64,000 nucleotides of DNA from Cytophagaceae bacterium (GTDB lineage Bacteria > Bacteroidota > Bacteroidia > Cytophagales > Cytophagaceae): NCBI GenBank assembly GCA_025455005.1, contig JALONH010000006.1, forward strand, positions 1 to 64,000, read 5' to 3'. Numbering within the stretch: the stretch's first letter is position 1; each line of letters opens with the position of its first letter. The position numbers were made by a program, and so were the translations under genes. Shown in pieces: positions 1-64,000 of this stretch. Under the pieces are notes generated by a model that was not told the DNA's origin, made no database searches, and worked only from the letters and a program-made list of their open reading frames with translations.

Positions 1-86
1 GTCTGATCCTATCTCCTTTGTAATCTATTGTCTTCCCTCTTTAAAACTTATTTAACTAGGTCCGCTATACCTTACTTACCATTATC

Positions 87-114
87 TCAAAGAACGTTTA
101 TCAGTTTCCTGATA
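87..114 (-). promoter_or_regulatory. boxB/boxA-like antitermination leader element
   Basis: Read on the minus strand, a perfect 6-bp hairpin (TATCAG, loop GAAA, CTGATA; 114 down to 99) is followed by GTTCTTTGA (95 down to 87). GTTCTTTGA resembles the boxA sequence of Bacteroidota rRNA leaders and spacers. The hairpin-then-boxA order is that of rRNA leader antitermination sites. It lies downstream of three leftward promoters. That an rRNA operon follows is inference, because no 16S start is present in the window. Confidence 0.5.
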
Positions 115-179
115 GAGAGATCACATCTTGATCTTATTACTTTTATTTATTTCCCTTTCTTTATTTCTGAACGGGGATG

Positions 180-211
180 CAAAAGTGAAGTTTTTTTATT
201 TTACTTCCAAA
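180..211 (-). promoter_or_regulatory. Leftward promoter, most downstream of three
   Basis: On the minus strand: -33 box TTTG (211-208), a 20-nt spacer, then CACTTTTG (187-180), close to the Bacteroidota primary-sigma consensus TTTG-N19/20-TAnnTTTG. It has the same geometry as the copies at 278-309 and 404-435. Confidence 0.6.
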
Positions 212-277
212 TTTGCAGTGAAAAATTTTAAAGTTTTTTATTTAAGTTTCTCACTTCTTATTTTCAGAACGGGGAGG

Positions 278-309
278 CAAAATTGAACTTTATTATTTTA
301 ACAAACAAG
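278..309 (-). promoter_or_regulatory. Leftward promoter, middle of three
   Basis: On the minus strand: CTTG (309-306), a 20-nt spacer, CAATTTTG (285-278). The downstream sequence (a C-rich block then GTTC) matches that of the module at 180-211, which supports duplication of the whole module. Confidence 0.55.
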
Positions 310-403
310 TAAAACTTGATTATTTTTGAAATTTTCAACTTTTCAATGCTTAAAGAACGAATCCTTTTCGACAACAATTTAACTGTTTTTGCGATTGGGA
401 TGA

Positions 404-435
404 CAAAAGTAAGGGTTTCATTTTAAACCACCAAA
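404..435 (-). promoter_or_regulatory. Leftward promoter, most upstream of three
   Basis: On the minus strand: TTTG (435-432), a 20-nt spacer, TACTTTTG (411-404). This is a full match to the Bacteroidota consensus. It begins 13 nt past the stop codon of the DUF2480 gene, which reads in the same direction, so some read-through transcription is also possible. Confidence 0.65.
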
Positions 436-447
436 TTTAATATTCGA

Positions 448-957
448 TTATTTTAATTTCTTGTAGATAGGCACCGTACTACACGGCTCTCCAAACATTA
501 TACTTTGAGCTACCCCAATCAACAATTCTGTAATTTCAACATACGCACTAACAGGCACTTCCACCTTACTGCACCCCTTTATTACAACCTTTTTATCCAA
601 CCATTTTTCGACTTCTAAACCCTGAATTATTTTTGAAAAATATTTTTCCAAAATATCTTTTTCCGAGCAGAATTGTACACTTTTTACCATTCCTTTCACC
701 TTTGAAACAATCAACATATAAGCCCAAGTAGGTATAATAGCATCCGTACTACAAACTATAAATAGATGTTTTCCCGAATAAATTGTCCAATCAAATTCCT
801 TTATAAAGCCTCTAAAATCTTTTTCTCTTAAGATTAGTTCTTGAAATAAGTGCTGTTTAATATCATATACTGCATACGGCTCCTCTTCCATCCAAGCCTC
901 CATGTCAATACTAATTAAACTGCTTTGTTCTACTCGATTGATAATTTTATCTTCCAT
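448..957 (-). CDS. DUF2480 family protein
   Basis: A 169-aa protein of unknown function that I recognise as the Bacteroidota family DUF2480. The family's conserved blocks are all present: the IVCSTDAIIPTWAY segment around residues 67-80, KGCS near 127-130, and the C-terminal GEPCSTVPIYKK from residue 156. The three cysteines at 69, 129 and 159 sit in these blocks and could bind a metal or be redox active; that is inference. There is no signal peptide or membrane segment, so it is probably cytoplasmic. Its start overlaps the tsaB stop by 11 nt, making it the last gene of the rpmH-rnpA-ctpA-tauE-tsaB run, probably translationally coupled to tsaB. Confidence 0.85.
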   Translation of the reverse strand: MEDKIINRVEQSSLISIDMEAWMEEEPYAVYDIKQHLFQELILREKDFRGFIKEFDWTIYSGKHLFIVCSTDAIIPTWAYMLIVSKVKGMVKSVQFCSEKDILEKYFSKIIQGLEVEKWLDKKVVIKGCSKVEVPVSAYVEITELLIGVAQSIMFGEPCSTVPIYKKLK

Positions 958-1648
958 CTTCGTTTTTTTTGGCTGTTGTATAAAACGCTTTTACATAATT
1001 CGGTTCGAAATAGGCAACGTTCTCTACTTGCTCCAGCCTCCATTTCAACCATGCTGCTTCTTTCATAAATTTGGCAGAAGGATATATTCCGTTAATCCAT
1101 TGAATATTCTTATGCTCTCCTACCAATGATTTCCATTTTTCTGAACCGTCTCCTGCACATAACAAGGGAAAGATGGCATCCGTTCCACCCCAAACTTGTT
1201 CAGTCAGAATAAGAGATTGTACGGGATAAACAATTGTACCTCCAGAATCCCATAAGCCGGTGTAAACTTCCATCCTGCGGGCATCTATCATAGGCATATA
1301 ATGCTTATCCGGAAAATAAAGTTTCATCTGTTCTACCATGGCTTGTAAACTAGATACACTTATTAGAGGTTTGTCCCATGCATAACACAAGGCCTTAGCC
1401 GTAGTCACGCCTATACGTAAACCGGTGTAGGATCCCGGACCCCCTCCCACAGCTATTGCCTCAATATCCATGGGGGTGCAGCCGGCCAACGCCATAGCAT
1501 CTTGCACCATTTTAGTAATATTGCGGGAATGGGATTTTTCAGAGGGACTCTCTATATAACTGTACACTTGGTCCGGACCACATACCGCTACTGAACCTAC
1601 TGTAGTTGCCGTTTCAATACAAAGTATACAATTGTTTTTTACTTCCAT
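947..1648 (-). CDS. tsaB: tRNA threonylcarbamoyladenosine biosynthesis protein TsaB
   Basis: A 233-aa TsaB (YeaZ), the inactive Kae1-like partner that binds TsaD and TsaE. It is needed for making the t6A modification at position 37 of ANN-decoding tRNAs in the cytoplasm. Visible signatures are the N-terminal CIETATTVGSVAV strand-loop and GGGPGSYTGLRIG at residues 68-80, both diagnostic of the family. Length is normal. It overlaps the TauE/SafE gene upstream by 10 nt and the DUF2480 gene downstream by 11 nt, so it sits inside an operon. TsaD lacks the ETAT-type opening and is longer, so confusion is unlikely. Confidence 0.93.
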   Translation of the reverse strand: MEVKNNCILCIETATTVGSVAVCGPDQVYSYIESPSEKSHSRNITKMVQDAMALAGCTPMDIEAIAVGGGPGSYTGLRIGVTTAKALCYAWDKPLISVSSLQAMVEQMKLYFPDKHYMPMIDARRMEVYTGLWDSGGTIVYPVQSLILTEQVWGGTDAIFPLLCAGDGSEKWKSLVGEHKNIQWINGIYPSAKFMKEAAWLKWRLEQVENVAYFEPNYVKAFYTTAKKNEDGR

Positions 1649-2457
1649 ATCTCCATTAACTTTTGCATCATTACCAGTACAATAAATCCGACATACAATT
1701 GAGTAATACGTAAGGTCGACATTCGCTTAGCGACTTGAACTCCTATGGGTGATGCTACCATAACACCTAAACTTAAAACCGCCACCACTGGCCAAATTAT
1801 ATATCCGGTACTCCAAATTTCAATTGGACACTTGGGAAAAGCACCGGCATTGATTCCACCTAAGACCAACGACACCGGAACAATCAATGCTAAAGATAAG
1901 GCAGTTGCTATTTTTATATCTACTTTTAACCAATGGTTCAGTAGGGGTACGGTAATTATCCCCCCACCAAGACCCGATAGAGCGGAAACCGCTCCACTTA
2001 AAAATCCGACACCTAGCCATTTCCACCAAGGTTGTGCCGGGATAGTACCTAATCGATCTTTTTTGTCTACCCTCCACAAAATAATCAACATATAGGTAAA
2101 TAAAAGCAAGGTTCCCCAATGGTACCATTGAACAGAATACCAAGGTTGATGGACTAAACCAACTAAAGTAAGTGATGCAGCAGGAACTGCACCTAGAGCC
2201 ATTTTTATTACTGCAGTAGGATACCAACGTCCTTCTGTTATATGGGTTAGAGTAGCCGAAACGGATGCGACAACTATGGCTACCAATGAATTAGCGATAA
2301 CAAAACCCGGCATGTCTATATCTTGAACTCCCCACCAACGCAACATCGGAGGCAACGCCACAATATAAATGGTGCCACCTCCGATGCCTAATATTCCTGC
2401 TAAGAAGCCCCCTGCCAGACCAGCAACGATTAACGCAACTATGTCTATCCAAGGCAT
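1639..2457 (-). CDS. TauE/SafE family sulfite/sulfonate exporter-like permease
   Basis: A 272-aa polytopic inner-membrane protein with about eight hydrophobic segments. The two halves each carry the glycine-rich signature of the family: GILGIGGG near residues 21-28 and SGLGGGIITVPLL in the second half. The family moves sulfite, sulfoacetate or other organosulfur anions, but many members are uncharacterised and the substrate cannot be read from sequence. It starts 2 nt from the ctpA stop and overlaps tsaB by 10 nt. A probable phosphosulfolactate synthase, which consumes sulfite, lies at the far right edge, but the two are some 60 kb apart. Confidence 0.85.
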   Translation of the reverse strand: MPWIDIVALIVAGLAGGFLAGILGIGGGTIYIVALPPMLRWWGVQDIDMPGFVIANSLVAIVVASVSATLTHITEGRWYPTAVIKMALGAVPAASLTLVGLVHQPWYSVQWYHWGTLLLFTYMLIILWRVDKKDRLGTIPAQPWWKWLGVGFLSGAVSALSGLGGGIITVPLLNHWLKVDIKIATALSLALIVPVSLVLGGINAGAFPKCPIEIWSTGYIIWPVVAVLSLGVMVASPIGVQVAKRMSTLRITQLYVGFIVLVMMQKLMEIWK

Positions 2458-2459
2458 GT

Positions 2460-4109
2460 TTACTTTATCATTAATACCGATTGATATTTCTTGGTATCGT
2501 TCAATACCTTAATGGCTTCAATAACTTCTTTATCGTGATCAAAACCGCTTTCAATGATACCTTTTTGTAAATAATAACGTGATGCAATTTCTTCTTCTAA
2601 AAACTCTCGTATTTGATCTTTAAACTTAATTAAATCGTTTTCTTTATCTTTTGCTAAAACAGATTTCAAATGTTCTATATCTGTCTTCATCGCATCATAA
2701 TACTTTTCTTGTTTTGCTTGCTTAATTATATCTTCTATTTCTTTATCTACTTTAGTGGTGTAATTATAGTCCTTCCCTTTCAACCATGCGACAAAAGCAT
2801 CATACTCTGCATCGGTCAAATTAAACGATTTAGCATCCCCAATAGATGGATGACTATAATAATATTCTGTAGCGTAATCAAATAGTAAACTTTTAGTCAT
2901 TAACGAGATTGTTATAGGAGCAATACTATCAATTGTTGTAATGATGTCCGGCAAAACACCGCCACCATCGGTTACAGTTCTTCCATTTTTAGTTTTAAAT
3001 TCTTTATACAATGAATCCGCTATCTTAGCGCCTGAACCATCTTTATTTTTATGGGCATAATCGATGGATTGTATGCAACGCCCACTGGGTGTATAATACT
3101 TTGCAGTGGTTACTTTCATTTGTGAATTATAAGGCATATCACGAATAGTTTGTACTAATCCTTTACCAAAGGAACGCTGCCCTATCACCACAGCGCGATC
3201 ATAATCTTGAAGTGTTCCGGATACAATCTCGGAAGCTGATGCACTACGACCATTTACCAGAACGACTACCGGAATTGATAAATCATCCGGCAAATCGTTG
3301 GTTTTGTATTCTTTATTCCATTCGGCCACTTTACCTTTAGTGGACACCACTAGTTTTCCTCGATCGATAAAAATATTCGAAATCTTTACCGCTTCATCTA
3401 GTAACCCTCCTGGATTACCACGTAAATCTAATATCAACTGTTGTGCTCCTTTCCCTTTCAATTCGACTAACGCTCTGCGTATCTCCCCTGAAGCGTCTTG
3501 ACTAAAATCGGACAATTTAATATACGCCGTCTTGGTGTCGACCATGCCGTAATAAGGTACATTGTTAATTTTTATTTTTTGACGGGTCAGCGTAACCTCA
3601 ATTGGATCCTTTTGATTAAATCGCTTTACCTTTACCTTAACAGGAGTTTCTGCTTGTCCTCGAAGTAATTTACTAACATCAGACGTGTTTTTACCTTTCG
3701 TTTCTACGCCATCTACAGAAAGAATTTCATCACCGATGAGCAATCCACCTTTATGGGCTGGGAAATTTTCATACGGCATCATAATAACAATTTTACCATT
3801 ACGCTCTCCTATAACGGCACCTATACCTCCGTACTGTCCGGTTAGTTGTGTTCGAAAATCCTCTATGTCATCCTCGGGTATGTAATTAGTGTAAGGATCT
3901 AACGATTCCAACATAGCGTCTATACCTGCCTGCATGGTTTTAGAAGGATTCACTTCATCCACATACAACAAATTGGCTTCTTTAAACACAGAAGTGAAAA
4001 TTTCTATATTTTTAGCAATTTCAAAATAACGGTCAGCTGTTACTGCTGAGACTGCTCCCAACAATGTAAAAACACTAATGGACCAGAGAATAATTTTTCT
4101 TTTTGACAT
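2460..4109 (-). CDS. ctpA: S41 family C-terminal processing peptidase
   Basis: A 549-aa CtpA-type peptidase. Residues 8-25 form a signal peptide or anchor, a PDZ domain covers about 90-165, and the S41 fold follows. The catalytic residues can be assigned by the spacing seen in Prc: Ser291 in NGRSASASE, Asp302 in QDYD, and Lys316 in FGKG. The C-terminal 190 residues are charged and helical, as usual in Bacteroidota members. Such periplasmic enzymes trim or degrade envelope proteins from the C-terminus. It lies 16 nt after rnpA and is followed closely by the TauE/SafE gene, so expression may depend on the rpmH promoter. Confidence 0.93.
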   Translation of the reverse strand: MSKRKIILWSISVFTLLGAVSAVTADRYFEIAKNIEIFTSVFKEANLLYVDEVNPSKTMQAGIDAMLESLDPYTNYIPEDDIEDFRTQLTGQYGGIGAVIGERNGKIVIMMPYENFPAHKGGLLIGDEILSVDGVETKGKNTSDVSKLLRGQAETPVKVKVKRFNQKDPIEVTLTRQKIKINNVPYYGMVDTKTAYIKLSDFSQDASGEIRRALVELKGKGAQQLILDLRGNPGGLLDEAVKISNIFIDRGKLVVSTKGKVAEWNKEYKTNDLPDDLSIPVVVLVNGRSASASEIVSGTLQDYDRAVVIGQRSFGKGLVQTIRDMPYNSQMKVTTAKYYTPSGRCIQSIDYAHKNKDGSGAKIADSLYKEFKTKNGRTVTDGGGVLPDIITTIDSIAPITISLMTKSLLFDYATEYYYSHPSIGDAKSFNLTDAEYDAFVAWLKGKDYNYTTKVDKEIEDIIKQAKQEKYYDAMKTDIEHLKSVLAKDKENDLIKFKDQIREFLEEEIASRYYLQKGIIESGFDHDKEVIEAIKVLNDTKKYQSVLMIK

Positions 4110-4125
4110 GAAACGTATTACTGAA

Positions 4126-4587
4126 TTAGGATTGAGACTTCGTTGCTTGCGCAGCGGCAGCCATTTCTATGGCTAAATATACCTTTTTTTTCAATTGGTC
4201 TAACGATAATTTCTTAGGTGTAGTATATAAAAAAGCAATGTAAGCTGGTTTGTTTGGGAATAAGGCCCACCATTCTGCTTTATTTAACCGGTAAATTTCA
4301 CGCAGTTGTCGTTTAATATAATTACGATCAACCGCATGTTTAAAGTGTTTTTTACTTACGGAAACCAGTACTAATGGCAACTCATCCGAATTCAGAGTAT
4401 AGTTCGGAAGGAAATAATAGTAAAATTTAATCGGGAATCGATAAACGGAATAACCATCAGAAAAAAGTAAATCAATAGTCGTTTTACCGGTCAGTTTTTC
4501 CGCTTTAGAAAAAGAAAAAGGCTTACGATTGTTGGTTTTCGGAAACACGGAGGCTAGGAGTATGGTAACGTACTCGAACCCTAACAA
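4126..4587 (-). CDS. rnpA: Ribonuclease P protein component
   Basis: RnpA, the protein subunit that helps the RNase P RNA bind and cleave pre-tRNA 5' leaders. The family signature is clear (KHAVDRNYIKRQLREIYRL), preceded by the F-x-K-x-E-K-L opening at FSKAEKLTGKT. The start is uncertain. The frame opens with TTG at 4587, no in-frame ATG exists near the N-terminus, and an ATG 4 nt further upstream is out of frame. A GTG 13 codons downstream of the TTG would give a protein nearer the usual length. It follows rpmH by about 21 nt, the conserved bacterial gene order. Confidence 0.92.
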   Translation of the reverse strand: MLGFEYVTILLASVFPKTNNRKPFSFSKAEKLTGKTTIDLLFSDGYSVYRFPIKFYYYFLPNYTLNSDELPLVLVSVSKKHFKHAVDRNYIKRQLREIYRLNKAEWWALFPNKPAYIAFLYTTPKKLSLDQLKKKVYLAIEMAAAAQATKSQS

Positions 4588-4608
4588 TCATAAGCCAGGG
4601 ATAAAGTA

Positions 4609-4785
<177 letters not shown>

Positions 4786-4826
4786 CTATTCTTACTTTAC
4801 TTCTACCTAAATAGGAATAAGGGTTG

Positions 4827-4857
4827 CAAAGATAATAAAGCGACCTGTAATTTCAAA
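4827..4857 (-). promoter_or_regulatory. Promoter of the rpmH-rnpA operon
   Basis: On the minus strand: TTTG (4857-4854), a 19-nt spacer, TATCTTTG (4834-4827). This is a perfect match to the Bacteroidota consensus. It lies about 60 nt upstream of the rpmH start and points at it. Confidence 0.75.
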
Positions 4858-4953
4858 CCTTCCCCCTTTCTTTTACAGAATAAACTTTAAACTATCGAAT
4901 TCATACACTTTAAAAACCTGATAAAAAGCTAGTTATATGAAATTCTAAAAGAG

Positions 4954-4982
4954 TTTGATCGAAGTATTTTTTTGTACCTTTA
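4954..4982 (+). promoter_or_regulatory. Probable promoter of the M61 peptidase gene
   Basis: TTTG (4954-4957), a 17-nt spacer, then TACCTTTA (4975-4982), one base off TAnnTTTG. It sits 17 nt before the ATG at 5000 and diverges from the rpmH promoter. Confidence 0.45.
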
Positions 4983-4999
4983 CTAGATTTTAACAACCT

Positions 5000-6634
5000 A
5001 TGATTCAATATAGCCTACGCCCCTATTCTAAAGAGGCCGGATTTATAGAAATAACGCTTCGACTACGTTCGACTCAACCGGTCACCCAATTCGCTTTACC
5101 CTATTGGAGGCCAGGTCGATATAGTGCCCAAAATTATGCAGCAAATGTTCGAGATGTATGCTGTAGGGATGAAACAGGATTGTATTACCCTATTCAAAAA
5201 TCAGATCCCAATACATGGGTCGTAAAGGGTGCTCCTGATACGGATATTACCTTTCGATACCTTTACTTTGCCCGACAAGCAGATGCTGGAGGCAACTGGT
5301 ATGATTCCGAACTCTTGTATATCAACCCTGTAGCCTGTTGTATGATGGTAAAAGATCAAATGGATGATATCTGTTCTCTTCATCTGGAATTACCCCCTAA
5401 CTTTAAACTTGCCAGTGGCGCTTCTTCAACCGATACTACTACCTTCGACTTCGAAAATTACTTACACCTAAGTGACACCCCATTCATCGCATCTCCCAAT
5501 GTGACAACGCTGAGTTATGAAGTAGGGGACACACTCTTTCATTTGCATTTTAATGAGCCCCCAACTCTCGATATCCCACAATTAATAAATCATTTTCAAT
5601 TATTCACAGATGCACTATGGAAAGACTTTAATTCATTCCCTTTTGATTCTTATCATTTTCTGTTTTTGCTTTTTTCGTTTCCTCATTATCATGGAGTGGA
5701 GCATCGGAACTCAACGGTTATCTGTTTAGGACCTGCACAAGAGCTTTCTGAATCGCTTTATACTGAATTATTAGGAATCAGCTGTCATGAATTATTACAC
5801 TCTTGGAATGTATATTCCATTCGACCCAAAGAATTATATCCATATGATTTATTACGCCCAACCCTATATAGTACCGGTTTTGTAACCGAAGGATTCACCA
5901 CCTATCTGGGAGATTATTACCTGTATCGTTCCGGTGTTCTCACAATAGAAATGTATAAAAAAGAACTCAACATGTTACTACTTCGCCATTTTAGAAATTT
6001 CGGATACGATCACTTAAGTGTAGAAGACAGTTCGATTGATTTATGGGTAGATGGATATGATTCAGGTATTCCTCATCGCAAAGTATCCATTTATGTTAAG
6101 GGTGCTATTATCGCATTGTTGATGGATTATTGGATTCAGCGTCATAACGCTACTGCTAGTTTACGTTCTCTATTGATTGATTTGTGGAATCAGCGAAAGG
6201 GACACATTATAAGTTATACAATGACAGAAATAGAACATTTATTTTTACAATACAGTGCCTGTTCCAGCTCTGACTTTAGACGTTTAGTATCCCAAACCGG
6301 AAATGTAAAGGATGAACTATATGCCGCATTTCATTATTGGGGATATAGTCTACAGGAAATTTTCCCTGAAAATATTTGGATGAAGAAAGTAGGAATACAA
6401 TGTGATGCTCAAGGCAAAGTTCTTCAATGTGATCCAAAGGCTCCAGCGGCTCAATACTTAACCAAAGGAGATATAATACAACTGGTTAATGGTACGATAT
6501 GGAAGGATGTAGATCCTGCTTTTTTATTAGATTATAAACATTTAACTATAGAATATTTTAATGGACGCATCATTCAAACGATACGCTTAGAGGTGAGTAA
6601 AGAAGAGTATTTCGGAATCCTTCAACTAACTTGA
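5000..6634 (+). CDS. M61 family metallopeptidase with C-terminal PDZ domain
   Basis: A 544-aa M61 (glycyl aminopeptidase family) protein. The zinc site is intact: H263-E-L-L-H267, with the third ligand E297 in TEGFTTYLGDYY. The upstream GVEHRNST motif at about 232-239 is typical of the family. The N-terminal part is the beta-rich M61 domain, and about 455-535 is a PDZ domain (GDIIQLVNG). No signal peptide is visible, so it is likely cytoplasmic. Physiological substrates are unknown. The following regulator gene starts 2 nt after this stop codon, so the two are probably cotranscribed. Confidence 0.88.
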   Translation: MIQYSLRPYSKEAGFIEITLRLRSTQPVTQFALPYWRPGRYSAQNYAANVRDVCCRDETGLYYPIQKSDPNTWVVKGAPDTDITFRYLYFARQADAGGNWYDSELLYINPVACCMMVKDQMDDICSLHLELPPNFKLASGASSTDTTTFDFENYLHLSDTPFIASPNVTTLSYEVGDTLFHLHFNEPPTLDIPQLINHFQLFTDALWKDFNSFPFDSYHFLFLLFSFPHYHGVEHRNSTVICLGPAQELSESLYTELLGISCHELLHSWNVYSIRPKELYPYDLLRPTLYSTGFVTEGFTTYLGDYYLYRSGVLTIEMYKKELNMLLLRHFRNFGYDHLSVEDSSIDLWVDGYDSGIPHRKVSIYVKGAIIALLMDYWIQRHNATASLRSLLIDLWNQRKGHIISYTMTEIEHLFLQYSACSSSDFRRLVSQTGNVKDELYAAFHYWGYSLQEIFPENIWMKKVGIQCDAQGKVLQCDPKAPAAQYLTKGDIIQLVNGTIWKDVDPAFLLDYKHLTIEYFNGRIIQTIRLEVSKEEYFGILQLT

Positions 6635-6636
6635 AC

Positions 6637-7197
6637 ATGACCTTACACCACTATTTAACAACATTTACGTTTTTACCCCCTGATATTACTTCTGTATTAA
6701 AAGAGGCATTCGTAAAAAAAGATTTCCCTAAAGGTTCCATATTAATACAACCCGGTAAAACGGCTAAAGAATTATATTTTATTGAAAAAGGATTATTGAG
6801 GGGTTACTATGAAACTGAAAATAAAGAAATCACTTATTGGTTCGGTTATGAAGGACATATATCTACGTCGTATTACAGTTTTCTTTCGCAAACACCGGCA
6901 TTAGAAACCATTGAATGCATAGAAAACCTAGAAGTTCAAGCTATACAAAGAGTTGATTTATACCGTTTGTACGACCAGTACCCCATACTGCATCGATTAG
7001 GAAAGGAAATAACAGAACATTATTATCTACAGTTAGAAGAGCGATTCATTCACCAACATTTTAAAGAAGCGGCAGAACGATATGCTTTGTTTTCAAAACG
7101 GCATCCCAAGGTCATGCAACGAGCGCCTCTTGGAACAATTGCTTCCTATTTAGGCATCACAGCTGAGACACTTAGTAGAATCAGAGCAAAGAAATAA
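6637..7197 (+). CDS. Crp/Fnr family transcriptional regulator
   Basis: A 186-aa regulator with an N-terminal cyclic-nucleotide-binding-type beta-roll (FPKGSILIQPGKTAKELYFIEKG split over the first 55 residues). A short C-terminal helix-turn-helix ends in IASYLGITAETLSRIRAKK, the typical ending of the compact Bacteroidota Crp/Fnr group. The frame also opens with a TTG at 6631, but the ATG at 6637, 2 nt after the M61 stop, is the better start. No iron-sulfur cysteine cluster is visible, so oxygen sensing through an Fnr-type cluster is unlikely. Ligand and targets are unknown. Confidence 0.85.
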   Translation: MTLHHYLTTFTFLPPDITSVLKEAFVKKDFPKGSILIQPGKTAKELYFIEKGLLRGYYETENKEITYWFGYEGHISTSYYSFLSQTPALETIECIENLEVQAIQRVDLYRLYDQYPILHRLGKEITEHYYLQLEERFIHQHFKEAAERYALFSKRHPKVMQRAPLGTIASYLGITAETLSRIRAKK

Positions 7198-7275
7198 TAC
7201 GATTTTGACATATATCAAAGGAGAATATATATCACTCGATTAGTTTTGATTCAGAATTACTTAAACGTTATCATT

Positions 7276-7683
7276 ATGAATCAGAAACCTTCAAATGCCT
7301 TTATTGCCGCGTCATGGTTTGCCCTTATCGTAGGGATGGGCTCCTATATCATAGGATTATGGAATGCCGCGATGTTACTTAATGAAAAAGGGTATTACTT
7401 TACTATTCTAGTATTCGGGTTGTTTAGTGCCATTTCTGTTCAGAAAAGTGTGCGAGACCAACTCGAAGGTATTCCGGTTACAGGTCTTTATATGGGTGTA
7501 AGCTGGATTTGTTCCATCTTATCTATATTACTCTTAATAATAGGACTGTGGAACGCAGATCTTTTATTAAGTGAAAAAGGATTTTATGGGATTTCTTTCG
7601 TATTAAGTTTATTTGCTGCGATAGCCGTTCAGAAAAACACTCGCGATGTTCTGCAAGCTGAAAAAGGTTCTATATCTGAATAA
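7276..7683 (+). CDS. YiaA/YiaB family inner membrane protein
   Basis: A 135-aa membrane protein with an internal duplication. Both halves carry a similar pair of hydrophobic segments, with [17 protein letters not shown] in the first and [17 protein letters not shown] in the second, each followed by [11 protein letters not shown] or [11 protein letters not shown]. This tandem YiaA/B domain arrangement, with four predicted membrane spans, matches the family; the function is unknown. I prefer the ATG at 7276 (MNQKPSNAF) over the TTG at 7246, because the extra residues are not part of the family. A bidirectional terminator overlaps the stop codon region. Confidence 0.85.
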
Positions 7684-7712
7684 AAAAGGAGAGTAAATAC
7701 TCTCCTTTTTTT
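7682..7712. terminator. Bidirectional intrinsic terminator
   Basis: Perfect inverted repeat GGAGAGTA-AA-TACTCTCC (7688-7705), flanked by an A-run on the left and a T-run on the right. It therefore serves both the YiaA-like gene (+) and the PepSY-like gene (-), whose ends meet here. The PepSY-like stop codon lies within the T-run. Confidence 0.85.
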
Positions 7713-8160
7713 ATTGTGGTTTTACTTCGTACGTATACTTTTCAGCATTGACTATAAGTTTGTAAGACTTTCCGGCTTCCTTATAATAAACGAGGTATTG
7801 GGCCCCGTCTGTCACTGTCGCTGATTCAATACAGAAATGACCTATTGATTGTGGAGCTACCTTAGTAATCAAAACTTGAACAATTTCCGGAAGTTCGGAC
7901 TCATCTACATGACGATTCGTTCCAATCCAACTTCCATCCTTACGGTAGTACGCAATGTATTCATGTTCTCCCCATACAAAGTCAACTTCATATTTATCTA
8001 CTTCTAACACTTTCCAACGAACCATTTCGGCAGAAGGGTATTGGGTTTGAAGAATTTTACGAAGTGTATCCGGCACTTGCGTACCATGAACTCCTGCTGT
8101 TACAAGCCAAGAGCAAAGTACGAATAACGTTGTCGATACTACTGTTACTAGACCTTTCAT
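7711..8160 (-). CDS. PepSY-like domain secreted protein
   Basis: A 149-aa protein with an N-terminal signal peptide (hydrophobic 5-22, possible cleavage after VTAGVHG). It resembles the small Bacteroidota PepSY-like (putative beta-lactamase-inhibitor-like) proteins. The pattern is a helix with YPSAEMVRWKVLEVDKYEV, then EHEYIAYYRKDGSW. A second weaker repeat covers about 85-145. It is probably periplasmic; the function of such proteins is not established. The gene stands alone between terminators, so it is monocistronic. A TATTTTTG -7-like box lies at 8226-8219 on the minus strand, about 60 nt upstream, without a clear -33 box. Confidence 0.7.
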   Translation of the reverse strand: MKGLVTVVSTTLFVLCSWLVTAGVHGTQVPDTLRKILQTQYPSAEMVRWKVLEVDKYEVDFVWGEHEYIAYYRKDGSWIGTNRHVDESELPEIVQVLITKVAPQSIGHFCIESATVTDGAQYLVYYKEAGKSYKLIVNAEKYTYEVKPQ

Positions 8161-8265
8161 TTTTTACTTATTCTACTTAATAATACTACAATACGTAAAA
8201 AATTTAATTTTAGTTTCGCAAAAATACACAAAAAAATATAGTTTTTATTACATTTGACAGTTTTT

Positions 8266-8310
8266 TTTAAAAAAAGCGCCATAGTTCTCTAAATAAACCT
8301 TGGCGCTTTT
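8266..8310 (-). terminator. Terminator of grpE-dnaJ
   Basis: AAAAGCGCCA (8272-8281) and TGGCGCTTTT (8301-8310) form a perfect 10-bp stem around a 19-nt loop. On the minus strand it is followed by a T-run of more than ten bases. It begins 18 nt after the dnaJ stop codon. Confidence 0.85.
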
Positions 8311-8327
8311 ATCTTCTAGGCACTAAT

Positions 8328-9470
8328 CTACTCAAAATACTCTTTCATCCTTTCAAAAAAGGATTTAGCCTGTTTATCGGGCTTAGGTTTAAAGTTGTCC
8401 GAGTCTTTCCATTTTTGGAGTATTTCTTTTTCTTCTTTCGATAATTGTTGTGGAGTCCAAACATTCACATAGATAAGTTGATCACCTTTCCCATACCCAT
8501 TGACATCCCGAAGACCTTTCCCTTTTAGTCGCAACATCTTACCACTTTGAGTACCCGGTTCTATTTTAATTTTCACCTTACCCTCAATCGTTGGGATTTC
8601 CGGATTAGAGCCAAAAATGGCATCTATCATGCTAATATTTAAATCAAAGAGAATATTTTGACCATCCCGTTTTAATTCTTCGTGTTCTATTTCTTCAATT
8701 ACGATTAATAAATCTCCGGCAACACCGCCCCTAGGAGGCATGTTTCCTTTTCCTGACATCGAAAGTTGCATTCCTTCCGCAACACCAGCAGGGATTTTGA
8801 TTGAAATAGTTTCTTCTTTTTCTACAGTACCGGATCCTTTACAAGTACCGCATTTATCTGTAATGATTGTTCCTTCACCTTGACAAGTACCACAAGTGGT
8901 GGCTGAAACCATTTGTCCTAACATGGTATTCACCACTTTACGCACCTGACCTGTACCATTACAAGTGGTACAGGTTTTTATAGATGTTTTATCCTTAGCT
9001 CCACTTCCACCGCACGTATCACAAGTCAATTGCCGTTTTACCTTTATTTTTTTCTCACACCCGTTGGCTACTTCCTCCAAGGTAAGTTTTAATTTGATTC
9101 GTAAGTTACTTCCTTTACGAACTCTTGAGCCGCCACGACTTCCGCCGCCAAAAAAACTTTCAAAAGGGGAGCCGCCGCCAAAGATATCTCCAAACTGTGA
9201 AAAAATATCATCCATATTCATACCGCCGCCATAACCTCCGTTACCCCCCATGCCGGCATGTCCGAACTGGTCGTACCGTTGACGTTTTTCAGGGCTGCTC
9301 AATATTTCATACGCTTCCGCTGCTTCTTTAAATTTTTCTTCTGCTGCAGGATTATCCGGATTTTTATCAGGATGGTATTGAATAGCTAATTTTCGATAGG
9401 CTTTTTTAATTTCATCTGCATCAGCAGATTTACTTACTCCAAGTACTTCGTAATAATCTCTTTTTGCCAT
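8328..9470 (-). CDS. dnaJ: Chaperone protein DnaJ
   Basis: A 380-aa class I J-protein co-chaperone that stimulates DnaK ATPase and hands over unfolded substrates. The J domain is at 1-70 with HPD at 33-35. A Gly/Phe-rich linker lies around 75-120 ([21 protein letters not shown]). Four zinc-binding CxxCxGxG repeats follow ([32 protein letters not shown]), then the two C-terminal beta domains. All features are intact and the length is typical. It starts 4 nt after the grpE stop, so grpE-dnaJ is an operon closed by the terminator at 8266-8310. dnaK is not in the window. Confidence 0.97.
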
Positions 9471-9474
9471 ATTC

Positions 9475-10005
9475 TTAGGATCCTATGACTACTTTTGCAT
9501 AACGTATTACTTTATCACCCAACAGATACCCCTTTTCAAGAACGTCTAATACTTTCCCCTTCATATCTTCAGTTGGAGCCGGAAGTTGCGTAATGGCCTC
9601 GTGTAATTCCGGATTAAAAGGAACACCTAATGCCTCCATTTCTTTAAGTCCTTTTTGCTGAAGGGTACGAAGGTACTTTTGATAAATCAATTCGACACCT
9701 TCTCGTAAAGCTTTGGTAGAATCCTCTTGAGGTATATTTTTGAATGCCCTATCAAAATCGTCTACTATAGGTAGTAAATTTCTAATTAACTCTTCATTAG
9801 CAGTAAGGATTAAATCAGACTTTTCTTTCTGAGTACGTTTGCGAAAATTTTCAAATTCAGCGTATAATCGTACATACTTATCCTTCCAATCTGCTGCCTC
9901 TGATTGCCATTTTGCTGATTCATCTAAAGGCATATCGGTTGGGGATGTCGGATTTTCTTCTGAAGCCGCTGTTACTTCTTCTTGATTTACATTTTCTTGC
10001 GACAT
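9475..10005 (-). CDS. grpE: Nucleotide exchange factor GrpE
   Basis: A 176-aa GrpE, the ADP-release factor for DnaK. The acidic, disordered N-terminus (residues 1-35) is followed by the long dimerisation helix with [15 protein letters not shown], the four-helix bundle, and the beta-wing containing [13 protein letters not shown] and [17 protein letters not shown]. It is the first gene of the pair with dnaJ. Its upstream gap holds a TGACA-N3-TGGCA motif that might be a stress-regulatory site. Confidence 0.96.
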
Positions 10006-10062
10006 AATAAGGTATTTTATCGAGTATGGTAAGAGTCAAAATCAAAGCCAAAACGGTTTTTA

Positions 10063-10075
10063 TGCCATTCTGTCA
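10063..10075 (-). promoter_or_regulatory. Possible regulatory motif upstream of grpE
   Basis: On the minus strand TGACAGAATGGCA, i.e. two TGrCA-type half-sites three bases apart, lies 58-70 nt upstream of the grpE start. No consensus TTTG/TAnnTTTG promoter is visible in the gap. It could belong to heat-shock control, but I cannot show a match to a characterised site. Confidence 0.25.
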
Positions 10076-10082
10076 CGTTTGT

Positions 10083-11072
10083 TTAACTATTTAAGCTTTT
10101 CCATAACATTTCTTTCAAGCCCGGGAGTCCCAACCCGGAAAAGGAAGAAATAAAAATATGTGGTATTTTAGGAATTTCGGGTTGCAATTGTTCCATTAAT
10201 ACATCATCCAACATATCAGATTTTGTAATAGCCAGTAAGCGTTTTTTAGTTAATAAATCGGGATTGTATTTTTCAAGTTCATGCAGCAATATCTCATATT
10301 GCTTTAGAATACTATCAGCATCCGCCGGTACTAGGAACAACAGGATAGAATTTCGTTCAATATGTCGAAGGAATCGTAATCCTAAACCTTTACCTTCAGC
10401 AGCCCCCTCTATAATTCCCGGAATATCCGCTACTATGAACGAACGTTTATCGTAATACGATACGACACCTAAATTAGGCACCAATGTAGTGAACGGATAG
10501 TCTCCTATTTCCGGTTTAGCTGCTGAAATTTTAGACAATAAGGTAGATTTGCCGGCATTGGGAAAGCCAACTAAACCTACATCCGCCAATACCTTCAACT
10601 CAATTATTATCCATTGCTCTATTCCCGGTTCCCCCGGTTGAGCATAATCGGGTGCTTGATTGGTACTGGTTTTAAAAAAATCATTTCCTTTACCTCCTCG
10701 ACCGCCACTCACTAACACAGCTTGTTGACCATCCTCTGTGATCTCCATTAAAACTTCTCCGGTTTCTGCATCTTTGGCAATTGTACCGAGTGGAACTTCG
10801 ACTATTACATCTTCACCATCTTTGCCTTTCATTCGGCTTTCGCCACCCCCTTGACCCGGTTCGGCAATGATATGTTTAGTATATTTCAAATGGAGCAAGG
10901 TCCATAATTGTGCATTTCCTTTTAGAATGATATGCCCCCCCCTTCCACCGTCGCCTCCATCCGGACCACCGTTTGGTAAGCCTTTCGCTCTTAAAAAGTG
11001 CCTAGAGCCCGCCCCTCCTTTTCCAGAGCGGCAACATACTTTTACATAATCTATAAAATTGGAAACAGCCAC
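10083..11072 (-). CDS. obg: GTPase Obg
   Basis: A 329-aa Obg/CgtA GTPase involved in 50S subunit assembly and stress signalling. The glycine-rich Obg fold covers about 1-158 ([13 protein letters not shown]). The G domain carries G1 GFPNAGKST (169-177), the switch I threonine pair in [10 protein letters not shown]3 DIPGI (216-220), G4 TKSD (283-286) and a G5-like SSFSGLG near 313. There is no C-terminal OCT domain, which is usual outside Firmicutes. It starts 17 nt after the adk stop, so adk-obg are cotranscribed. Confidence 0.96.
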
Positions 11073-11089
11073 GCAGTCGTTTTTAAAAT

Positions 11090-11662
11090 TTATTTAACGG
11101 AATCTATTACGTTACACAAGGAAGCAAAAATTTCTTCAATAGAGCCTACTCCCGGTACAGTAGTTAATTTTCCTTGAGCATCATAATAAGGTAATACGTG
11201 AACCGTTTTTTGGAAGTATTCATCCACTCGTTTCAATACTTTGTCTGCATCATCATCCGGTCTCCCTGATGTCTGACGTCTAATTTCAATACGTTTTTTT
11301 AATTCCTCTTCGTTAACATCTAATGCCACTACGGTGGAAATAGCGGTTCCCATTTTGTTCAACATCGTATCTAAAATTTCAGCTTGAGGAACAGTACGGG
11401 GGAAACCGTCAAATATAAAACCTTTGGCCTGGGGGTAGGCTTCCATTGCATCTTTTAGAATTCCTACCGTTACTTCATCCGGAACTAATAGCCCATTATC
11501 GATATAGGATTTAACTTGCTTACCTAGGGGAGTTTCATTTTTAATATGTGCTCGAAAAATATCTCCGGTAGAAAGATGTACCAGTTGGTAATGATCAATT
11601 AATTTTTCGCTCTGAGTTCCTTTTCCGGCTCCCGGAGGGCCAAATAAAACGATGTTTAACAT
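11090..11662 (-). CDS. adk: Adenylate kinase
   Basis: A 190-aa adenylate kinase (ATP + AMP to 2 ADP), cytoplasmic. The P-loop is GPPGAGKGT at residues 8-16, the AMP-binding region includes [11 protein letters not shown], and the [14 protein letters not shown] motif is intact. The LID is short ([14 protein letters not shown]), without zinc cysteines, so this is a short-form enzyme of ordinary length for Bacteroidota. The gene precedes obg by 17 nt, and a -7-like box lies about 25 nt upstream. Confidence 0.96.
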
Positions 11663-11686
11663 ATACTATTACTAGAAATAAGAGGT

Positions 11687-11694
11687 CAAAAGTA
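11687..11694 (-). promoter_or_regulatory. Probable -7 box of the adk-obg promoter
   Basis: TACTTTTG on the minus strand is a full TAnnTTTG match 25 nt upstream of the adk start. The only TTTG upstream is 15 nt away, which is short for the class, so the -33 element is weak or unusual. Confidence 0.4.
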
Positions 11695-11740
11695 CATTAA
11701 ATTTAGTTGCAAATAAAATTCATGTACGATTTAGGTGATT

Positions 11741-12661
11741 TTATAAATTTTTCATTAGATAGTGGTAAAGGTTCAACATAGACGATATATCGTTACGGTG
11801 AACGGTTTCATTGGGTGTATGAGCATTGGCTTCCGGCGCCCCAATAAAGATCCAATCCCAAGGCTGAGCTGCTAATTGCAATTCCCGACCATCACTGGCG
11901 CCCGCACCCTCCACTTCCAATTGGAAAGGGATTCCGGATTGTTCTGCCAGCCGTATAATTTTATCTACAAATGTTTTTCTGGGAATCATTTTATCCCGTA
12001 ACGACAAAGCTACCCCTTGACCGGCGTGCACACCTTTGGTAACCCAAGTAATATCGGCAATGAGTGCTTGTGAAACGTTAAATGTTTGGTAAATAAATGA
12101 GGCTAAATACGGCACACTTCCACCGCCGTGTTCTTCCCATGTAGAAAACACCACTATCCCATCCTTTAAGGTTTCCATCAATTGAAGCACAACCCAGCAA
12201 CCTAATCGGTTATCTAAATAAGGAGACGTTACATAGTCGTCAGATAGTCTAAAATTGGGAGCGTAACTTAATGTTGCCCCTCGAGGTAGAGTATGGGTTG
12301 ATTGAACAGTACGGAGTAAACCCTCTTCCGTTTCTTCTATATGTAATATTCCGGAAATCTGTTGATCGTGGTGATACCCTACAAGAGCTGTTCCGGTTGA
12401 AGCATAGGGAGCACCTATCGGATGTACGGTATTATCATAAGCAACGGTGTAACCTACCGAATCCATATGTGCCCATACAGCTGTTCTAGGGTTCCCAAAT
12501 ACAACTATTATATTATCCTGATAGCCATCACCGGAATAAACGGTAGGCTGCGAATTCCATTGACTCTTATTTTTTTCAATATAATTTAACAGAAATTGAG
12601 TTAGTGTTGATTCATCACCTGAGGGTGCATGAATGGAACAAAGTTGCTCTAAAAGATGCAT
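11741..12661 (-). CDS. M42-like metallo-aminopeptidase
   Basis: A 306-aa dinuclear metallopeptidase of the M42/M28/M20 fold. Likely metal ligands are visible in the expected order: H65 and D67 (HMD), D150 (SPYLDNRLG), E176-E177 (WEEHGG), D203 (ADITW) and H281 (NAHTPNE). No signal peptide is present, so it should act in the cytoplasm on peptides. It is shorter than typical 340-aa M42 glutamyl aminopeptidases, so the exact subfamily is uncertain. It is monocistronic and diverges from the TPR gene at 12722. Confidence 0.78.
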   Translation of the reverse strand: MHLLEQLCSIHAPSGDESTLTQFLLNYIEKNKSQWNSQPTVYSGDGYQDNIIVVFGNPRTAVWAHMDSVGYTVAYDNTVHPIGAPYASTGTALVGYHHDQQISGILHIEETEEGLLRTVQSTHTLPRGATLSYAPNFRLSDDYVTSPYLDNRLGCWVVLQLMETLKDGIVVFSTWEEHGGGSVPYLASFIYQTFNVSQALIADITWVTKGVHAGQGVALSLRDKMIPRKTFVDKIIRLAEQSGIPFQLEVEGAGASDGRELQLAAQPWDWIFIGAPEANAHTPNETVHRNDISSMLNLYHYLMKNL

Positions 12662-12721
12662 TTGAATACCTTTTATACGTTATTTACGTAAAATTATAGG
12701 TTTGAATTAAGATTAACTACC

Positions 12722-14077
12722 ATGAAGGTTTCTTTTCTATTTGGAATACTGTTTTGGAACACCCTGTTTGTATCACATGCACAAATGGATACAACTATGT
12801 TGTTAGAAGACAAACGTATTCAAATTGAATCGACAACAGCGGTTAATCACATGTATAATTTCAAATTTGATATAGCGGAAGCGTATTTTTTGAGTTTAAA
12901 ACAACGTTATCCGGAACATCCTATGCCTTATTTTTTAATGGCTTTAAGTAACTGGTGGAAAATGGTGCCCAGCTTGGATGACGAAAATTATACGAATGCA
13001 TTTGAATCAGAGTTTTTAGGTTATTTGGATGAAGCCATTAGTAGGGGTGAAGACATGATAGATGCTGATCAACACCCGGAGGAAGCAGCCTTTTTTTTAT
13101 GTGCAGCCTATGGATTTAAAGGCAGGTATTTTTCCGATAATAAAAGTTATGTTAAAGCAGCTTGGGCCGGTAAAAGTGCACTAAACTACTTGAATGATTT
13201 CAAGGGAAAAAGTAACCTAAGTCCGGAATTCCTCTTTGGGGAGTCTTTGTTTAATTATTATGCAGAATGGCTAAAAGAAGAGTATCCACTTTTACGTCCA
13301 ATCATTGGTCTATTTCCTAAAGGAAATAAAAAATTAGGCTTGGCACAACTCCAACAATGTGCTCGTAACTCCTTTTATACTCGAGTAGAAGCGCAAACCT
13401 ATTTAATGCATATTTACTATAACGAAGAAAATAACAGTTTGGCTGCCTATCCTTATGCTGAGTATTTGGCCACTACCTTCCCTGATAATTCCTATTTTCA
13501 AAGAACCTTTGCCAGACTTTCCTTTTCATTAGGTAAGTGGGATGTATGTGAGAAAATTTGTTATGACATTAATTACAAAGTAAACATTGGTATGCCCGGT
13601 TATGAAGAGGCGCATACCGGAAGATATGCTTGTGCATTTTTAGGACGAATTCTTTACGAAAAAGGAGAGGAAGACAAAGCCTTGTTTTATTTAAAAAAAG
13701 CGGTAGACTTTGCGGAAAAAACTGATAAAATGTCCATGGGGTATTCTTTAATGTCGGCTCATTATATGGGGTTAGCTTGTAAGAAGAAAAAAGATAATGT
13801 TCAAGCTAAAACTTATTTTAATAAAGTTATTACCTATGCCTCTGAAAAAACGAATGCTTCAAAAGAATTTTCTGCAAATGCACATTTTGCATTGGCTGAA
13901 ATTGCGGAGCAAGAGTTAAACTATAAAGAAGCCGAACGATTGTATAAAAAAACACAACAAATAGTTCAATCCATAGAAGTAAAGAAAGACAACAAAGAAT
14001 ATTTTTATTATGTTGAGGATATGACAAAAAAATGCCAAACCGCATTCATTAGAGTACGAACTAAACAACAGAAGTAA
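12722..14077 (+). CDS. Secreted tetratricopeptide-repeat protein
   Basis: A 451-aa protein with an N-terminal signal peptide (hydrophobic 3-20, ending SHA). The rest is predicted all-helical. TPR-like units are clearest in the C-terminal half: GRILYEKGEEDKALFYLKKA, then YMGLACKKKKDNVQAKTYF and AEIAEQELNYKEAERLYKK. It probably acts as a periplasmic protein-protein scaffold. No catalytic motif is visible and I cannot name a partner. Its stop region overlaps the convergent Lrp-type gene by 17 nt, so neither gene can have a terminator outside the other's coding sequence. Confidence 0.75.
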   Translation: MKVSFLFGILFWNTLFVSHAQMDTTMLLEDKRIQIESTTAVNHMYNFKFDIAEAYFLSLKQRYPEHPMPYFLMALSNWWKMVPSLDDENYTNAFESEFLGYLDEAISRGEDMIDADQHPEEAAFFLCAAYGFKGRYFSDNKSYVKAAWAGKSALNYLNDFKGKSNLSPEFLFGESLFNYYAEWLKEEYPLLRPIIGLFPKGNKKLGLAQLQQCARNSFYTRVEAQTYLMHIYYNEENNSLAAYPYAEYLATTFPDNSYFQRTFARLSFSLGKWDVCEKICYDINYKVNIGMPGYEEAHTGRYACAFLGRILYEKGEEDKALFYLKKAVDFAEKTDKMSMGYSLMSAHYMGLACKKKKDNVQAKTYFNKVITYASEKTNASKEFSANAHFALAEIAEQELNYKEAERLYKKTQQIVQSIEVKKDNKEYFYYVEDMTKKCQTAFIRVRTKQQK

Positions 14078-14537
14078 TCGGCATTACCTTAGAATCCTTA
14101 AATGAGGACAAAATGACCATAGACTGCATATTTCCTATTTCCTCTATATCCACTAATTTGTTTAATATTAGTTGCTGATAGGAACTAATATCCTTAGATA
14201 AGATTTTCAACAAGAAATCACCTTGACCAGTAGTATGATAACACTCTACTACTTCAGGGATAGCATTTATTTTCTCAACAAACGATAAAATTTGATGTTT
14301 TTTATGTCCGGAAAGAGATACTAAAACAAACACAGCTGTACCTAAACCTAGTTGGTCCACATCGACTTCTGCGTGATACGATTTAATAATACCGGCTTGT
14401 TCTAATTTTCGAACTCGTTCCAAGGTAGGGGCAGGAGACAACCCGATTTCCTGTGCTAGTTGAGAATTCGTGATTTTTGCATTAGATTGTAAGATGTCTA
14501 GAATCTTTTTATCGATTTGGTCTAATTTGATAGACAT
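14061..14537 (-). CDS. Lrp/AsnC family transcriptional regulator
   Basis: A 158-aa Lrp/AsnC regulator. The N-terminal helix-turn-helix (LDQIDKKILDILQSNAKITN, then SQLAQEIGLSPAPTLERVRKL) is followed by the C-terminal effector-binding RAM domain with VECYHTTGQGDFLLKI. Such proteins usually sense amino acids and act as dimers or octamers. The target genes are unknown. It converges on the TPR gene (17-nt overlap) and diverges from the membrane protein gene at 14589, 51 nt away, which could be under its control. Confidence 0.92.
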   Translation of the reverse strand: MSIKLDQIDKKILDILQSNAKITNSQLAQEIGLSPAPTLERVRKLEQAGIIKSYHAEVDVDQLGLGTAVFVLVSLSGHKKHQILSFVEKINAIPEVVECYHTTGQGDFLLKILSKDISSYQQLILNKLVDIEEIGNMQSMVILSSFKDSKVMPITSVV

Positions 14538-14588
14538 AATGTCATTCTGTTTTGTGATATGTTACTAATCTATTAAAATATAGTTGGA

Positions 14589-15962
14589 ATGCAAAATCCT
14601 AGTTTGTATGAAATTCAGAGTTCCATTTATCAACCAAATTGGGTAGACTTAGTCCTTTTGCCTATTTATATTTTCATTTTATTGTTTATGGCGCGCATGA
14701 TCATATGGAAATTTTTAAATAACTCCCCTTTAAAACAATGGGTAATGCCTGGATTATTACTAAAAATGATTGGGGCTCTTTTTATCACATTATCGTACAC
14801 ATATTATTATAAAGGAGGAGACACCAGTGGCTATTATAATGAATCAAGACTCATAACGGAAGCGATATTAGATGATCCTTCAGCTATAAAATTAATTTGG
14901 CAATCTATAGATAATCGATCGACCGATGTTAAAGATTTTTTTAAGTATTTTAATTATAGTAATTCAAATGATACGTTTACAGTCATCCTATTAACAACTT
15001 TTGTCAATCTTTTTACTTTCAATTCTTTTTTTATTTCTGCGATAGTGTATTCCTTTATATCCTTTTGGTGTATGTTTGCGGCAGCCTATACATTTTCCAC
15101 TCTTGAAAAAGCTCATTCTAAAGGTATTATGATAGGAATGTTCTTTTTCCCTAATGTATTCGCTTGGTCAAGTGGAATTCTAAAAGATACTATATGTCTT
15201 AGCAGTCTCTGTATAATTCATTTTTGTATTTTTCAGTTTTTCGAAAGAAAAAAGATAACATTCTTTTATACACTTATTTTTATAGTCAGTTTTTACCTAC
15301 TCTTAAAAGTTCGAATTTTTATTATAGCCTGCTATTTAATTGTTATGGCTATTTATATCTATTTAAAATTCAGATCAATGATAAAAAACACAATGATAAA
15401 AAATACTTTAGGAATAATTTTGATTGTCGGTTCAACGACAAGCTTATACCAATTATTTGATTTTTTATCCAGCAGCTCTAAACTCTATAATATTGAAACC
15501 ATTTTTAAAACAGCAAAAACACAACGCGACTACATATATTACATTTCACAACAATCGCAAGGCTCTACTTACACTCTAGGAGACTTCGATTTCGAGTCGT
15601 ATGAAGTGCTCTTTATGCTACCCTCTGCGTTAAATGTAAGTTTATTTAGACCTTACCTTTGGGAAGTAAAAAATATTATGATGTTATTCTCTGCTTTGGA
15701 AGCTAGTTTTGTACTTTATTTTTTTGGTTATGTTATGCTAAAGATGAAAAGAAAAGAAATCGTTGAATTCATTACATATCAACCTGTCAATGTTTATATT
15801 TTTATCTTTAGTATACTTTATTTAATTCTTGTAGGGCTTACCAGCTATAACTTTGGTAGTTTAGTGCGGTACAAAACACTGGCATATCCCTTTTTCTTAA
15901 TTCTATTAATGCAGTTGTATTATAAAGCTCGAATGCCTTACAACAACCCAAAAGCGGATTGA
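14589..15962 (+). CDS. EpsG/Wzy-like polytopic membrane protein
   Basis: A 457-aa inner-membrane protein with about ten to eleven hydrophobic segments. A soluble loop after the second span has the sequence [16 protein letters not shown], seen in O-antigen/exopolysaccharide polymerase-like proteins of Bacteroidota. The order and a mid-protein [10 protein letters not shown] segment also resemble EpsG-type polymerases. It abuts gmd, fcl and an asnB-like gene, so polymerising or exporting a surface glycan is a reasonable inference. It is clearly more AT-rich than its neighbours and contains no CCGG site in 1374 nt. Its 3' end overlaps fcl by 25 nt in convergent orientation. Confidence 0.6.
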
Positions 15963-16864
15963 TAGACAGAGCGTATTCCTTCTTCTAAAGAAATTTTATA
16001 AGTCCAACCTAGGTTTTTTAATTTTGTGACATCCATAAGTTTCCTTGGCGTACCGTCCGGTTTCGATGTGTCAAATGTTAATTCCCCATTGTAACCTACA
16101 ATTTTTTTAATCAATAAAGCCAACTCTTTTATGCTCACATCTATTCCGGAACCTACATTAACAAATCCCTTCTCATTGTAGGATTGCATTAGAAACAAGC
16201 AAGCTTCAGCTAAATCATCTACATGCAAAAATTCTCTCAAAGGCGATCCTGTACCCCACACTACAACCTCTGGGGCTTGGTTTAATTTCGCTTCATGAAC
16301 CTTTCTTAACAAAGCAGGTAATACATGAGAATTATCTAAGTCATAGTTATCATTAGGGCCATATAAATTGGTAGGCATAGCAGATATAAAATTTGCACCA
16401 TATTGATCCCTATAACTTTCACACATTTTAATACCTGCTATTTTTGCAATTGCATAGGGTTCATTCGTTGGTTCCAATAATCCAGTCAACAAACTATCCT
16501 CCGTTAATGGTTGAGGTGCAAGCTTAGGGTAAATACAAGAGGAACCTAAAAACAATAATTTTTTTACTCCATATTTATAAGCAGCATGAATAACGTTGGT
16601 TTGTAAAATTAAATTATCATATAAAAATTCTGCTCGATAACTATTATTTGCTTGAATCCCCCCAACTTTTGCGGCTGCTAAGAATACGTATTCCGGCTTT
16701 TCTTCTGAAAAAAAATCATTTACAGCTATTTGTTGCCGAAGGTCTAATTCTTTTGATGTTCTAAAAATCAAATTCGTATAACCTCCGATTTGGAGTTTGC
16801 GAACAATAGCAGAACCTACCATCCCTCTATGTCCTGCAATAAATATTTTAGAATTTTTATTCAT
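15938..16864 (-). CDS. fcl: GDP-L-fucose synthase
   Basis: A 308-aa NADPH-dependent epimerase/reductase of the extended SDR family. It converts GDP-4-keto-6-deoxymannose to GDP-L-fucose. The nucleotide-binding loop is GHRGMVGSA (11-19), the catalytic Ser is in LGSSCIYP (108-109), and the Tyr/Lys pair is Y137/K141 in YAIAKIAG. The substrate-shaping segments [10 protein letters not shown] and [16 protein letters not shown] are present. It is 5 nt downstream of gmd, giving the two successive steps from GDP-mannose in one operon. Confidence 0.95.
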
Positions 16865-16869
16865 CTTAA

Positions 16870-17982
16870 CTATTCGAAGTAGTTTAAAATTTTATGTCCA
16901 CCTTTACTTAAGTATTGATCTCGTTTATACAATTCTAAATCTGCTGCCATCATTTCTTTTACTAGTTTAGGCAAAGTATATTTAGGCTTCCATTTTAATT
17001 TTTTCTTTGCTTTTGTAGGGTCTCCAATTAACAATTCCACTTCTGTAGGTCTAAAATATTTTGGGTCGACTGCTACAACTTTCTGACCCACTTTCAATTT
17101 GTATTCTTCATGTGTTGCCTTTTTAACTATTCCAACCTCTTTTACTCCTTTACCTTTAAACTCCAACTCTACTCCAATTTCAGCAAAAGCCATTTTAACA
17201 AAATCTCTTACTGTTGTAGTAATTCCGGTGGCAATTACGTAGTCCTCTGCTTGTTTTTGTTGTAAAATCAACCACATCGCTTCTACATAATCTTTTGCGT
17301 GTCCCCAATCTCTTTTAGCATCCAAGTTGCCTAAAAACAAATCCTTTTGTAGTCCCAAAGCTATTCTAGATACCGCTCTTGTTATTTTACGGGTAACAAA
17401 CGTCTCACCTCTAAGTGGAGATTCGTGGTTAAATAAAATCCCATTACACGCATACATACCATATGCTTCCCTATAGTTTACTGTAATCCAATACGCATAT
17501 AGTTTGGCGACAGCATAAGGAGAACGGGGATAGAAAGGAGTTGTTTCTTTTTGAGGAACTTCTTGAACTAATCCATATAATTCAGACGTAGAGGCTTGAT
17601 AAATTTTAACCTTTTTCGTCATATTAAGCAAACGTACCGCCTCTAGAATCCTTAGTGTTCCTATCCCATCGGCGTTAGCTGTATATTCCGGAGTATCAAA
17701 ACTCACCTTAACATGCGACATGGCACCTAGGTTATAAATTTCATCCGGTTGTACTTCTTGGATAATACGGATTAGATTAGTAGAGTCAGTTAAATCCCCA
17801 TAATGAAGTTTAAATCGTATGTTTTTTTCATGTGGGTCTTGATATAAATGATCTATTCTGTCCGTATTAAATAAAGAAGAACGTCTTTTAATACCATGAA
17901 CTTCATACCCTTTATCTAGTAACAGCTCGCTTAAATACGCTCCATCTTGGCCGGTCACTCCGGTAATTAATGCTTTTTTCAT
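16870..17982 (-). CDS. gmd: GDP-mannose 4,6-dehydratase
   Basis: A 370-aa SDR enzyme that dehydrates GDP-D-mannose to GDP-4-keto-6-deoxy-D-mannose. Seen are [15 protein letters not shown] (8-22) for NADP binding, the active-site T132 and E134 in STSELYG, and Y156/K160 in YAVAKLYAY, with the substrate motif [16 protein letters not shown]. Length is normal. It is followed 5 nt later by fcl and preceded by the asnB-like gene, an arrangement typical of polysaccharide loci. Confidence 0.96.
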
Positions 17983-18019
17983 AAATACAATATAAACAAT
18001 GAACGAAGGTACGTAAAAT

Positions 18020-19903
18020 TTAATTAATCCACTTTTTCCACCAATATTGAAATAATACTATAGACCAAATGTGGGCTTGGTCATATCCTTTACCTCTTTC
18101 GATCGAATTGCGAACGTGTTGAATATATCCTTCATCGTAAACCCCCTGTTGACGAATAAATTCATCGGATAACAATTCATCCAGTATCCACTTTTTCATT
18201 GAACCGGATAAAATGGGCATTAAAGGGATTTCAAATCCGTGTTTCGGAGCATTAACTATTTCTTGGGGTAAAATAGTCTTGAACGCTTCTCTTAAGATTC
18301 TTTTTCCTTGTTTTGGATGAATTTTGTATTCCCATGGAAGACTATTGGAAAATTCGATTAATCGATAATCGAGCATAGGTTCTCGCACTTCCACCCCATT
18401 TAACATCGACATTCTATCTACTTTTACTAACATGTCTCCTTCTAACACCCAAGCTAAATCAGCTTGTAACACTTGATTTAAATTTTTTGAATCTTTAAAA
18501 AAAGACTGCCAAGAAGTATTACGACTATCCGCTAAATGAAATGCCGAAGGATTGAAAGTAGGACTCATCATAGATGCGACCTCTGAATATATGGAACACC
18601 AAAGACCATAGCGCTCTTTCATAGAAAGTGAAAGTCCTGCTTTCATACGTTGAATTTGCCGGACTTTATTACCCCAGTAAGAACTCCGATCACTGGGTAA
18701 CAAACTCAGTAAGGGCTCTAAAGCTAGACCTATAGACATCCATATGGGTGTATGATGCGCCCAATATTCTGCTTTATGTTTATTATATCCTCCCAACAAC
18801 TCATCTGCGCCATCACCGGACAATGCTACTTTACATTTGCTTTGAATTTTCTGCGTTAAAATATACATAGCTATAGCAGATGCATCAGCGAAAGGCTCAT
18901 CCAATCCATCTAAGACATAAAAAATAGAATCCTCAATATCTTTTGTCGATATATTGTAGGTCGTATGATAGGTATTAAATTGCTTTGCTATCTTGGCTGC
19001 TAAAGCAGATTCGTCATAAAAGGAGTGATCGGAATAGCCTATAGTAAACGTTTGTAAGCCGCTATAATAAGAAGAGGCAACAGCGACAATAATAGAAGAA
19101 TCCAAACCTCCACTTAAAAATGCTCCTACCGGAACATCTGAAACTAAGCGATCACGGACTGACTGGTGAATGAGCTGCTTGAGTGTTTCTTGGGCATCCG
19201 AAAAGGATGGTGCCGGTTGTGCTTTTTGGGTTGGTATAGTATAATACGTTTCTTGTAAAATTCTTTTTTTAGATACTCGTAAAAAAGACCCCGGTGCTAC
19301 TTTACGAACCCCTTGAAATATAGAATTGGGAGAAGGGATGTAGCCATAGGTATGGTATTGAAGCAGTGAGGCCTGATCTAACTGTTTCGGAATATTATAG
19401 GCCATTACCCCTTTTAATTCTGAGGCAAAAATAAATTTATCCTCGTCTAAGAAATAGTAAAGCGGCTTTACCCCCATTCGATCCCGCACTACTAAAATAT
19501 CATGTTCTTGAAGGTCATAAAATGCAAATGCAAAGAATCCACTTAAATCTTGGAGGCAGGCTACTCCTTCATGAATTAAAGCATACAAAAGAACCTCTGT
19601 ATCGGAGTTGGTTTGAAAGGTAACGCCGTAGTTAGTTTCAAGTTTGGAACGAAGTTTTTTATAATTGAAGATTTCCCCATTAAAAATCAATTGGTACCTT
19701 CCGGTTGAGTCTTGAAATGGTTGTCGGCCCGATACCGTATCAATAATAGATAGGCGGCGGTGGCCAAGCGCTACCCTATCGTTCACATATGTCCCTCTAC
19801 CGTCCGGTCCCCTATGAGCTATCGAGTCCATACTTTTTGCTAAATTAACCATATAGAAAGCACCTATCTGATTAAAAGCATAAAGACCTGTAATACCACA
19901 CAT
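18020..19903 (-). CDS. asnB: Asparagine synthase (glutamine-hydrolysing) family protein
   Basis: A 627-aa class II glutamine amidotransferase/ATP-pyrophosphatase protein. Cys2 in [10 protein letters not shown] is the glutaminase nucleophile once Met is removed, and SGGLDSS at 264-270 is the ATP-binding loop. Its enzymatic class is clear, the substrate less so. It makes asparagine or, as in WbpS-type proteins of surface-polysaccharide loci, amidates a sugar acid or glycan precursor. Position 37 nt upstream of gmd-fcl favours the second reading. The start lies 21 nt from the divergent NlpC/P60 gene. Confidence 0.88.
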
Positions 19904-19924
19904 ATTTTTCTATAAATTTACAGC

Positions 19925-20446
19925 ATGACAAAACTACTACTATATTACTCAATATCTCTAGTATTGTTGCTATTCGGTTGTAAAAGTTCCTCAAAAAAGA
20001 ATTCTTCCTCAACTGTCACTCATTCTAAAGCACCAAAAGTAAAGTCTACAACAGAAGATAATCGAGTTGAAAAAATACTGACCACAGCCCGTTCGTATAT
20101 GGGTACACCCTATAAATTTGGAGGCACTACTAAAGCCGGAATAGACTGTTCAGGACTTGTACTTCAGTCGTTTAAATCCATTGGCATTACACTCCCTCGA
20201 ACATCAAGCGAACAAAGTAATACCGGCAAAACGATTTCTATACAACAAGTAGCCCCCGGGGATTTAGTATTTTTTACTGATAAGAAAGGAAATACAAAAA
20301 TCACACATGTTGGAATTATATCCGTCGTTCGGAATACAAGAGAAATGAAGTTCATACATGCTTCTACTAAACTTGGAGTGGTAGAGAATGATTTGATGGT
20401 AACCTACTATGAAAGTTTAATAATTAAATATGTTCGAATTTTGTAA
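19925..20446 (+). CDS. NlpC/P60 family lipoprotein, probable cell-wall peptidase
   Basis: A 173-aa lipoprotein with a signal peptide ending in LLLFGC (lipobox Cys19), then a Ser/Lys-rich linker to about residue 45. The NlpC/P60 (C40) domain has catalytic Cys75 in GIDCSGLVLQ, His128 in ITHVGII and the third polar residue His145 in FIHAST. Such enzymes cut gamma-D-Glu to diamino-acid bonds in peptidoglycan stem peptides. It is monocistronic and divergent from the asnB-like gene. The tRNA-Ala promoter overlaps its last codon and there is no terminator between them, so read-through into the tRNA is possible. Confidence 0.9.
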   Translation: MTKLLLYYSISLVLLLFGCKSSSKKNSSSTVTHSKAPKVKSTTEDNRVEKILTTARSYMGTPYKFGGTTKAGIDCSGLVLQSFKSIGITLPRTSSEQSNTGKTISIQQVAPGDLVFFTDKKGNTKITHVGIISVVRNTREMKFIHASTKLGVVENDLMVTYYESLIIKYVRIL

Positions 20447-20470
20447 TCTGCCCTAGGTTTCGCATATTTG
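20440..20470 (+). promoter_or_regulatory. Promoter of tRNA-Ala
   Basis: TTTG (20440-20443), a 19-nt spacer, CATATTTG (20463-20470), close to the Bacteroidota consensus. The -33 box overlaps the last sense codon of the lipoprotein gene, and the -7 box ends 10 nt before the mature tRNA. Confidence 0.6.
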
Positions 20471-20480
20471 TTTGCTTAAT

Positions 20481-20554
<74 letters not shown>

Positions 20555-20642
20555 CATCCCTTTTTAATTAACTTTTTTTCCAATTTTAACTCAGATTGAT
20601 TATATTGTAATAGGTTATTTACTGTAGCTTTTTTCTTTATTT

Positions 20643-22073
20643 ATGTCTAAGCTCAAAAACATTATTAAACAGTTAACAACGAAGGATTATACGGCTATAT
20701 ATGATTCCTTGATTAACAGTAGTGCAGAGAAGTCGGCCTACTTATTAAAGTTCATGCGAGAAAAACACCTTTCGGATGCCAAAATAATGGAAGAGTTGGA
20801 TGTAAACACAAATGCTTATTACACTTTACGCTCTCGACTTAATCAAAAAATTGAAGAATATCTAGTCCAACAAATGGAAAGCCCGAGGACTTCGTTGATT
20901 AAGAAAGTCGCTACCATTCATGAGATTATTTTTACTAAAAAACGTGCGATAGCGATTGCTACATTGAAAAAACTTGAAAAAGAACTTCTGGATTATGACC
21001 TTTCTAATGAACTAACGATTGTTTACAAGACGTTAAAAAAGTTGTTAATCTATACACCTGAAGACCATTTCGCTTATTCTCAAGCCTATAACAAACATGT
21101 AGCCTACATGTTAGCCTTAGATAAAGCGGAAGATTTGTTAGGCGCTTATTTTAAAAAATACGGTGAATATTACTTATCCAACGAAGAGACAGACAAGATT
21201 GGATTATCTCTTTTAAAAGAAGAGATGAACAATGTATCGAACCTCTATCAATCGCACCGATTGTATGTATACCAATCTTTTATCAACTGTTTTCATTCAC
21301 TAGTCATAGATAAGACAGCGGATTCGAGTTTTGAAGAAGTATTCGATAAAATTCAAACCATTTTTGATTCTTATTATTTGGATGCCCATTATTACCACTT
21401 AATATTGGTGTTAGAATATTTAAGAATTGAATACTATCAACTTTCCGATACTGGGAAACTAGAAAAAGCAATGGAAGACATCAATGAATCCGTTCCTACA
21501 TTAGTTTCTAATTACTATCTGTACACTTTCGCGCCTAAAATTCTATTAATAAAGCAGCAATTTGCATTGCGTCAACGTACTGAAAAGCTTTTATATGAAG
21601 AGAACAAAACGTTGTTTGAAGACTATGAAATCAATAAAATAAATATTCCCGAGTATATTATCTACTCTATGTATCGTATCACGTCTTGTTACTACATTGG
21701 CAAATACGATGAAGCATCTAAACTAATCAACCAATTATTAAACGATACTTCTTTAAAAAAATACCCTAAAGCTTTGGTTGAGATTAAACTTTTTCTGTGT
21801 TTACAATATGCCATCTTAAAAGATGGCGACCTCTTTCAACAGTTAATCAATAGTATACAACGACAAATTCGGATGATGGGAAAAGAGGATTGTCAGCATG
21901 CTGTTATCATCACAAAACTGTTAAAGGCTTCGTTTCAAGAGAATAGCAAAGCCAAACGCTTAAAATTACAAAGTCATTTACAACGCCTACAACCGGTTCT
22001 ACCATCCTATTACTCCCCTTTTCATTTTATAGCACTCGATGTTACTTTAGTCGATTTGCTATGCGAAAAGTAG
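20643..22073 (+). CDS. Hypothetical helical protein
   Basis: A 476-aa protein I do not recognise. It is Lys/Leu/Tyr-rich and looks almost entirely alpha-helical, with repeated short helices reminiscent of TPR-like solenoids (SKLINQLLNDTSLKKYPKAL is an example). There are few glycines or prolines. No signal peptide, membrane segment or catalytic motif is visible, so a cytoplasmic scaffold is the most that can be inferred. The N-terminal 80 residues (IMEELDVNTNAYYTLRSRLN) could form a helix-turn-helix. It has only one CCGG in 1431 nt, unlike most neighbours. It follows tRNA-Ala and converges with a lone response regulator. Confidence 0.6.
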   Translation: MSKLKNIIKQLTTKDYTAIYDSLINSSAEKSAYLLKFMREKHLSDAKIMEELDVNTNAYYTLRSRLNQKIEEYLVQQMESPRTSLIKKVATIHEIIFTKKRAIAIATLKKLEKELLDYDLSNELTIVYKTLKKLLIYTPEDHFAYSQAYNKHVAYMLALDKAEDLLGAYFKKYGEYYLSNEETDKIGLSLLKEEMNNVSNLYQSHRLYVYQSFINCFHSLVIDKTADSSFEEVFDKIQTIFDSYYLDAHYYHLILVLEYLRIEYYQLSDTGKLEKAMEDINESVPTLVSNYYLYTFAPKILLIKQQFALRQRTEKLLYEENKTLFEDYEINKINIPEYIIYSMYRITSCYYIGKYDEASKLINQLLNDTSLKKYPKALVEIKLFLCLQYAILKDGDLFQQLINSIQRQIRMMGKEDCQHAVIITKLLKASFQENSKAKRLKLQSHLQRLQPVLPSYYSPFHFIALDVTLVDLLCEK

Positions 22074-22085
22074 CTAATAGGTACT

Positions 22086-22508
22086 CTACATTTTTTTAAG
22101 GTTATCTTGAGTCAAGGGTTTGTTAATGTATTTGACAACAAATTTATTTTTTTTTGCTTTTTGTAAATCCATGGGATTAAGAGAGGAAGTCAACATAACG
22201 ACTTTGCAATGCGCTTTAATTAATTCAGATAGTTTATCGAATTCCTCTAAAAATTGAAATCCATCCATTAGCGGCATATCGATATCCAAAAATATCACAT
22301 CCGGCAAATATAAATCTAAAGAGGCTTTTGCTAACTTTTCTATATTTTTTAGAAATTCAATAGCACTGCGAGCACCTGAATGAACGAAAATATGTTCACA
22401 TATACCCGCTGCTTCAATCATTTTTTGATTAATTAGATTATCAATCTCATTATCGTCTACCAGCATTACTGCGTGGTACTTTTTATCGGTTAACTCTTTC
22501 GATTTCAT
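22086..22508 (-). CDS. Single-domain response regulator
   Basis: A 140-aa receiver-only (CheY-like) protein. The acidic pocket D18-D19 (LVDDNEID), the phosphoacceptor D75 (FLDIDMPLMDG), the switch T107 (MLTSS) and K130 (INKPL) are all present, so it should be phosphorylatable. There is no output domain, so signalling must go through a partner protein. No histidine kinase is nearby. It ends 12 nt from the convergent 476-aa orphan. The receiver type with L-x-x-D-D-N-E-I-D-N is common in Bacteroidota phosphorelays. Confidence 0.9.
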   Translation of the reverse strand: MKSKELTDKKYHAVMLVDDNEIDNLINQKMIEAAGICEHIFVHSGARSAIEFLKNIEKLAKASLDLYLPDVIFLDIDMPLMDGFQFLEEFDKLSELIKAHCKVVMLTSSLNPMDLQKAKKNKFVVKYINKPLTQDNLKKM

Positions 22509-22549
22509 AAAAAAATTTCGGTTGTATTATTATTCAATTTAACAAATTG

Positions 22550-24088
22550 CTAATAAAAATCAAATCGAATACCTTGTGCCAAAGGTAATTCCTCTCCGTA
22601 ATTAATAGTATTGGTTTGTCTACGCATGTAAAATTTCCATGCATCTGAACCTGATTCACGTCCACCGCCGGTTTCTTTTTCACCCCCAAAAGCGCCTCCT
22701 ATCTCTGCGCCTGACGTTCCAATATTTACATTGGCTATCCCACAATCTGATCCTTTAGCAGATAAAAACAACTCCATTTCTCTAATATTTTGAGTAAAAA
22801 TAGCTGAAGACAATCCCTGGGGCACATTATTTTGTAATGTTATTGCCTCCTCTATTGAACCACTATAAGACATTATATAAAGTATTGGAGCAAATGTTTC
22901 TTGTTGAACGGTAGGTGTATTTCCCTGTACTTCTATAATGGTCGGTACTACATAATTCCCATTTAGAACTTTACCTCCATAACAAAGTTTCCCTCCTTCA
23001 GCTAAACTACTCGTTATAGCTTTAGTATATTGTAATACTGCCGCAGCATCGATTAAAGGACCAACCAATGTAGACGAATCCATAGGATTACCTATTGATA
23101 ATTGTTTGTAAACATCCAGTAAGCGGTTTTTAATTCGTTCCAGTATAGAGGCATGAACGATCAGTCGGCGAGTTGAAGTACACCGCTGCCCGGCTGTTCC
23201 AACCGCCCCAAATACGATGGCACGAATCGCCAATTCTATATTTGCTTCCGGCGTTACAATGATGGCATTATTACCTCCTAATTCAAGTAAGGCTTTCCCG
23301 AAGCGTTGCGCTACGTCCATATTCACTTGTCTACCCATAGAGACCGATCCTGTAGCGGATACGAGTGCAACTCGAGTATCTTTAGCTAACCAACTACCTT
23401 GTGCAGCCCCACCTTGAAACAGTTGTAAAACTCCGGAAGGTATTTCCGTATCGATAAGAACAGTCTGTACAATATGCATACAAGCGATAGCTGTTAAAGG
23501 CGTTTTTTCAGAGGGCTTCCATACACATACATTACCACACACGAGCGCAATCATGGCATTCCAGGCCCAAACGGCGGCGGGGAAATTAAATGCAGAAATA
23601 ATCCCAACGACACCTATAGGATGGTATTGCTCCATCATACGGTGTTGGGGACGTTCTGAATGCATACTTAATCCATACAGTTGACGGGAAAGTCCCACAG
23701 AAAATTCACAGATATCAATAATTTCTTGTACTTCACCTAAACTTTCTTGAAGTAGTTTGCCGGTTTCATACGTAATTAGGATGGCTAATGCTTCTTTATT
23801 TTTTCGGAATTCTTCCCCTATTTTCCGCACTATCTCTCCTCTCTTCGGAGCCGGCATCCAGCTCCAAGCTTCAAAGGCATGCGCGGCATCTATCATAATT
23901 TTCTCGTAAGAAGTTGGAGTCGATTCGTAGACTTTGCCTAACAATGTATTGTCAATGGGTGATTTTTTTTCCACTAATCGAGAATGGGAAATATCACCAA
24001 ACGAGCCTTTCGTATTCATACACGAAGGGTGTGGCGAATCTATTTTAAAATGACGAATTATTTTGGCTATTTCTAAAGAATCAATCAT
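22550..24088 (-). CDS. Aldehyde dehydrogenase family protein (ALDH7-like)
   Basis: A 512-aa NAD(P)-dependent aldehyde dehydrogenase. Catalytic Cys303 is in GQRCTSTRR and Glu269 in LELGGNNA. The motifs PIGVVGIISAFNFP and TGSVSMGRQV are intact. The C-terminal GGEKETGGGRESGSDAWKFY is typical of ALDH7 (alpha-aminoadipic semialdehyde dehydrogenase, lysine catabolism), which is the likely but unproved substrate. The frame extends 19 codons further, but that extension runs into the degQ terminator stem and looks hydrophobic and unrelated, so I place the start at the ATG at 24088. It appears monocistronic. Confidence 0.88.
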   Translation of the reverse strand: MIDSLEIAKIIRHFKIDSPHPSCMNTKGSFGDISHSRLVEKKSPIDNTLLGKVYESTPTSYEKIMIDAAHAFEAWSWMPAPKRGEIVRKIGEEFRKNKEALAILITYETGKLLQESLGEVQEIIDICEFSVGLSRQLYGLSMHSERPQHRMMEQYHPIGVVGIISAFNFPAAVWAWNAMIALVCGNVCVWKPSEKTPLTAIACMHIVQTVLIDTEIPSGVLQLFQGGAAQGSWLAKDTRVALVSATGSVSMGRQVNMDVAQRFGKALLELGGNNAIIVTPEANIELAIRAIVFGAVGTAGQRCTSTRRLIVHASILERIKNRLLDVYKQLSIGNPMDSSTLVGPLIDAAAVLQYTKAITSSLAEGGKLCYGGKVLNGNYVVPTIIEVQGNTPTVQQETFAPILYIMSYSGSIEEAITLQNNVPQGLSSAIFTQNIREMELFLSAKGSDCGIANVNIGTSGAEIGGAFGGEKETGGGRESGSDAWKFYMRRQTNTINYGEELPLAQGIRFDFY

Positions 24089-24122
24089 AAGGAATTGTAC
24101 GAAAAGGGATGAGGATAAGATT

Positions 24123-24155
24123 AAAAAAGCGAGACAAATATACATTCATCTCGCT
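24123..24155 (-). terminator. Terminator of degQ
   Basis: AGCGAGA (24128-24134) and TCTCGCT (24149-24155) form a 7-bp stem. On the minus strand a run of six T follows. It lies 22 nt after the degQ stop and within the unlikely 5' extension of the aldehyde dehydrogenase frame. Confidence 0.75.
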
Positions 24156-24176
24156 ATTTTAAGGATTTAGATTTAG

Positions 24177-25643
24177 TTACCAACCAATACCATAATATTC
24201 TCTTTTCCCATCCGGGTAAATGCCTTCCATTAAAACACCTCCACCACTACTAGTTGTTTCTAAAATTTTAATTACATCTTCCGGAGAACGAACCGGTTTT
24301 TTATCAATAGATGTAATGATAAAACCTTCTCTCACCCCGGCCTCTTTTAGTTTACCACTATACAATCGAACGACTTTAGCTCCGCCGGATAGTTCTAATA
24401 TACTTAATTCTGTACTAACTACGGGTTGTAGATCAGCACCCAGTTTCGCTTTTACTGAATGGTCATCTTTTTGGACCAAAGCCGTTTCACCTAATTTGTT
24501 TTTTAATACCGCTGTCGTTTTATATTCTTTTTCTTTTCGAATGTATGAAATATTTAATTTATCCCCCGGTCTATACCGCGCCACCACTTCCTGTAATTGC
24601 GAAGTGGAAGAAATGGTAATGCCATTTATTTCCGTTACTATATCACCTATTTTAATACCGGCTTGATCCGCTGCACTACCTTGATTGACTCCATTGATAT
24701 AAACGCCTTGAACAAATTCTACCGCTTTTTCTTTCGCTAATTCTGTTGTCATGTCTTGAATAACAATACCTAAGAGACCTCTTTGAACTTGTCCATAATT
24801 GATTAAATCATCAATTACTTTTTTTACAAGTGACACAGGGACCGCAAAGGAGTAACCGGCATATGCTCCGGTAGGACTGGCAATAGCCGTATTAATACCG
24901 ATTAATTCCCCTTTTAGATTAACCAAGGCGCCACCTGAATTACCGGGATTGACAACAGCATCGGTTTGTAAAAATGACTCTATCGCTAAATTATCTTTGT
25001 CTCTTAATATATTAATACTTCTTGTTTTGGCAGAAATAATTCCTGCGGTCACCGTTGAGGTAAGATTAAACGGATTACCTACAGCCAAAACCCATTCTCC
25101 TACTCGTACTACATCTGAGTTTCCGTACTTAACAAATGGTAAGCCTTTTTCTTCAATTTTTATCAGTGCTAAATCAGTAGTAGGATCGGTTCCAATTAAT
25201 TTACCTTCAAAGGTACGTTTGTCATTTAAGACTACTTGAATTTTAGTTGCATTCTCGACCACATGGTTATTTGTTACAATGTACCCTTCACCGGTAATAA
25301 TAACTCCTGACCCACTCGCTTCTCTAGGCTGATCACTATAGCCATAAGGATCGCCATAAAAATAGCGAAACATTTCCTCTTGTCTGTTTTTAGGAGCTCG
25401 AGTAGTTTCCGGAATATAGGTGGTTTTGATGTGTACTACAGCAGGCGTTGTCACATCTGCCGCATATAAGAAATTAAGACCTTCCGGAACTATAACTTGT
25501 GCGGTATCATATTTAGCTAAGGCTACCTGTTGCTGATGTTCAGAAGAAATAAAAGTAGTAGAAGAGTCTATCCATCGATATCCGGCGATGGCTAAAATTG
25601 CACTCGTCAAAGAAAGTGCGGCAAGTTTTAATGTTGCATTCAT
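24177..25643 (-). CDS. degQ: Do-family periplasmic serine protease (HtrA/DegQ)
   Basis: A 488-aa HtrA protein. The N-terminal hydrophobic segment (about 7-21) is a signal peptide or anchor. The trypsin-like domain has the triad H127 (NNHVV), D157 (TTDLAL) and S236 (NPGNSGGAL). Two PDZ domains follow, at about 275-370 (GLLGIVIQDM, AGIKIGDIVTEING) and 400-488. It degrades or refolds damaged envelope proteins. It is monocistronic with its own terminator. The roughly 150-nt leader upstream contains two mutually exclusive hairpins (25752-25771). Confidence 0.95.
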   Translation of the reverse strand: MNATLKLAALSLTSAILAIAGYRWIDSSTTFISSEHQQQVALAKYDTAQVIVPEGLNFLYAADVTTPAVVHIKTTYIPETTRAPKNRQEEMFRYFYGDPYGYSDQPREASGSGVIITGEGYIVTNNHVVENATKIQVVLNDKRTFEGKLIGTDPTTDLALIKIEEKGLPFVKYGNSDVVRVGEWVLAVGNPFNLTSTVTAGIISAKTRSINILRDKDNLAIESFLQTDAVVNPGNSGGALVNLKGELIGINTAIASPTGAYAGYSFAVPVSLVKKVIDDLINYGQVQRGLLGIVIQDMTTELAKEKAVEFVQGVYINGVNQGSAADQAGIKIGDIVTEINGITISSTSQLQEVVARYRPGDKLNISYIRKEKEYKTTAVLKNKLGETALVQKDDHSVKAKLGADLQPVVSTELSILELSGGAKVVRLYSGKLKEAGVREGFIITSIDKKPVRSPEDVIKILETTSSGGGVLMEGIYPDGKREYYGIGW

Positions 25644-25936
25644 AAGTAGTCAATTAGTAAATCTTCTATGTAAACGTTTAACTTAAACAATTTATTTTCA
25701 ACCCGCAAACGCGAAATGTCTCTCGTTTTGAAACAGGTTGCACCACCCAAAGGTCAGCTTCTGACCAGAAGATGTTTACTATCAATTGAAAAAATTATAC
25801 CAAAAGTAAAAAGCTGAAACTTTGTCCGATATCGGCTGGAGGAGGCAGTAACTATAACCTATCGTACAAGTATTGTTTTGACATTGTGCTACTTAAAAAA
25901 ACATTACCCTTGATTACAAAAAAATACGGCAGAGCT
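25644..25936. other. Intergenic leader between degQ and tRNA-Asn
   Basis: I see no coding sequence. Minus-strand -7 box TACTTTTG lies at 25808-25801, without a clear -33 box, and could start degQ transcription. Between it and degQ are two overlapping inverted repeats. GGTCAG-CTT-CTGACC (25752-25766) and CTTCTG-AC-CAGAAG (25758-25771) cannot form together. They could act as alternative RNA hairpins or as a protein-binding palindrome. Confidence 0.4.
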
Positions 25937-25968
25937 ATTGGACAAACCAAACTATTATACTAATATTG
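25937..25968 (+). promoter_or_regulatory. Promoter of tRNA-Asn
   Basis: ATTG (25937-25940), a 20-nt spacer, TAATATTG (25961-25968). This matches the consensus apart from one base in each box. It ends 27 nt before the mature tRNA. Confidence 0.6.
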
Positions 25969-25995
25969 CAATCCCAATTGACGAATACGTCAAAT

Positions 25996-26069
25996 TCCTC
26001 CTTAGCTCAGCTGGTTAGAGCACATGACTGTTAATCATGGGGTCCTTGGTTCGAGCCCAAGAGGGGGAG
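25996..26069 (+). tRNA. tRNA-Asn (GTT anticodon)
   Basis: A 74-nt cloverleaf. Acceptor TCCTCCT pairs with AGGGGGA (one G-U). The D-arm is GCTCAGCTGGTTAGAGC. The anticodon stem CATGA/TCATG holds CTGTTAA with anticodon GTT, for AAC/AAU. The T-arm is CTTGG-TTCGAGC-CCAAG. The discriminator is G and CCA is not encoded. A strong terminator follows at once. Confidence 0.97.
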
Positions 26070-26070
26070 C

Positions 26071-26100
26071 AAAGCCGCTACAAGCGGCTTTTTTGTTTTT
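26071..26100 (+). terminator. Terminator of tRNA-Asn
   Basis: AAGCCGCT (26072-26079), loop ACA, AGCGGCTT (26083-26090), then a T-rich tail. The tail also supplies the TTTG -33 box of the next promoter. Confidence 0.9.
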
Positions 26101-26122
26101 ATAGTGTTCTATCCTATTTTTG
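26092..26122 (+). promoter_or_regulatory. Promoter of the T9SS pseudogene
   Basis: TTTG (26092-26095), a 19-nt spacer, TATTTTTG (26115-26122), a perfect Bacteroidota consensus in front of a decayed gene. The -33 box is inside the T-tail of the tRNA-Asn terminator. Confidence 0.6.
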
Positions 26123-26151
26123 TATTAATTTTACATTTATTTGTAAAATTA

Positions 26152-27268
26152 ATAGGAATCAAACCGGCACCTTTACATATTCTCCTTGTTGTTGTTCTGT
26201 TGCTCCTCTCTTTTAATTCAGTGTACAGTCAGAATTAAATTGTAAATCCCGGAGCGGAATTGCCGCTTATTGGAAATGGATGGAGGGTATTTTTAATCCT
26301 TCTCATCCTGTCACATCCATTCATTGGACGAATGCTAAGCCTCTACAGGAGGTGTTGCTCCTAGATCTGGAACGCAACATTTTTATGCAGGGGGACAATT
26401 CCAATGGCAATTATTATCTATATCAAGATGTAAATGTTAGTGAATACTCCGGTGCGATAGATGGAGGAACGGCTTCTTTTCAATTTAGCTATTGGTTTCG
26501 AACGTATAACTTTAACAATGACAAAGGAAGAGTAACCGTTCCATATTTAGATGCTTCCTATACAGTACTGACAGCTTATAACTCCCCCAATTTGACCAAC
26601 CTGTTTTCTTGGACAACATATTCCGATACTCGCACTGCTCCATAAGGTACTCAAACGATATGAATTAGTTGTATGCCGATCGCATCAGCGGAACGGCGGC
26701 TGATGCATATTTCGACGACCTACTGCTCACTACAACAGCCCCTCTGCCATTGGAATGGATACAATTAACCGGCGAGTTCTTATCCTCTGGCAAGGCTCTG
26801 ATCCAATGGTCGACCTCATCCAGCAAAGAAGTGAAATACTATGTATTATATGAAGAAAATGAAGTAGGAGAGCGTACAGCGCTGGACACAATTCTGGTGG
26901 GGTATACCTATCAAAACACAATACATCAATATAGCCATCTTATACAACCAACGTTGCGTCATCAATCCTATGTCAACATAACCTTAACGACAATTTCGTT
27001 TGATGGAACAGAAACTCTCGCCGGTCAATTGATAGTAAACGTTCTTCCCGGTTCCGTTTTGCTTTTCCCCAATCCATGCAGCAAAAGCGATATTGTTCAT
27101 TTCATTTCCGATACCCATTATTCGATTCGAATTCTAAACCTATTGGGAGAAGTGCGTTATATAGGAAATTCAGCTTTCCCTATTCAGACAGAGGGATGGT
27201 CGGCCGGAATGTATGTCATTTATTGTATCGATGCTCCATTAGCACCTTTAAAACTTGTCATTGAATAA
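26152..27268 (+). pseudogene. Decayed secreted protein with T9SS C-terminal sorting domain
   Basis: Remains of a secreted protein of about 370 residues. Pieces in order are: a signal peptide (HILLVVVLLLLSFNS to SQN); the mature N-terminus IVNPGAELPLIGNGW; a beta-sandwich domain (YLYQDVNVSEYSGAIDGGTA, SDTRTAP, YADRISGTAADAYFDDLLLT); and a C-terminal sorting domain (LLFPNPCSKSDIVHF, GWSAGMYVIY, LKLVIE) that would direct export by SprA. Lesions are a TAA at 26236, a frameshift near 26275-26285, TAA at 26643, TGA at 26661 and a 2-nt frameshift at about 26667. No ATG is found at the signal-peptide start (ATA at 26152), so the start codon may also be lost. A functional short C-terminal fragment is unlikely without export signals. 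Confidence 0.8.
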
Positions 27269-27296
27269 TTTTTAAAAATCCTAATGGGACCAGAGT

Positions 27297-28538
27297 TTAC
27301 CATTCGTTTTGAAATTGGGTGATTAATTGAAACACGTCGGTATAGTGCGTTAAACGTAGTGTTTCCGGTTTGTCGAACACATCATGGTAATAAGCAATAC
27401 CACCAAGTGTATAGAGAAAAAAACAAGGGACCTTATGAAGATAAAAAGGATAGTGATCTGAATTTGCTGCCGGTCCTCTGGTTTTTATAAACGGTAAGCC
27501 CTTAGATTGATTATTAATTTGTTTAATTCGTTCTACTTCCGCAGGATAAAGTGTACCATTTACTAACATGATTCCCTCTTCACCTGTACCGACTAAATCT
27601 AAATTAAACAGAAACCGGATTTGAGGTAAAACAGGTATATGTTCTTCTACCCAACGAGTTGATCCTTTTAATCCTGCTTCTTCACCGGCAAATAAAAGAA
27701 ACAATATGGAATATTTTGGAGGATGTGTTGTAAAATAATTAATCCATTCTAACACCATACTCACGCCGCTTGCATTATCGTTTGCCCCCGGGAAATAGGT
27801 TGAATTTCCCATGGCGCCTAAGTGATCATAATGCGCGGAAAAAACGATAAAACTATCTTTTACTTGAGTCCCTTCTATCTTGCCTACTATATTTTGGGCA
27901 TTATGTTGAACTACTGCTTGTTCTACGTCCCAATGCAAGTGCGTAAGTTTTCTACTCCATTTACTTTGTTTACATTCGAATACAACTGTAGGAAATACTT
28001 GATCCGATAAACCCATTACCAATTTATCTTCTGTAAGCAACACTATACAGGCAGCTGAGTATAGCCATTGTAATCTCTGTGTATTTCCCTTTTTCATCCA
28101 TTGACTAAATATCAATTTGGGGAGAACAGCTGCTTTATTTTTTAAAGAACTATTTTTAAAACGAGAAGAATCACTTTTATCAATATAAACAATAGATGCT
28201 TTCCCTTTGCCACTATTGCTTTTAGAATGAATAATATAATCTACCCCCGGTGACCAGTTTTGTTTACCGTCTCCTAACGCCATTTCACCTTCAAAAACAT
28301 TTATAGCGTAAGTAAAAGGATGTGTATACGAGGTACCCTCAAACGGCTGCGCTCCTCTTCGTTTCATTTCTTGAACAAGCCAATCTGCTGCTCGTAGATC
28401 TCCTTTTCCACTAGCGCCTCTTCCCATGAAGTACGGGCTGCATAAGGTATCGATTGTAGCCCGCACTCTTATCATGTCTTGCCCCGATAGAGTCCAACAC
28501 GATAAAAAAAAGAATACGATACTAAAGGTGTTTTTCAC
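27297..28538 (-). CDS. M28 family zinc aminopeptidase, secreted
   Basis: A 413-aa protein with a signal peptide (residues 1-19, ending LSG). It has the M28 two-zinc site: H236 and D238 (SAHYDHLG), D254 (GANDNASG), E286-E287 (FAGEEAG), D314 (FNLDLVG) and H362 (NSDHYPF). It likely removes N-terminal residues from peptides in the periplasm or outside the cell. It overlaps the VanZ-like gene by 4 nt and is the last gene of gcvH-vanZ-M28. No terminator is visible in the 28 nt before the end of the T9SS pseudogene, which converges on it. Confidence 0.9.
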   Translation of the reverse strand: MKNTFSIVFFFLSCWTLSGQDMIRVRATIDTLCSPYFMGRGASGKGDLRAADWLVQEMKRRGAQPFEGTSYTHPFTYAINVFEGEMALGDGKQNWSPGVDYIIHSKSNSGKGKASIVYIDKSDSSRFKNSSLKNKAAVLPKLIFSQWMKKGNTQRLQWLYSAACIVLLTEDKLVMGLSDQVFPTVVFECKQSKWSRKLTHLHWDVEQAVVQHNAQNIVGKIEGTQVKDSFIVFSAHYDHLGAMGNSTYFPGANDNASGVSMVLEWINYFTTHPPKYSILFLLFAGEEAGLKGSTRWVEEHIPVLPQIRFLFNLDLVGTGEEGIMLVNGTLYPAEVERIKQINNQSKGLPFIKTRGPAANSDHYPFYLHKVPCFFLYTLGGIAYYHDVFDKPETLRLTHYTDVFQLITQFQNEW

Positions 28539-28900
28539 TTTCGTACATGAATAAAATAAGAAATAATTCCTGCTATCAATACTCCAATAGTATTTGCTAT
28601 CATATCATAAAGATCCATACTTCGATCCGGGATAAGCGATTGCATACCTTCAATGCCAATACTCCAAAGAATAGTAAACCCACCAATACTCCACCAGATA
28701 GGATGACGAGGGGATGCGGAATAGTGAACCCAACCGCGCCAACACAACCAAGCAAATATTCCAAAAATTCCGGCGTGTATTAATTTATCAAATCGAAATA
28801 ATGAAACAGATGGAATCGACTTGCCGGGTAAAAGAGTAGCTATTAAAATAAAAATTCCCCAGAGAATGGCGGGCCAGTATACTCTGAGGAATTTTTTCAT
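28535..28900 (-). CDS. VanZ family protein
   Basis: A 121-aa membrane protein with four predicted spans and the VanZ-like sequence features FDKLIHAGIFGIFAWL and a C-terminal DLYDMIANTIGVLIAG. The family is found across bacteria. Only the enterococcal founder is linked to low-level teicoplanin resistance and most members have no known role. It starts 9 nt after gcvH and overlaps the M28 gene by 4 nt. A VanZ-like gene next to gcvH and sprA is a common Bacteroidota arrangement, as far as I recall. Confidence 0.85.
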   Translation of the reverse strand: MKKFLRVYWPAILWGIFILIATLLPGKSIPSVSLFRFDKLIHAGIFGIFAWLCWRGWVHYSASPRHPIWWSIGGFTILWSIGIEGMQSLIPDRSMDLYDMIANTIGVLIAGIISYFIHVRK

Positions 28901-28909
28901 ACAATCGGA

Positions 28910-29290
28910 TTAAGCACCTATAAGTTGAGTATAGGCATCAGAAGCTAACAAAGTGTCTATATCGGATGGGCTTGATAATTCTACTTTCACTATCCAACCT
29001 GCACCATAAGGGTCAGAATTTACTAATTCCGGATTTCCTTCCAATGCTGTATTAAATTCTACTACTTTGCCGGAAACCGGCATAAACAAATCAGATACTG
29101 TTTTTACTGCTTCCACTGTTCCAAAAACTTCTTCTTTTGAGAAAGTTGTTCCTACGCTGGTGACATCTAAAAAAACGATATCGCCTAATTCTTTTTGTGC
29201 AAAATCTGTAATACCCACAACTCCAACGTTACCTTCTACTCTCACCCACTCGTGGTCTTTACTGTATTTTAATTCGCTAGGGAAATTCAT
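28910..29290 (-). CDS. gcvH: Glycine cleavage system H protein
   Basis: A 126-aa H protein that carries the lipoyl arm between the P, T and L proteins of glycine cleavage. The lipoylated lysine is K63 in [32 protein letters not shown] at the N-terminus and [13 protein letters not shown] near the end are typical. The other gcv genes are not in the window. It lies 61 nt downstream of sprA and heads the gcvH-vanZ-M28 run. A TAACTTTA-like -7 box may lie in that gap, but no convincing -33 box does. Confidence 0.96.
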
Positions 29291-29351
29291 ATCAATGTTA
29301 TCTTAAAGTTAGGTCACTAAATTACTGCTTATTTTATAAAGTTAAAACAAA

Positions 29352-32300
29352 TTATGAAAGGGTGAATCGGATTTGTACCCCAAAAGCGGTAGTTGACCTA
29401 CGGAAGGACGAGGATAACCTAGGATCATTAATGGTTCGTTCAAAATAAACCATCATTATAACCCGTTGGGTAATATTGTAAGTAATAGAAGGTTTTAATT
29501 GAAAATTTAAATTACCAGCCGTAATAGTTGTATTTTCATCTAACTTTCTTTGGAATGTTACCTGATCCCGAATGGTCAAATCAAACCGAATATTGAGTTC
29601 ATTTTTCAAAAATTTACTCTGACCACCTGTTAAAAATTTAGGAATTTTCACATCTTTTCTCGCCATACCGATTCCGAAAACATATTCTCGAGATAAGTCT
29701 TCTCTCATTTGACCGTTATTCAAACCTAATGACAAATTTCGTATTCGCTTGTATTCAAATCGATACGTTATTTTATTTTTAGTTCTGGCGTTGATACCTA
29801 TTAAAGGAGAAAAGGCTTCTTGAATAGCTACTTCATTTATCACATAAAGGGGTACAATGGTTCCGAAATTATTTAAAGAATCTCCAATCCCGGGATCTAA
29901 AAAGCCTGTGCCCGGTCGAATAAGATCCGGTCCATATTTTAATGATGAGGTATAACTTCCTACTCTATAGGTAGAAGTATAGGCATGCGACAAGGTAATC
30001 GATTGGAAGTTTTTCTTAAATGGTCCTACTTTAGACAATCCATTATAATCGATTCTCCAATTGGGCAAAGGTACTTTTGGGAAAGAATTTAACGCAACTT
30101 TAGAAGGGTCTTTACCTGAGTAGGCTGCAATAAAAGCCGGGATTAATACATCTTGTGATTTCTCATCCAAATTGGCATTACCATAGCGTTCTAATATTTC
30201 TGTACGGTATGATTTGAAACGTTCCCAGTTTTGAGATGAATTCGGATCAAGTGAACCGCCGGCTTTACTATCAAACGTAGAAAGAATTGAAATAAAAGAG
30301 GCGGAATAATTACCATTTCTAAGTGGATTATTCGATACATATTCTGTTCCCGAAGAATCGATACGATATAATTCAGAGTAACTGCTGACATTCGTACGTT
30401 TCGCATCTAATTGAATTTTTAAATCTTTAGTAGGTTCAATATTAGCCCTCAACGTAATAGTTTGGCTATACGCTTGAGTAAAGGGTGTGTTTAAAGATTT
30501 AGAGGTCGCAATCATACCTTCTTGAGCCGCTTTTAATCTAAAATTGGGATCTTGTGAGCCCAACACAAAAGGCAGCATAGTATTAATGGCTTCCGGATCT
30601 TGTATACCGAAGGCTTTGGGGATAGGAGTAAAACCGCCAACTTGAGTGCCTTCTGCGACGGTATAGGAACCATTCACGCTCTTTACCATCATCATGGTTC
30701 GTAAGGCTGTTTTTAATGCTTTGTTTTCCGGTTTGGGTTTCGTCGTGTCAGAAGGATCGGGTTTCACAGCAGGTCCATTTTTAACCGGAGGTTTTGGATT
30801 ATTTATGGCACTTAGAAATTTAGATTTAGCATAGAGTTTATCTAAATCTATTTTACCATTTAAAGTATTATCTCGTTTATTCGTTAATAAATTCCCTAGA
30901 GTATCCCGCTGCCTCAAAGCGCCGGAAGTCCATACCATGCTTCCTGTGTACCGATAATCACCGCTTAACCAATTTAAAGATTTCACTTTATCAAATGGCA
31001 TTTTGTAGGTAAACCCTACCATTTGATCATAATTTTTCAAACGGCCTAAACGCATTAAATTACTCATCAAGGAGTCTTTATAAGCCTGATCACCCGGAGC
31101 GCGATTGGGTTCGTCAACTATGGCGTATGCATTTGCTTTATAATCTATGGTTATCGACTTTGTAAAATTCCACATCATACCGTAAGTACGATTAAAATTG
31201 AATGATTTTTCAAACAATGCTCGTTGTGCGGGGGTTAAAGGACCGGACTGGAAATATTGTGTTTTCGTCAATCTTCGATCTAAATCTGTTTTAAAAATTA
31301 ATTGACTCGGGAATAAGGTGAAATTTGTTTCTTTTATGAATTGTTGAAACGGATTTTTACTTTCTTCCATGTTTTTAAATGGCTGATAACTCTTACCTGT
31401 TTTAGAGAAGGTATATCCTAAAGAGCCTTTATAATTTTTGAAGTAATACTCTTTAATTTCATAACTCGTTCGTTTGATTTCTGAGTATCCCAAACTTAAT
31501 GTAAGATTTTCAACATCATAAAAATGTTTTTTTGCATCCGCTCGGGTTTTGATTTTTTGAATATTGGTAAAGTTAATGGCTCTAGTAGTAGTTTGATCGA
31601 GAATTAAATCTCTATATGTATTGGGGTCATCTGCGGCATTAATAGATTTTTTTATATCGACATCGGGATTCAGCGGATCATACTCCGGTGAAATAATTTT
31701 TTTATTATATCCTAGGTACATGGGCAATTTCAACCCAACTTTAGGCGGAATAAACTTATCTAAATTTATAGTTGTATTAAAACCATACTCTAAGGTATTA
31801 TTTCGTTCGCGTTGAGATGTTTTTTGATCTAAGTTACCAAAGCCGGCCGATGTATACCGTATTGAACTGTTGACGTTAGCAAAGTCCGCTAGTTTTAAAT
31901 TAAGTTTAGCGGCATAGGCATAGGATGATTTCGTAACATAACCGGTAGCCCGTAATTCATTCGTCCAAATACATAAGGACATGGGAACTTTATCATCAAT
32001 AGGATTTTTAATACCTAACATGATGGTCACTACAGAGGACATATCCGGATTACCGACGACAATTATATTTTTACCTTCATACGTTCGCCTAAAAACATTA
32101 GTCAAATTCCCTCCGGCAGCATTGCGTTCCAGTTTTGTATTAATCAACACATCTATTGGGATCTTAATCGTGTTTTCCGATCGCCAGACAGCATTAGGGT
32201 CAGTAGTATTAATAGGAGACGTGAAAAATAAGGGAACTTCTATTTCATAGTAATTATCTTTATAATCAGTACCTAATCGGATAAAGGCAACGGCTTTACC

Positions 32301-35300
32301 ATCTGCTATATTTTGAGTGGTTTCCGCATGGATGAACATTTCAATGTTTTCATAATTGATAAGATTCAAATTTGTATTCTTGAATACCGCTCTAGCACTT
32401 CCATCTTTTATATCTTGAATACATAGTCTCAAAGATTGTTCATTGATGCGTCGATTGACTGTAGAAGTAGCATCAAAATCCCTATTAAAATCCGGAGGTA
32501 AAACATACGGCGTTGAATTCCCATCAGTAGTTCCGTTTTCCTCTATATTCACGGTGGACACTTCTATAATACTAGGGTCCGGTTCAAGCACTACCCCTGC
32601 TCCTTTCTCGTTAATATCATCCGGTTGATACACCCTCCATTGATTGGCAACAAGTTGTAATTGTGCCATACGTAACACAACAGGAGATTTAAATCCGGTA
32701 ACATACATTCGAATAAATTTTATGGATTTAAACCCGTTGATGTTACCCACAACATTATCAGGTGTTCGAATGGGTACTCTAAATTGATACCATACTACAT
32801 CTTCAGGGGGGGATCCATCTTCAAATTGTATGGTTGTAGGTCGCGCACTTACGATATAGTTGTCTCCTACTCTAAATTGAGTTGGATCAATATCTATTTC
32901 GTATTCATAGTATTCATCCACCGTATTGAGTGCATTATCGGCATTTAAGTCCTCATTATCCGGTAAGTTTGAATTGGCTGGGGTTACAGATGATCCGGAA
33001 TTTACAGGAGAGTTATTTTCTAAGCCGTTATAGTTTTTATAACGTTGCAAAATTGTGAGTTGATTTTGATCTTGCTCATCTCCCAAATAAAATGAAAAAT
33101 TATCGGTTGAGATATCATTCAACATTCTGTCTCGAGCAACCGGATCTAAGACAGATGCATTTACAGCTGTTACATAACCTACAAACTTATTCAATTCGTC
33201 TGCATTATTAAGACCATCTAAACCTATATCTTGTGCTTCTCGAGCACCGCTTGTATTATCAAAGGCATCTGTTAAGAATTGTTGGTTGGTCACTCTACCC
33301 CAAGCCGTCTCGTCTGTATTGGTAGGGATTTGAGCAGGGTTTACCGGTAAACCATTTTCGAATGCTTGCTTCCCATCTTTCATAACATCTTCTGAAATAC
33401 TCCCTAAGTTGATGTATAACTTACCATTATTGGTATTATCAAAAGGCACTCCATCAATGGCGGTATGAGCAAAGGCCGGATTCGTATTGATATATGGACT
33501 GAGTAACCAAAACTCTACATATTGAATATTGGCATTATCAAAATCGATATCGCTTCGGATTTCTCTAGTTATACCTGCCCAATTTTGAGTTGGAGCCGTT
33601 AAATTACCGGTATTCGTCATGGTGGGGTTGTAATTATAAGGCCCCCTCTCGCTTGGATAATAAGCCAAATCGAGTGTTACAATATTCGTTACAGCGATAT
33701 TGGGATCTTGATTCGGATACAACTCCCGTTGGGTTACGTTCCGTTCATAATGGTTCGCTATATTTTCAAAACTTAAATAATTGGGTAATCCATTATTCGG
33801 TCTATAAAAGACATTGTCGATGTTATACCAAGCCATTTTGGCCCTACGATACATATAGTTTAAGGTATCGCTTGTATGTTCTGCAAATCGAACTGGGGTA
33901 GATGAAATTCTCCATTTGATAGGAGAACGTGTTAAGTCGTAGGGTGTTCGAGCACCTTCAAAATCATCAATAAAGGCGGTACCCCCATCCCCTCCATTTC
34001 GGTCCACGATTTTATTATAGCCGGGAATAAAGTGTGCATATTCTCCTTGGAAATTAATATTCGAAGGGGCTTTCGTTTCTACTATTGGAAGTGCGTCGAC
34101 GATACGAGTAAGCACTCTAGAGTCTTTGCGAATAGCAGCATCTAAACCTACGATAGTATTGGCAGCCGGCTCATCTCCGATATTAACACGTGTTATATTG
34201 GGAGCTTCGTTGGAGTGTAAAATTGTACCTCCAAAAATCATGTCTTTATTGACTTTATAGTCGAAGCGAGTACCCATAAAGGATTTTCGGCGAAAATTAA
34301 ATAAGTCTTGCTTTTCAAATCGGATTCGGATTTCTTGTCCGGAGCTCAAGACGGCTTCATTTAATATTTTTATTCTTCCTAAATTATAATCTACTGTATA
34401 ATCAGTACCTTCTACCAACGTAATACTTCCGGCAATTACAGTTACGGATTTGGGAGCGATATTAATCCCGGGTAAAACTATTTCATTTGCAGTACCAGCG
34501 TTATACCTTCCTTTAAAAAAGTATTTATTTTTACTTGCGATTTGTTGGGCGTCGCTTTGTGTAGAATCATACAATTCAAAAAATACATACTTGTTTTTCA
34601 ATTCTTGTTCGGTAGCATCAAACATTTTGTCCATCGTAGACCCGAACGGTTCAAGAACGGGGAATATGATACGACCATTTTTTGAGTCTATGGTAATACC
34701 TTCCAAATAATCAAAATTACCATCCGGAGCCGGATCATTTTGTGGGTTCAAAGAATCCAAGCCACAAATTTGTAATAAGGGTACGTCTTTTGTGCGGTTA
34801 CCTTCTTGTAAAGTAGGCAAGTCTGCTCCTGTTATATCATCTTTATAAATTATTCTAAACTGAAAATTATCGCGTACCAAGTTGGTCGTACCCAATTGAT
34901 AAATATTTTTCATCATTAAATCCCATGTTGGAAGTCGCGTTTTAACGGAAGGGGGTTTTAGCATTTTCAACACCACTAAACTATCGGATCCTTGATTTTG
35001 ATAATCTTCTGATGTTTCCCCTACTTTTTTAGGTGTTACATCACCGTTTAGAGTATATTCATATGAAACCAATAAGGCTTCATCATTTCGCAAACGAGTT
35101 TGAAGCGATATATAACCCAATTGTTCATTAAATGTGAATTCATTCGCATTCAACTTACGAGCACTCTTAAGGAATGTATAATCGGTCCCATTTTCTAGAC
35201 CTAATGTTTGCAAATTGGAATTAATGGATTGTTCGGTTCGGAAGGTTTCTACCTGTTGGTATAACGTATTGGCTGCATTATCACTAGGTGTTGTAGCCGA

Positions 35301-36482
35301 TACTACAGGATTTACAAACTGTGGTCGATACAAATCTGTCGCATTCTCTCCCAAATCCATATATCCGACTACGTTTCGTGTATTAACAGTCGTATTATTC
35401 CGATTGGTAACATATACTTCCACTCTACTAATCCGGTAAGGAGAATTAACAAAGGGAAGGTTGGCTAAATTAGCTTCGTATCTATCTCTAAAATATTGAG
35501 AAAGGAAAAAGTGTTTATAATCTTCATATAAATCTCCTTTAATTTCAAAGTTTCGCCCTTGACCACCTCCGGATATTTTAAGTTCGTCTACTTTACCATC
35601 TTGTCGGGCAATAACCGAGGTTACGGACATGCGGCCAAATTGTAATTTAGTTTTAAAACCAAATAAATTTTGAGGCCCTGTCATTAAAGAGCTATTTAAA
35701 GGCATACTGACCCGACCTACTTCAATCGCTTGAATGATGTCCTCTTCAAAGGCAGTGTATTGTACTTTGATGTTATTTTGAAATTCAAACGCTGCCTTGG
35801 TATCCCAATTGACGGTGATTTTTAATTTTTCCCCAATCTTTCCTATTAAGTTCATCGAAATTTGTTGGTCAAAATCAAAATTACCTACGCGTTGTTGACG
35901 GATGGGTAACTGCGGATTATTCACGCGTTGCCATATTGCTTTAAAATCCAGCGTCACTAAACCATTAGGACGTATATCTACATAATCACTACCAAAAACA
36001 TTACCCAATCCAGGGGTGTGAATTTTAAGCGATGTAGGTCCTGTTTGTTTGGCTTTTGCCTTATCAGATGTTTGAGTAGCGCTTTTTTGTCGCCAATACT
36101 CTTGAATCATTTGTTGATTTTTGTACCGATAAAATTCTTCAAAGGTCATGTAGGTTTCCGGACGATAATCCATGTTACCCATTTTTTCTTTGATAACATA
36201 ATTACCTGTAGCTGTATCGAGTTCTACTTCACGTTGTACGTTATCCGGATCATTTAACTCGAAGTTAGAGCGGGATGGATTATTTAAAGGGTCTCCCTGA
36301 CGATCCGGAGGAGTGTACGTCGGCCTTCTAGGATTAGTGGGTTTGGTGGTATCCGGGGGTGAAATAAAAGTATGAAATGATCGAACGAAATCAACAGAAT
36401 TTCCCTTTACGGTAGATATCCAACCTACTGCACCGGCAACAAATGCAAATGAAAATACAATATTTAAAATTCTAGTGTTCAA
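29352..36482 (-). CDS. sprA: T9SS outer-membrane translocon SprA
   Basis: A 2376-aa SprA (SOV homologue), the giant outer-membrane beta-barrel through which T9SS cargo leaves the cell; it was first found through gliding mutants. The signal peptide covers about 1-28. The Pro-rich N-terminus TPPDRQGDPLNNPSRSN and the conserved KIGEKLKITVNWDTKAAF and GNFDFDQQISMNLIG segments are present. Alternating amphipathic strands run to a C-terminal barrel ending in VQIRFTLS. Length is within the family range (about 2300-2500) and the frame is intact. It follows ruvA by 9 nt. Expected cargo includes proteins with the sorting domain seen in the pseudogene at 26152. Confidence 0.97.
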   Translation of the reverse strand: MNTRILNIVFSFAFVAGAVGWISTVKGNSVDFVRSFHTFISPPDTTKPTNPRRPTYTPPDRQGDPLNNPSRSNFELNDPDNVQREVELDTATGNYVIKEKMGNMDYRPETYMTFEEFYRYKNQQMIQEYWRQKSATQTSDKAKAKQTGPTSLKIHTPGLGNVFGSDYVDIRPNGLVTLDFKAIWQRVNNPQLPIRQQRVGNFDFDQQISMNLIGKIGEKLKITVNWDTKAAFEFQNNIKVQYTAFEEDIIQAIEVGRVSMPLNSSLMTGPQNLFGFKTKLQFGRMSVTSVIARQDGKVDELKISGGGQGRNFEIKGDLYEDYKHFFLSQYFRDRYEANLANLPFVNSPYRISRVEVYVTNRNNTTVNTRNVVGYMDLGENATDLYRPQFVNPVVSATTPSDNAANTLYQQVETFRTEQSINSNLQTLGLENGTDYTFLKSARKLNANEFTFNEQLGYISLQTRLRNDEALLVSYEYTLNGDVTPKKVGETSEDYQNQGSDSLVVLKMLKPPSVKTRLPTWDLMMKNIYQLGTTNLVRDNFQFRIIYKDDITGADLPTLQEGNRTKDVPLLQICGLDSLNPQNDPAPDGNFDYLEGITIDSKNGRIIFPVLEPFGSTMDKMFDATEQELKNKYVFFELYDSTQSDAQQIASKNKYFFKGRYNAGTANEIVLPGINIAPKSVTVIAGSITLVEGTDYTVDYNLGRIKILNEAVLSSGQEIRIRFEKQDLFNFRRKSFMGTRFDYKVNKDMIFGGTILHSNEAPNITRVNIGDEPAANTIVGLDAAIRKDSRVLTRIVDALPIVETKAPSNINFQGEYAHFIPGYNKIVDRNGGDGGTAFIDDFEGARTPYDLTRSPIKWRISSTPVRFAEHTSDTLNYMYRRAKMAWYNIDNVFYRPNNGLPNYLSFENIANHYERNVTQRELYPNQDPNIAVTNIVTLDLAYYPSERGPYNYNPTMTNTGNLTAPTQNWAGITREIRSDIDFDNANIQYVEFWLLSPYINTNPAFAHTAIDGVPFDNTNNGKLYINLGSISEDVMKDGKQAFENGLPVNPAQIPTNTDETAWGRVTNQQFLTDAFDNTSGAREAQDIGLDGLNNADELNKFVGYVTAVNASVLDPVARDRMLNDISTDNFSFYLGDEQDQNQLTILQRYKNYNGLENNSPVNSGSSVTPANSNLPDNEDLNADNALNTVDEYYEYEIDIDPTQFRVGDNYIVSARPTTIQFEDGSPPEDVVWYQFRVPIRTPDNVVGNINGFKSIKFIRMYVTGFKSPVVLRMAQLQLVANQWRVYQPDDINEKGAGVVLEPDPSIIEVSTVNIEENGTTDGNSTPYVLPPDFNRDFDATSTVNRRINEQSLRLCIQDIKDGSARAVFKNTNLNLINYENIEMFIHAETTQNIADGKAVAFIRLGTDYKDNYYEIEVPLFFTSPINTTDPNAVWRSENTIKIPIDVLINTKLERNAAGGNLTNVFRRTYEGKNIIVVGNPDMSSVVTIMLGIKNPIDDKVPMSLCIWTNELRATGYVTKSSYAYAAKLNLKLADFANVNSSIRYTSAGFGNLDQKTSQRERNNTLEYGFNTTINLDKFIPPKVGLKLPMYLGYNKKIISPEYDPLNPDVDIKKSINAADDPNTYRDLILDQTTTRAINFTNIQKIKTRADAKKHFYDVENLTLSLGYSEIKRTSYEIKEYYFKNYKGSLGYTFSKTGKSYQPFKNMEESKNPFQQFIKETNFTLFPSQLIFKTDLDRRLTKTQYFQSGPLTPAQRALFEKSFNFNRTYGMMWNFTKSITIDYKANAYAIVDEPNRAPGDQAYKDSLMSNLMRLGRLKNYDQMVGFTYKMPFDKVKSLNWLSGDYRYTGSMVWTSGALRQRDTLGNLLTNKRDNTLNGKIDLDKLYAKSKFLSAINNPKPPVKNGPAVKPDPSDTTKPKPENKALKTALRTMMMVKSVNGSYTVAEGTQVGGFTPIPKAFGIQDPEAINTMLPFVLGSQDPNFRLKAAQEGMIATSKSLNTPFTQAYSQTITLRANIEPTKDLKIQLDAKRTNVSSYSELYRIDSSGTEYVSNNPLRNGNYSASFISILSTFDSKAGGSLDPNSSQNWERFKSYRTEILERYGNANLDEKSQDVLIPAFIAAYSGKDPSKVALNSFPKVPLPNWRIDYNGLSKVGPFKKNFQSITLSHAYTSTYRVGSYTSSLKYGPDLIRPGTGFLDPGIGDSLNNFGTIVPLYVINEVAIQEAFSPLIGINARTKNKITYRFEYKRIRNLSLGLNNGQMREDLSREYVFGIGMARKDVKIPKFLTGGQSKFLKNELNIRFDLTIRDQVTFQRKLDENTTITAGNLNFQLKPSITYNITQRVIMMVYFERTINDPRLSSSFRRSTTAFGVQIRFTLS

Positions 36483-36491
36483 CGTAAAAAA

Positions 36492-37085
36492 TTATGCCAT
36501 CTTCAACGCCTGTTTTATTAGTTCTTCCAGAGAAATTAGAGGGTTCTTTTTTAATAATATATCTATATTTTTTTCAGCTACTGTTCGGTTAAATCCTAAA
36601 GTCACCAATGCAGATAACGCTTCCTGGCGTATACTATTGCTTTTAGTAATAGATAAATTTTTATCTGCATCTTCGACCCAACTCTCTTTCTTCATTTTAT
36701 CCTTTAATTCTAGTACCAAACGTTGGGCTGTTTTGGCGCCTATCCCCTTAACCGCCTGAATAATACGTATATCTTCATTAATGATGGCCTGTCGAAGTTC
36801 GTCCGGTGATAAAGAAGATAATACCATCAAGGCCGTACTCGGACCGACCCCATTAACAGAAATTAGGTCTGTAAACAACTGTTTTTCTAGTGTATCAAAA
36901 AAACCATATAAGGTATGTGCGTCTTCTTTAACATGAAAATACGTAAACACTTTAGCCTTTTCAACGTCTTTTAATTTACCATATGTAGCCAATGATACTT
37001 TGACTTGGTAACCGATTCCGCCCACTTCTACAATAAGATACGTAGGATCTTTATGCGTAATACGACCGTCCAGATATACTATCAT
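36492..37085 (-). CDS. ruvA: Holliday junction branch migration protein RuvA
   Basis: A 197-aa RuvA, the tetrameric junction-binding subunit that loads RuvB. The N-terminal OB fold (YLDGRITHKDPTYLIVEVGG) is followed by two helix-hairpin-helix motifs (LISVNGVGPSTALMVL and AVKGIGAKTAQRLVLELK), and the C-terminal domain that touches RuvB covers about 145-197. It overlaps the maeB stop by 4 nt and precedes sprA by 9 nt. The maeB-ruvA-sprA order indicates co-transcription of repair and secretion genes. Confidence 0.96.
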   Translation of the reverse strand: MIVYLDGRITHKDPTYLIVEVGGIGYQVKVSLATYGKLKDVEKAKVFTYFHVKEDAHTLYGFFDTLEKQLFTDLISVNGVGPSTALMVLSSLSPDELRQAIINEDIRIIQAVKGIGAKTAQRLVLELKDKMKKESWVEDADKNLSITKSNSIRQEALSALVTLGFNRTVAEKNIDILLKKNPLISLEELIKQALKMA

Positions 37086-39355
37086 AAATTAATTTTTTCT
37101 TCTTGAGCTTGAGCATCAACGACAGCTATAGCAACCATATTGACTATTTCTCTTACAGAAGACCCCAATTGTAAAATATGAACCGGTTTGCCCATGCCCA
37201 TTAACAAAGGACCAATGGCTTCTGCACCTCCGATTTCTTGAAGCAGTTTATAGGCAATATTACCCGAAGCAAGTCCTGGAAAAATAAACGTATTGGCGCC
37301 ACTCTCCGCTAAAGCAGAAAAGGGATACATTTCTTTTTGTAAACTTGTATCTACCGCAACGTTAGCTTGTATATCTCCTTCTATAATCAATTCAGGGAAT
37401 TTTGCTTTAGCTAATTTAGTTGCCTGTGCCATCTTTGCCGGGATATCCCCTTCCGCTGAATTAAAATTAGAATACGATAACATTGCAATGCGAGGTTCCA
37501 TATCGAAAAATCGAACGGCACGAGCCGTTAAATCTACTATGTCTACTAATTCTTCTGCGGTTGGATTAAGATTGACCGTTGCATCTGCAAAAAAGAACAC
37601 CCCTTTGGTCGTAATGATGATGTACATCCCCGCTACCCTTGAAATACCTTTTTCTACTCCTATCACTTGAAGGGCAGGACGAATAGTATCGGCATATTCT
37701 TGCGTTAATCCGGATATAAAAGCATCCGCTTCGCCTTTTTCTACTAGCATTGCTCCAAAGTAGTTTCGATCGCGCATCAACTTTCGACCTTTTTCTTCAG
37801 TAATACCTTTACGTTGGCGTTTTAAATGCAATTCATAACCGAATAGTTTTCTTTTATCTTTTTCTTCAAATGGATCAATAATGGTACAGCCATCTATCAT
37901 CAAATTATGTTCTTGTATCATTTGATGAATTTTTGCTTTATTACCCAATAAAATAGGATAAGCAATTCCTTCTCGAGAAATAATTTCAGCTGCTTTCAGA
38001 ATTTTAAATTGATCGGCTTCCGCAAAGACAACCCTTTTCGGTTGTTGTTTAGCACGATTAATCATGCGGGTCATCAGACGATCATCTTGTCCAATTCGTT
38101 GTAATAATTCCGATTTATATTGTTCCCAATTATCTCTAGGGAACTTAGCCACTCCACTTTCCATAGCCGCTTTCGCTACTGCCGGAGATATTGTCGTGAT
38201 TAACCTAGGGTCTAGGGGTTTTGGAATTAAATAATTTCTACCAAATATAATTTTGTCGTCTGCATACGATTTATTGACACTTTCCGGTACCGGTTCTTTT
38301 GCCAAAGCAGCAATAGCATATACCGCAGCCAGTTTCATAGCTTCATTGATTTCAGTAGCGCGCACATCCATGGCACCTCTAAAAATGTAGGGGAAACCTA
38401 ATACATTGTTTACTTGATTTGGGAAATCAGAGCGCCCGGTAGCCATTATGATATCCGGTCGAGCCGCTTTCGCGACGTGATAATCAATTTCGGGTACCGG
38501 ATTTGCTAATGCAAAAACTATAGGATCTGCTGCCATTTGCTGCAACATTTCCGGAGTTAACACATTTCCGGCAGACAATCCTAAAAACATATCGGCTCCT
38601 TGTAATGCATCAAATAAATTATGTACTTCTCGATTCGTAGCAAACTCCATTTGAATGGGAGCTAAATCAGTACGTCCCTTATGCAATACACCATTTATGT
38701 CGAATACTACGACATTTTCCGGACGAACTCCTATATCTCGATACAGGCGCAAACAAGAGATAGCCGCTGCTCCGGCTCCACTTACAACTAACTTTAATTC
38801 TTCAATTTTTTTACCAACAATCGAAAGAGCGTTTAACAACGCTGCTCCTGATATAATAGCCGTCCCATGTTGATCATCGTGCATGACCGGAATATTCATC
38901 CGACTCCTTAATGCTTGTTCTATTTGAAAACACTCCGGTGCTTTAATATCTTCTAGATTTACCCCTCCGAAAGTAGGTTCTAAAGAAGCAACGATATCAA
39001 TAAAACGTTCAGGATCTAAACAATCAATTTCAATATCAAATACATCTATACCGGCAAATTTTTTGAACAAGACACCTTTCCCTTCCATTACCGGCTTAGA
39101 GGCTTCCGGTCCTATGTTACCAAGACCTAATACGGCTGTACCATTTGTAATAACGGCCACTAAATTACCTTTTGCCGTATATTTGTAGACCTCTTCTTTA
39201 GACGCATGGATTTCTTTGCAGGGCTCTGCCACCCCGGGGGAATAGGCTAATGCCAAATCCAATTGGGAGGACAACATCTTAGTAGGTACTACTTCTATCT
39301 TACCCGGTTTACCGGAAGAATGGTAGTTCAGTGCATCTTCTTTTTTGATTGACAT
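37082..39355 (-). CDS. maeB: NADP-dependent malic enzyme with phosphotransacetylase-like domain
   Basis: A 757-aa MaeB-type enzyme (malate + NADP+ to pyruvate + CO2 + NADPH). The N-terminal malic domain has [12 protein letters not shown] and [16 protein letters not shown]. The NAD-binding domain has [16 protein letters not shown]. From about residue 430 a phosphate acetyltransferase-like domain follows, ending in [10 protein letters not shown], which in this family is regulatory rather than catalytic. Length matches the hybrid family. It lies 30 nt after the transglycosylase gene and overlaps ruvA by 4 nt. Confidence 0.95.
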
Positions 39356-39385
39356 AGTACATTGATCTAAAATAGTGAGGGTGAC

Positions 39386-40846
39386 TTATTTCAACTTTAA
39401 TTTCTGACCCGGACGAATAGACCCGGACGTAAGTCCATTTAATTTTTTTAATTTTTCTACCGACACACCCGTTTTCTGGCTTATCGTCCAAAGTGAGTCG
39501 CCGCTTTTAACAGTATAGTAAGTAGGAGAGGTAGTAGTCGTAGTTCGAGAGACCGTTCCGGTAGTGGTTCCTGAGGCTATCCCTTTTTTATAAATTACCA
39601 ATCGTTGACCTATCCGTATGGTTGAAGAACTTAACGAATTCCACCGTTTAATATCTGTTACCGTTACTCCATAACGTGCCGCTATAGTACCTAATGCGTC
39701 GCCACTCTTAACCGTATAATATATTTTAGTAGTTGTTGTAGAGGTCCCGCTCGAAGAAGGAGTAGTTCGTATAGGTGGAGGAGTATTGACTCGAGTTTCA
39801 TCTCGTTGAATCGGCTTTGCACATGCATCTAATAAATAGGTTTTATTCAAATAAAATTCTGCCATTTTTTGAATAGGTAATTTAATTTGATACGGATACG
39901 TACCGGACAACACCCCTTTTTTTATCGATGGATTTAATTTTCTTAAGTCTTCGCTACACAAATTAAGGGATTCCGACAAACTGGTTAAATCAAGGTATTG
40001 ATGCACCGTGACGGTATCTGTTGCCACAGCATATTCTAACGAATCCACCATAATATTATGGTCCTTCAAATGATTCATAACGTAAGTGAGGGCGACAAAT
40101 TGGGGAACATAACTTCTGGTTTCTTGCGGAAGGAAATTATAAATTTCCCAAAAAGAGTCCTTGTATCCGGATTTTCGGATGGCACGGCGAACATTCCCGG
40201 GGCCGCAATTATAAGACGCTAAGGCTAACTCCCAATCGTGAAAAGTGTTATATAATTCTCTTAAATATTTACATGCTGCTACGGTTGATTTTCTTGGATC
40301 TAACCGTTCGTCTATATATTCATCTTGGTACAAACCAAATTGTTTACCTGTAAAGGTCATGAATTGCCAGAGACCTGCAGCGCCAACCGGAGAAACGGCT
40401 TTGGGATTGAGTCCGGATTCTACGATTGCCAAATACTTAATTTCTTGTGGCATTTTTTGCTGTTGAAGTATTTCATCAAACAATGGAAAGTAGACAGCTC
40501 TTCTGCGTTCCACCATCACGGTATACCTTTGATTTCGTACTAAAAAATAATCTATAAAGCCTTTTATTTTTTTATTGTACGTGAGTTTAACTTCGTTTTG
40601 CAACACTTTTAAACGTGCTGCAATAATTTTTTCTTGTTCCGTTAATTCTTCCGTAGAAGCTGCAGTGGGCTTTGGTGCTGCAACAGCCGGAATAGAATCA
40701 AGAACTTCTGCTTGAACGATTGTACTATCGGCCGACTCATGAACAGTCGAAGAGTCCGTTTGTGCATTAGAAAACAAGACGCCACCTAAAAAGATGGCGC
40801 AAGTAAAGATTAAGGAACGTTTCGTTATATATTTATTTTTAATCAT
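39386..40846 (-). CDS. Lytic murein transglycosylase with two LysM domains (MltD-like)
   Basis: A 486-aa periplasmic or lipid-proximal enzyme. It has a signal peptide (about 8-28), a charged linker, then an SLT domain with catalytic E143 in AIVESGLNPKAVSPVGAAGL followed by WQFM and the ASYNCGPGNVRRAI motif. Two C-terminal LysM repeats (YYTVKSGDALGTIAARYGVT and YYTVKSGDSLWTISQKTGVS) bind peptidoglycan, separated by Thr/Ser linkers. It cleaves glycan strands between MurNAc and GlcNAc to form anhydro ends. It overlaps gatA by 8 nt. Confidence 0.93.
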   Translation of the reverse strand: MIKNKYITKRSLIFTCAIFLGGVLFSNAQTDSSTVHESADSTIVQAEVLDSIPAVAAPKPTAASTEELTEQEKIIAARLKVLQNEVKLTYNKKIKGFIDYFLVRNQRYTVMVERRRAVYFPLFDEILQQQKMPQEIKYLAIVESGLNPKAVSPVGAAGLWQFMTFTGKQFGLYQDEYIDERLDPRKSTVAACKYLRELYNTFHDWELALASYNCGPGNVRRAIRKSGYKDSFWEIYNFLPQETRSYVPQFVALTYVMNHLKDHNIMVDSLEYAVATDTVTVHQYLDLTSLSESLNLCSEDLRKLNPSIKKGVLSGTYPYQIKLPIQKMAEFYLNKTYLLDACAKPIQRDETRVNTPPPIRTTPSSSGTSTTTTKIYYTVKSGDALGTIAARYGVTVTDIKRWNSLSSSTIRIGQRLVIYKKGIASGTTTGTVSRTTTTTSPTYYTVKSGDSLWTISQKTGVSVEKLKKLNGLTSGSIRPGQKLKLK

Positions 40847-42260
40847 CCAGCAAGGATTGTGTAAAGGTCAATAAAGACTCCTCTTCAAACGCACGTGTCA
40901 TCAATTGTAAGCCTATAGGCAAACCGTTGGCATCTGTACCTTTAGGAAAGGAGATAGCAGGTATTCCGCATATATTCGCTTGTACGGTAAATATATCCGC
41001 TAAATACATCGATATTGGATCACCACTGTGATCACCTATTTTAAAGGCGGTGGTGGTAGTAGTGGGAGTTAATACAAAATCATATTGTTGTAATAATCCC
41101 TCTGTTGTTTCTTTTATTAAACGACGAATCTTCTGTGCTTTAGTATAATAAGCATCATAAAAACCTGCACTCAGCACAAAGGTGCCTAACATGATTCGCT
41201 TTTTAACTTCTTTTCCAAATCCCTCCGAACGGGTTTTGGTATATAAGCTTAATAAATCGGTTGCATTTGAACTACGATATCCATATTTAACGCCATCGTA
41301 TCGGGATAGATTCGAGCTGGCTTCAGCAGTAGTCAGGATATAATACGTAGGAAGGATATAATCTAATAATGGGAAGGCAACAGGTTCAACGGTATGACCT
41401 TTTGCTTGTAAAGATGCAATTTGTTTCCGCATGACTTCTTTAATATCGTCTGCTACTCCCGGAGATTCCAATGCCTCTTTTAAATAACAAACAGACGCTT
41501 TCTTGGTATAAGGAGTAGATTTGGAGTATTCCGGAACAACTGTTGTCGATACCGTACTGTCATTATCGTCTGAACCAGCAATAACTTCTAATACTAAGGC
41601 AGTATCTTCAATACTCCGAGCAATAATACCTATAGAATCGAATGAAGAGGCATAGGCCAATAACCCATAACGAGAGATTCTAGAATACGTAGGTTTAAAT
41701 CCTACAATTCCACAAAAAGCAGCCGGTTGACGGACAGACCCACCCGTATCCGAACCCAGAGATACTAAACAAGTATCGGCTTGAACAGCTACAGCTGTAC
41801 CTCCGGAAGACCCTCCCGGTACTCGCGTAGGGTCTATTTCATTTAATACCGGTCCAAAAGCCGAATTTTCGTTGGATGAACCCATTGCAAATTCATCACA
41901 ATTTTGACGACCGATGATAATGGCGTCTTCGTCAATCAAACGTTGAACAGCAGTGCCGTTGAATTGAGAAATAAATCCGCTAAGTATTTTACTGGATGCT
42001 TGAACACCATGCCCTTTATGGCATAACACATCCTTAAGACCTACAACCATGCCGGCTAATTTACCGGCAGTGCCTGCTTTTATTTTTTCATCAACAATTG
42101 CTGCTTGAGCTAACGCTTCATTTGCATATACTTCAACATATGCATTTAAATGTTTTTTTCGTTCAATATTGTCTAAGTAATATTGAGTGAGGGTAACACA
42201 AGAAATCGCGCCACTCGCGATATCGGATCGTACCTCACGTAGGGTATTGTATCGTTTCAA
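40839..42260 (-). CDS. gatA: Asp-tRNA(Asn)/Glu-tRNA(Gln) amidotransferase subunit A
   Basis: A 473-aa GatA, the amidase subunit that releases ammonia from glutamine for GatB to amidate mischarged tRNA. The Ser-cisSer-Lys triad fits family spacing: K76 (VGLKDVL), S151 (PGGSSGGTAVA) and S175 (SDTGGSVRQPA). gatB and gatC are not in the window. It follows tatA by 5 nt and overlaps the transglycosylase by 8 nt. GatA rather than another amidase is supported by PFAFCG-type AAFCGIVGFKPTYSRISRYG spacing and normal length. Confidence 0.94.
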   Translation of the reverse strand: MKRYNTLREVRSDIASGAISCVTLTQYYLDNIERKKHLNAYVEVYANEALAQAAIVDEKIKAGTAGKLAGMVVGLKDVLCHKGHGVQASSKILSGFISQFNGTAVQRLIDEDAIIIGRQNCDEFAMGSSNENSAFGPVLNEIDPTRVPGGSSGGTAVAVQADTCLVSLGSDTGGSVRQPAAFCGIVGFKPTYSRISRYGLLAYASSFDSIGIIARSIEDTALVLEVIAGSDDNDSTVSTTVVPEYSKSTPYTKKASVCYLKEALESPGVADDIKEVMRKQIASLQAKGHTVEPVAFPLLDYILPTYYILTTAEASSNLSRYDGVKYGYRSSNATDLLSLYTKTRSEGFGKEVKKRIMLGTFVLSAGFYDAYYTKAQKIRRLIKETTEGLLQQYDFVLTPTTTTTAFKIGDHSGDPISMYLADIFTVQANICGIPAISFPKGTDANGLPIGLQLMTRAFEEESLLTFTQSLLDD

Positions 42261-42265
42261 ACCGG

Positions 42266-42475
42266 TTACGCTTTTTTATCTTCCTCTAAACTGTCATTAA
42301 TTTCTTTTTTCACTTCTTTAGAAGCGTCTTTGAATTCGCGGATACCACGCCCAAGACCTCGAGCTAATTCCGGTATCTTTTTACCCCCGAATAAAAAAAC
42401 GACCAATAGAACGATCAGTAATATTTCGGTGAATCCTAAAGATTGTAGAAACAATAACGTGCCGATAGTTAACAT
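42266..42475 (-). CDS. tatA: Twin-arginine translocase subunit TatA/E
   Basis: A 69-aa TatA. A short N-terminal hydrophobic helix (about 5-26) is followed by [20 protein letters not shown], the amphipathic helix diagnostic of the family, and an acidic/basic tail ending EEDKKA. It oligomerises to allow folded proteins across the inner membrane. TatC is not in the window. It starts 85 nt after the EnvC-like gene and leads gatA by 5 nt. Confidence 0.94.
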
Positions 42476-42560
42476 AATGATTGTCAGTTAAGAATTTTAT
42501 CTCGTAAAGATAGCCAATTATAGGCAAAGAATAAATTAAAAAAGGCTTTAATAGCTCGTG

Positions 42561-43808
42561 TTACTTGCTTCTAAGCCAAACCTCCGGGTTCAACTTATTC
42601 TCATTATTCCAAATTTGAAATTGAACTTCGGTTTCGCCGTTTAAATCGGTATACGCTGTCCCAATCACCTGTTTGGCAAGTACTTGCTGTCCAATTTGTA
42701 CACTAGCCGTTTTTAACTTAGCATACACTGTAAAAAATTGCCCATGTTGAATCATAACGATAGTATGCATACCCGGAACTTCTGTCACGGTGACTACTTT
42801 ACCGGCAAAAACGGCTTTTACTTGTTCATTTGCGGCTGTCAATATATCAATACCTAAATTATCTACATATACTCCCTTTAGGACCGGATGGGCTTGTCTA
42901 CCAAAATGCTGAGACACTCTACCGGTAGCTACCGGCCAAGGCAGTTTACCCATGTTAGATTCAAAGGAACCGGAAAGCTTTGTTTGATCTTCTGTGGATA
43001 GTGGCACTGACTTATTTGTACTATTGGGGGTTTTGGTCGTGGTAGATGATTTCTTAGCTTCTTCTATTGCTTTCTTTCGTTCTTGGGCTATTAAATCTTT
43101 AATGGTTTTTTCCAGTTGTTTTATAGCTTGTTTGTTTTGTTCCAAGTCATTTTGTAATTGAACTTCTTTTGAATTTAATTTTTTCAATACAACTTGTTGG
43201 TGGTTTTTAATAGATGTTAAGTTTTCTGTTTCAATCGTTTTTACTTGAATTAATTGTTGTTTTAAATACCGATTAGAATCTAGATAGGCTCGATAGGTTT
43301 TTGCCTCTTCTGCTACAGAAGTAATCTCTTTCATTTGGGCTACTCGAGCTATTTCATAATGTTTAAAATACGACTGTCGTCGAATTAATTGAGAAAAATT
43401 ATCCGATGACAGTAGGTACAACAACTTATCAAACCCATCTCTAAATTTCCAATCTTGGTATACCAACTGAGCATATTCTGATTTCAATAAAACCAAATCT
43501 GTTTCTAGTCTATTTATAAGACGAGATTGTTCCTCTATATCTTGCTCTAAAAGTTCTACTTCTGTAAAAATGGTTTGTAAAACCGTTTCTTGTTCTTTTA
43601 TGGTTTGATTCAACACATTGAGTTGACTCAAGGTTGCATTCTTTTTTTCTTTTGTTTCTTCGAGAACTTTATTTGTTTCTTTTATTTTTTGAATCTTTTG
43701 GGCTCTCTCCTTTTCAAGGTCTGTGCGTTTCTTTTTAGGTTGTGCAGCCATAAACAGCAAACACAAACACACTCCGGAGAGAAATATATATAGGCTACTT
43801 TTCTTCAT
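42561..43808 (-). CDS. EnvC-like murein hydrolase activator (degenerate M23)
   Basis: A 415-aa protein: signal peptide (about 1-21), a long coiled coil (about 30-245), a linker of about 50 residues rich in Thr/Ser/Lys, and a C-terminal LytM/M23 domain. The zinc ligands are not intact. The canonical HxGxDI is NLGIDI here, and the final YxHL is YAKL. This points to a non-catalytic amidase activator of the EnvC/NlpD type acting at division sites. The frame extends 5 codons further (43823), but I chose MKKSSLYIF at 43808. It overlaps the DUF4292 gene by 14 nt. Confidence 0.85.
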   Translation of the reverse strand: MKKSSLYIFLSGVCLCLLFMAAQPKKKRTDLEKERAQKIQKIKETNKVLEETKEKKNATLSQLNVLNQTIKEQETVLQTIFTEVELLEQDIEEQSRLINRLETDLVLLKSEYAQLVYQDWKFRDGFDKLLYLLSSDNFSQLIRRQSYFKHYEIARVAQMKEITSVAEEAKTYRAYLDSNRYLKQQLIQVKTIETENLTSIKNHQQVVLKKLNSKEVQLQNDLEQNKQAIKQLEKTIKDLIAQERKKAIEEAKKSSTTTKTPNSTNKSVPLSTEDQTKLSGSFESNMGKLPWPVATGRVSQHFGRQAHPVLKGVYVDNLGIDILTAANEQVKAVFAGKVVTVTEVPGMHTIVMIQHGQFFTVYAKLKTASVQIGQQVLAKQVIGTAYTDLNGETEVQFQIWNNENKLNPEVWLRSK

Positions 43809-44556
43809 GTTTTTTCGGAACATTGAAAGGGAAGTTCAACCCTTTTTTCGGAAATTCAATCTTTTGGTGCGACAGGACAACTGAACGTTTTTTTAGTTGT
43901 GCATCAGTTAAGTCAATTATAATTTCTTGTGCCACTAATACGGAATCCGAGTATTGGAAATTTTTATAAGTGACTTCCATTTTATTTTGCGAAATACTAT
44001 CCATAAGCACCACTTGGTCTACCTTTTTATTGTCAACTCGGACATACGTAAGCGCGTGAACATTTTTTTTATGTTGTGAAAGTATATAATGGGTTGTATC
44101 GTTGCTCATAGACCATTCATCGATACTGTCTTTTGTAAAAAACAAGTTACCCAACATCAATGCTTGTACTTGTTGGTATCCCATAGATGTTCCTGCCATT
44201 GATTGCAAGTGACCGATGTTATACACGGATAAGATATTTTTTAATTTATCAATAACAAAAACGGAATCCGGACGAACTAAAACCCTTAACCCTTCTACCC
44301 CTACTTTATTAATAGATGCCCATACTACACTATCCTGTCTACACCGTGTATTTAAATTAAATTGAATTAGTCCGTTCTCGTCCGTAAAGTCTACTTTGCT
44401 TCGCATATTAAAATAGACAAAATCGATTTGCAGTACTGCAGGATTAAGTTTAATTTTAACAGGAGTAGGAAATGACCGTGTCGTTGTTTTTTTTGAACAG
44501 GATCCAACCCAAAAGCTTAATAAAAGGAATAGAAAAACGGATACTTTTTTATTCAT
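43795..44556 (-). CDS. DUF4292 family lipoprotein
   Basis: A 253-aa protein that I recognise as a Bacteroidota DUF4292 member. The signal peptide ends in FWVGSC, a lipobox-like site, so it is probably lipid-anchored. The rest is beta-rich and resembles LolA/LolB-like lipoprotein carriers in outline (DSVWASINKVGVEGLRVL, DSVFVIDKLKNILSVYN). A lipoprotein or lipid carrier role is inference. I start it at MNKKVSVFLF, not 10 codons upstream. It overlaps the TPR gene by 8 nt and the EnvC-like gene by 14 nt. Confidence 0.78.
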   Translation of the reverse strand: MNKKVSVFLFLLLSFWVGSCSKKTTTRSFPTPVKIKLNPAVLQIDFVYFNMRSKVDFTDENGLIQFNLNTRCRQDSVVWASINKVGVEGLRVLVRPDSVFVIDKLKNILSVYNIGHLQSMAGTSMGYQQVQALMLGNLFFTKDSIDEWSMSNDTTHYILSQHKKNVHALTYVRVDNKKVDQVVLMDSISQNKMEVTYKNFQYSDSVLVAQEIIIDLTDAQLKKRSVVLSHQKIEFPKKGLNFPFNVPKKHEEK

Positions 44557-46300
44557 ATAATTTTTGATCCGCAATTTTTTTATCAATAAACTCCGAAGTA
44601 TCGGATCCTTTGGCTTTTGCTTTCTTCCAATATTCTACCGCACCTTTTACATCCCCTAATTGGAATAAGATATCACCATAGTGCTCCAATATCGTAGCAC
44701 TTTCTGTCGTAGTCATGAATTTTTCTAACTGAGCTTTAGCCCCTTTATAATCCTTCATTTGATATAACACCCATGCATAGGTATCCACATACGTGACCTC
44801 GTTTGGATTTCGATTGACTACTCGTTCAGACATTTCTTTTGCCAAATCTAATTTTTCTTTCCGTAATGAAAGGTAATAACTATAATTGTTTAAGGCTTGA
44901 ATATTGTAACGATCCATTTTTAGAACTTCTTCAAATGCTGCATCTGATTCCGTATATTTTTTCAATTCATTATACGTATCCCCTAACATTAGTAAAGCAT
45001 TTGTTTTTACTTCATTATTGCTTGCTGCTAAATTTTTTGTTTCTAATAAAGCTTCTGCTGCCTTGGTGTAATTTTTTGAAAAATAATGACCTATTCCAGT
45101 GAAATACCATACAGCCGCTTGATTAGGGAAATACTCAATCGCACGTGTGCCGTGAATGGTTAAACTATCATATTTTTGAAATTCATAATCTAAAGACATC
45201 ACTTGTATCCACACATTGAAATTCTCCGGAAAATAGTGTGTAGCTTTACCGTAATAAATCCAGGCCTTCTCTTTTTGATTATTTACGAATAAAGCATCTC
45301 CGTATATTAATATAGCTGTTCCATCAGTAGGGTATTGCTCATAAAATCGTTCTGCCAGTTGCAAGGCTGATTTTTTATCAGAGTCGGATTTTGCATTCAC
45401 TAAAATATCTTTCATCACTTCCTGCTTTATCGACCTGTCGGTATCGGGAGATCGAATAATCCACTCAACTGATTTTAATGCATTTTCCAAATCATTATCA
45501 TAGCGATACAATTGATATAGCATCACGTGCGCCTGTACATTATTCGGATCTTTTTTAAGTATATTTTGTAATAAGTCGAACGCCTCCGTTTTACGTTGAG
45601 CGTAATACAACATTTCGGCTTGCGCGACTTGGTATTCAATAATAGTTGGATATGCTTTTATAAGGGCTTGACCTTCCTTAACGGCTTCATCTGTCTTGCC
45701 GGCCGCTTGCCATATTTTTTGTTTTTGACGTGTTATCTCTAATGATTTACCATAAATTTCTTCTATTTTATTATAGGAACTAATCGCTCCGGGATAATCT
45801 TTACTATCTAATTGTACTTGAGCTAAATCAAAATAAAACTTTTCTCCCCCCTTTGTTTCCGCTATCATCTTTTTATACGTTTTGATAGCTTCAGGATAGT
45901 TTTTTTGAGCCTCTAATATTTTAGCTTGGACCAAGTAATATTCTCGATTCTTTGGATCTGATTTTAACGATTTTTGGATATGAGAAAGTGCTTTGGCATA
46001 GTTTGCATTAAAAAAATAGGTCTTAGCCAGCATATAATTTAATCCATCTGAGTTAGGCTCTAGGGTATAGGCCTTTTCAAAATGCGCTTGAGCGCTTCGA
46101 ATATTATTTAAAGACAAAAATTTCATTCCTTCTACAAAGTAAAATTCAGCCATCACTTTTTGCTGACTGGTAGCAGCGTCTGTGACCGTTGATTTTACAG
46201 CTTTTGTCTTTTTACTCGTTTTGTTTTTTTGGGCAAGTACCGACAGGTTAACTATCGGTACTAAGCACAAAATAAGAAATGCAGTTTTTATTTTTGACAT
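44549..46300 (-). CDS. Secreted tetratricopeptide-repeat protein
   Basis: A 583-aa protein with a signal peptide (about 5-23, ending VLA), then a basic linker and about fourteen TPR units running to the C-terminus. Clear examples are AQAHFEKAYTLEPNSDGLNY, ALSHIQKSLKSDPKNREYYL and YAWVLYQMKDYKGAKAQLEK. It resembles PilF/BamD-type scaffolds only in architecture. It is tightly linked to the DUF4292 lipoprotein (8-nt overlap) and the nucleotidyltransferase (2 nt), so an envelope-assembly role is a reasonable inference. Confidence 0.85.
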   Translation of the reverse strand: MSKIKTAFLILCLVPIVNLSVLAQKNKTSKKTKAVKSTVTDAATSQQKVMAEFYFVEGMKFLSLNNIRSAQAHFEKAYTLEPNSDGLNYMLAKTYFFNANYAKALSHIQKSLKSDPKNREYYLVQAKILEAQKNYPEAIKTYKKMIAETKGGEKFYFDLAQVQLDSKDYPGAISSYNKIEEIYGKSLEITRQKQKIWQAAGKTDEAVKEGQALIKAYPTIIEYQVAQAEMLYYAQRKTEAFDLLQNILKKDPNNVQAHVMLYQLYRYDNDLENALKSVEWIIRSPDTDRSIKQEVMKDILVNAKSDSDKKSALQLAERFYEQYPTDGTAILIYGDALFVNNQKEKAWIYYGKATHYFPENFNVWIQVMSLDYEFQKYDSLTIHGTRAIEYFPNQAAVWYFTGIGHYFSKNYTKAAEALLETKNLAASNNEVKTNALLMLGDTYNELKKYTESDAAFEEVLKMDRYNIQALNNYSYYLSLRKEKLDLAKEMSERVVNRNPNEVTYVDTYAWVLYQMKDYKGAKAQLEKFMTTTESATILEHYGDILFQLGDVKGAVEYWKKAKAKGSDTSEFIDKKIADQKLYE

Positions 46301-46302
46301 GT

Positions 46303-47304
46303 TTATGAAATAACATTGTAATCGCCCACACTTAAATCCGCTGCCTTACCTTTGTATTGAGCAAAATTACCTAGCATGGAATTATGAATATGTGCTGATT
46401 TAATGACAGCATTTTCTTGGATAATCGTACGACTAACGATACTGTCAGAAATTTTAGTAGCATTTCCAATCGATACATGAGGTCCTATAACAGCGTTGGA
46501 TATCTCTACGTTTTCACCTATGTAAACCGGCTCAATGATTACAGTATTCGTTAATTTAGCAGAAGCAGCCACTAGTTTTTGCCCTTTTAAATATTCCAAA
46601 TAGCGCGCATTCGTATCTACGGTAGAGTCTTTATTACCACAATCTAACCATTCGGTCACTTTTCCCGGTATAAACTTCACTCCTTTGTTTTTCATATTTT
46701 CCAAAGCAGAGGTTAGTTGATACTCCCCTTTATCTTTAATATCATTATCCAAGATGTATTGAAGCTCTTGTCTTAAGTTAGCACCGTCTTTAAAATAATA
46801 AATTCCGATAATGGCTAAATCAGATACAAAGTGTTCCGGTTTTTCGACAAAGTCAGTGATTTCGTTTTTATCGTTTAGTTTCACTACACCAAAAGGTTTG
46901 GGATCTTCTACTTTTTGCACCCAAATAATCCCTTCTTTTGAAGTATCTAACGTAAAATCAGCTTTAAAAAGTGTATCGGCAAAGGCTACTACTACATTCC
47001 CACTCAACGATTCTTTTGCACACAAGATTGCATGAGCTGTACCGAGCGCTTCTGTTTGGTAATAAATAGAACCTTTCGCCCCAACGGATGCCGCAACATT
47101 AATTAATTTTTGCTCCACTTCTTTGCCAAAATCCCCAATGATAAAGGCCACTTCTTCTACCTTCTCTCCACAAACTTTTACAATATCTTCCACTAAACGA
47201 TGAACAATAGGCTTTCCTGCGATGGGTACTAAAGGTTTAGGAACAGTCAACGTGTGAGGGCGCATGCGTTTGCCCATACCGGCCATTGGGATAATAATTT
47301 TCAT
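46303..47304 (-). CDS. Sugar-phosphate nucleotidyltransferase
   Basis: A 333-aa NDP-sugar pyrophosphorylase-like protein. The nucleotide-binding signature MAGMGKRMRPHTLTVPKPLV is at the N-terminus, with ALGTAHAILCAKE, FADTLF and VEKPEHF further on. From about residue 245 hexapeptide repeats form a left-handed beta-helix (IEPVYIGENVEISNAVIGPH). The sugar cannot be assigned; glucose-1-phosphate or mannose-1-phosphate type is likely. It is 44 nt after dut and 2 nt before the TPR gene. With gmd-fcl elsewhere it may feed glycan synthesis. Confidence 0.85.
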   Translation of the reverse strand: MKIIIPMAGMGKRMRPHTLTVPKPLVPIAGKPIVHRLVEDIVKVCGEKVEEVAFIIGDFGKEVEQKLINVAASVGAKGSIYYQTEALGTAHAILCAKESLSGNVVVAFADTLFKADFTLDTSKEGIIWVQKVEDPKPFGVVKLNDKNEITDFVEKPEHFVSDLAIIGIYYFKDGANLRQELQYILDNDIKDKGEYQLTSALENMKNKGVKFIPGKVTEWLDCGNKDSTVDTNARYLEYLKGQKLVAASAKLTNTVIIEPVYIGENVEISNAVIGPHVSIGNATKISDSIVSRTIIQENAVIKSAHIHNSMLGNFAQYKGKAADLSVGDYNVIS

Positions 47305-47348
47305 AGGTTAATTGTTATGCTATAAATCGTTGGTTTACTAAATTCAGT

Positions 47349-47786
47349 TTAAACTCCGGTACTTCCGAAGCCGGCTTTTGAGCGCTCTGTTTTAGTTAAT
47401 TCTTTTACTTCTAAAAAATTAACTTGTTCGTATTTTGATATAATCATTTGCGCAATTCGATCACCGGATTCTATTGTAAAGGGATGGTCGGACAAATTGA
47501 TTAATAATACTTTTATTTCTCCTCTATAATCCGGATCGATTGTTCCCGGGCTGTTTAATACCGTAATTCCATTTTTCATGGCCAATCCACTTCTGGGACG
47601 AATTTGTGCTTCAAATCCTACCGGAAGTTCCATATACAACCCGGTAGAAATTAATGTACGCTGCATTGGCTGTAGGGTTATGGGTACTTCTAAAAATGCA
47701 GCGATGTCCATACCTGCAGCCCATGCCGTTTGATATTCAGGTAACGGATTATTGGAAGAATTAACAATTTTAATAGTAACACTCAT
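47349..47786 (-). CDS. dut: Deoxyuridine 5'-triphosphate nucleotidohydrolase
   Basis: A 145-aa trimeric dUTPase that hydrolyses dUTP to dUMP, keeping uracil out of DNA. All five motifs are present: [33 protein letters not shown] and the C-terminal [10 protein letters not shown]. Length is normal. It follows the flippase gene by 48 nt, and a separate promoter may start at 47818-47848. Confidence 0.97.
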
Positions 47787-47817
47787 ATATCAAACAAGAA
47801 CGATTTTACGCCCTATT

Positions 47818-47848
47818 CAAAAATACAAATTATTTTAAGATATACGAA
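47818..47848 (-). promoter_or_regulatory. Probable promoter of dut
   Basis: On the minus strand TTCG (47848-47845), a 19-nt spacer, TATTTTTG (47825-47818). The -7 box is a full match and the -33 box has one mismatch. The -33 box overlaps the 3' end of the flippase gene. Confidence 0.5.
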
Positions 47849-49328
47849 TTAAGCTTCGTAATGATATCGCTAAATATCCCAACCAAAGGACGGACAAAAT
47901 ATATCCTCCTACCATCGTATAAGGGGAGTCTACACTCCGCGCATACCAAAATAGGGTAACCAGTACAACGGAACCCAGAATACTTAAAAACAGCCACCTC
48001 ACATTGTAAGGTATCGGGTAATGTTTTTGACCGATGTTATAACTTAACACTACCATACTGCCATAACAAACTGCTGTAACGGCTGCAGCACCAACATAAC
48101 CCATTGAAGGTATGGCTATTATATTCCCTACGATGGTTATTACCGCACCTATTATACTAATTTTAGCTCCCCATAAGGTTTGATCGGAAAGTTTATACCA
48201 TACAGACAATTGGTAATACATGCCTAAAAATAAATTAGCCAGTAATAGAATCGGCACTACGGATAAGCCTTGCCAGTAGGTTTCGTTTCGAAGGAAATGT
48301 TTTATAGTATCGATATGAATGCTGAGCACTACCAATAAGATTATACAAATAAAGGTAAACAGGTGCATCACTTTAGCAAATAAAGCAGGAGCGTTTTTAT
48401 CCGAAGCCCTGGAAAAGAAAAAAGGTTCTGCTGCAAAACGAAACGACTGAACCGTTAATGTCATAAACATGGAAAGTTTATAACATGCTCCATAAATTCC
48501 GAGAGCTTCCATCGTTGAGTAACCGGTATAAAAATTTACGGGTAATAGATATTTTAAAATTACCCGATCTAACATTTCATTCACCATGCCTGCCGAACCT
48601 ATGATCAATATGGGCCATGAATAGTTCCACATAGGAGATACTAAACGAGCTTCCCATGTCCATCGATACGAACGAAAGCTAGACCATAAAAATGGAACTT
48701 GAATCAGATTCGATACTAAATTGGATAAAAAGATGTAGTACACCGCTTCTGAAGGTTGATACCACGTAGAGACCCATTGCAACAAGGTATTATTCGGGTA
48801 CAGTACAATTAATTTGGGCAAGTAGGCGATCAGTATAATGTTTAATCCTACATTAACGAAGATACTTCCCAGCTTTACAGAAGCAAAAGGTAAAGCCTTG
48901 TTCTGTTTTCTCCAACGAGCAAATGGAATCGCAAGTAATGTATCTGTGGCTAATATAGCTACCATGAGATAGATATAATCCGGACGCGAAGCATACTGCA
49001 TCCATTGAGATATAGGGTCTATTAAAAGAATCAATAGAAGCACCAGTATTCCGGTAGTCAAAATCAATTGAGAAACAATATGATTAAATACGCTGGTTTC
49101 ATCCATCCCATCTTTCGATGCAAAACGGAAATAGGTGGTTTCCATACCGTAAATAAAAACGATAGCCATAAAGGCTACATAGGCATAGATATCTGTTACT
49201 ATTCCATAGGCTGACGGCGCTAGAAGAGAAGTATAAAACGGGACCAACAAAAAATTTATAGCCCGTCCCAACATGCTGCTAAGACCGTAAAGGGCTGTTT
49301 GTCCTAATAAACGTTGGATTGCCGACAT
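47835..49328 (-). CDS. Wzx-like polysaccharide/lipid-linked oligosaccharide flippase
   Basis: A 497-aa inner-membrane protein with about 12-14 spans in the MOP (polysaccharide transporter) fold. The start GQTALYGLSSMLGRAINFLL and the internal repeated ALYGACYKLSMF resemble Wzx/RfbX-type proteins. It would move a lipid-linked sugar to the periplasmic face. No sugar genes are next to it, apart from the nucleotidyltransferase downstream. It starts 5 nt after the enoyl-CoA hydratase gene. Confidence 0.85.
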   Translation of the reverse strand: MSAIQRLLGQTALYGLSSMLGRAINFLLVPFYTSLLAPSAYGIVTDIYAYVAFMAIVFIYGMETTYFRFASKDGMDETSVFNHIVSQLILTTGILVLLLILLIDPISQWMQYASRPDYIYLMVAILATDTLLAIPFARWRKQNKALPFASVKLGSIFVNVGLNIILIAYLPKLIVLYPNNTLLQWVSTWYQPSEAVYYIFLSNLVSNLIQVPFLWSSFRSYRWTWEARLVSPMWNYSWPILIIGSAGMVNEMLDRVILKYLLPVNFYTGYSTMEALGIYGACYKLSMFMTLTVQSFRFAAEPFFFSRASDKNAPALFAKVMHLFTFICIILLVVLSIHIDTIKHFLRNETYWQGLSVVPILLLANLFLGMYYQLSVWYKLSDQTLWGAKISIIGAVITIVGNIIAIPSMGYVGAAAVTAVCYGSMVVLSYNIGQKHYPIPYNVRWLFLSILGSVVLVTLFWYARSVDSPYTMVGGYILSVLWLGYLAISLRSLIRIS

Positions 49329-49333
49329 GCCGT

Positions 49334-50122
49334 TTATTTTCCTTTAAAAACAGGAGGCCGCTTTTCTAAAAATGCAGTGGTTCCTTCAATAAAATCCGAC
49401 GTTGCGGAACACCTGCCAAAACTTTTTGCTTCTTCGGGCATGGCTTGTCCCCCGGAAAGTTCAGCTTCTAGAACTAAACGTATACATTCTCTAAGCGCTA
49501 TAGGTGCTTGTTTTAAGATTTGCAACATCCAAGTTTTGGATGTAGTTAATACATCGGAAGGGGAAACTACCGCATTAAAAATGCCCCATTCTAAGGCAGT
49601 GGATGCGTCAATTCTTTGCGCCGTCAGCATAAGTTGTAATGCTCTTCCTCTTCCTACAAGATTGGTCAAACGCTGAGTGCCGCCATAACCCGGAACTAAA
49701 CCCAGCGTGGTTTCCGGTAAACCGATCTGAGCCTGAGCTGAAGCAATGCGAATGTGAGCAGCTAAAGCGAGTTCTAAACCTCCACCTAAAGCAAAACCAT
49801 TTACGGCTGCGATTACCGGTTTAGCACATTGTGCTATTTTTAAAAAAGTGGACTGCCCCTCTTGCGAGAGGATTTGTGCCTCTTCCGAAGTTAATCCTTG
49901 AAATGCTTTTATATCGGCGCCGGCTGCAAATGCTTTATCTCCCTCCCCTATAAGAATCACTCCCTTTATAGAATCCAATGGAACTATTTCTTCGAACACG
50001 GCATCTATCTCTTGAATCATTATCGGATGGAGCGCGTTGAGTTTCTCCGGTCGATTCAACGTAAGGGTTAAAACATCTTGGTCAATCGATATCTTGATAT
50101 ATGTAAAGGTAAGGTCGGACAT
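49334..50122 (-). CDS. Enoyl-CoA hydratase/isomerase family protein
   Basis: A 262-aa crotonase-fold protein. The oxyanion-hole segments are GAAFAAGADIKAF-like (DKAFAAGADIKAF) and NGFALGGGLELALA, and the catalytic-glutamate region LPETTLGLVPGYGGTQRL is intact. It probably hydrates short-chain enoyl-CoA in fatty-acid breakdown. The substrate range cannot be read. Its start overlaps the upstream rhomboid stop codon by one base (TAATG on the minus strand), so translation is coupled. Confidence 0.92.
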   Translation of the reverse strand: MSDLTFTYIKISIDQDVLTLTLNRPEKLNALHPIMIQEIDAVFEEIVPLDSIKGVILIGEGDKAFAAGADIKAFQGLTSEEAQILSQEGQSTFLKIAQCAKPVIAAVNGFALGGGLELALAAHIRIASAQAQIGLPETTLGLVPGYGGTQRLTNLVGRGRALQLMLTAQRIDASTALEWGIFNAVVSPSDVLTTSKTWMLQILKQAPIALRECIRLVLEAELSGGQAMPEEAKSFGRCSATSDFIEGTTAFLEKRPPVFKGK

Positions 50123-50991
50123 TATTTCTGACTGGCTTTAAACAATTTATCTTTTTCTTCTTTGCTCAAGCTTTCATATCCGGAGCGTGAAATCTTATCT
50201 AATATGAAATCGATTTCATCTTGGTTTGGAAACCCTTCCGGATGAATAGGGCCGTGACTTCTGTAAGCGACTTTAATTTTATTGCGTCGGAAAGAAAAAA
50301 ACTTCCAACTTAGAATACGTTGTATAGGTTTACCTAAATCATACCCTTTTCGTAACAGTTTGATGTAAGTAAATCCTAAAAGTGCTCCACCTAGATGGGC
50401 CAAGTTGCCCCCAGCATTATGTTGAGCCGTACCGATTAAAGACAAGAAAATGTAGAAGAGTGCTATATATACAATTTTAACCGGACCAATAAAGAGTAAA
50501 TTAAAACGGTATTCCGGTAGCAAGGTAGCAGCGGCTACAATAACTGCAAAAAGCCCAGCACTCGAGCCAACCAAATAAGCCGATTGCTGATTAAAGGGAG
50601 GTATAAAATTAAAAAAGAGAAGAAAGGCTACAGCTCCGGTAATGATACCTAATATAAAAATGGAGACCAATCGTCTGCTATTAATGTATTCTTGAATCAA
50701 TCCTCCAAACCAAAACAGCCCCAACATATTAAAGAATATATGTAAAGGGCTTGGGATATCATGAGTAAAACCATAAGTTAAAATCGTCCAGGGCTTAACA
50801 ATGAGATCCGTAAGGGCGGAAGGCAATGCTCTCCATGTATAAAGTGTTGACCATAATTGAGAAGAGGAGAATTGGGAAATCAACCAAAACAAACAATCCA
50901 CCACATAGAAAAATACAGAGATCAATATAATTTTGATCAGGGCATTGTCCTGTTTTTTAAATTGGGCGGTCATATCTTCACGAATACTCAT
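50122..50991 (-). CDS. Rhomboid family intramembrane serine protease
   Basis: A 289-aa rhomboid. Catalytic Ser144 is in VGSSAGLF and His199 in GNLAHLGGALLG. HIFFNMLGLFWFGGLIQEY in the second span is also typical. Six predicted membrane spans lie between about 20 and 215, followed by a basic cytoplasmic tail with a 45-residue helix. It is 5 nt downstream of the second rhomboid gene and coupled to the enoyl-CoA hydratase by a one-base overlap. Substrates are unknown. Confidence 0.9.
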   Translation of the reverse strand: MSIREDMTAQFKKQDNALIKIILISVFFYVVDCLFWLISQFSSSQLWSTLYTWRALPSALTDLIVKPWTILTYGFTHDIPSPLHIFFNMLGLFWFGGLIQEYINSRRLVSIFILGIITGAVAFLLFFNFIPPFNQQSAYLVGSSAGLFAVIVAAATLLPEYRFNLLFIGPVKIVYIALFYIFLSLIGTAQHNAGGNLAHLGGALLGFTYIKLLRKGYDLGKPIQRILSWKFFSFRRNKIKVAYRSHGPIHPEGFPNQDEIDFILDKISRSGYESLSKEEKDKLFKASQK

Positions 50992-50996
50992 AACTC

Positions 50997-51785
50997 CTAA
51001 TAAAACGAGTTACGTTGTCTTTTCCAATAGGTTACCAAAATAAAGGCAAATAACATCCCGGAAAGATGGGCAAAATGTGCTACGTTATCGTCCGGTCGGT
51101 CTTGAATTAATTTATATAACTCATATAAACCGTAAGCAGAAACCAAATACTTTGCTTTAATAGGAAATGGAATGAACAAAAGAAACAGTTCTGTATTCGG
51201 GAACAGCAATGCAAAGGTGGCCAACACCCCAAAAACGGCTCCGGAAGCCCCTACCATTCCACGTGCAGCAGATGCATCATAGGATTCTTTAATTGACTTA
51301 ATGGTTTCCGAAATGATTTGAGGGTCATTGGGGTGATGGGCAAAATTTTCGAAGTAGCGTAAATTATTGATATAGGTAAGATGATCATGTTGATCAAAAT
51401 AAGCAACCAATGCATCCGGATTAGGATTATTGATATAGGCCAACAAATCTTGATACATAAGATGTAATTCCCAAGCCCCTACTAACCAATATAAAATTCC
51501 GGCTCCTATTCCGGAGATAAAATACATCCATAAAAACTTTTTATAACCTAGAAATTTTTCTAGAAGAGGGGCAAAAATAATTAATCCAAACATGTTACTG
51601 AATATATGATGAAAATCACCATGTAGAAACATATAGCTTACGAATTGTGTCGGTATGAATTTTCCGGATGCATAACTATGAAGGACTAAGTAATCCGAGG
51701 ATACTACTGTCATGATATTAAACAATACGAAAAACAAAATATTTAAAATGAGTATCTTTTGTACCCAAGGCGTCATTTGAAACAT
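50997..51785 (-). CDS. Rhomboid family intramembrane serine protease
   Basis: A 262-aa rhomboid if started at MFQMTPWVQK (51785), or 259 aa from the next ATG at 51776. Catalytic Ser is in GASGAVFGVLA and His in VAHFAHLSGML. A long hydrophilic insert of about 65 residues (MYQDLLAYINNPNPDALVAY onward) lies between spans, unlike its neighbour. Upstream extension of the frame would overlap mutL by 89 nt and is not supported. It follows mutL by 16 nt and precedes the other rhomboid by 5 nt. Confidence 0.9.
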   Translation of the reverse strand: MFQMTPWVQKILILNILFFVLFNIMTVVSSDYLVLHSYASGKFIPTQFVSYMFLHGDFHHIFSNMFGLIIFAPLLEKFLGYKKFLWMYFISGIGAGILYWLVGAWELHLMYQDLLAYINNPNPDALVAYFDQHDHLTYINNLRYFENFAHHPNDPQIISETIKSIKESYDASAARGMVGASGAVFGVLATFALLFPNTELFLLFIPFPIKAKYLVSAYGLYELYKLIQDRPDDNVAHFAHLSGMLFAFILVTYWKRQRNSFY

Positions 51786-51801
51786 GCTGTAACAGATTTT
51801 C

Positions 51802-53637
51802 TTATTGAAACATTTGAGCAATGCGTTGCATATCCAGTAAGATAAGCGTTTGATTACCGTCCGGTGCAAAGTTAGGTGTTTTACAAGCAAAAAGCTGATC
51901 TATTAATGCATTCATTTCCATTACAGTAAGCTTTGTGCCGGATTTAATGGCGGAACGTTTGGCTAGAGAGCGAGCTAAATTTTCTTTAGGCGATAAGCGA
52001 AAGGTATCACGATTGGTTTTGAATTGTTCAATTAAACCCTCAAACAAATCTTTTTCTTTTCCACTGATGCCGTCTGCCGGTACACCATTTATTACTATCG
52101 TATCATTACTGAAGGTATTAATAACGAATCCCACTTTCTTCAGATCATCTTCCATCTCTTTTACTAAAACAAAATCACTAGGTGAAAGTTGTAAGGTTTG
52201 AGGAAACAAAAACTGTTGAGATATACCCAGTTTATTTGTCAATTGAGCCTCGTATTTTTCAAAAAGAATTCTCTCGTGAGCGGCTTGTTGGTCTACCAAC
52301 AATACTCCGGATTTTACATGTGAAATGATATATCGTTGATGTAATTGAAAAGTTGCCGGGTTTTCAAGGAACAATTCTTCTTTTGAGAAAGTAGTAGGAC
52401 TGTTAATTTTACTAGACAACCGGATACCTTCATTAAAAACCTGCGTTTGTTCCGGTTCTGTTCTATTGTCATCTAATTGTTGCATTAGAATATCCCAACG
52501 AGCCCCTCCTGAAAACGTATCACCGGAACTTTTGTATTTCGTTTGAATTCCTATATCGGCCGGATCTTTTTGTGCTGACCTATCCGGATAGAGTTGTGCA
52601 AAGGAGGAAACATTTACATCAAAGTCAAAATCCAACGAAGGAACCATATTATGACTTCCCAAGGCTTTTTTAATAGATGCTTTTAAAATAGCATAGATTG
52701 TTTTTTCGTCCTCAAATTTTATTTCTGTCTTTGTAGGATGAACATTAACATCTATTGTGTGGGGTGGTACTTGTAAAAAAAGTACATAAAAAGGATATGC
52801 ATCCGAAGGGACTAAATCCTCATAGGCATGCTGAATGGCATGGTGTAAATACCCACTTTTGATATACCGATTATTGACAAAGAAAAACTGATCGCCTTTA
52901 GATTTTTTGGCACTTTCCGGCTTTCCAATATAGCCGTGTATTTGAACTACATCCGTTTCTTCCTTACAGGGAATTTGTTGTTCTCGATAGCTTTGGCCCA
53001 GTACGTTTATAATGCGTTTGCTTAAACTCTCCTCCTGTAATTGAAAAATTTCTAAATCGTTGTGATACATAGAAAAGGCTATCGACGGATAAGCTAGAGC
53101 AGCTCTAGTAAACTCTTCCATGATGTGTCGCATTTCTACCGGGTTCGATTTTAAAAAATTTCGTCTTGCCGGTACATTATAAAACAGGTTTTTAACACTA
53201 ATGGAAGTCCCCACTAGTGTAGCTGTAGTTTGATGTTCCAGTACCTCTGACGCTTCAATCCGCACATAAGTACCCGTTTCTTCCAGTGGCATTCTTGTTT
53301 TTAATTCAACTTGCGCAACGGCTGCAATAGAAGCCATGGCTTCCCCTCTAAATCCGAATGTGAATAAAGCAAACAAATCATCGGCGGTAGCGATTTTAGA
53401 AGTTGCATGTCGTTCAAAACATTTTCTCGCATCCCATGAACTCATGCCTTTCCCATTATCGATAACTTGTACTAACTGTTTTCCCGCATCTTTTACAATC
53501 AATTTAATAGTAGTAGCTCCAGCATCCAGGGCATTTTCTAATAACTCTTTTACCACAGAAGCGGGACGTTGTACCACTTCTCCAGCAGCTATTTGATTGG
53601 CTATATTATCCGGTAATAATCGTATGATATCCGACAT
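51802..53637 (-). CDS. mutL: DNA mismatch repair protein MutL
   Basis: A 611-aa MutL. The GHKL ATPase motifs [25 protein letters not shown] and [10 protein letters not shown] are intact in the N-terminal domain. The C-terminal dimerisation domain has [12 protein letters not shown], close to the DQHA(x)2E(x)4E endonuclease motif but with Gln for His. The family's CPHGRP-like segment is here [11 protein letters not shown]. Whether it nicks DNA is therefore open. It heads the run that continues with the two rhomboids, and it is divergent from the GH3 gene at 53825. Confidence 0.96.
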
Positions 53638-53725
53638 GTTTTTCCCCTCGTATTCCTTTATCGAATGAATAAGTTAATAATGAAGGTTTAAAGTTACCTT
53701 CGAAACATTTAACCCTGCACACAGG

Positions 53726-53759
53726 TTATCCACGAAATGTATATTTTATATGTGAATAA
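53726..53759. promoter_or_regulatory. Pair of inverted DnaA-box-like sites
   Basis: TTATCCACG (53726-53734, 8/9 to the consensus) and, on the other strand, TTATTCACA (53759-53751, full match) face each other across 16 bp of AT-rich sequence in the mutL/GH3 divergent gap. They may bind DnaA and regulate the flanking genes. Two sites are too few to claim an origin. Confidence 0.3.
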
Positions 53760-53824
53760 CATTTTTTCGTAGTACTTTCGTTATAGAAAAAACAACCTTT
53801 TCCTTTGAAATTGGTGCTTTAGGT

Positions 53825-56794
53825 ATGCGCTTCCCCTTACAATCTATCCATCGGTATCTTTTATTTTTACCCATTCTGGCACTTTGTATCAGTTCGGGCA
53901 CCCTACAACGACAACCTCCATTTGCAAGTACAGCCGGTGAGCGTTGGGCAGACAGTGTATTAACCCAACTCAGTGAAGAAGCTTGTATCGGGCAACTATT
54001 TATGGTGGCGGCATACTCGAATAAGGGTCCTGCGCACGAGGATGAAATACGTCAACTAATCCGGGAACAACAGATAGGGGGTGTACTATTTTTTCAAGGA
54101 GGACCGGTTCGACAAGCTATCCTTACCAATGACTATCAACGCATCAGCAAAACACCACTTTTTATTGCCATGGACGCAGAATGGGGGCTTGGAATGCGAC
54201 TCGACAGCGTATTACATTTTCCTAAGCAAATGACATTAGGAGCGCTAACAGAAGATACTCTAATTTACAAGATGGGCAAAGCTGTTGCCCAACAATGCAA
54301 ACGATTGGGAGTACACATCAATTTTGCTCCAGTAGTTGATATCAATAATAATCCTAATAATCCGGTTATAGGGATTCGATCTTTTGGAGAGGATAAGTTT
54401 GCTGTAGCCCGAAAAGGCATAGCATACATGAAGGGTATGCAAGCTGAACATATCTTAACAACAGCAAAACATTTTCCGGGGCATGGCGATACGGAATCGG
54501 ATTCCCATCATAGCTTACCTGTCATTCCACACGCTAAAACGAGTATTGAAACCACAGAACTTTATCCTTTTAAAGCACTTATACAAGAGGGTTTAACCGG
54601 TATGATGGTAGCCCATTTACATGTTCCTGCTTATGATAATACCCCAAATCGAGCAGCATCTTTATCGAAGACAATGGTTACCGATGTATTACAAAGAGAT
54701 CTTGGTTTTGAAGGACTAATATTCACCGACGCCCTAAACATGAAAGGGGTAAGCAGTTATTATAAACCCGGTGAAGTAGATGTAAAAGCATTATTAGCCG
54801 GTAATGATGTGTTATTGTTTGCGGAAAACGTTCCGATAGCTATTAAAAAAATTCAAAAAGCCATTCAAGATAAAGATATTAGTTGGGAAGAGATTAGACG
54901 TAGAGTAAAAAAAATTCTGATGGCCAAGTATTGGTGCGGACTTCATCAGCCACAAAACATTACCATTGAAACGCTTTCAGAAGATCTTCACACATCCTCT
55001 ACTAAGGCGTTTATTCAAACACTTTATGATAAAGCCGGAACTTTAGTACGGCATAACAACTCATTATTACCCATTAAAAATCCGGATATTATTCCATACA
55101 CCGCAATTAGTATAGGTAGTACGGACGTTACACCCGAATGGATAAAAGGCCTTCAACGTTATGGTATTGAAAAGTCCATTTGTATACCTAAAACTTTCTC
55201 GGATTCTATTCTTGCCGGAATTGTCTCCCGGTGCCAAACTACCGATGTTGTGATAGTAGGAGTTCACCAAGTGAATGCTTATAACACCAAAACGTTTGGT
55301 ATCAGTGAATCCACTAAAAAACTTTTACTGCAATTGCGTGCCGCTCAAAAGCAAGTTATTGTTTGCCTATTTGGAACACCCTATGCCTTGAAATATTTTT
55401 CCTCAGCGGATGCGGTACTCTGTTTATACGAAGATAATGTATTTACAGCGCGTACGGCAACTCATTTATTAATGGGAGCACTTCCTACGGCTGGAAAACT
55501 ACCGGTAAATGTAGCTCCCTTTTTAATCCATACCGGCATCCAGACCGAGCGGCAGTCGATAGTGCAATATGGGTACCCCGAACAAGTCCGTATGGATAAC
55601 AAAACTTTACAACGCATTGACACCATAGCCTTACGTGCTATAGCAGAAGGTACTATGCCGGGTTGTCAAGTGGTCGTCATAAAAAACGGCATGATGGTAT
55701 ATCGTAAAAATTTCGGATATCATACATACGATAAAAAAACTCCGGTAGACGATGAAACGTTATATGATATAGCTTCAATCACAAAAGTAGCCGGGACTTT
55801 ACAAGCTGCAATGTTTCTTTATGAAAGAGGATTATTAGACGTTCATAAAAAAGCCTCTTACTACTTACCGGAATTAGTTGGGACCAATAAAGAAAATTTA
55901 GTTCTCGATGATATACTAACACATCAAGCAGGCTTACAAGCTTTTCTACCACATTGGAAAAAAACCGTGGACACCGGATTTATGAGAAGTTATTACCGTT
56001 CCGTTCCGAGTGATAGTTTCCCCAATCATGTAGCACATCAACTATACAGTATAGCTTCGTTAGAAGATAGTTTATGGAAATGGACTATCGAATCGCCTTT
56101 ACTTCCCTACCCGAGAAAAGGCCGTAAAATTCTTCCCTATTCCTATGTATACAGTGACTTGGCTTTCTATATACTGAAACGAATTGTAGAACAACAACTT
56201 CAAATGCCAATAGAAGACTTTGTCCAACAATTTATTTTCGACCCTATGTTGCTCGATGATATTGTTTATTCACCCTTAAGTAATGGCATAGAAGCACAAC
56301 GTATCCCTCCTACAGAAGCGGATAGATATTTTAGAAAACAATTGGTTCAAGGAACCGTCCACGACCCTGGAGCAGCCATGATCGGAGGAGTAGGTGGTCA
56401 TGCCGGTTTATTTGCCAATGCGCATGACTTATCCCTCTTAATGTTAATGAACTTACAACAAGGGTATTATGGCCAATATCGATACCTCCAACCTTCTACC
56501 CTTCAGACTTTTATAACCCCACCTTTTATCACCAATCGACGCGGGTATGGTTGGGATAAACCAGAACCTAGAGGGGGAGGGCCTTGTTCCTATTTGGCTT
56601 CCGATCGTACATTTGGACACACCGGCTTTACCGGAACTTGTGTATGGGTGGACCCCGATCAACAATTAGTTTATGTGTTTTTATCCAATCGTGTTTATCC
56701 GGATGCTTCGAATAATCGATTGATACGAGACGGTATACGCACTCAAATTCAGACGGTTATATACCGTTCTATTTTAAATTACCGTGAACAATAA
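53825..56794 (+). CDS. GH3 beta-N-acetylglucosaminidase fused to serine hydrolase (beta-lactamase fold)
   Basis: A 989-aa envelope protein with a signal peptide (about 10-27). About 45-390 is a GH3 domain: NagZ-like KHFPGHGDTESDSHH (215-229) with the nucleophile Asp302 in FTDALNMKG. A GH3 C-terminal-like region runs to about 580. About 590-989 is a class C beta-lactamase/D-aminopeptidase-type domain: S651-I-T-K654, Y776-S-D, and HTGFTG near the end. It likely trims peptidoglycan fragments by two activities. The fusion is known in Bacteroidota. Confidence 0.9.
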   Translation: MRFPLQSIHRYLLFLPILALCISSGTLQRQPPFASTAGERWADSVLTQLSEEACIGQLFMVAAYSNKGPAHEDEIRQLIREQQIGGVLFFQGGPVRQAILTNDYQRISKTPLFIAMDAEWGLGMRLDSVLHFPKQMTLGALTEDTLIYKMGKAVAQQCKRLGVHINFAPVVDINNNPNNPVIGIRSFGEDKFAVARKGIAYMKGMQAEHILTTAKHFPGHGDTESDSHHSLPVIPHAKTSIETTELYPFKALIQEGLTGMMVAHLHVPAYDNTPNRAASLSKTMVTDVLQRDLGFEGLIFTDALNMKGVSSYYKPGEVDVKALLAGNDVLLFAENVPIAIKKIQKAIQDKDISWEEIRRRVKKILMAKYWCGLHQPQNITIETLSEDLHTSSTKAFIQTLYDKAGTLVRHNNSLLPIKNPDIIPYTAISIGSTDVTPEWIKGLQRYGIEKSICIPKTFSDSILAGIVSRCQTTDVVIVGVHQVNAYNTKTFGISESTKKLLLQLRAAQKQVIVCLFGTPYALKYFSSADAVLCLYEDNVFTARTATHLLMGALPTAGKLPVNVAPFLIHTGIQTERQSIVQYGYPEQVRMDNKTLQRIDTIALRAIAEGTMPGCQVVVIKNGMMVYRKNFGYHTYDKKTPVDDETLYDIASITKVAGTLQAAMFLYERGLLDVHKKASYYLPELVGTNKENLVLDDILTHQAGLQAFLPHWKKTVDTGFMRSYYRSVPSDSFPNHVAHQLYSIASLEDSLWKWTIESPLLPYPRKGRKILPYSYVYSDLAFYILKRIVEQQLQMPIEDFVQQFIFDPMLLDDIVYSPLSNGIEAQRIPPTEADRYFRKQLVQGTVHDPGAAMIGGVGGHAGLFANAHDLSLLMLMNLQQGYYGQYRYLQPSTLQTFITPPFITNRRGYGWDKPEPRGGGPCSYLASDRTFGHTGFTGTCVWVDPDQQLVYVFLSNRVYPDASNNRLIRDGIRTQIQTVIYRSILNYREQ

Positions 56795-56834
56795 GTTGAA
56801 AGTAGAGGCAAACTAAATCACCTAATTTTTTGTT

Positions 56835-57998
56835 ATGTCTAAAACAAAATCACTACGAATGAAAATTGGCATAGTATGTTATCCTACTTATGGAGGTAGC
56901 GGTGTAGTAGCAACAGAGTTAGGGAAAGCTTTGGCAGACAGAGGGCATCAAGTACATTTTATCACCTATTCACAACCTCACCGATTGGATTTTTTTAGTG
57001 AAAATATTGTTTACCATGAAGTAACGATGAAAAGTTACCCGCTTTTTGAGTCTTCCCCTTACGAGATTCTTTTAGCCAGTAAAATGGTGGATGTTGTTCG
57101 TCATGAAAAACTGGAAATTCTTCACGTACACTACGCTATACCCCATGCCTCTGCCGCATTTATGGCAAGAGAAATTCTTAAAAGCCATGGTATTTACATT
57201 CCGGTTGTGACTACATTACATGGAACGGATATAACACTGGTAGGAAAAGATCCGTCGTTTGCTCCGGTCGTAACGTTTTGTATTCATCAGTCTGACGGAG
57301 TAACAGCGGTTTCAGAAGACTTAAAAAAAGAAACCTATTCTACCTTTGATATTCAAAAGGACATCGAAGTGATTCCTAATTTTATCGACTTAGCTCGATT
57401 TAAAAAACAACCCAAGGAGCATTTCAGGAAAGCCATCTGTCCACAAGGCGAAGTATTACTCGTCCATACCTCTAACTTTAGAAAAGTTAAGCGGGTAGAA
57501 GATGTTTTAGCAATATTTGACAAAGTTAGGCATACGATTCCGGCAAAATTACTTTTAGTTGGCGACGGACCCGAGCGGCCTAAAATTGAATCTATTTGTA
57601 GAGACATACATGCTTGTGATGATATCCGTTTTTTAGGAAAATTAGACGCAGTAGAGGAAGTTTTATCCGTAGCAGATGTTTTTCTAATGCCTTCTGAAAA
57701 AGAAAGTTTTGGTTTAGCAGCATTGGAAGCCATGGCCTGCGAAGTACCAGTCATTTCTACCAACGTGGGAGGTCTTCCGGAACTTAATATTCAGGGAGTT
57801 ACAGGGTTTTTAAGTCCAGTGGGGGCAGTTGATGAAATGGCCCAAAACACCCTTCGTCTCTTAGATAAAGACCAATTACCTCAATTTAGAAAAAATGCAT
57901 TAGCTCAAGCCAAAAAATTTGATGCTAAAGTAATTACCCCGGCATATGAGGAGTATTACCGTCAAATTTTGGAGAAATGTCATTCTTTTGTTAAATAA
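56835..57998 (+). CDS. bshA: N-acetyl-alpha-D-glucosaminyl L-malate synthase
   Basis: A 387-aa GT4 glycosyltransferase, first step of bacillithiol synthesis (UDP-GlcNAc + L-malate). The start IGIVCYPTYGGSGVVATELG is diagnostic of BshA. The donor-binding end has SNFRKVKRVEDVL, VGDGPERPKIE and the EX7E-type ESFGLAALEAMA. The frame begins at MSKTKSLRMKIG; the internal Met at residue 9 is an alternative start. bshB and bshC are not in the window. It is 40 nt after the GH3 fusion gene. Confidence 0.93.
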   Translation: MSKTKSLRMKIGIVCYPTYGGSGVVATELGKALADRGHQVHFITYSQPHRLDFFSENIVYHEVTMKSYPLFESSPYEILLASKMVDVVRHEKLEILHVHYAIPHASAAFMAREILKSHGIYIPVVTTLHGTDITLVGKDPSFAPVVTFCIHQSDGVTAVSEDLKKETYSTFDIQKDIEVIPNFIDLARFKKQPKEHFRKAICPQGEVLLVHTSNFRKVKRVEDVLAIFDKVRHTIPAKLLLVGDGPERPKIESICRDIHACDDIRFLGKLDAVEEVLSVADVFLMPSEKESFGLAALEAMACEVPVISTNVGGLPELNIQGVTGFLSPVGAVDEMAQNTLRLLDKDQLPQFRKNALAQAKKFDAKVITPAYEEYYRQILEKCHSFVK

Positions 57999-58009
57999 AA
58001 CCATTTATA

Positions 58010-58041
58010 CTTGTCTTCTAAAACGCACTATCTTAATTTTG
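58010..58041 (+). promoter_or_regulatory. Promoter of the fatty-acid hydroxylase gene
   Basis: CTTG (58010-58013), a 20-nt spacer, TAATTTTG (58034-58041). The -7 box is a full consensus match. It lies 19 nt before the ATG at 58061. Confidence 0.65.
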
Positions 58042-58060
58042 TACAAATTATTTTATCCCA

Positions 58061-58690
58061 ATGGAATTGAAAGAGAACACCATCAAACCTAAACACCAAG
58101 GAACGAAACAATTGTTTGATAATCCTATTTTAGAAAAACTATCCAGAACCCATATTTCTGTACCTATAACTATACTTACTTCTATTGCTGCTTTTTTATT
58201 ATATGTAGCATTTGTTTATACAGATTATGTTCAATTAAGCGCCGGTTATGTAGTAGCTTTATTTGTTAGTGGATTTCTTGGTTTCACATTAGTTGAATAT
58301 TTAGTGCATCGCTATGTATTTCATATGAAGCCAACAAATGAGTGGAAACGCAAAATGCAATATGCATTACATGGTGTTCATCATGAATTCCCAAAAGACA
58401 AAGACAGACTCGCGATGCCCCCCCTTTTAAGTATGGCTTTAGCAGGCGTTTTCTTTATTATTTTCAGAGCCTTGATTGGCACTAAGGTGTTCGGTTTTCT
58501 TCCGGGTTTCATCATGGGATACTGTGCGTATATATTTGTTCACTTTATTGTACATGCATATCAACCCCCTAAAAATCTATTCAAACATTTGTGGTTAAAC
58601 CATGCGGTACATCATTACAAAGACACTACAAATGTATTTGGTGTTTCATCACCTTTATGGGATTACGTATTTGGAACAATGAAAAAGTAA
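58061..58690 (+). CDS. Sterol desaturase/fatty acid hydroxylase family protein
   Basis: A 209-aa di-iron membrane enzyme. Three hydrophobic hairpins (about 30-80 and 125-165) surround the His boxes: HRYVFH, HGVHHEF, HFIVHAY and NHAVHHYKD. The spacing fits the fatty-acid 2-hydroxylase group (FA_hydroxylase), which acts on fatty acids or sphingolipids, the latter being known in Bacteroidota. Substrate is not readable from sequence. It has its own promoter and a strong terminator downstream. Confidence 0.88.
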   Translation: MELKENTIKPKHQGTKQLFDNPILEKLSRTHISVPITILTSIAAFLLYVAFVYTDYVQLSAGYVVALFVSGFLGFTLVEYLVHRYVFHMKPTNEWKRKMQYALHGVHHEFPKDKDRLAMPPLLSMALAGVFFIIFRALIGTKVFGFLPGFIMGYCAYIFVHFIVHAYQPPKNLFKHLWLNHAVHHYKDTTNVFGVSSPLWDYVFGTMKK

Positions 58691-58706
58691 GTGTATCGTT
58701 TTAAAC

Positions 58707-58746
58707 ATAAAAAAATCCTTTGTAGTTACTATAAAGGATTTTTTTA
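58707..58746. terminator. Bidirectional-capable intrinsic terminator
   Basis: AATCCTTT and AAAGGATT form an 8-bp stem around an 11-nt loop (58714-58740). It is flanked by an A-run and followed by a run of seven T. It ends the hydroxylase gene and the A-run would also work in the other direction. Confidence 0.85.
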
Positions 58747-58870
58747 TGGATTTTGTTGAACGAATTCAACTCGGAAATAGTCCAAAAAGAAGTGATTGCC
58801 GTCTACTTAAGATTAAATAAGAATGTAAGTAGTATCATTTTTTATTTCCTCCTCAAAAACAAATAAAACG

Positions 58871-59267
58871 TTGTATAAAAGCTTTATTATAGTATTGGGA
58901 ATACTTCTTTTTCATGCAAAAAAAAGAAGCCGTTACTCTTGTGCAAGCTGTCTATACCTATATATTATCCGGCCGGTTTATGTCCTCTGCCCATCCCACC
59001 AGTGGCATAGCTTGTGTTAGTTTTGATACCACCCAATTGAAATAGAAAAATTTCAGAACAGATTCAGATCCGGATTTGAATATTTATTTAGCTTCCAGTA
59101 TCGATGATATTCAATCTGACTATAATGACTTAGGAGACATTGAAAGGATAAACGGTAATTATTCGTATACTCTGAATAAAAGTATTAATTTAACTACCAA
59201 TAACTATGTCGTCATATAGTGGGTATATTTTAATATAAATTTTGGATACGCTCAACTGGGAAAATAG
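58871..59267 (+). pseudogene. Decayed DM13-domain protein
   Basis: Remains of a small secreted protein with a DM13 domain (probably redox/haem-related in other organisms). The signal-peptide-like piece YKSFIIVLGILLFHA is in one frame. After a run of eight A (58918-58925) the frame shifts by one, and removing one A restores it. The DM13 part runs SAHPTSGIACVSFDT, then NFRTDSDPDLNIYL, LGDIERINGNYSYTL and YVVI..WVYFNINFGYAQL. Two in-frame TAG codons are at 59043 and 59217, and the natural end is TAG at 59265. The second TAG sits where the family has Trp just before Cys, and the Cys codon reads as Trp. Confidence 0.75.
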
Positions 59268-59312
59268 GATACCGATTTCCTTATTGTAGGTTGTTTCAAT
59301 GATATAATAGAA

Positions 59313-59342
59313 ATAAAAAAGGCCCATCTTTTGAATGGGCCT
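59313..59342 (-). terminator. Terminator of the outer-membrane barrel gene
   Basis: GGCCCAT (59321-59327) and ATGGGCC (59335-59341) make a 7-bp GC-rich stem. On the minus strand a six-T run follows. It begins 20 nt after the stop codon of the barrel gene. Confidence 0.85.
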
Positions 59343-59361
59343 AGAAACTAGTGTAATTCTA

Positions 59362-60081
59362 TTAGAAACGGAAACCTAGGCGGATACCTGCTGATAATGC
59401 AGGGTTAAGGTTAAATGTACCACCGTTAGATTCTGTCTCTGTAGTGGTAGTAGTTCCAGCCGTGGTTACTTCATCCGAGGTTTTACCATTTTTAATTGCC
59501 GTAAAACCCCATCCAAATTCACCACCTAGGTATACTTTTTCTACGAAATAGTATTCTGCACCGGCTACTGCTCTTAATCCAAAACCAAAAGAACCATTAT
59601 CTCCGTTGCTATTTGCTCCTTTTAATGTTCTTTCGTAGTCATTATTAAAACCTGTACCATCATATTTCTCCCATTTCTCAGATGCACCGGCAAAACGTAA
59701 TAGTAAGTCTGCCCCTGCATAAGTGGATAATCTGTTTGTTCCGGCTAAATGTTTTTCAATACCTAAATTCAATCCGAATACAGAGCTATTAATTTTTTGA
59801 GTACCTTCATCCGATGAAGAAGCACCGTAAAACTTATTTGTCTCTGTGAATTTAGAATAATTAAAACCTAATCTTACTGCCATCTTATCTTGTAAGAAAT
59901 AGCGAAAACGCAAATTTGGAGTTCCGGCAAAACCGCTATTAGGCAAAGTTAAAGAGGTATTCCCTATAGCCCCTACTAAACCTAATTCGGCCGTTACATT
60001 TCCTGCAACAGGTTTGTAATCTTGTGCGAATGCACCAAAAGACGCTGCTAGCATAGAAGCAGCTACAACAAGTTTTTTCAT
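59362..60081 (-). CDS. Outer membrane beta-barrel protein
   Basis: A 239-aa protein with a clear signal peptide (residues 1-19, ending AFA). The mature part alternates hydrophobic and polar residues in about eight strands and ends in ALSAGIRLGFRF with a terminal Phe, the BAM recognition signature. Examples of strands are NLRFRYFLQDKMAVRLGFNY and YFVEKVYLGGEFGWGF. The family resembles OmpW/OprF-like 8-strand barrels, with no evidence for a substrate. It is monocistronic, with its own terminator. Confidence 0.88.
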   Translation of the reverse strand: MKKLVVAASMLAASFGAFAQDYKPVAGNVTAELGLVGAIGNTSLTLPNSGFAGTPNLRFRYFLQDKMAVRLGFNYSKFTETNKFYGASSSDEGTQKINSSVFGLNLGIEKHLAGTNRLSTYAGADLLLRFAGASEKWEKYDGTGFNNDYERTLKGANSNGDNGSFGFGLRAVAGAEYYFVEKVYLGGEFGWGFTAIKNGKTSDEVTTAGTTTTTETESNGGTFNLNPALSAGIRLGFRF

Positions 60082-60214
60082 GGTTTTTGTTTTGTTAAAA
60101 AGTTAACGGTTAAATAATTCCCTAATGTTATGTTTTCAAACTAAAAATCAAAACCTTTTGTCGAAGAATTATATTTTTCTTAAAAAAAGAAAACGTTGGA
60201 GACTATTTTTACGT

Positions 60215-62239
60215 TTAATATTTTTCTTTTAAAATTTCTTGGATTCGAATCATTTCATCTCGATAACGGGCTGCTTCCATAAAATCTAAGTCTTTAGCGG
60301 CTCTTTCCATCGCACGTTTTGTTTTATCTAATTCTTTTTCAAGTTGGTCTTTAGATAATACATTTAATACAGGATCTGCGGCTCTGATTATATTAGCTTC
60401 CGGCTCGGTGTACATTTTAGAGACCCTAGATGCGTCAGCTACTTTTGTCTGACCTAATATCTCCTCTTTCGATTTACGAACGGTAGTCGGTGTAATTCCA
60501 TTTTTTAAATTGTATTCTGTTTGCACTAAACGTCTCCGACTGGTTTCGTCTATGGCGTCTTGCATCGACGGTGTTACTTTATCGGCATACATTAAAACTT
60601 TACCATTGCTATTCCGTGCTGCTCTTCCGATTGTTTGAACGAGTGATCGAACATTACGTAAGAATCCTTCTTTATCCGCATCCATAATGGCTACCAACGA
60701 TACTTCTGGCAAGTCTAAACCTTCTCGTAATAAATTCACCCCTACCAAAACATCAAACATACCTAGTCTTAACTCTCTTAATATTTCAACACGGTCCAAT
60801 GTCTTCACTTCTGAATGTATATAGCGTGTTTTTATTCCCAATCGATCTAAATAACGAGTTAATTCTTCTGCCATACGTTTCGTTAGAGTCGTAATCAAGA
60901 CTCTATCTCCCATTTCTATCCTAGCTTGAATTTCATCTAACAAATCATCAATTTGATTCACAGTAGGACGAACTTCTATTATTGGGTCTAAAAGACCGGT
61001 TGGACGAATAATTTGTTCCACAACCGAACCTTCTGTTTGTTGTAATTCATAATCACCTGGTGTGGCACTAACATAGATCAATTGAGGAACGATAGATTCA
61101 AATTCGTTAAATGTTAAGGGGCGATTATCTAAAGCAGATGGTAATCGAAATCCAAAGTCCACTAGATTAACTTTACGGGATCTATCTCCTCCCCACATAG
61201 CTCGAATCTGTGGAACTGTCACATGACTTTCATCGATTACCATTAAAAAATCATCCGGAAAATAGTCCATTAAGCAAAAAGGGCGTTGACCCGGATCCCT
61301 TCGGTCAAAATACCTGGAATAATTTTCCACTCCCGAACAATACCCTAGTTCTCGCATCATTTCTATATCAAACTCTGTACGTTCTTGTATACGTTTTGCC
61401 TCTAAAAATCTTCGTTCTTGTTCGAAGTAATGTACTTGTTTGACTAAATCATCTTGTATTTCATGTATGGCTTGTTGTAATGTTTCTTTTCCCGTTACAA
61501 ATAAATTGGCCGGATACAATGTAATGGCAGATTGTTCACTTATCTTCTTACCTGTTGAGGGGTCAATCCATTGTATAGATTCAATTTCATCGCCCCATAA
61601 AACAATACGAAAAGCCTGATCTGCGTATGCTGGGAACACGTCAATAGTATCTCCGCTTACTCTAAACGTTCCCCGTTTAAACTCCCCTGTTGTTCTATTA
61701 TATAATATTTGAACAAAAGAATACAACAGCTGATTTCTGGATACAACTTGCCCTCTTTTAATTACTACAATATTCTTTTGAAACTCATCCGGATTTCCGA
61801 TACCATATATACAGGATACCGATGCTACGACGATAACATCTCTTCTACCGGACATAAGAGCAGATGTAGCACTTAGTCGTAACTTCTCTATTTCTGCGTT
61901 TATGGATAAGTCTTTTTCGATATACAATCCGGAAGTTGGAATGTATGCTTCCGGTTGGTAGTAATCGTAGTACGAAATAAAATATTCGACTAAATTATTT
62001 GGAAAAAAATGCTTGAATTCGCCATACAATTGAGCCGCCAACGTTTTGTTGTGACTTAAAATCAATGTGGGCTTTTTTACTTCTTGTATAACATTCGCTA
62101 TAGTAAACGTCTTACCGGAACCGGTCACGCCTAATAGGATTTGACTGGGCTCTTTTTCTAGAACGCCTTTGACTAATTGACGAATCGCTTGAGGTTGATC
62201 AGCGGTAGGTTGATATTGAGAAGTTAAATCAAATTCCAT
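60215..62239 (-). CDS. uvrB: Excinuclease ABC subunit B
   Basis: A 674-aa UvrB, the damage-verifying helicase-like subunit of nucleotide excision repair. The Walker A motif is GVTGSGKT, the DEAD-like box is VIDESHVT, and motif VI is QTIGRAAR. The beta-hairpin YYDYYQPEAYIP is intact. The C-terminal UVR domain that binds UvrC is at about 640-670 (LEKELDKTKRAMERAAKDLD). I start it at MEFDLTSQYQ (62239), as residues before that are not in the family. uvrA and uvrC are not in the window. Confidence 0.97.
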   Translation of the reverse strand: MEFDLTSQYQPTADQPQAIRQLVKGVLEKEPSQILLGVTGSGKTFTIANVIQEVKKPTLILSHNKTLAAQLYGEFKHFFPNNLVEYFISYYDYYQPEAYIPTSGLYIEKDLSINAEIEKLRLSATSALMSGRRDVIVVASVSCIYGIGNPDEFQKNIVVIKRGQVVSRNQLLYSFVQILYNRTTGEFKRGTFRVSGDTIDVFPAYADQAFRIVLWGDEIESIQWIDPSTGKKISEQSAITLYPANLFVTGKETLQQAIHEIQDDLVKQVHYFEQERRFLEAKRIQERTEFDIEMMRELGYCSGVENYSRYFDRRDPGQRPFCLMDYFPDDFLMVIDESHVTVPQIRAMWGGDRSRKVNLVDFGFRLPSALDNRPLTFNEFESIVPQLIYVSATPGDYELQQTEGSVVEQIIRPTGLLDPIIEVRPTVNQIDDLLDEIQARIEMGDRVLITTLTKRMAEELTRYLDRLGIKTRYIHSEVKTLDRVEILRELRLGMFDVLVGVNLLREGLDLPEVSLVAIMDADKEGFLRNVRSLVQTIGRAARNSNGKVLMYADKVTPSMQDAIDETSRRRLVQTEYNLKNGITPTTVRKSKEEILGQTKVADASRVSKMYTEPEANIIRAADPVLNVLSKDQLEKELDKTKRAMERAAKDLDFMEAARYRDEMIRIQEILKEKY

Positions 62240-62380
62240 TTTGGTACAGTATGCTTTCCATATCAACTCCCCTGTTTAATTATTAAAATCTTACTGGGTT
62301 TTAATTCGATTATTAAACCGCTTTACTTTTTATCTATTATTTTATATAAAATTAAATCAATTAGATTTACCCTCTTTACT

Positions 62381-63124
62381 TCATCCCATTTCATTCCAAA
62401 TCTCCCAAGCCTTTTCTGCTTGTCCTACCAACATGGGTAATCCATTCATCACTTGAGCGCCTTGACTTTTACCTTTAGACATAAACTGGGTAATCTCCGG
62501 ATTATAAACCAAATCATATAAAAAATGTTCACCCGTCAACGCGTTGTAAGGTAGATCCGGGTAAGTATCTACCTTGGGGTACATTCCTAAAGGTGACGTA
62601 TTCACAATTAATTTGGATTTTGAGATGTACGATGTATTTAAATCTTCATACGCTATCTTATTGGTGTCCGAGACACGGGAAACTAAAGTGTGAGAAATCC
62701 CTATATCTTCTAGAGCACAGACCACCGCTTTTGAGGCTCCACCGGTTCCTAACACCAGCGCGTGGGAAGGTTGATTTCCACGTAAAAAATGGACTAAACT
62801 ATCTTTAAAACCATAATAATCGGAGTTGTATCCTTTTAAACGACCATCCGGCATTTTTTTAATCACGTTTACAGCTCCTATACGACATGCGGCATCATCC
62901 AAAAGGTCTAGATAAGGTATTACTTGCTCTTTGTAAGGTATAGTTACGTTTAAGCCAACTAATGATGTTTGGTCTTGCCAAAGTTTTGGGAAATATTCAA
63001 TTGATTCAATTGGGAAGTTTTCATAGACCACATCCATAATATTCTCCCTAGAAAACTTATCTGTAAAATATTTTTTCGAAAAGGAGTGAGTTAATGGATA
63101 CCCTATCAAACCAAAGGTGCGCAT
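62381..63124 (-). CDS. aroE: Shikimate 5-dehydrogenase
   Basis: A 247-aa AroE (3-dehydroshikimate + NADPH to shikimate). The substrate-binding GYPLTHSFSKKYF is at the N-terminus, the catalytic Lys is in NVTIPYKEQV, the NADP loop is VLGTGGASKAV, and the ending is GLPMLVGQAEKAW. I start it at MRTFGLIGYP (63124); the frame extends 8 codons upstream only to a TTG. The gene lies between terminator and promoter regions and is likely monocistronic. Confidence 0.94.
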   Translation of the reverse strand: MRTFGLIGYPLTHSFSKKYFTDKFSRENIMDVVYENFPIESIEYFPKLWQDQTSLVGLNVTIPYKEQVIPYLDLLDDAACRIGAVNVIKKMPDGRLKGYNSDYYGFKDSLVHFLRGNQPSHALVLGTGGASKAVVCALEDIGISHTLVSRVSDTNKIAYEDLNTSYISKSKLIVNTSPLGMYPKVDTYPDLPYNALTGEHFLYDLVYNPEITQFMSKGKSQGAQVMNGLPMLVGQAEKAWEIWNEMG

Positions 63125-63151
63125 AAATAAGGATGTATTAGAACTCAAAAT

Positions 63152-63184
63152 ACAAAAGCCCTTCCATAATTGAAAGGGCTTTAA
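63152..63184 (-). terminator. Terminator of dedA
   Basis: AAAGCCCTT (63155-63163) and AAGGGCTTT (63174-63182) form a 9-bp stem. On the minus strand a short T-run follows. It begins 24 nt after the DedA stop codon and ends 28 nt before the aroE start. Confidence 0.75.
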
Positions 63185-63205
63185 TAAATGATTATCGGTA
63201 ATAAT

Positions 63206-63856
63206 TTATTTAGATGTAGTTTTGAAAATATTTAATTGACGTAAATATTCCCATACAATAGGTAACACGGAAATGCCTACGATAAGTAAAATAACTTTTT
63301 CAAGATTTTTTTTCACCCATTCTATTTCACCAAGAAAATATCCTGCTATTAAGATTCCTAAAACCCAAATAAGGGCACCTATTATATTGTAAATTACAAA
63401 CTTTCTATAGTTCATAGTACCAATCCCGGCTACAAATGGAGCAAAGGTTCGAACAATCGGAACAAACCGAGCCATTATGATAGTTTGAGGTCCATGTTTT
63501 TCATAAAAGGATTGTGCCTTTAATAAGTGTTGTTTTTTAAAAAAACGACTATTACTGGAAAACGCTTTTGGACCAATGAATTTACCTACATGATAATTTA
63601 CAGTATCTCCAAGAATGGCTGCTAATAATAAAACACAGAAAGTAATTGGGAAACTAAGTAGGCCTATGGCAGTAAACATCCCAATAACAAAAAGCAACGA
63701 GTCGCCGGGCAAGAATGGTGTTACCACTAAACCTGTTTCTGCGAATATGATAGCAAACAGTAATACATAAATCCAAGGACCTAACATGTCAATAAAGGCT
63801 TGTAATGTCCCCTGTAAGTTGGTAAACAAGCCAACAAAAAGATCAACGTATTCCAT
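63206..63856 (-). CDS. DedA family membrane protein
   Basis: A 216-aa inner-membrane protein of the DedA/VTT family. The family signatures FAETGLVVTPFLPGDSLLF and FYEKHGPQTIIMARFVPIVR, with RTFAPFVAGIGTMNYRKF, are present, including the conserved Arg and the amphipathic segment. Members help recycle undecaprenyl phosphate or flip phospholipids; which applies here is unknown. Its start overlaps the upstream gene's stop by one base (TAATG on the minus strand), indicating translational coupling with the partial phosphosulfolactate synthase gene. Confidence 0.92.
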   Translation of the reverse strand: MEYVDLFVGLFTNLQGTLQAFIDMLGPWIYVLLFAIIFAETGLVVTPFLPGDSLLFVIGMFTAIGLLSFPITFCVLLLAAILGDTVNYHVGKFIGPKAFSSNSRFFKKQHLLKAQSFYEKHGPQTIIMARFVPIVRTFAPFVAGIGTMNYRKFVIYNIIGALIWVLGILIAGYFLGEIEWVKKNLEKVILLIVGISVLPIVWEYLRQLNIFKTTSK

Positions 63857-64000
63857 TACAATTTATTTAAAAAATGATGAAAGGTATCACTTCGCAAGCC
63901 CAAACGTACCGTCTCTAAAGGTATAATTTCATGAGGCGCTATGTTACCTAAATTAACGTTAGCACCACAAAGTTTTACAAAAAATACTTGTTGTTCTTTT
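63856..64000 (-). CDS. Phosphosulfolactate synthase, C-terminal fragment
   Basis: Only the last 48 codons are inside the window; the gene continues past 64000. They read [20 protein letters not shown] then [20 protein letters not shown], which I recognise as the C-terminus of ComA-type phosphosulfolactate synthase (phosphoenolpyruvate + sulfite to phosphosulfolactate). In methanogens this starts coenzyme M synthesis. In Bacteroidota the downstream product is not well defined. The stop codon overlaps the dedA start by one base. Confidence 0.7.

Follow-up and report, generated by a model that had tools for sequence, protein, structure and literature searches.

Three promoter-like modules pointing off the end of an assembled contig raise the question of which transcription unit they serve. 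The window analyzed here, the whole stretch of 64,000 nt, covers positions 1–64,000 of contig C31, and its position 1 is the end of that contig. The initial annotation had placed at this edge three tandem leftward promoters feeding an antitermination-type leader, probably that of an rRNA operon. The rRNA reading is supported by the repetition of the leader at the end of a second contig (C40), by the synteny of a DUF2480 gene with 16S genes and by the promoters that precede boxA in most leaders of relatives. We consider it nearly certain that the region holds the promoters and the leader of an rRNA operon, one of two or more in the genome, and that the contig end cuts it off shortly before the 16S gene; the 16S gene of this operon is not visible because the contig ends at position 1.

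Three tandem promoters and the duplication of two

All three modules lie on the minus strand. Promoter P1 (435–404) has the −33 element TTTG (435–432), a spacer of N20 and the −7 box TACTTTTG (411–404). P2 (309–278) joins CTTG (309–306) across N20 to CAATTTTG (285–278) and is followed by CCTCCCCG, while P3 (211–180) joins TTTG (211–208) across N20 to CACTTTTG (187–180) and is followed by CATCCCCG. The coordinates and the spacing of exactly 20 nt proposed initially were right, and the C-rich sequence noted after the modules is found in the start region of P1, P2 and P3 alike. The description of the boxes was accurate in part: the TTG core is present in all three modules and the published TAnnTTTG in P1, but the −7 box of P2 and P3 is CAnnTTTG. 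Thus the motif expected of a Bacteroidota rRNA leader, TTG-N19/20-TAnnTTTG shortly before boxA, is found here in strict form at P1 and with CAnnTTTG at P2 and P3. The promoter consensus is established (PMC6847099; PMC7366714). With position −5 assigned to the final G of the −7 box, the rule given in PMC6847099, transcription is predicted to start at about 399 (P1), 273 (P2) and 175 (P3), compared with 397, 271 and 173 as annotated before. In the 64 kb of the window, both strands included, the exact-spacing motif TTG-N20-[TC]AnnTTTG matches four times, and three of the four matches are P1–P3. Shuffles of the whole window gave 2.75 ± 1.56 matches, and a hand estimate of the chance expectation is ~0.01 matches per 450 nt of one strand.

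The idea that one module had been duplicated holds for P2 and P3 and finds little in P1. Outside the motifs, P2 and P3 share 44 of 74 positions, against 23.5 ± 4.0 after shuffling, and none of 5000 dinucleotide shuffles was as good; on this similarity they are clearly duplicates, and they would have arisen through duplication. The similarity of P1 to P2 (32 of 74 positions, with 99 of 5000 shuffles as good) and to P3 (33 of 74, with 46 of 5000) is slight and weakly suggests that P1 is a further copy of the same module. In the mechanism that we propose, a single leader would receive leftward transcription from three tandem promoters of the sigma-ABfr type, all of them with C-rich start regions. 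Polymerase with a sigma-ABfr-type factor would start at up to three places, and all transcripts would pass a boxB-like hairpin and then boxA.

Leaders of 16S genes in related genomes

The leader sample consisted of 95 distinct loci (35 + 60) taken from the best-ranked 16S matches. Because the Rfam 16S model detects the gene poorly, finding it in 3 of 19 genomes of the family, 16S genes were located with a 70-base 16S 5′ end instead, which was found in 7/19, 203/390 and 185/295 genomes. With boxA defined as GTTC[AT]TT[GA][AG] within 400 nt of the 16S gene, it was found in 92 of the 95 leaders with a visible 16S start and was not found in L053, L056 and L103, the last of which has just 51 nt upstream. 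The boxA expected of a Bacteroidota rRNA leader, GTTC(A/T)TTGA or a close variant, is present in the window as GTTCTTTGA at 95–87 on the minus strand. Apart from this copy at 95, the strict 9-mer is found in the window just once more, at 13506 on the minus strand; the plus strand has none. A boxA-like GTTCTTTAA between P1 and P2 (358–350, minus strand) was considered as a second module and rejected. It is probably a chance match, since only 2 of 89 leaders, one of them that of the window, have any extra boxA-like site ahead of the main boxA.

For the promoter counts, the window and C40 were added to the 92 leaders, and one duplicate and four short sequences were removed from the resulting 94, which left 89 (87 with a 16S gene). 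A promoter site was defined as TTG, N18–21 and [TC]AnnTTTG in the 450 nt before boxA. The 89 leaders contain 170 such sites, compared with 3.85 in shuffled sequence and one on the reverse strand. No site is present in six leaders, one in 31 (C40 among them), two in 20, three in 29 and four in three. A smaller set of 34 leaders gave 58 sites, with one in 450 nt far upstream and none on the reverse strand. The pattern was found again in 17 further leaders of the same order (20 given, three repeats of already-used sequence dropped), which hold 33 sites vs. 0.8 in shuffles, and in other orders of the class, where 34 leaders (40 given, six without this boxA) hold 63 sites vs. 1.5 and 23 leaders (28 given, three without this boxA and two too short) hold 52 vs. 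1.3. Since at least one promoter lies upstream of a 16S start in 81 of the 87 leaders, and two or more are present in 52 of the 89, the left edge of the window is, judged by its predicted elements, an ordinary Bacteroidia rRNA leader. Three tandem promoters are common in such leaders and nothing special, as the 29 leaders with three sites and the similar positions in L038 show. Relative to boxA, the predicted promoters of the window lie at −316, −190 and −92 and those of L038 at −319, −201 and −98, and the placement in the window is typical. Four promoter-like sites with a −33 TTG were seen in a row in L025 and L045 (within 700 nt of 16S) and in L077, L078 and L084 (within 450 nt of boxA). In L014, from another genome of the same family (G018), 23S, 5S and another 16S start follow in a row on the minus strand, two rRNA operons in tandem.

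Of 318 leader sites, P1–P3 included, 96% have a 'CC' within the 8 nt that follow the −7 box, compared with 34% of 35 other promoter-like sites from 1.3 million bases, a comparison limited by the fact that these 35 are probably mostly chance matches. G+C-rich discriminators mark the stringently controlled rRNA promoters of E. coli, and the 'CC' recalls them here as a sequence likeness alone. It is possible, though somewhat less likely than not, that only one or two of P1–P3 are active and that the others are decayed duplicates. The CAnnTTTG boxes of P2 and P3 and the CTTG of P2 point in that direction, as does the number of leaders in which a single promoter is recognizable (the 31 given above), and the −7 box of F. 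johnsoniae promoters almost always begins with T (PMC6847099). However, CAnnTTTG is found at 19 of the 318 leader sites, 17 of these besides P2 and P3 (two stand in tandem in L018), and the N20 spacing and the C-rich start region are preserved in each of the three modules. We retain three tandem promoters as the preferred reading.

The distance from boxA to 16S ranges from 60 to 379 nt and is 90–190 nt in 77 of the 87 leaders. As 95 nt are already visible between boxA and the window edge, the 16S gene most likely starts within ~150 nt beyond position 1. When 14 leaders were aligned with the window from boxA to 16S, boxA and the bases immediately before 16S were the only blocks clearly shared. 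The same alignment set the window end against the 16S start, a placement that we reject because AGGATCAGAC at that end resembles, by eye, GGGGTCAGAC of L018, which lies 43 nt before the 16S gene there.

The window shares with the known Bacteroidota rRNA leaders (sigma-ABfr, TTTG / TAnnTTTG) the promoter elements, their spacing, the position of boxA, the frequent tandem arrangement and, in some relatives, the neighbor gene, whereas CAnnTTTG at P2 and P3 and a 16S gene cut off by the contig end set it apart. Tandem rRNA promoters and boxB-boxA leaders are textbook knowledge for E. coli, and rrn P1-P2 / rrnTAC of that species likewise has promoters, then a hairpin, then boxA; the sigma recognition sites are others, and the window has GTTCTTTGA as boxA and three promoters. 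The 16S promoter of B. thetaiotaomicron is reportedly the subject of a 2009 paper by Mastropaolo et al. Among the titles and abstract openings listed in literature searches, with subscription journals mostly out of reach, none deals with tandem promoters of rRNA operons or with a boxB hairpin in Bacteroidota, which is no proof of absence. One paper hints at a feedback on rRNA synthesis in F. johnsoniae that is not the same as in E. coli (PMC8710568). As a worked example, the region shows that Bacteroidia rRNA promoters can be recognized from sequence as an often tandem TTG-N19/20-TAnnTTTG with a C-rich start region and GTTCTTTGA.

A hairpin before boxA

The promoters had been described as succeeded by a hairpin and boxA, and this order, which fits an rRNA leader, is borne out. 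Directly 5′ of boxA, where an antitermination site is expected to have a hairpin, the sequence TATCAG-GAAA-CTGATA (114–99, minus strand) is predicted to fold into a boxB-like hairpin that ends 3 nt before boxA. A second hairpin with a 6-bp stem and a 5-nt loop is predicted just upstream (134–118, minus strand), and the 40-nt stretch holding both has a fold z of −3.2. Like the lambda nut site, the window has a hairpin with a purine-rich loop (GAAA) next to boxA. In lambda, boxA comes before boxB, whereas the hairpin of the window precedes boxA, and we know of no N-like protein in these hosts. As described in PMC10250234, the E. coli rrn leader has the order boxB, boxA, boxC after promoter P2, boxA recruits NusB and NusE, and lambda N binds boxB. 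By analogy, boxA in the window would load NusB/NusE and make polymerase termination-resistant through 16S-23S-5S.

The position of the hairpin recurs in relatives. The set used here comprised 91 leaders with clean and distinct sequence, the window and C40 included, and is uneven in that three genera contribute 21, 14 and 8 of them. A perfect-stem hairpin ending 1–5 nt before boxA is found in 61 of the 91 leaders, compared with 5.2 expected from shuffles. The gap to boxA is 3 or 4 nt in 51 of these 61, which have 53 different 5′ stems. At control positions 50–150 nt further upstream, 4 to 11 perfect-stem hairpins were counted; 29 were counted at 25 nt upstream, probably owing to a second hairpin like that of the window. 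On average, the fold-energy excess is −4.2 kcal/mol at boxA; 20 nt upstream it is −2.3, and from 40 to 100 nt it lies between −0.4 and −1.2. With a looser minimum-energy criterion, a hairpin is present in 82 of the 91 leaders (32.3 expected) and in 29 of 33 genera, and the counts at offsets of 30, 60, 90 and 120 are 23, 35, 20 and 17, compared with 23.9, 21.5, 18.8 and 18.6. The C40 copy has no perfect-stem hairpin and passes the looser criterion only.

The loops are more uniform than the stems. Forty-nine of the 61 perfect-stem hairpins have a loop of 4 or 5 nt, and in 44 the loop ends in G. The pattern R-R-H-(N)-G fits 64% of the 61, from which it was itself derived, and 2.5% of 2006 hairpins from shuffles. 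Among the 17 hold-out leaders of the same order, a set in which 16 of the 20 leaders given are second copies of genomes that had been sampled before, nine have a perfect-stem hairpin (1.3 expected), and seven of the nine loops fit the pattern. In other orders, perfect-stem hairpins number 5 in 34 leaders vs. 1.4 and 3 in 24 vs. 0.8, with two of the eight loops fitting, and the looser criterion gives a moderate excess, 17 of 34 vs. 6.8 and 11 of 24 vs. 4.9.

These counts suggest that rRNA leaders of the same order carry a boxB-like element in which the stems vary and a purine-rich loop with a final G recurs. Because of the fixed place and the recurrent loop in one bacterial order, something may read the hairpin. 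We propose tentatively, and with somewhat less than even confidence, that in the order of the host (probably Cytophagales) it is a true selected boxB, its stem drifting while the R-R-H-(N)-G loop is kept, mostly 3–4 nt before boxA, which would imply a host factor that reads the loop. There is about an even chance, in our estimation, that the hairpin serves the processing or folding of the leader and is not a boxB-like signal. Deleting boxB in E. coli changes little or nothing, and no N protein of the host is known (PMC10250234); the perfect-stem hairpin is much rarer in the other orders, the looser criterion finds just 11 of 17 in the same-order hold-out against 6.5 expected, and the GAAA loop of the window itself falls outside the pattern (no fit to R-R-H-G). 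Against this, the fixed distance to boxA, the different stems and the recurrent loop within the order suggest recognition of the loop. If a loop-reading factor does exist, it would explain, in this lineage, an rrn boxB despite no known host N protein. The hairpin with its recurrent loop is the part of this locus worth following, and the survey gives a testable handle on the question of boxB.

The contig end and the DUF2480 neighborhood

The first 99 bases of the window (leader 99–1 on the minus strand) are identical to the last 99 bases of contig C40 (C31:1–99 = C40:41418–41516). The sequences upstream differ between the two contigs, and identity begins at AAACGTTCTTTGA, just before boxA. On C40, the order up to the shared stretch is fur, a STAS-domain gene, purA and a promoter TTTTG-N19-TACCTTTGCACTCCC. 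A multi-copy leader, which is usual although not necessary for rRNA, is thus present, and, as the same 99 bases end two contigs, we infer that the assembly broke on entering a repeat with two or more copies in the genome. As a DNA query, the leader matched its own genome alone among 59 genomes. 16S, 23S and 5S were not found in the assembly, which is 99.63% complete, with models that find 9, 10 and 11 of 14 control genomes; this absence is weak evidence because the models miss control genomes and because some rRNA is masked in the genomes used, 16S in at least one relative (L018). Rfam models applied to the whole window returned two tRNAs and no rRNA at gathering scores, and on positions 1–460 at a lax threshold they gave three matches, all far below the gathering score.

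Immediately upstream of the promoters lies a gene for a DUF2480 protein (448–957, minus strand; PF10652, E = 2.4e-65). In a genome of another genus of the same family (G011), two TAnnTTTG promoters, GTTCTTTAA and 16S come after a DUF2480 relative with 49% identity. A Cyclobacteriaceae MAG (L124) has DUF2480, then one promoter, boxA and a 16S gene confirmed by Rfam. In Pontibacter ruber JC213 (L176), DUF2480, three promoters, boxA and the first 16S bases, recognized by motif alone, precede a contig end, and in Mangrovivirga halotolerans (L110) the contig ends after DUF2480 and one promoter. Among the best 80 of at least 559 DUF2480 loci in the public genome collection, two have a same-strand 16S start downstream and one more ends behind the promoter. 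The other 77 have no same-strand 16S start within up to ~4 kb, so the DUF2480-rrn neighborhood is kept in only part of the group. The DUF2480 hits suggest that the host is a member of the Cytophagales.

Contig ends that share a stretch also arise at insertion sequences, and this contig has no rRNA attached to it. The repeat beyond position 1 could accordingly be a mobile element or some other transcription unit that has several copies and a leader of its own, which we regard as very improbable: relatives have the same succession of promoters, hairpin and boxA ahead of 16S, the flanking DUF2480 gene adjoins rrn in some of them, and the C31 and C40 copies have different promoters upstream of their identical part. 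We return to the rRNA operon as the preferred reading. The region belongs to a known kind, a routine rRNA operon start cut by assembly, and a contig end carrying such promoters probably marks a lost rRNA operon.

A query with TsaB against the genome contigs found no relative. Further into the window, a leftward run extends from an RNase P protein gene through S41 peptidase, TauE-like, TsaB/TsaD-like and DUF2480 genes to the rRNA leader. At 4609–4834 (minus strand), a 52-aa frame that resembles ribosomal protein L34 is preceded by a strict promoter TTG-N19-TATCTTTGCAACCC and followed by the RNase P protein gene.
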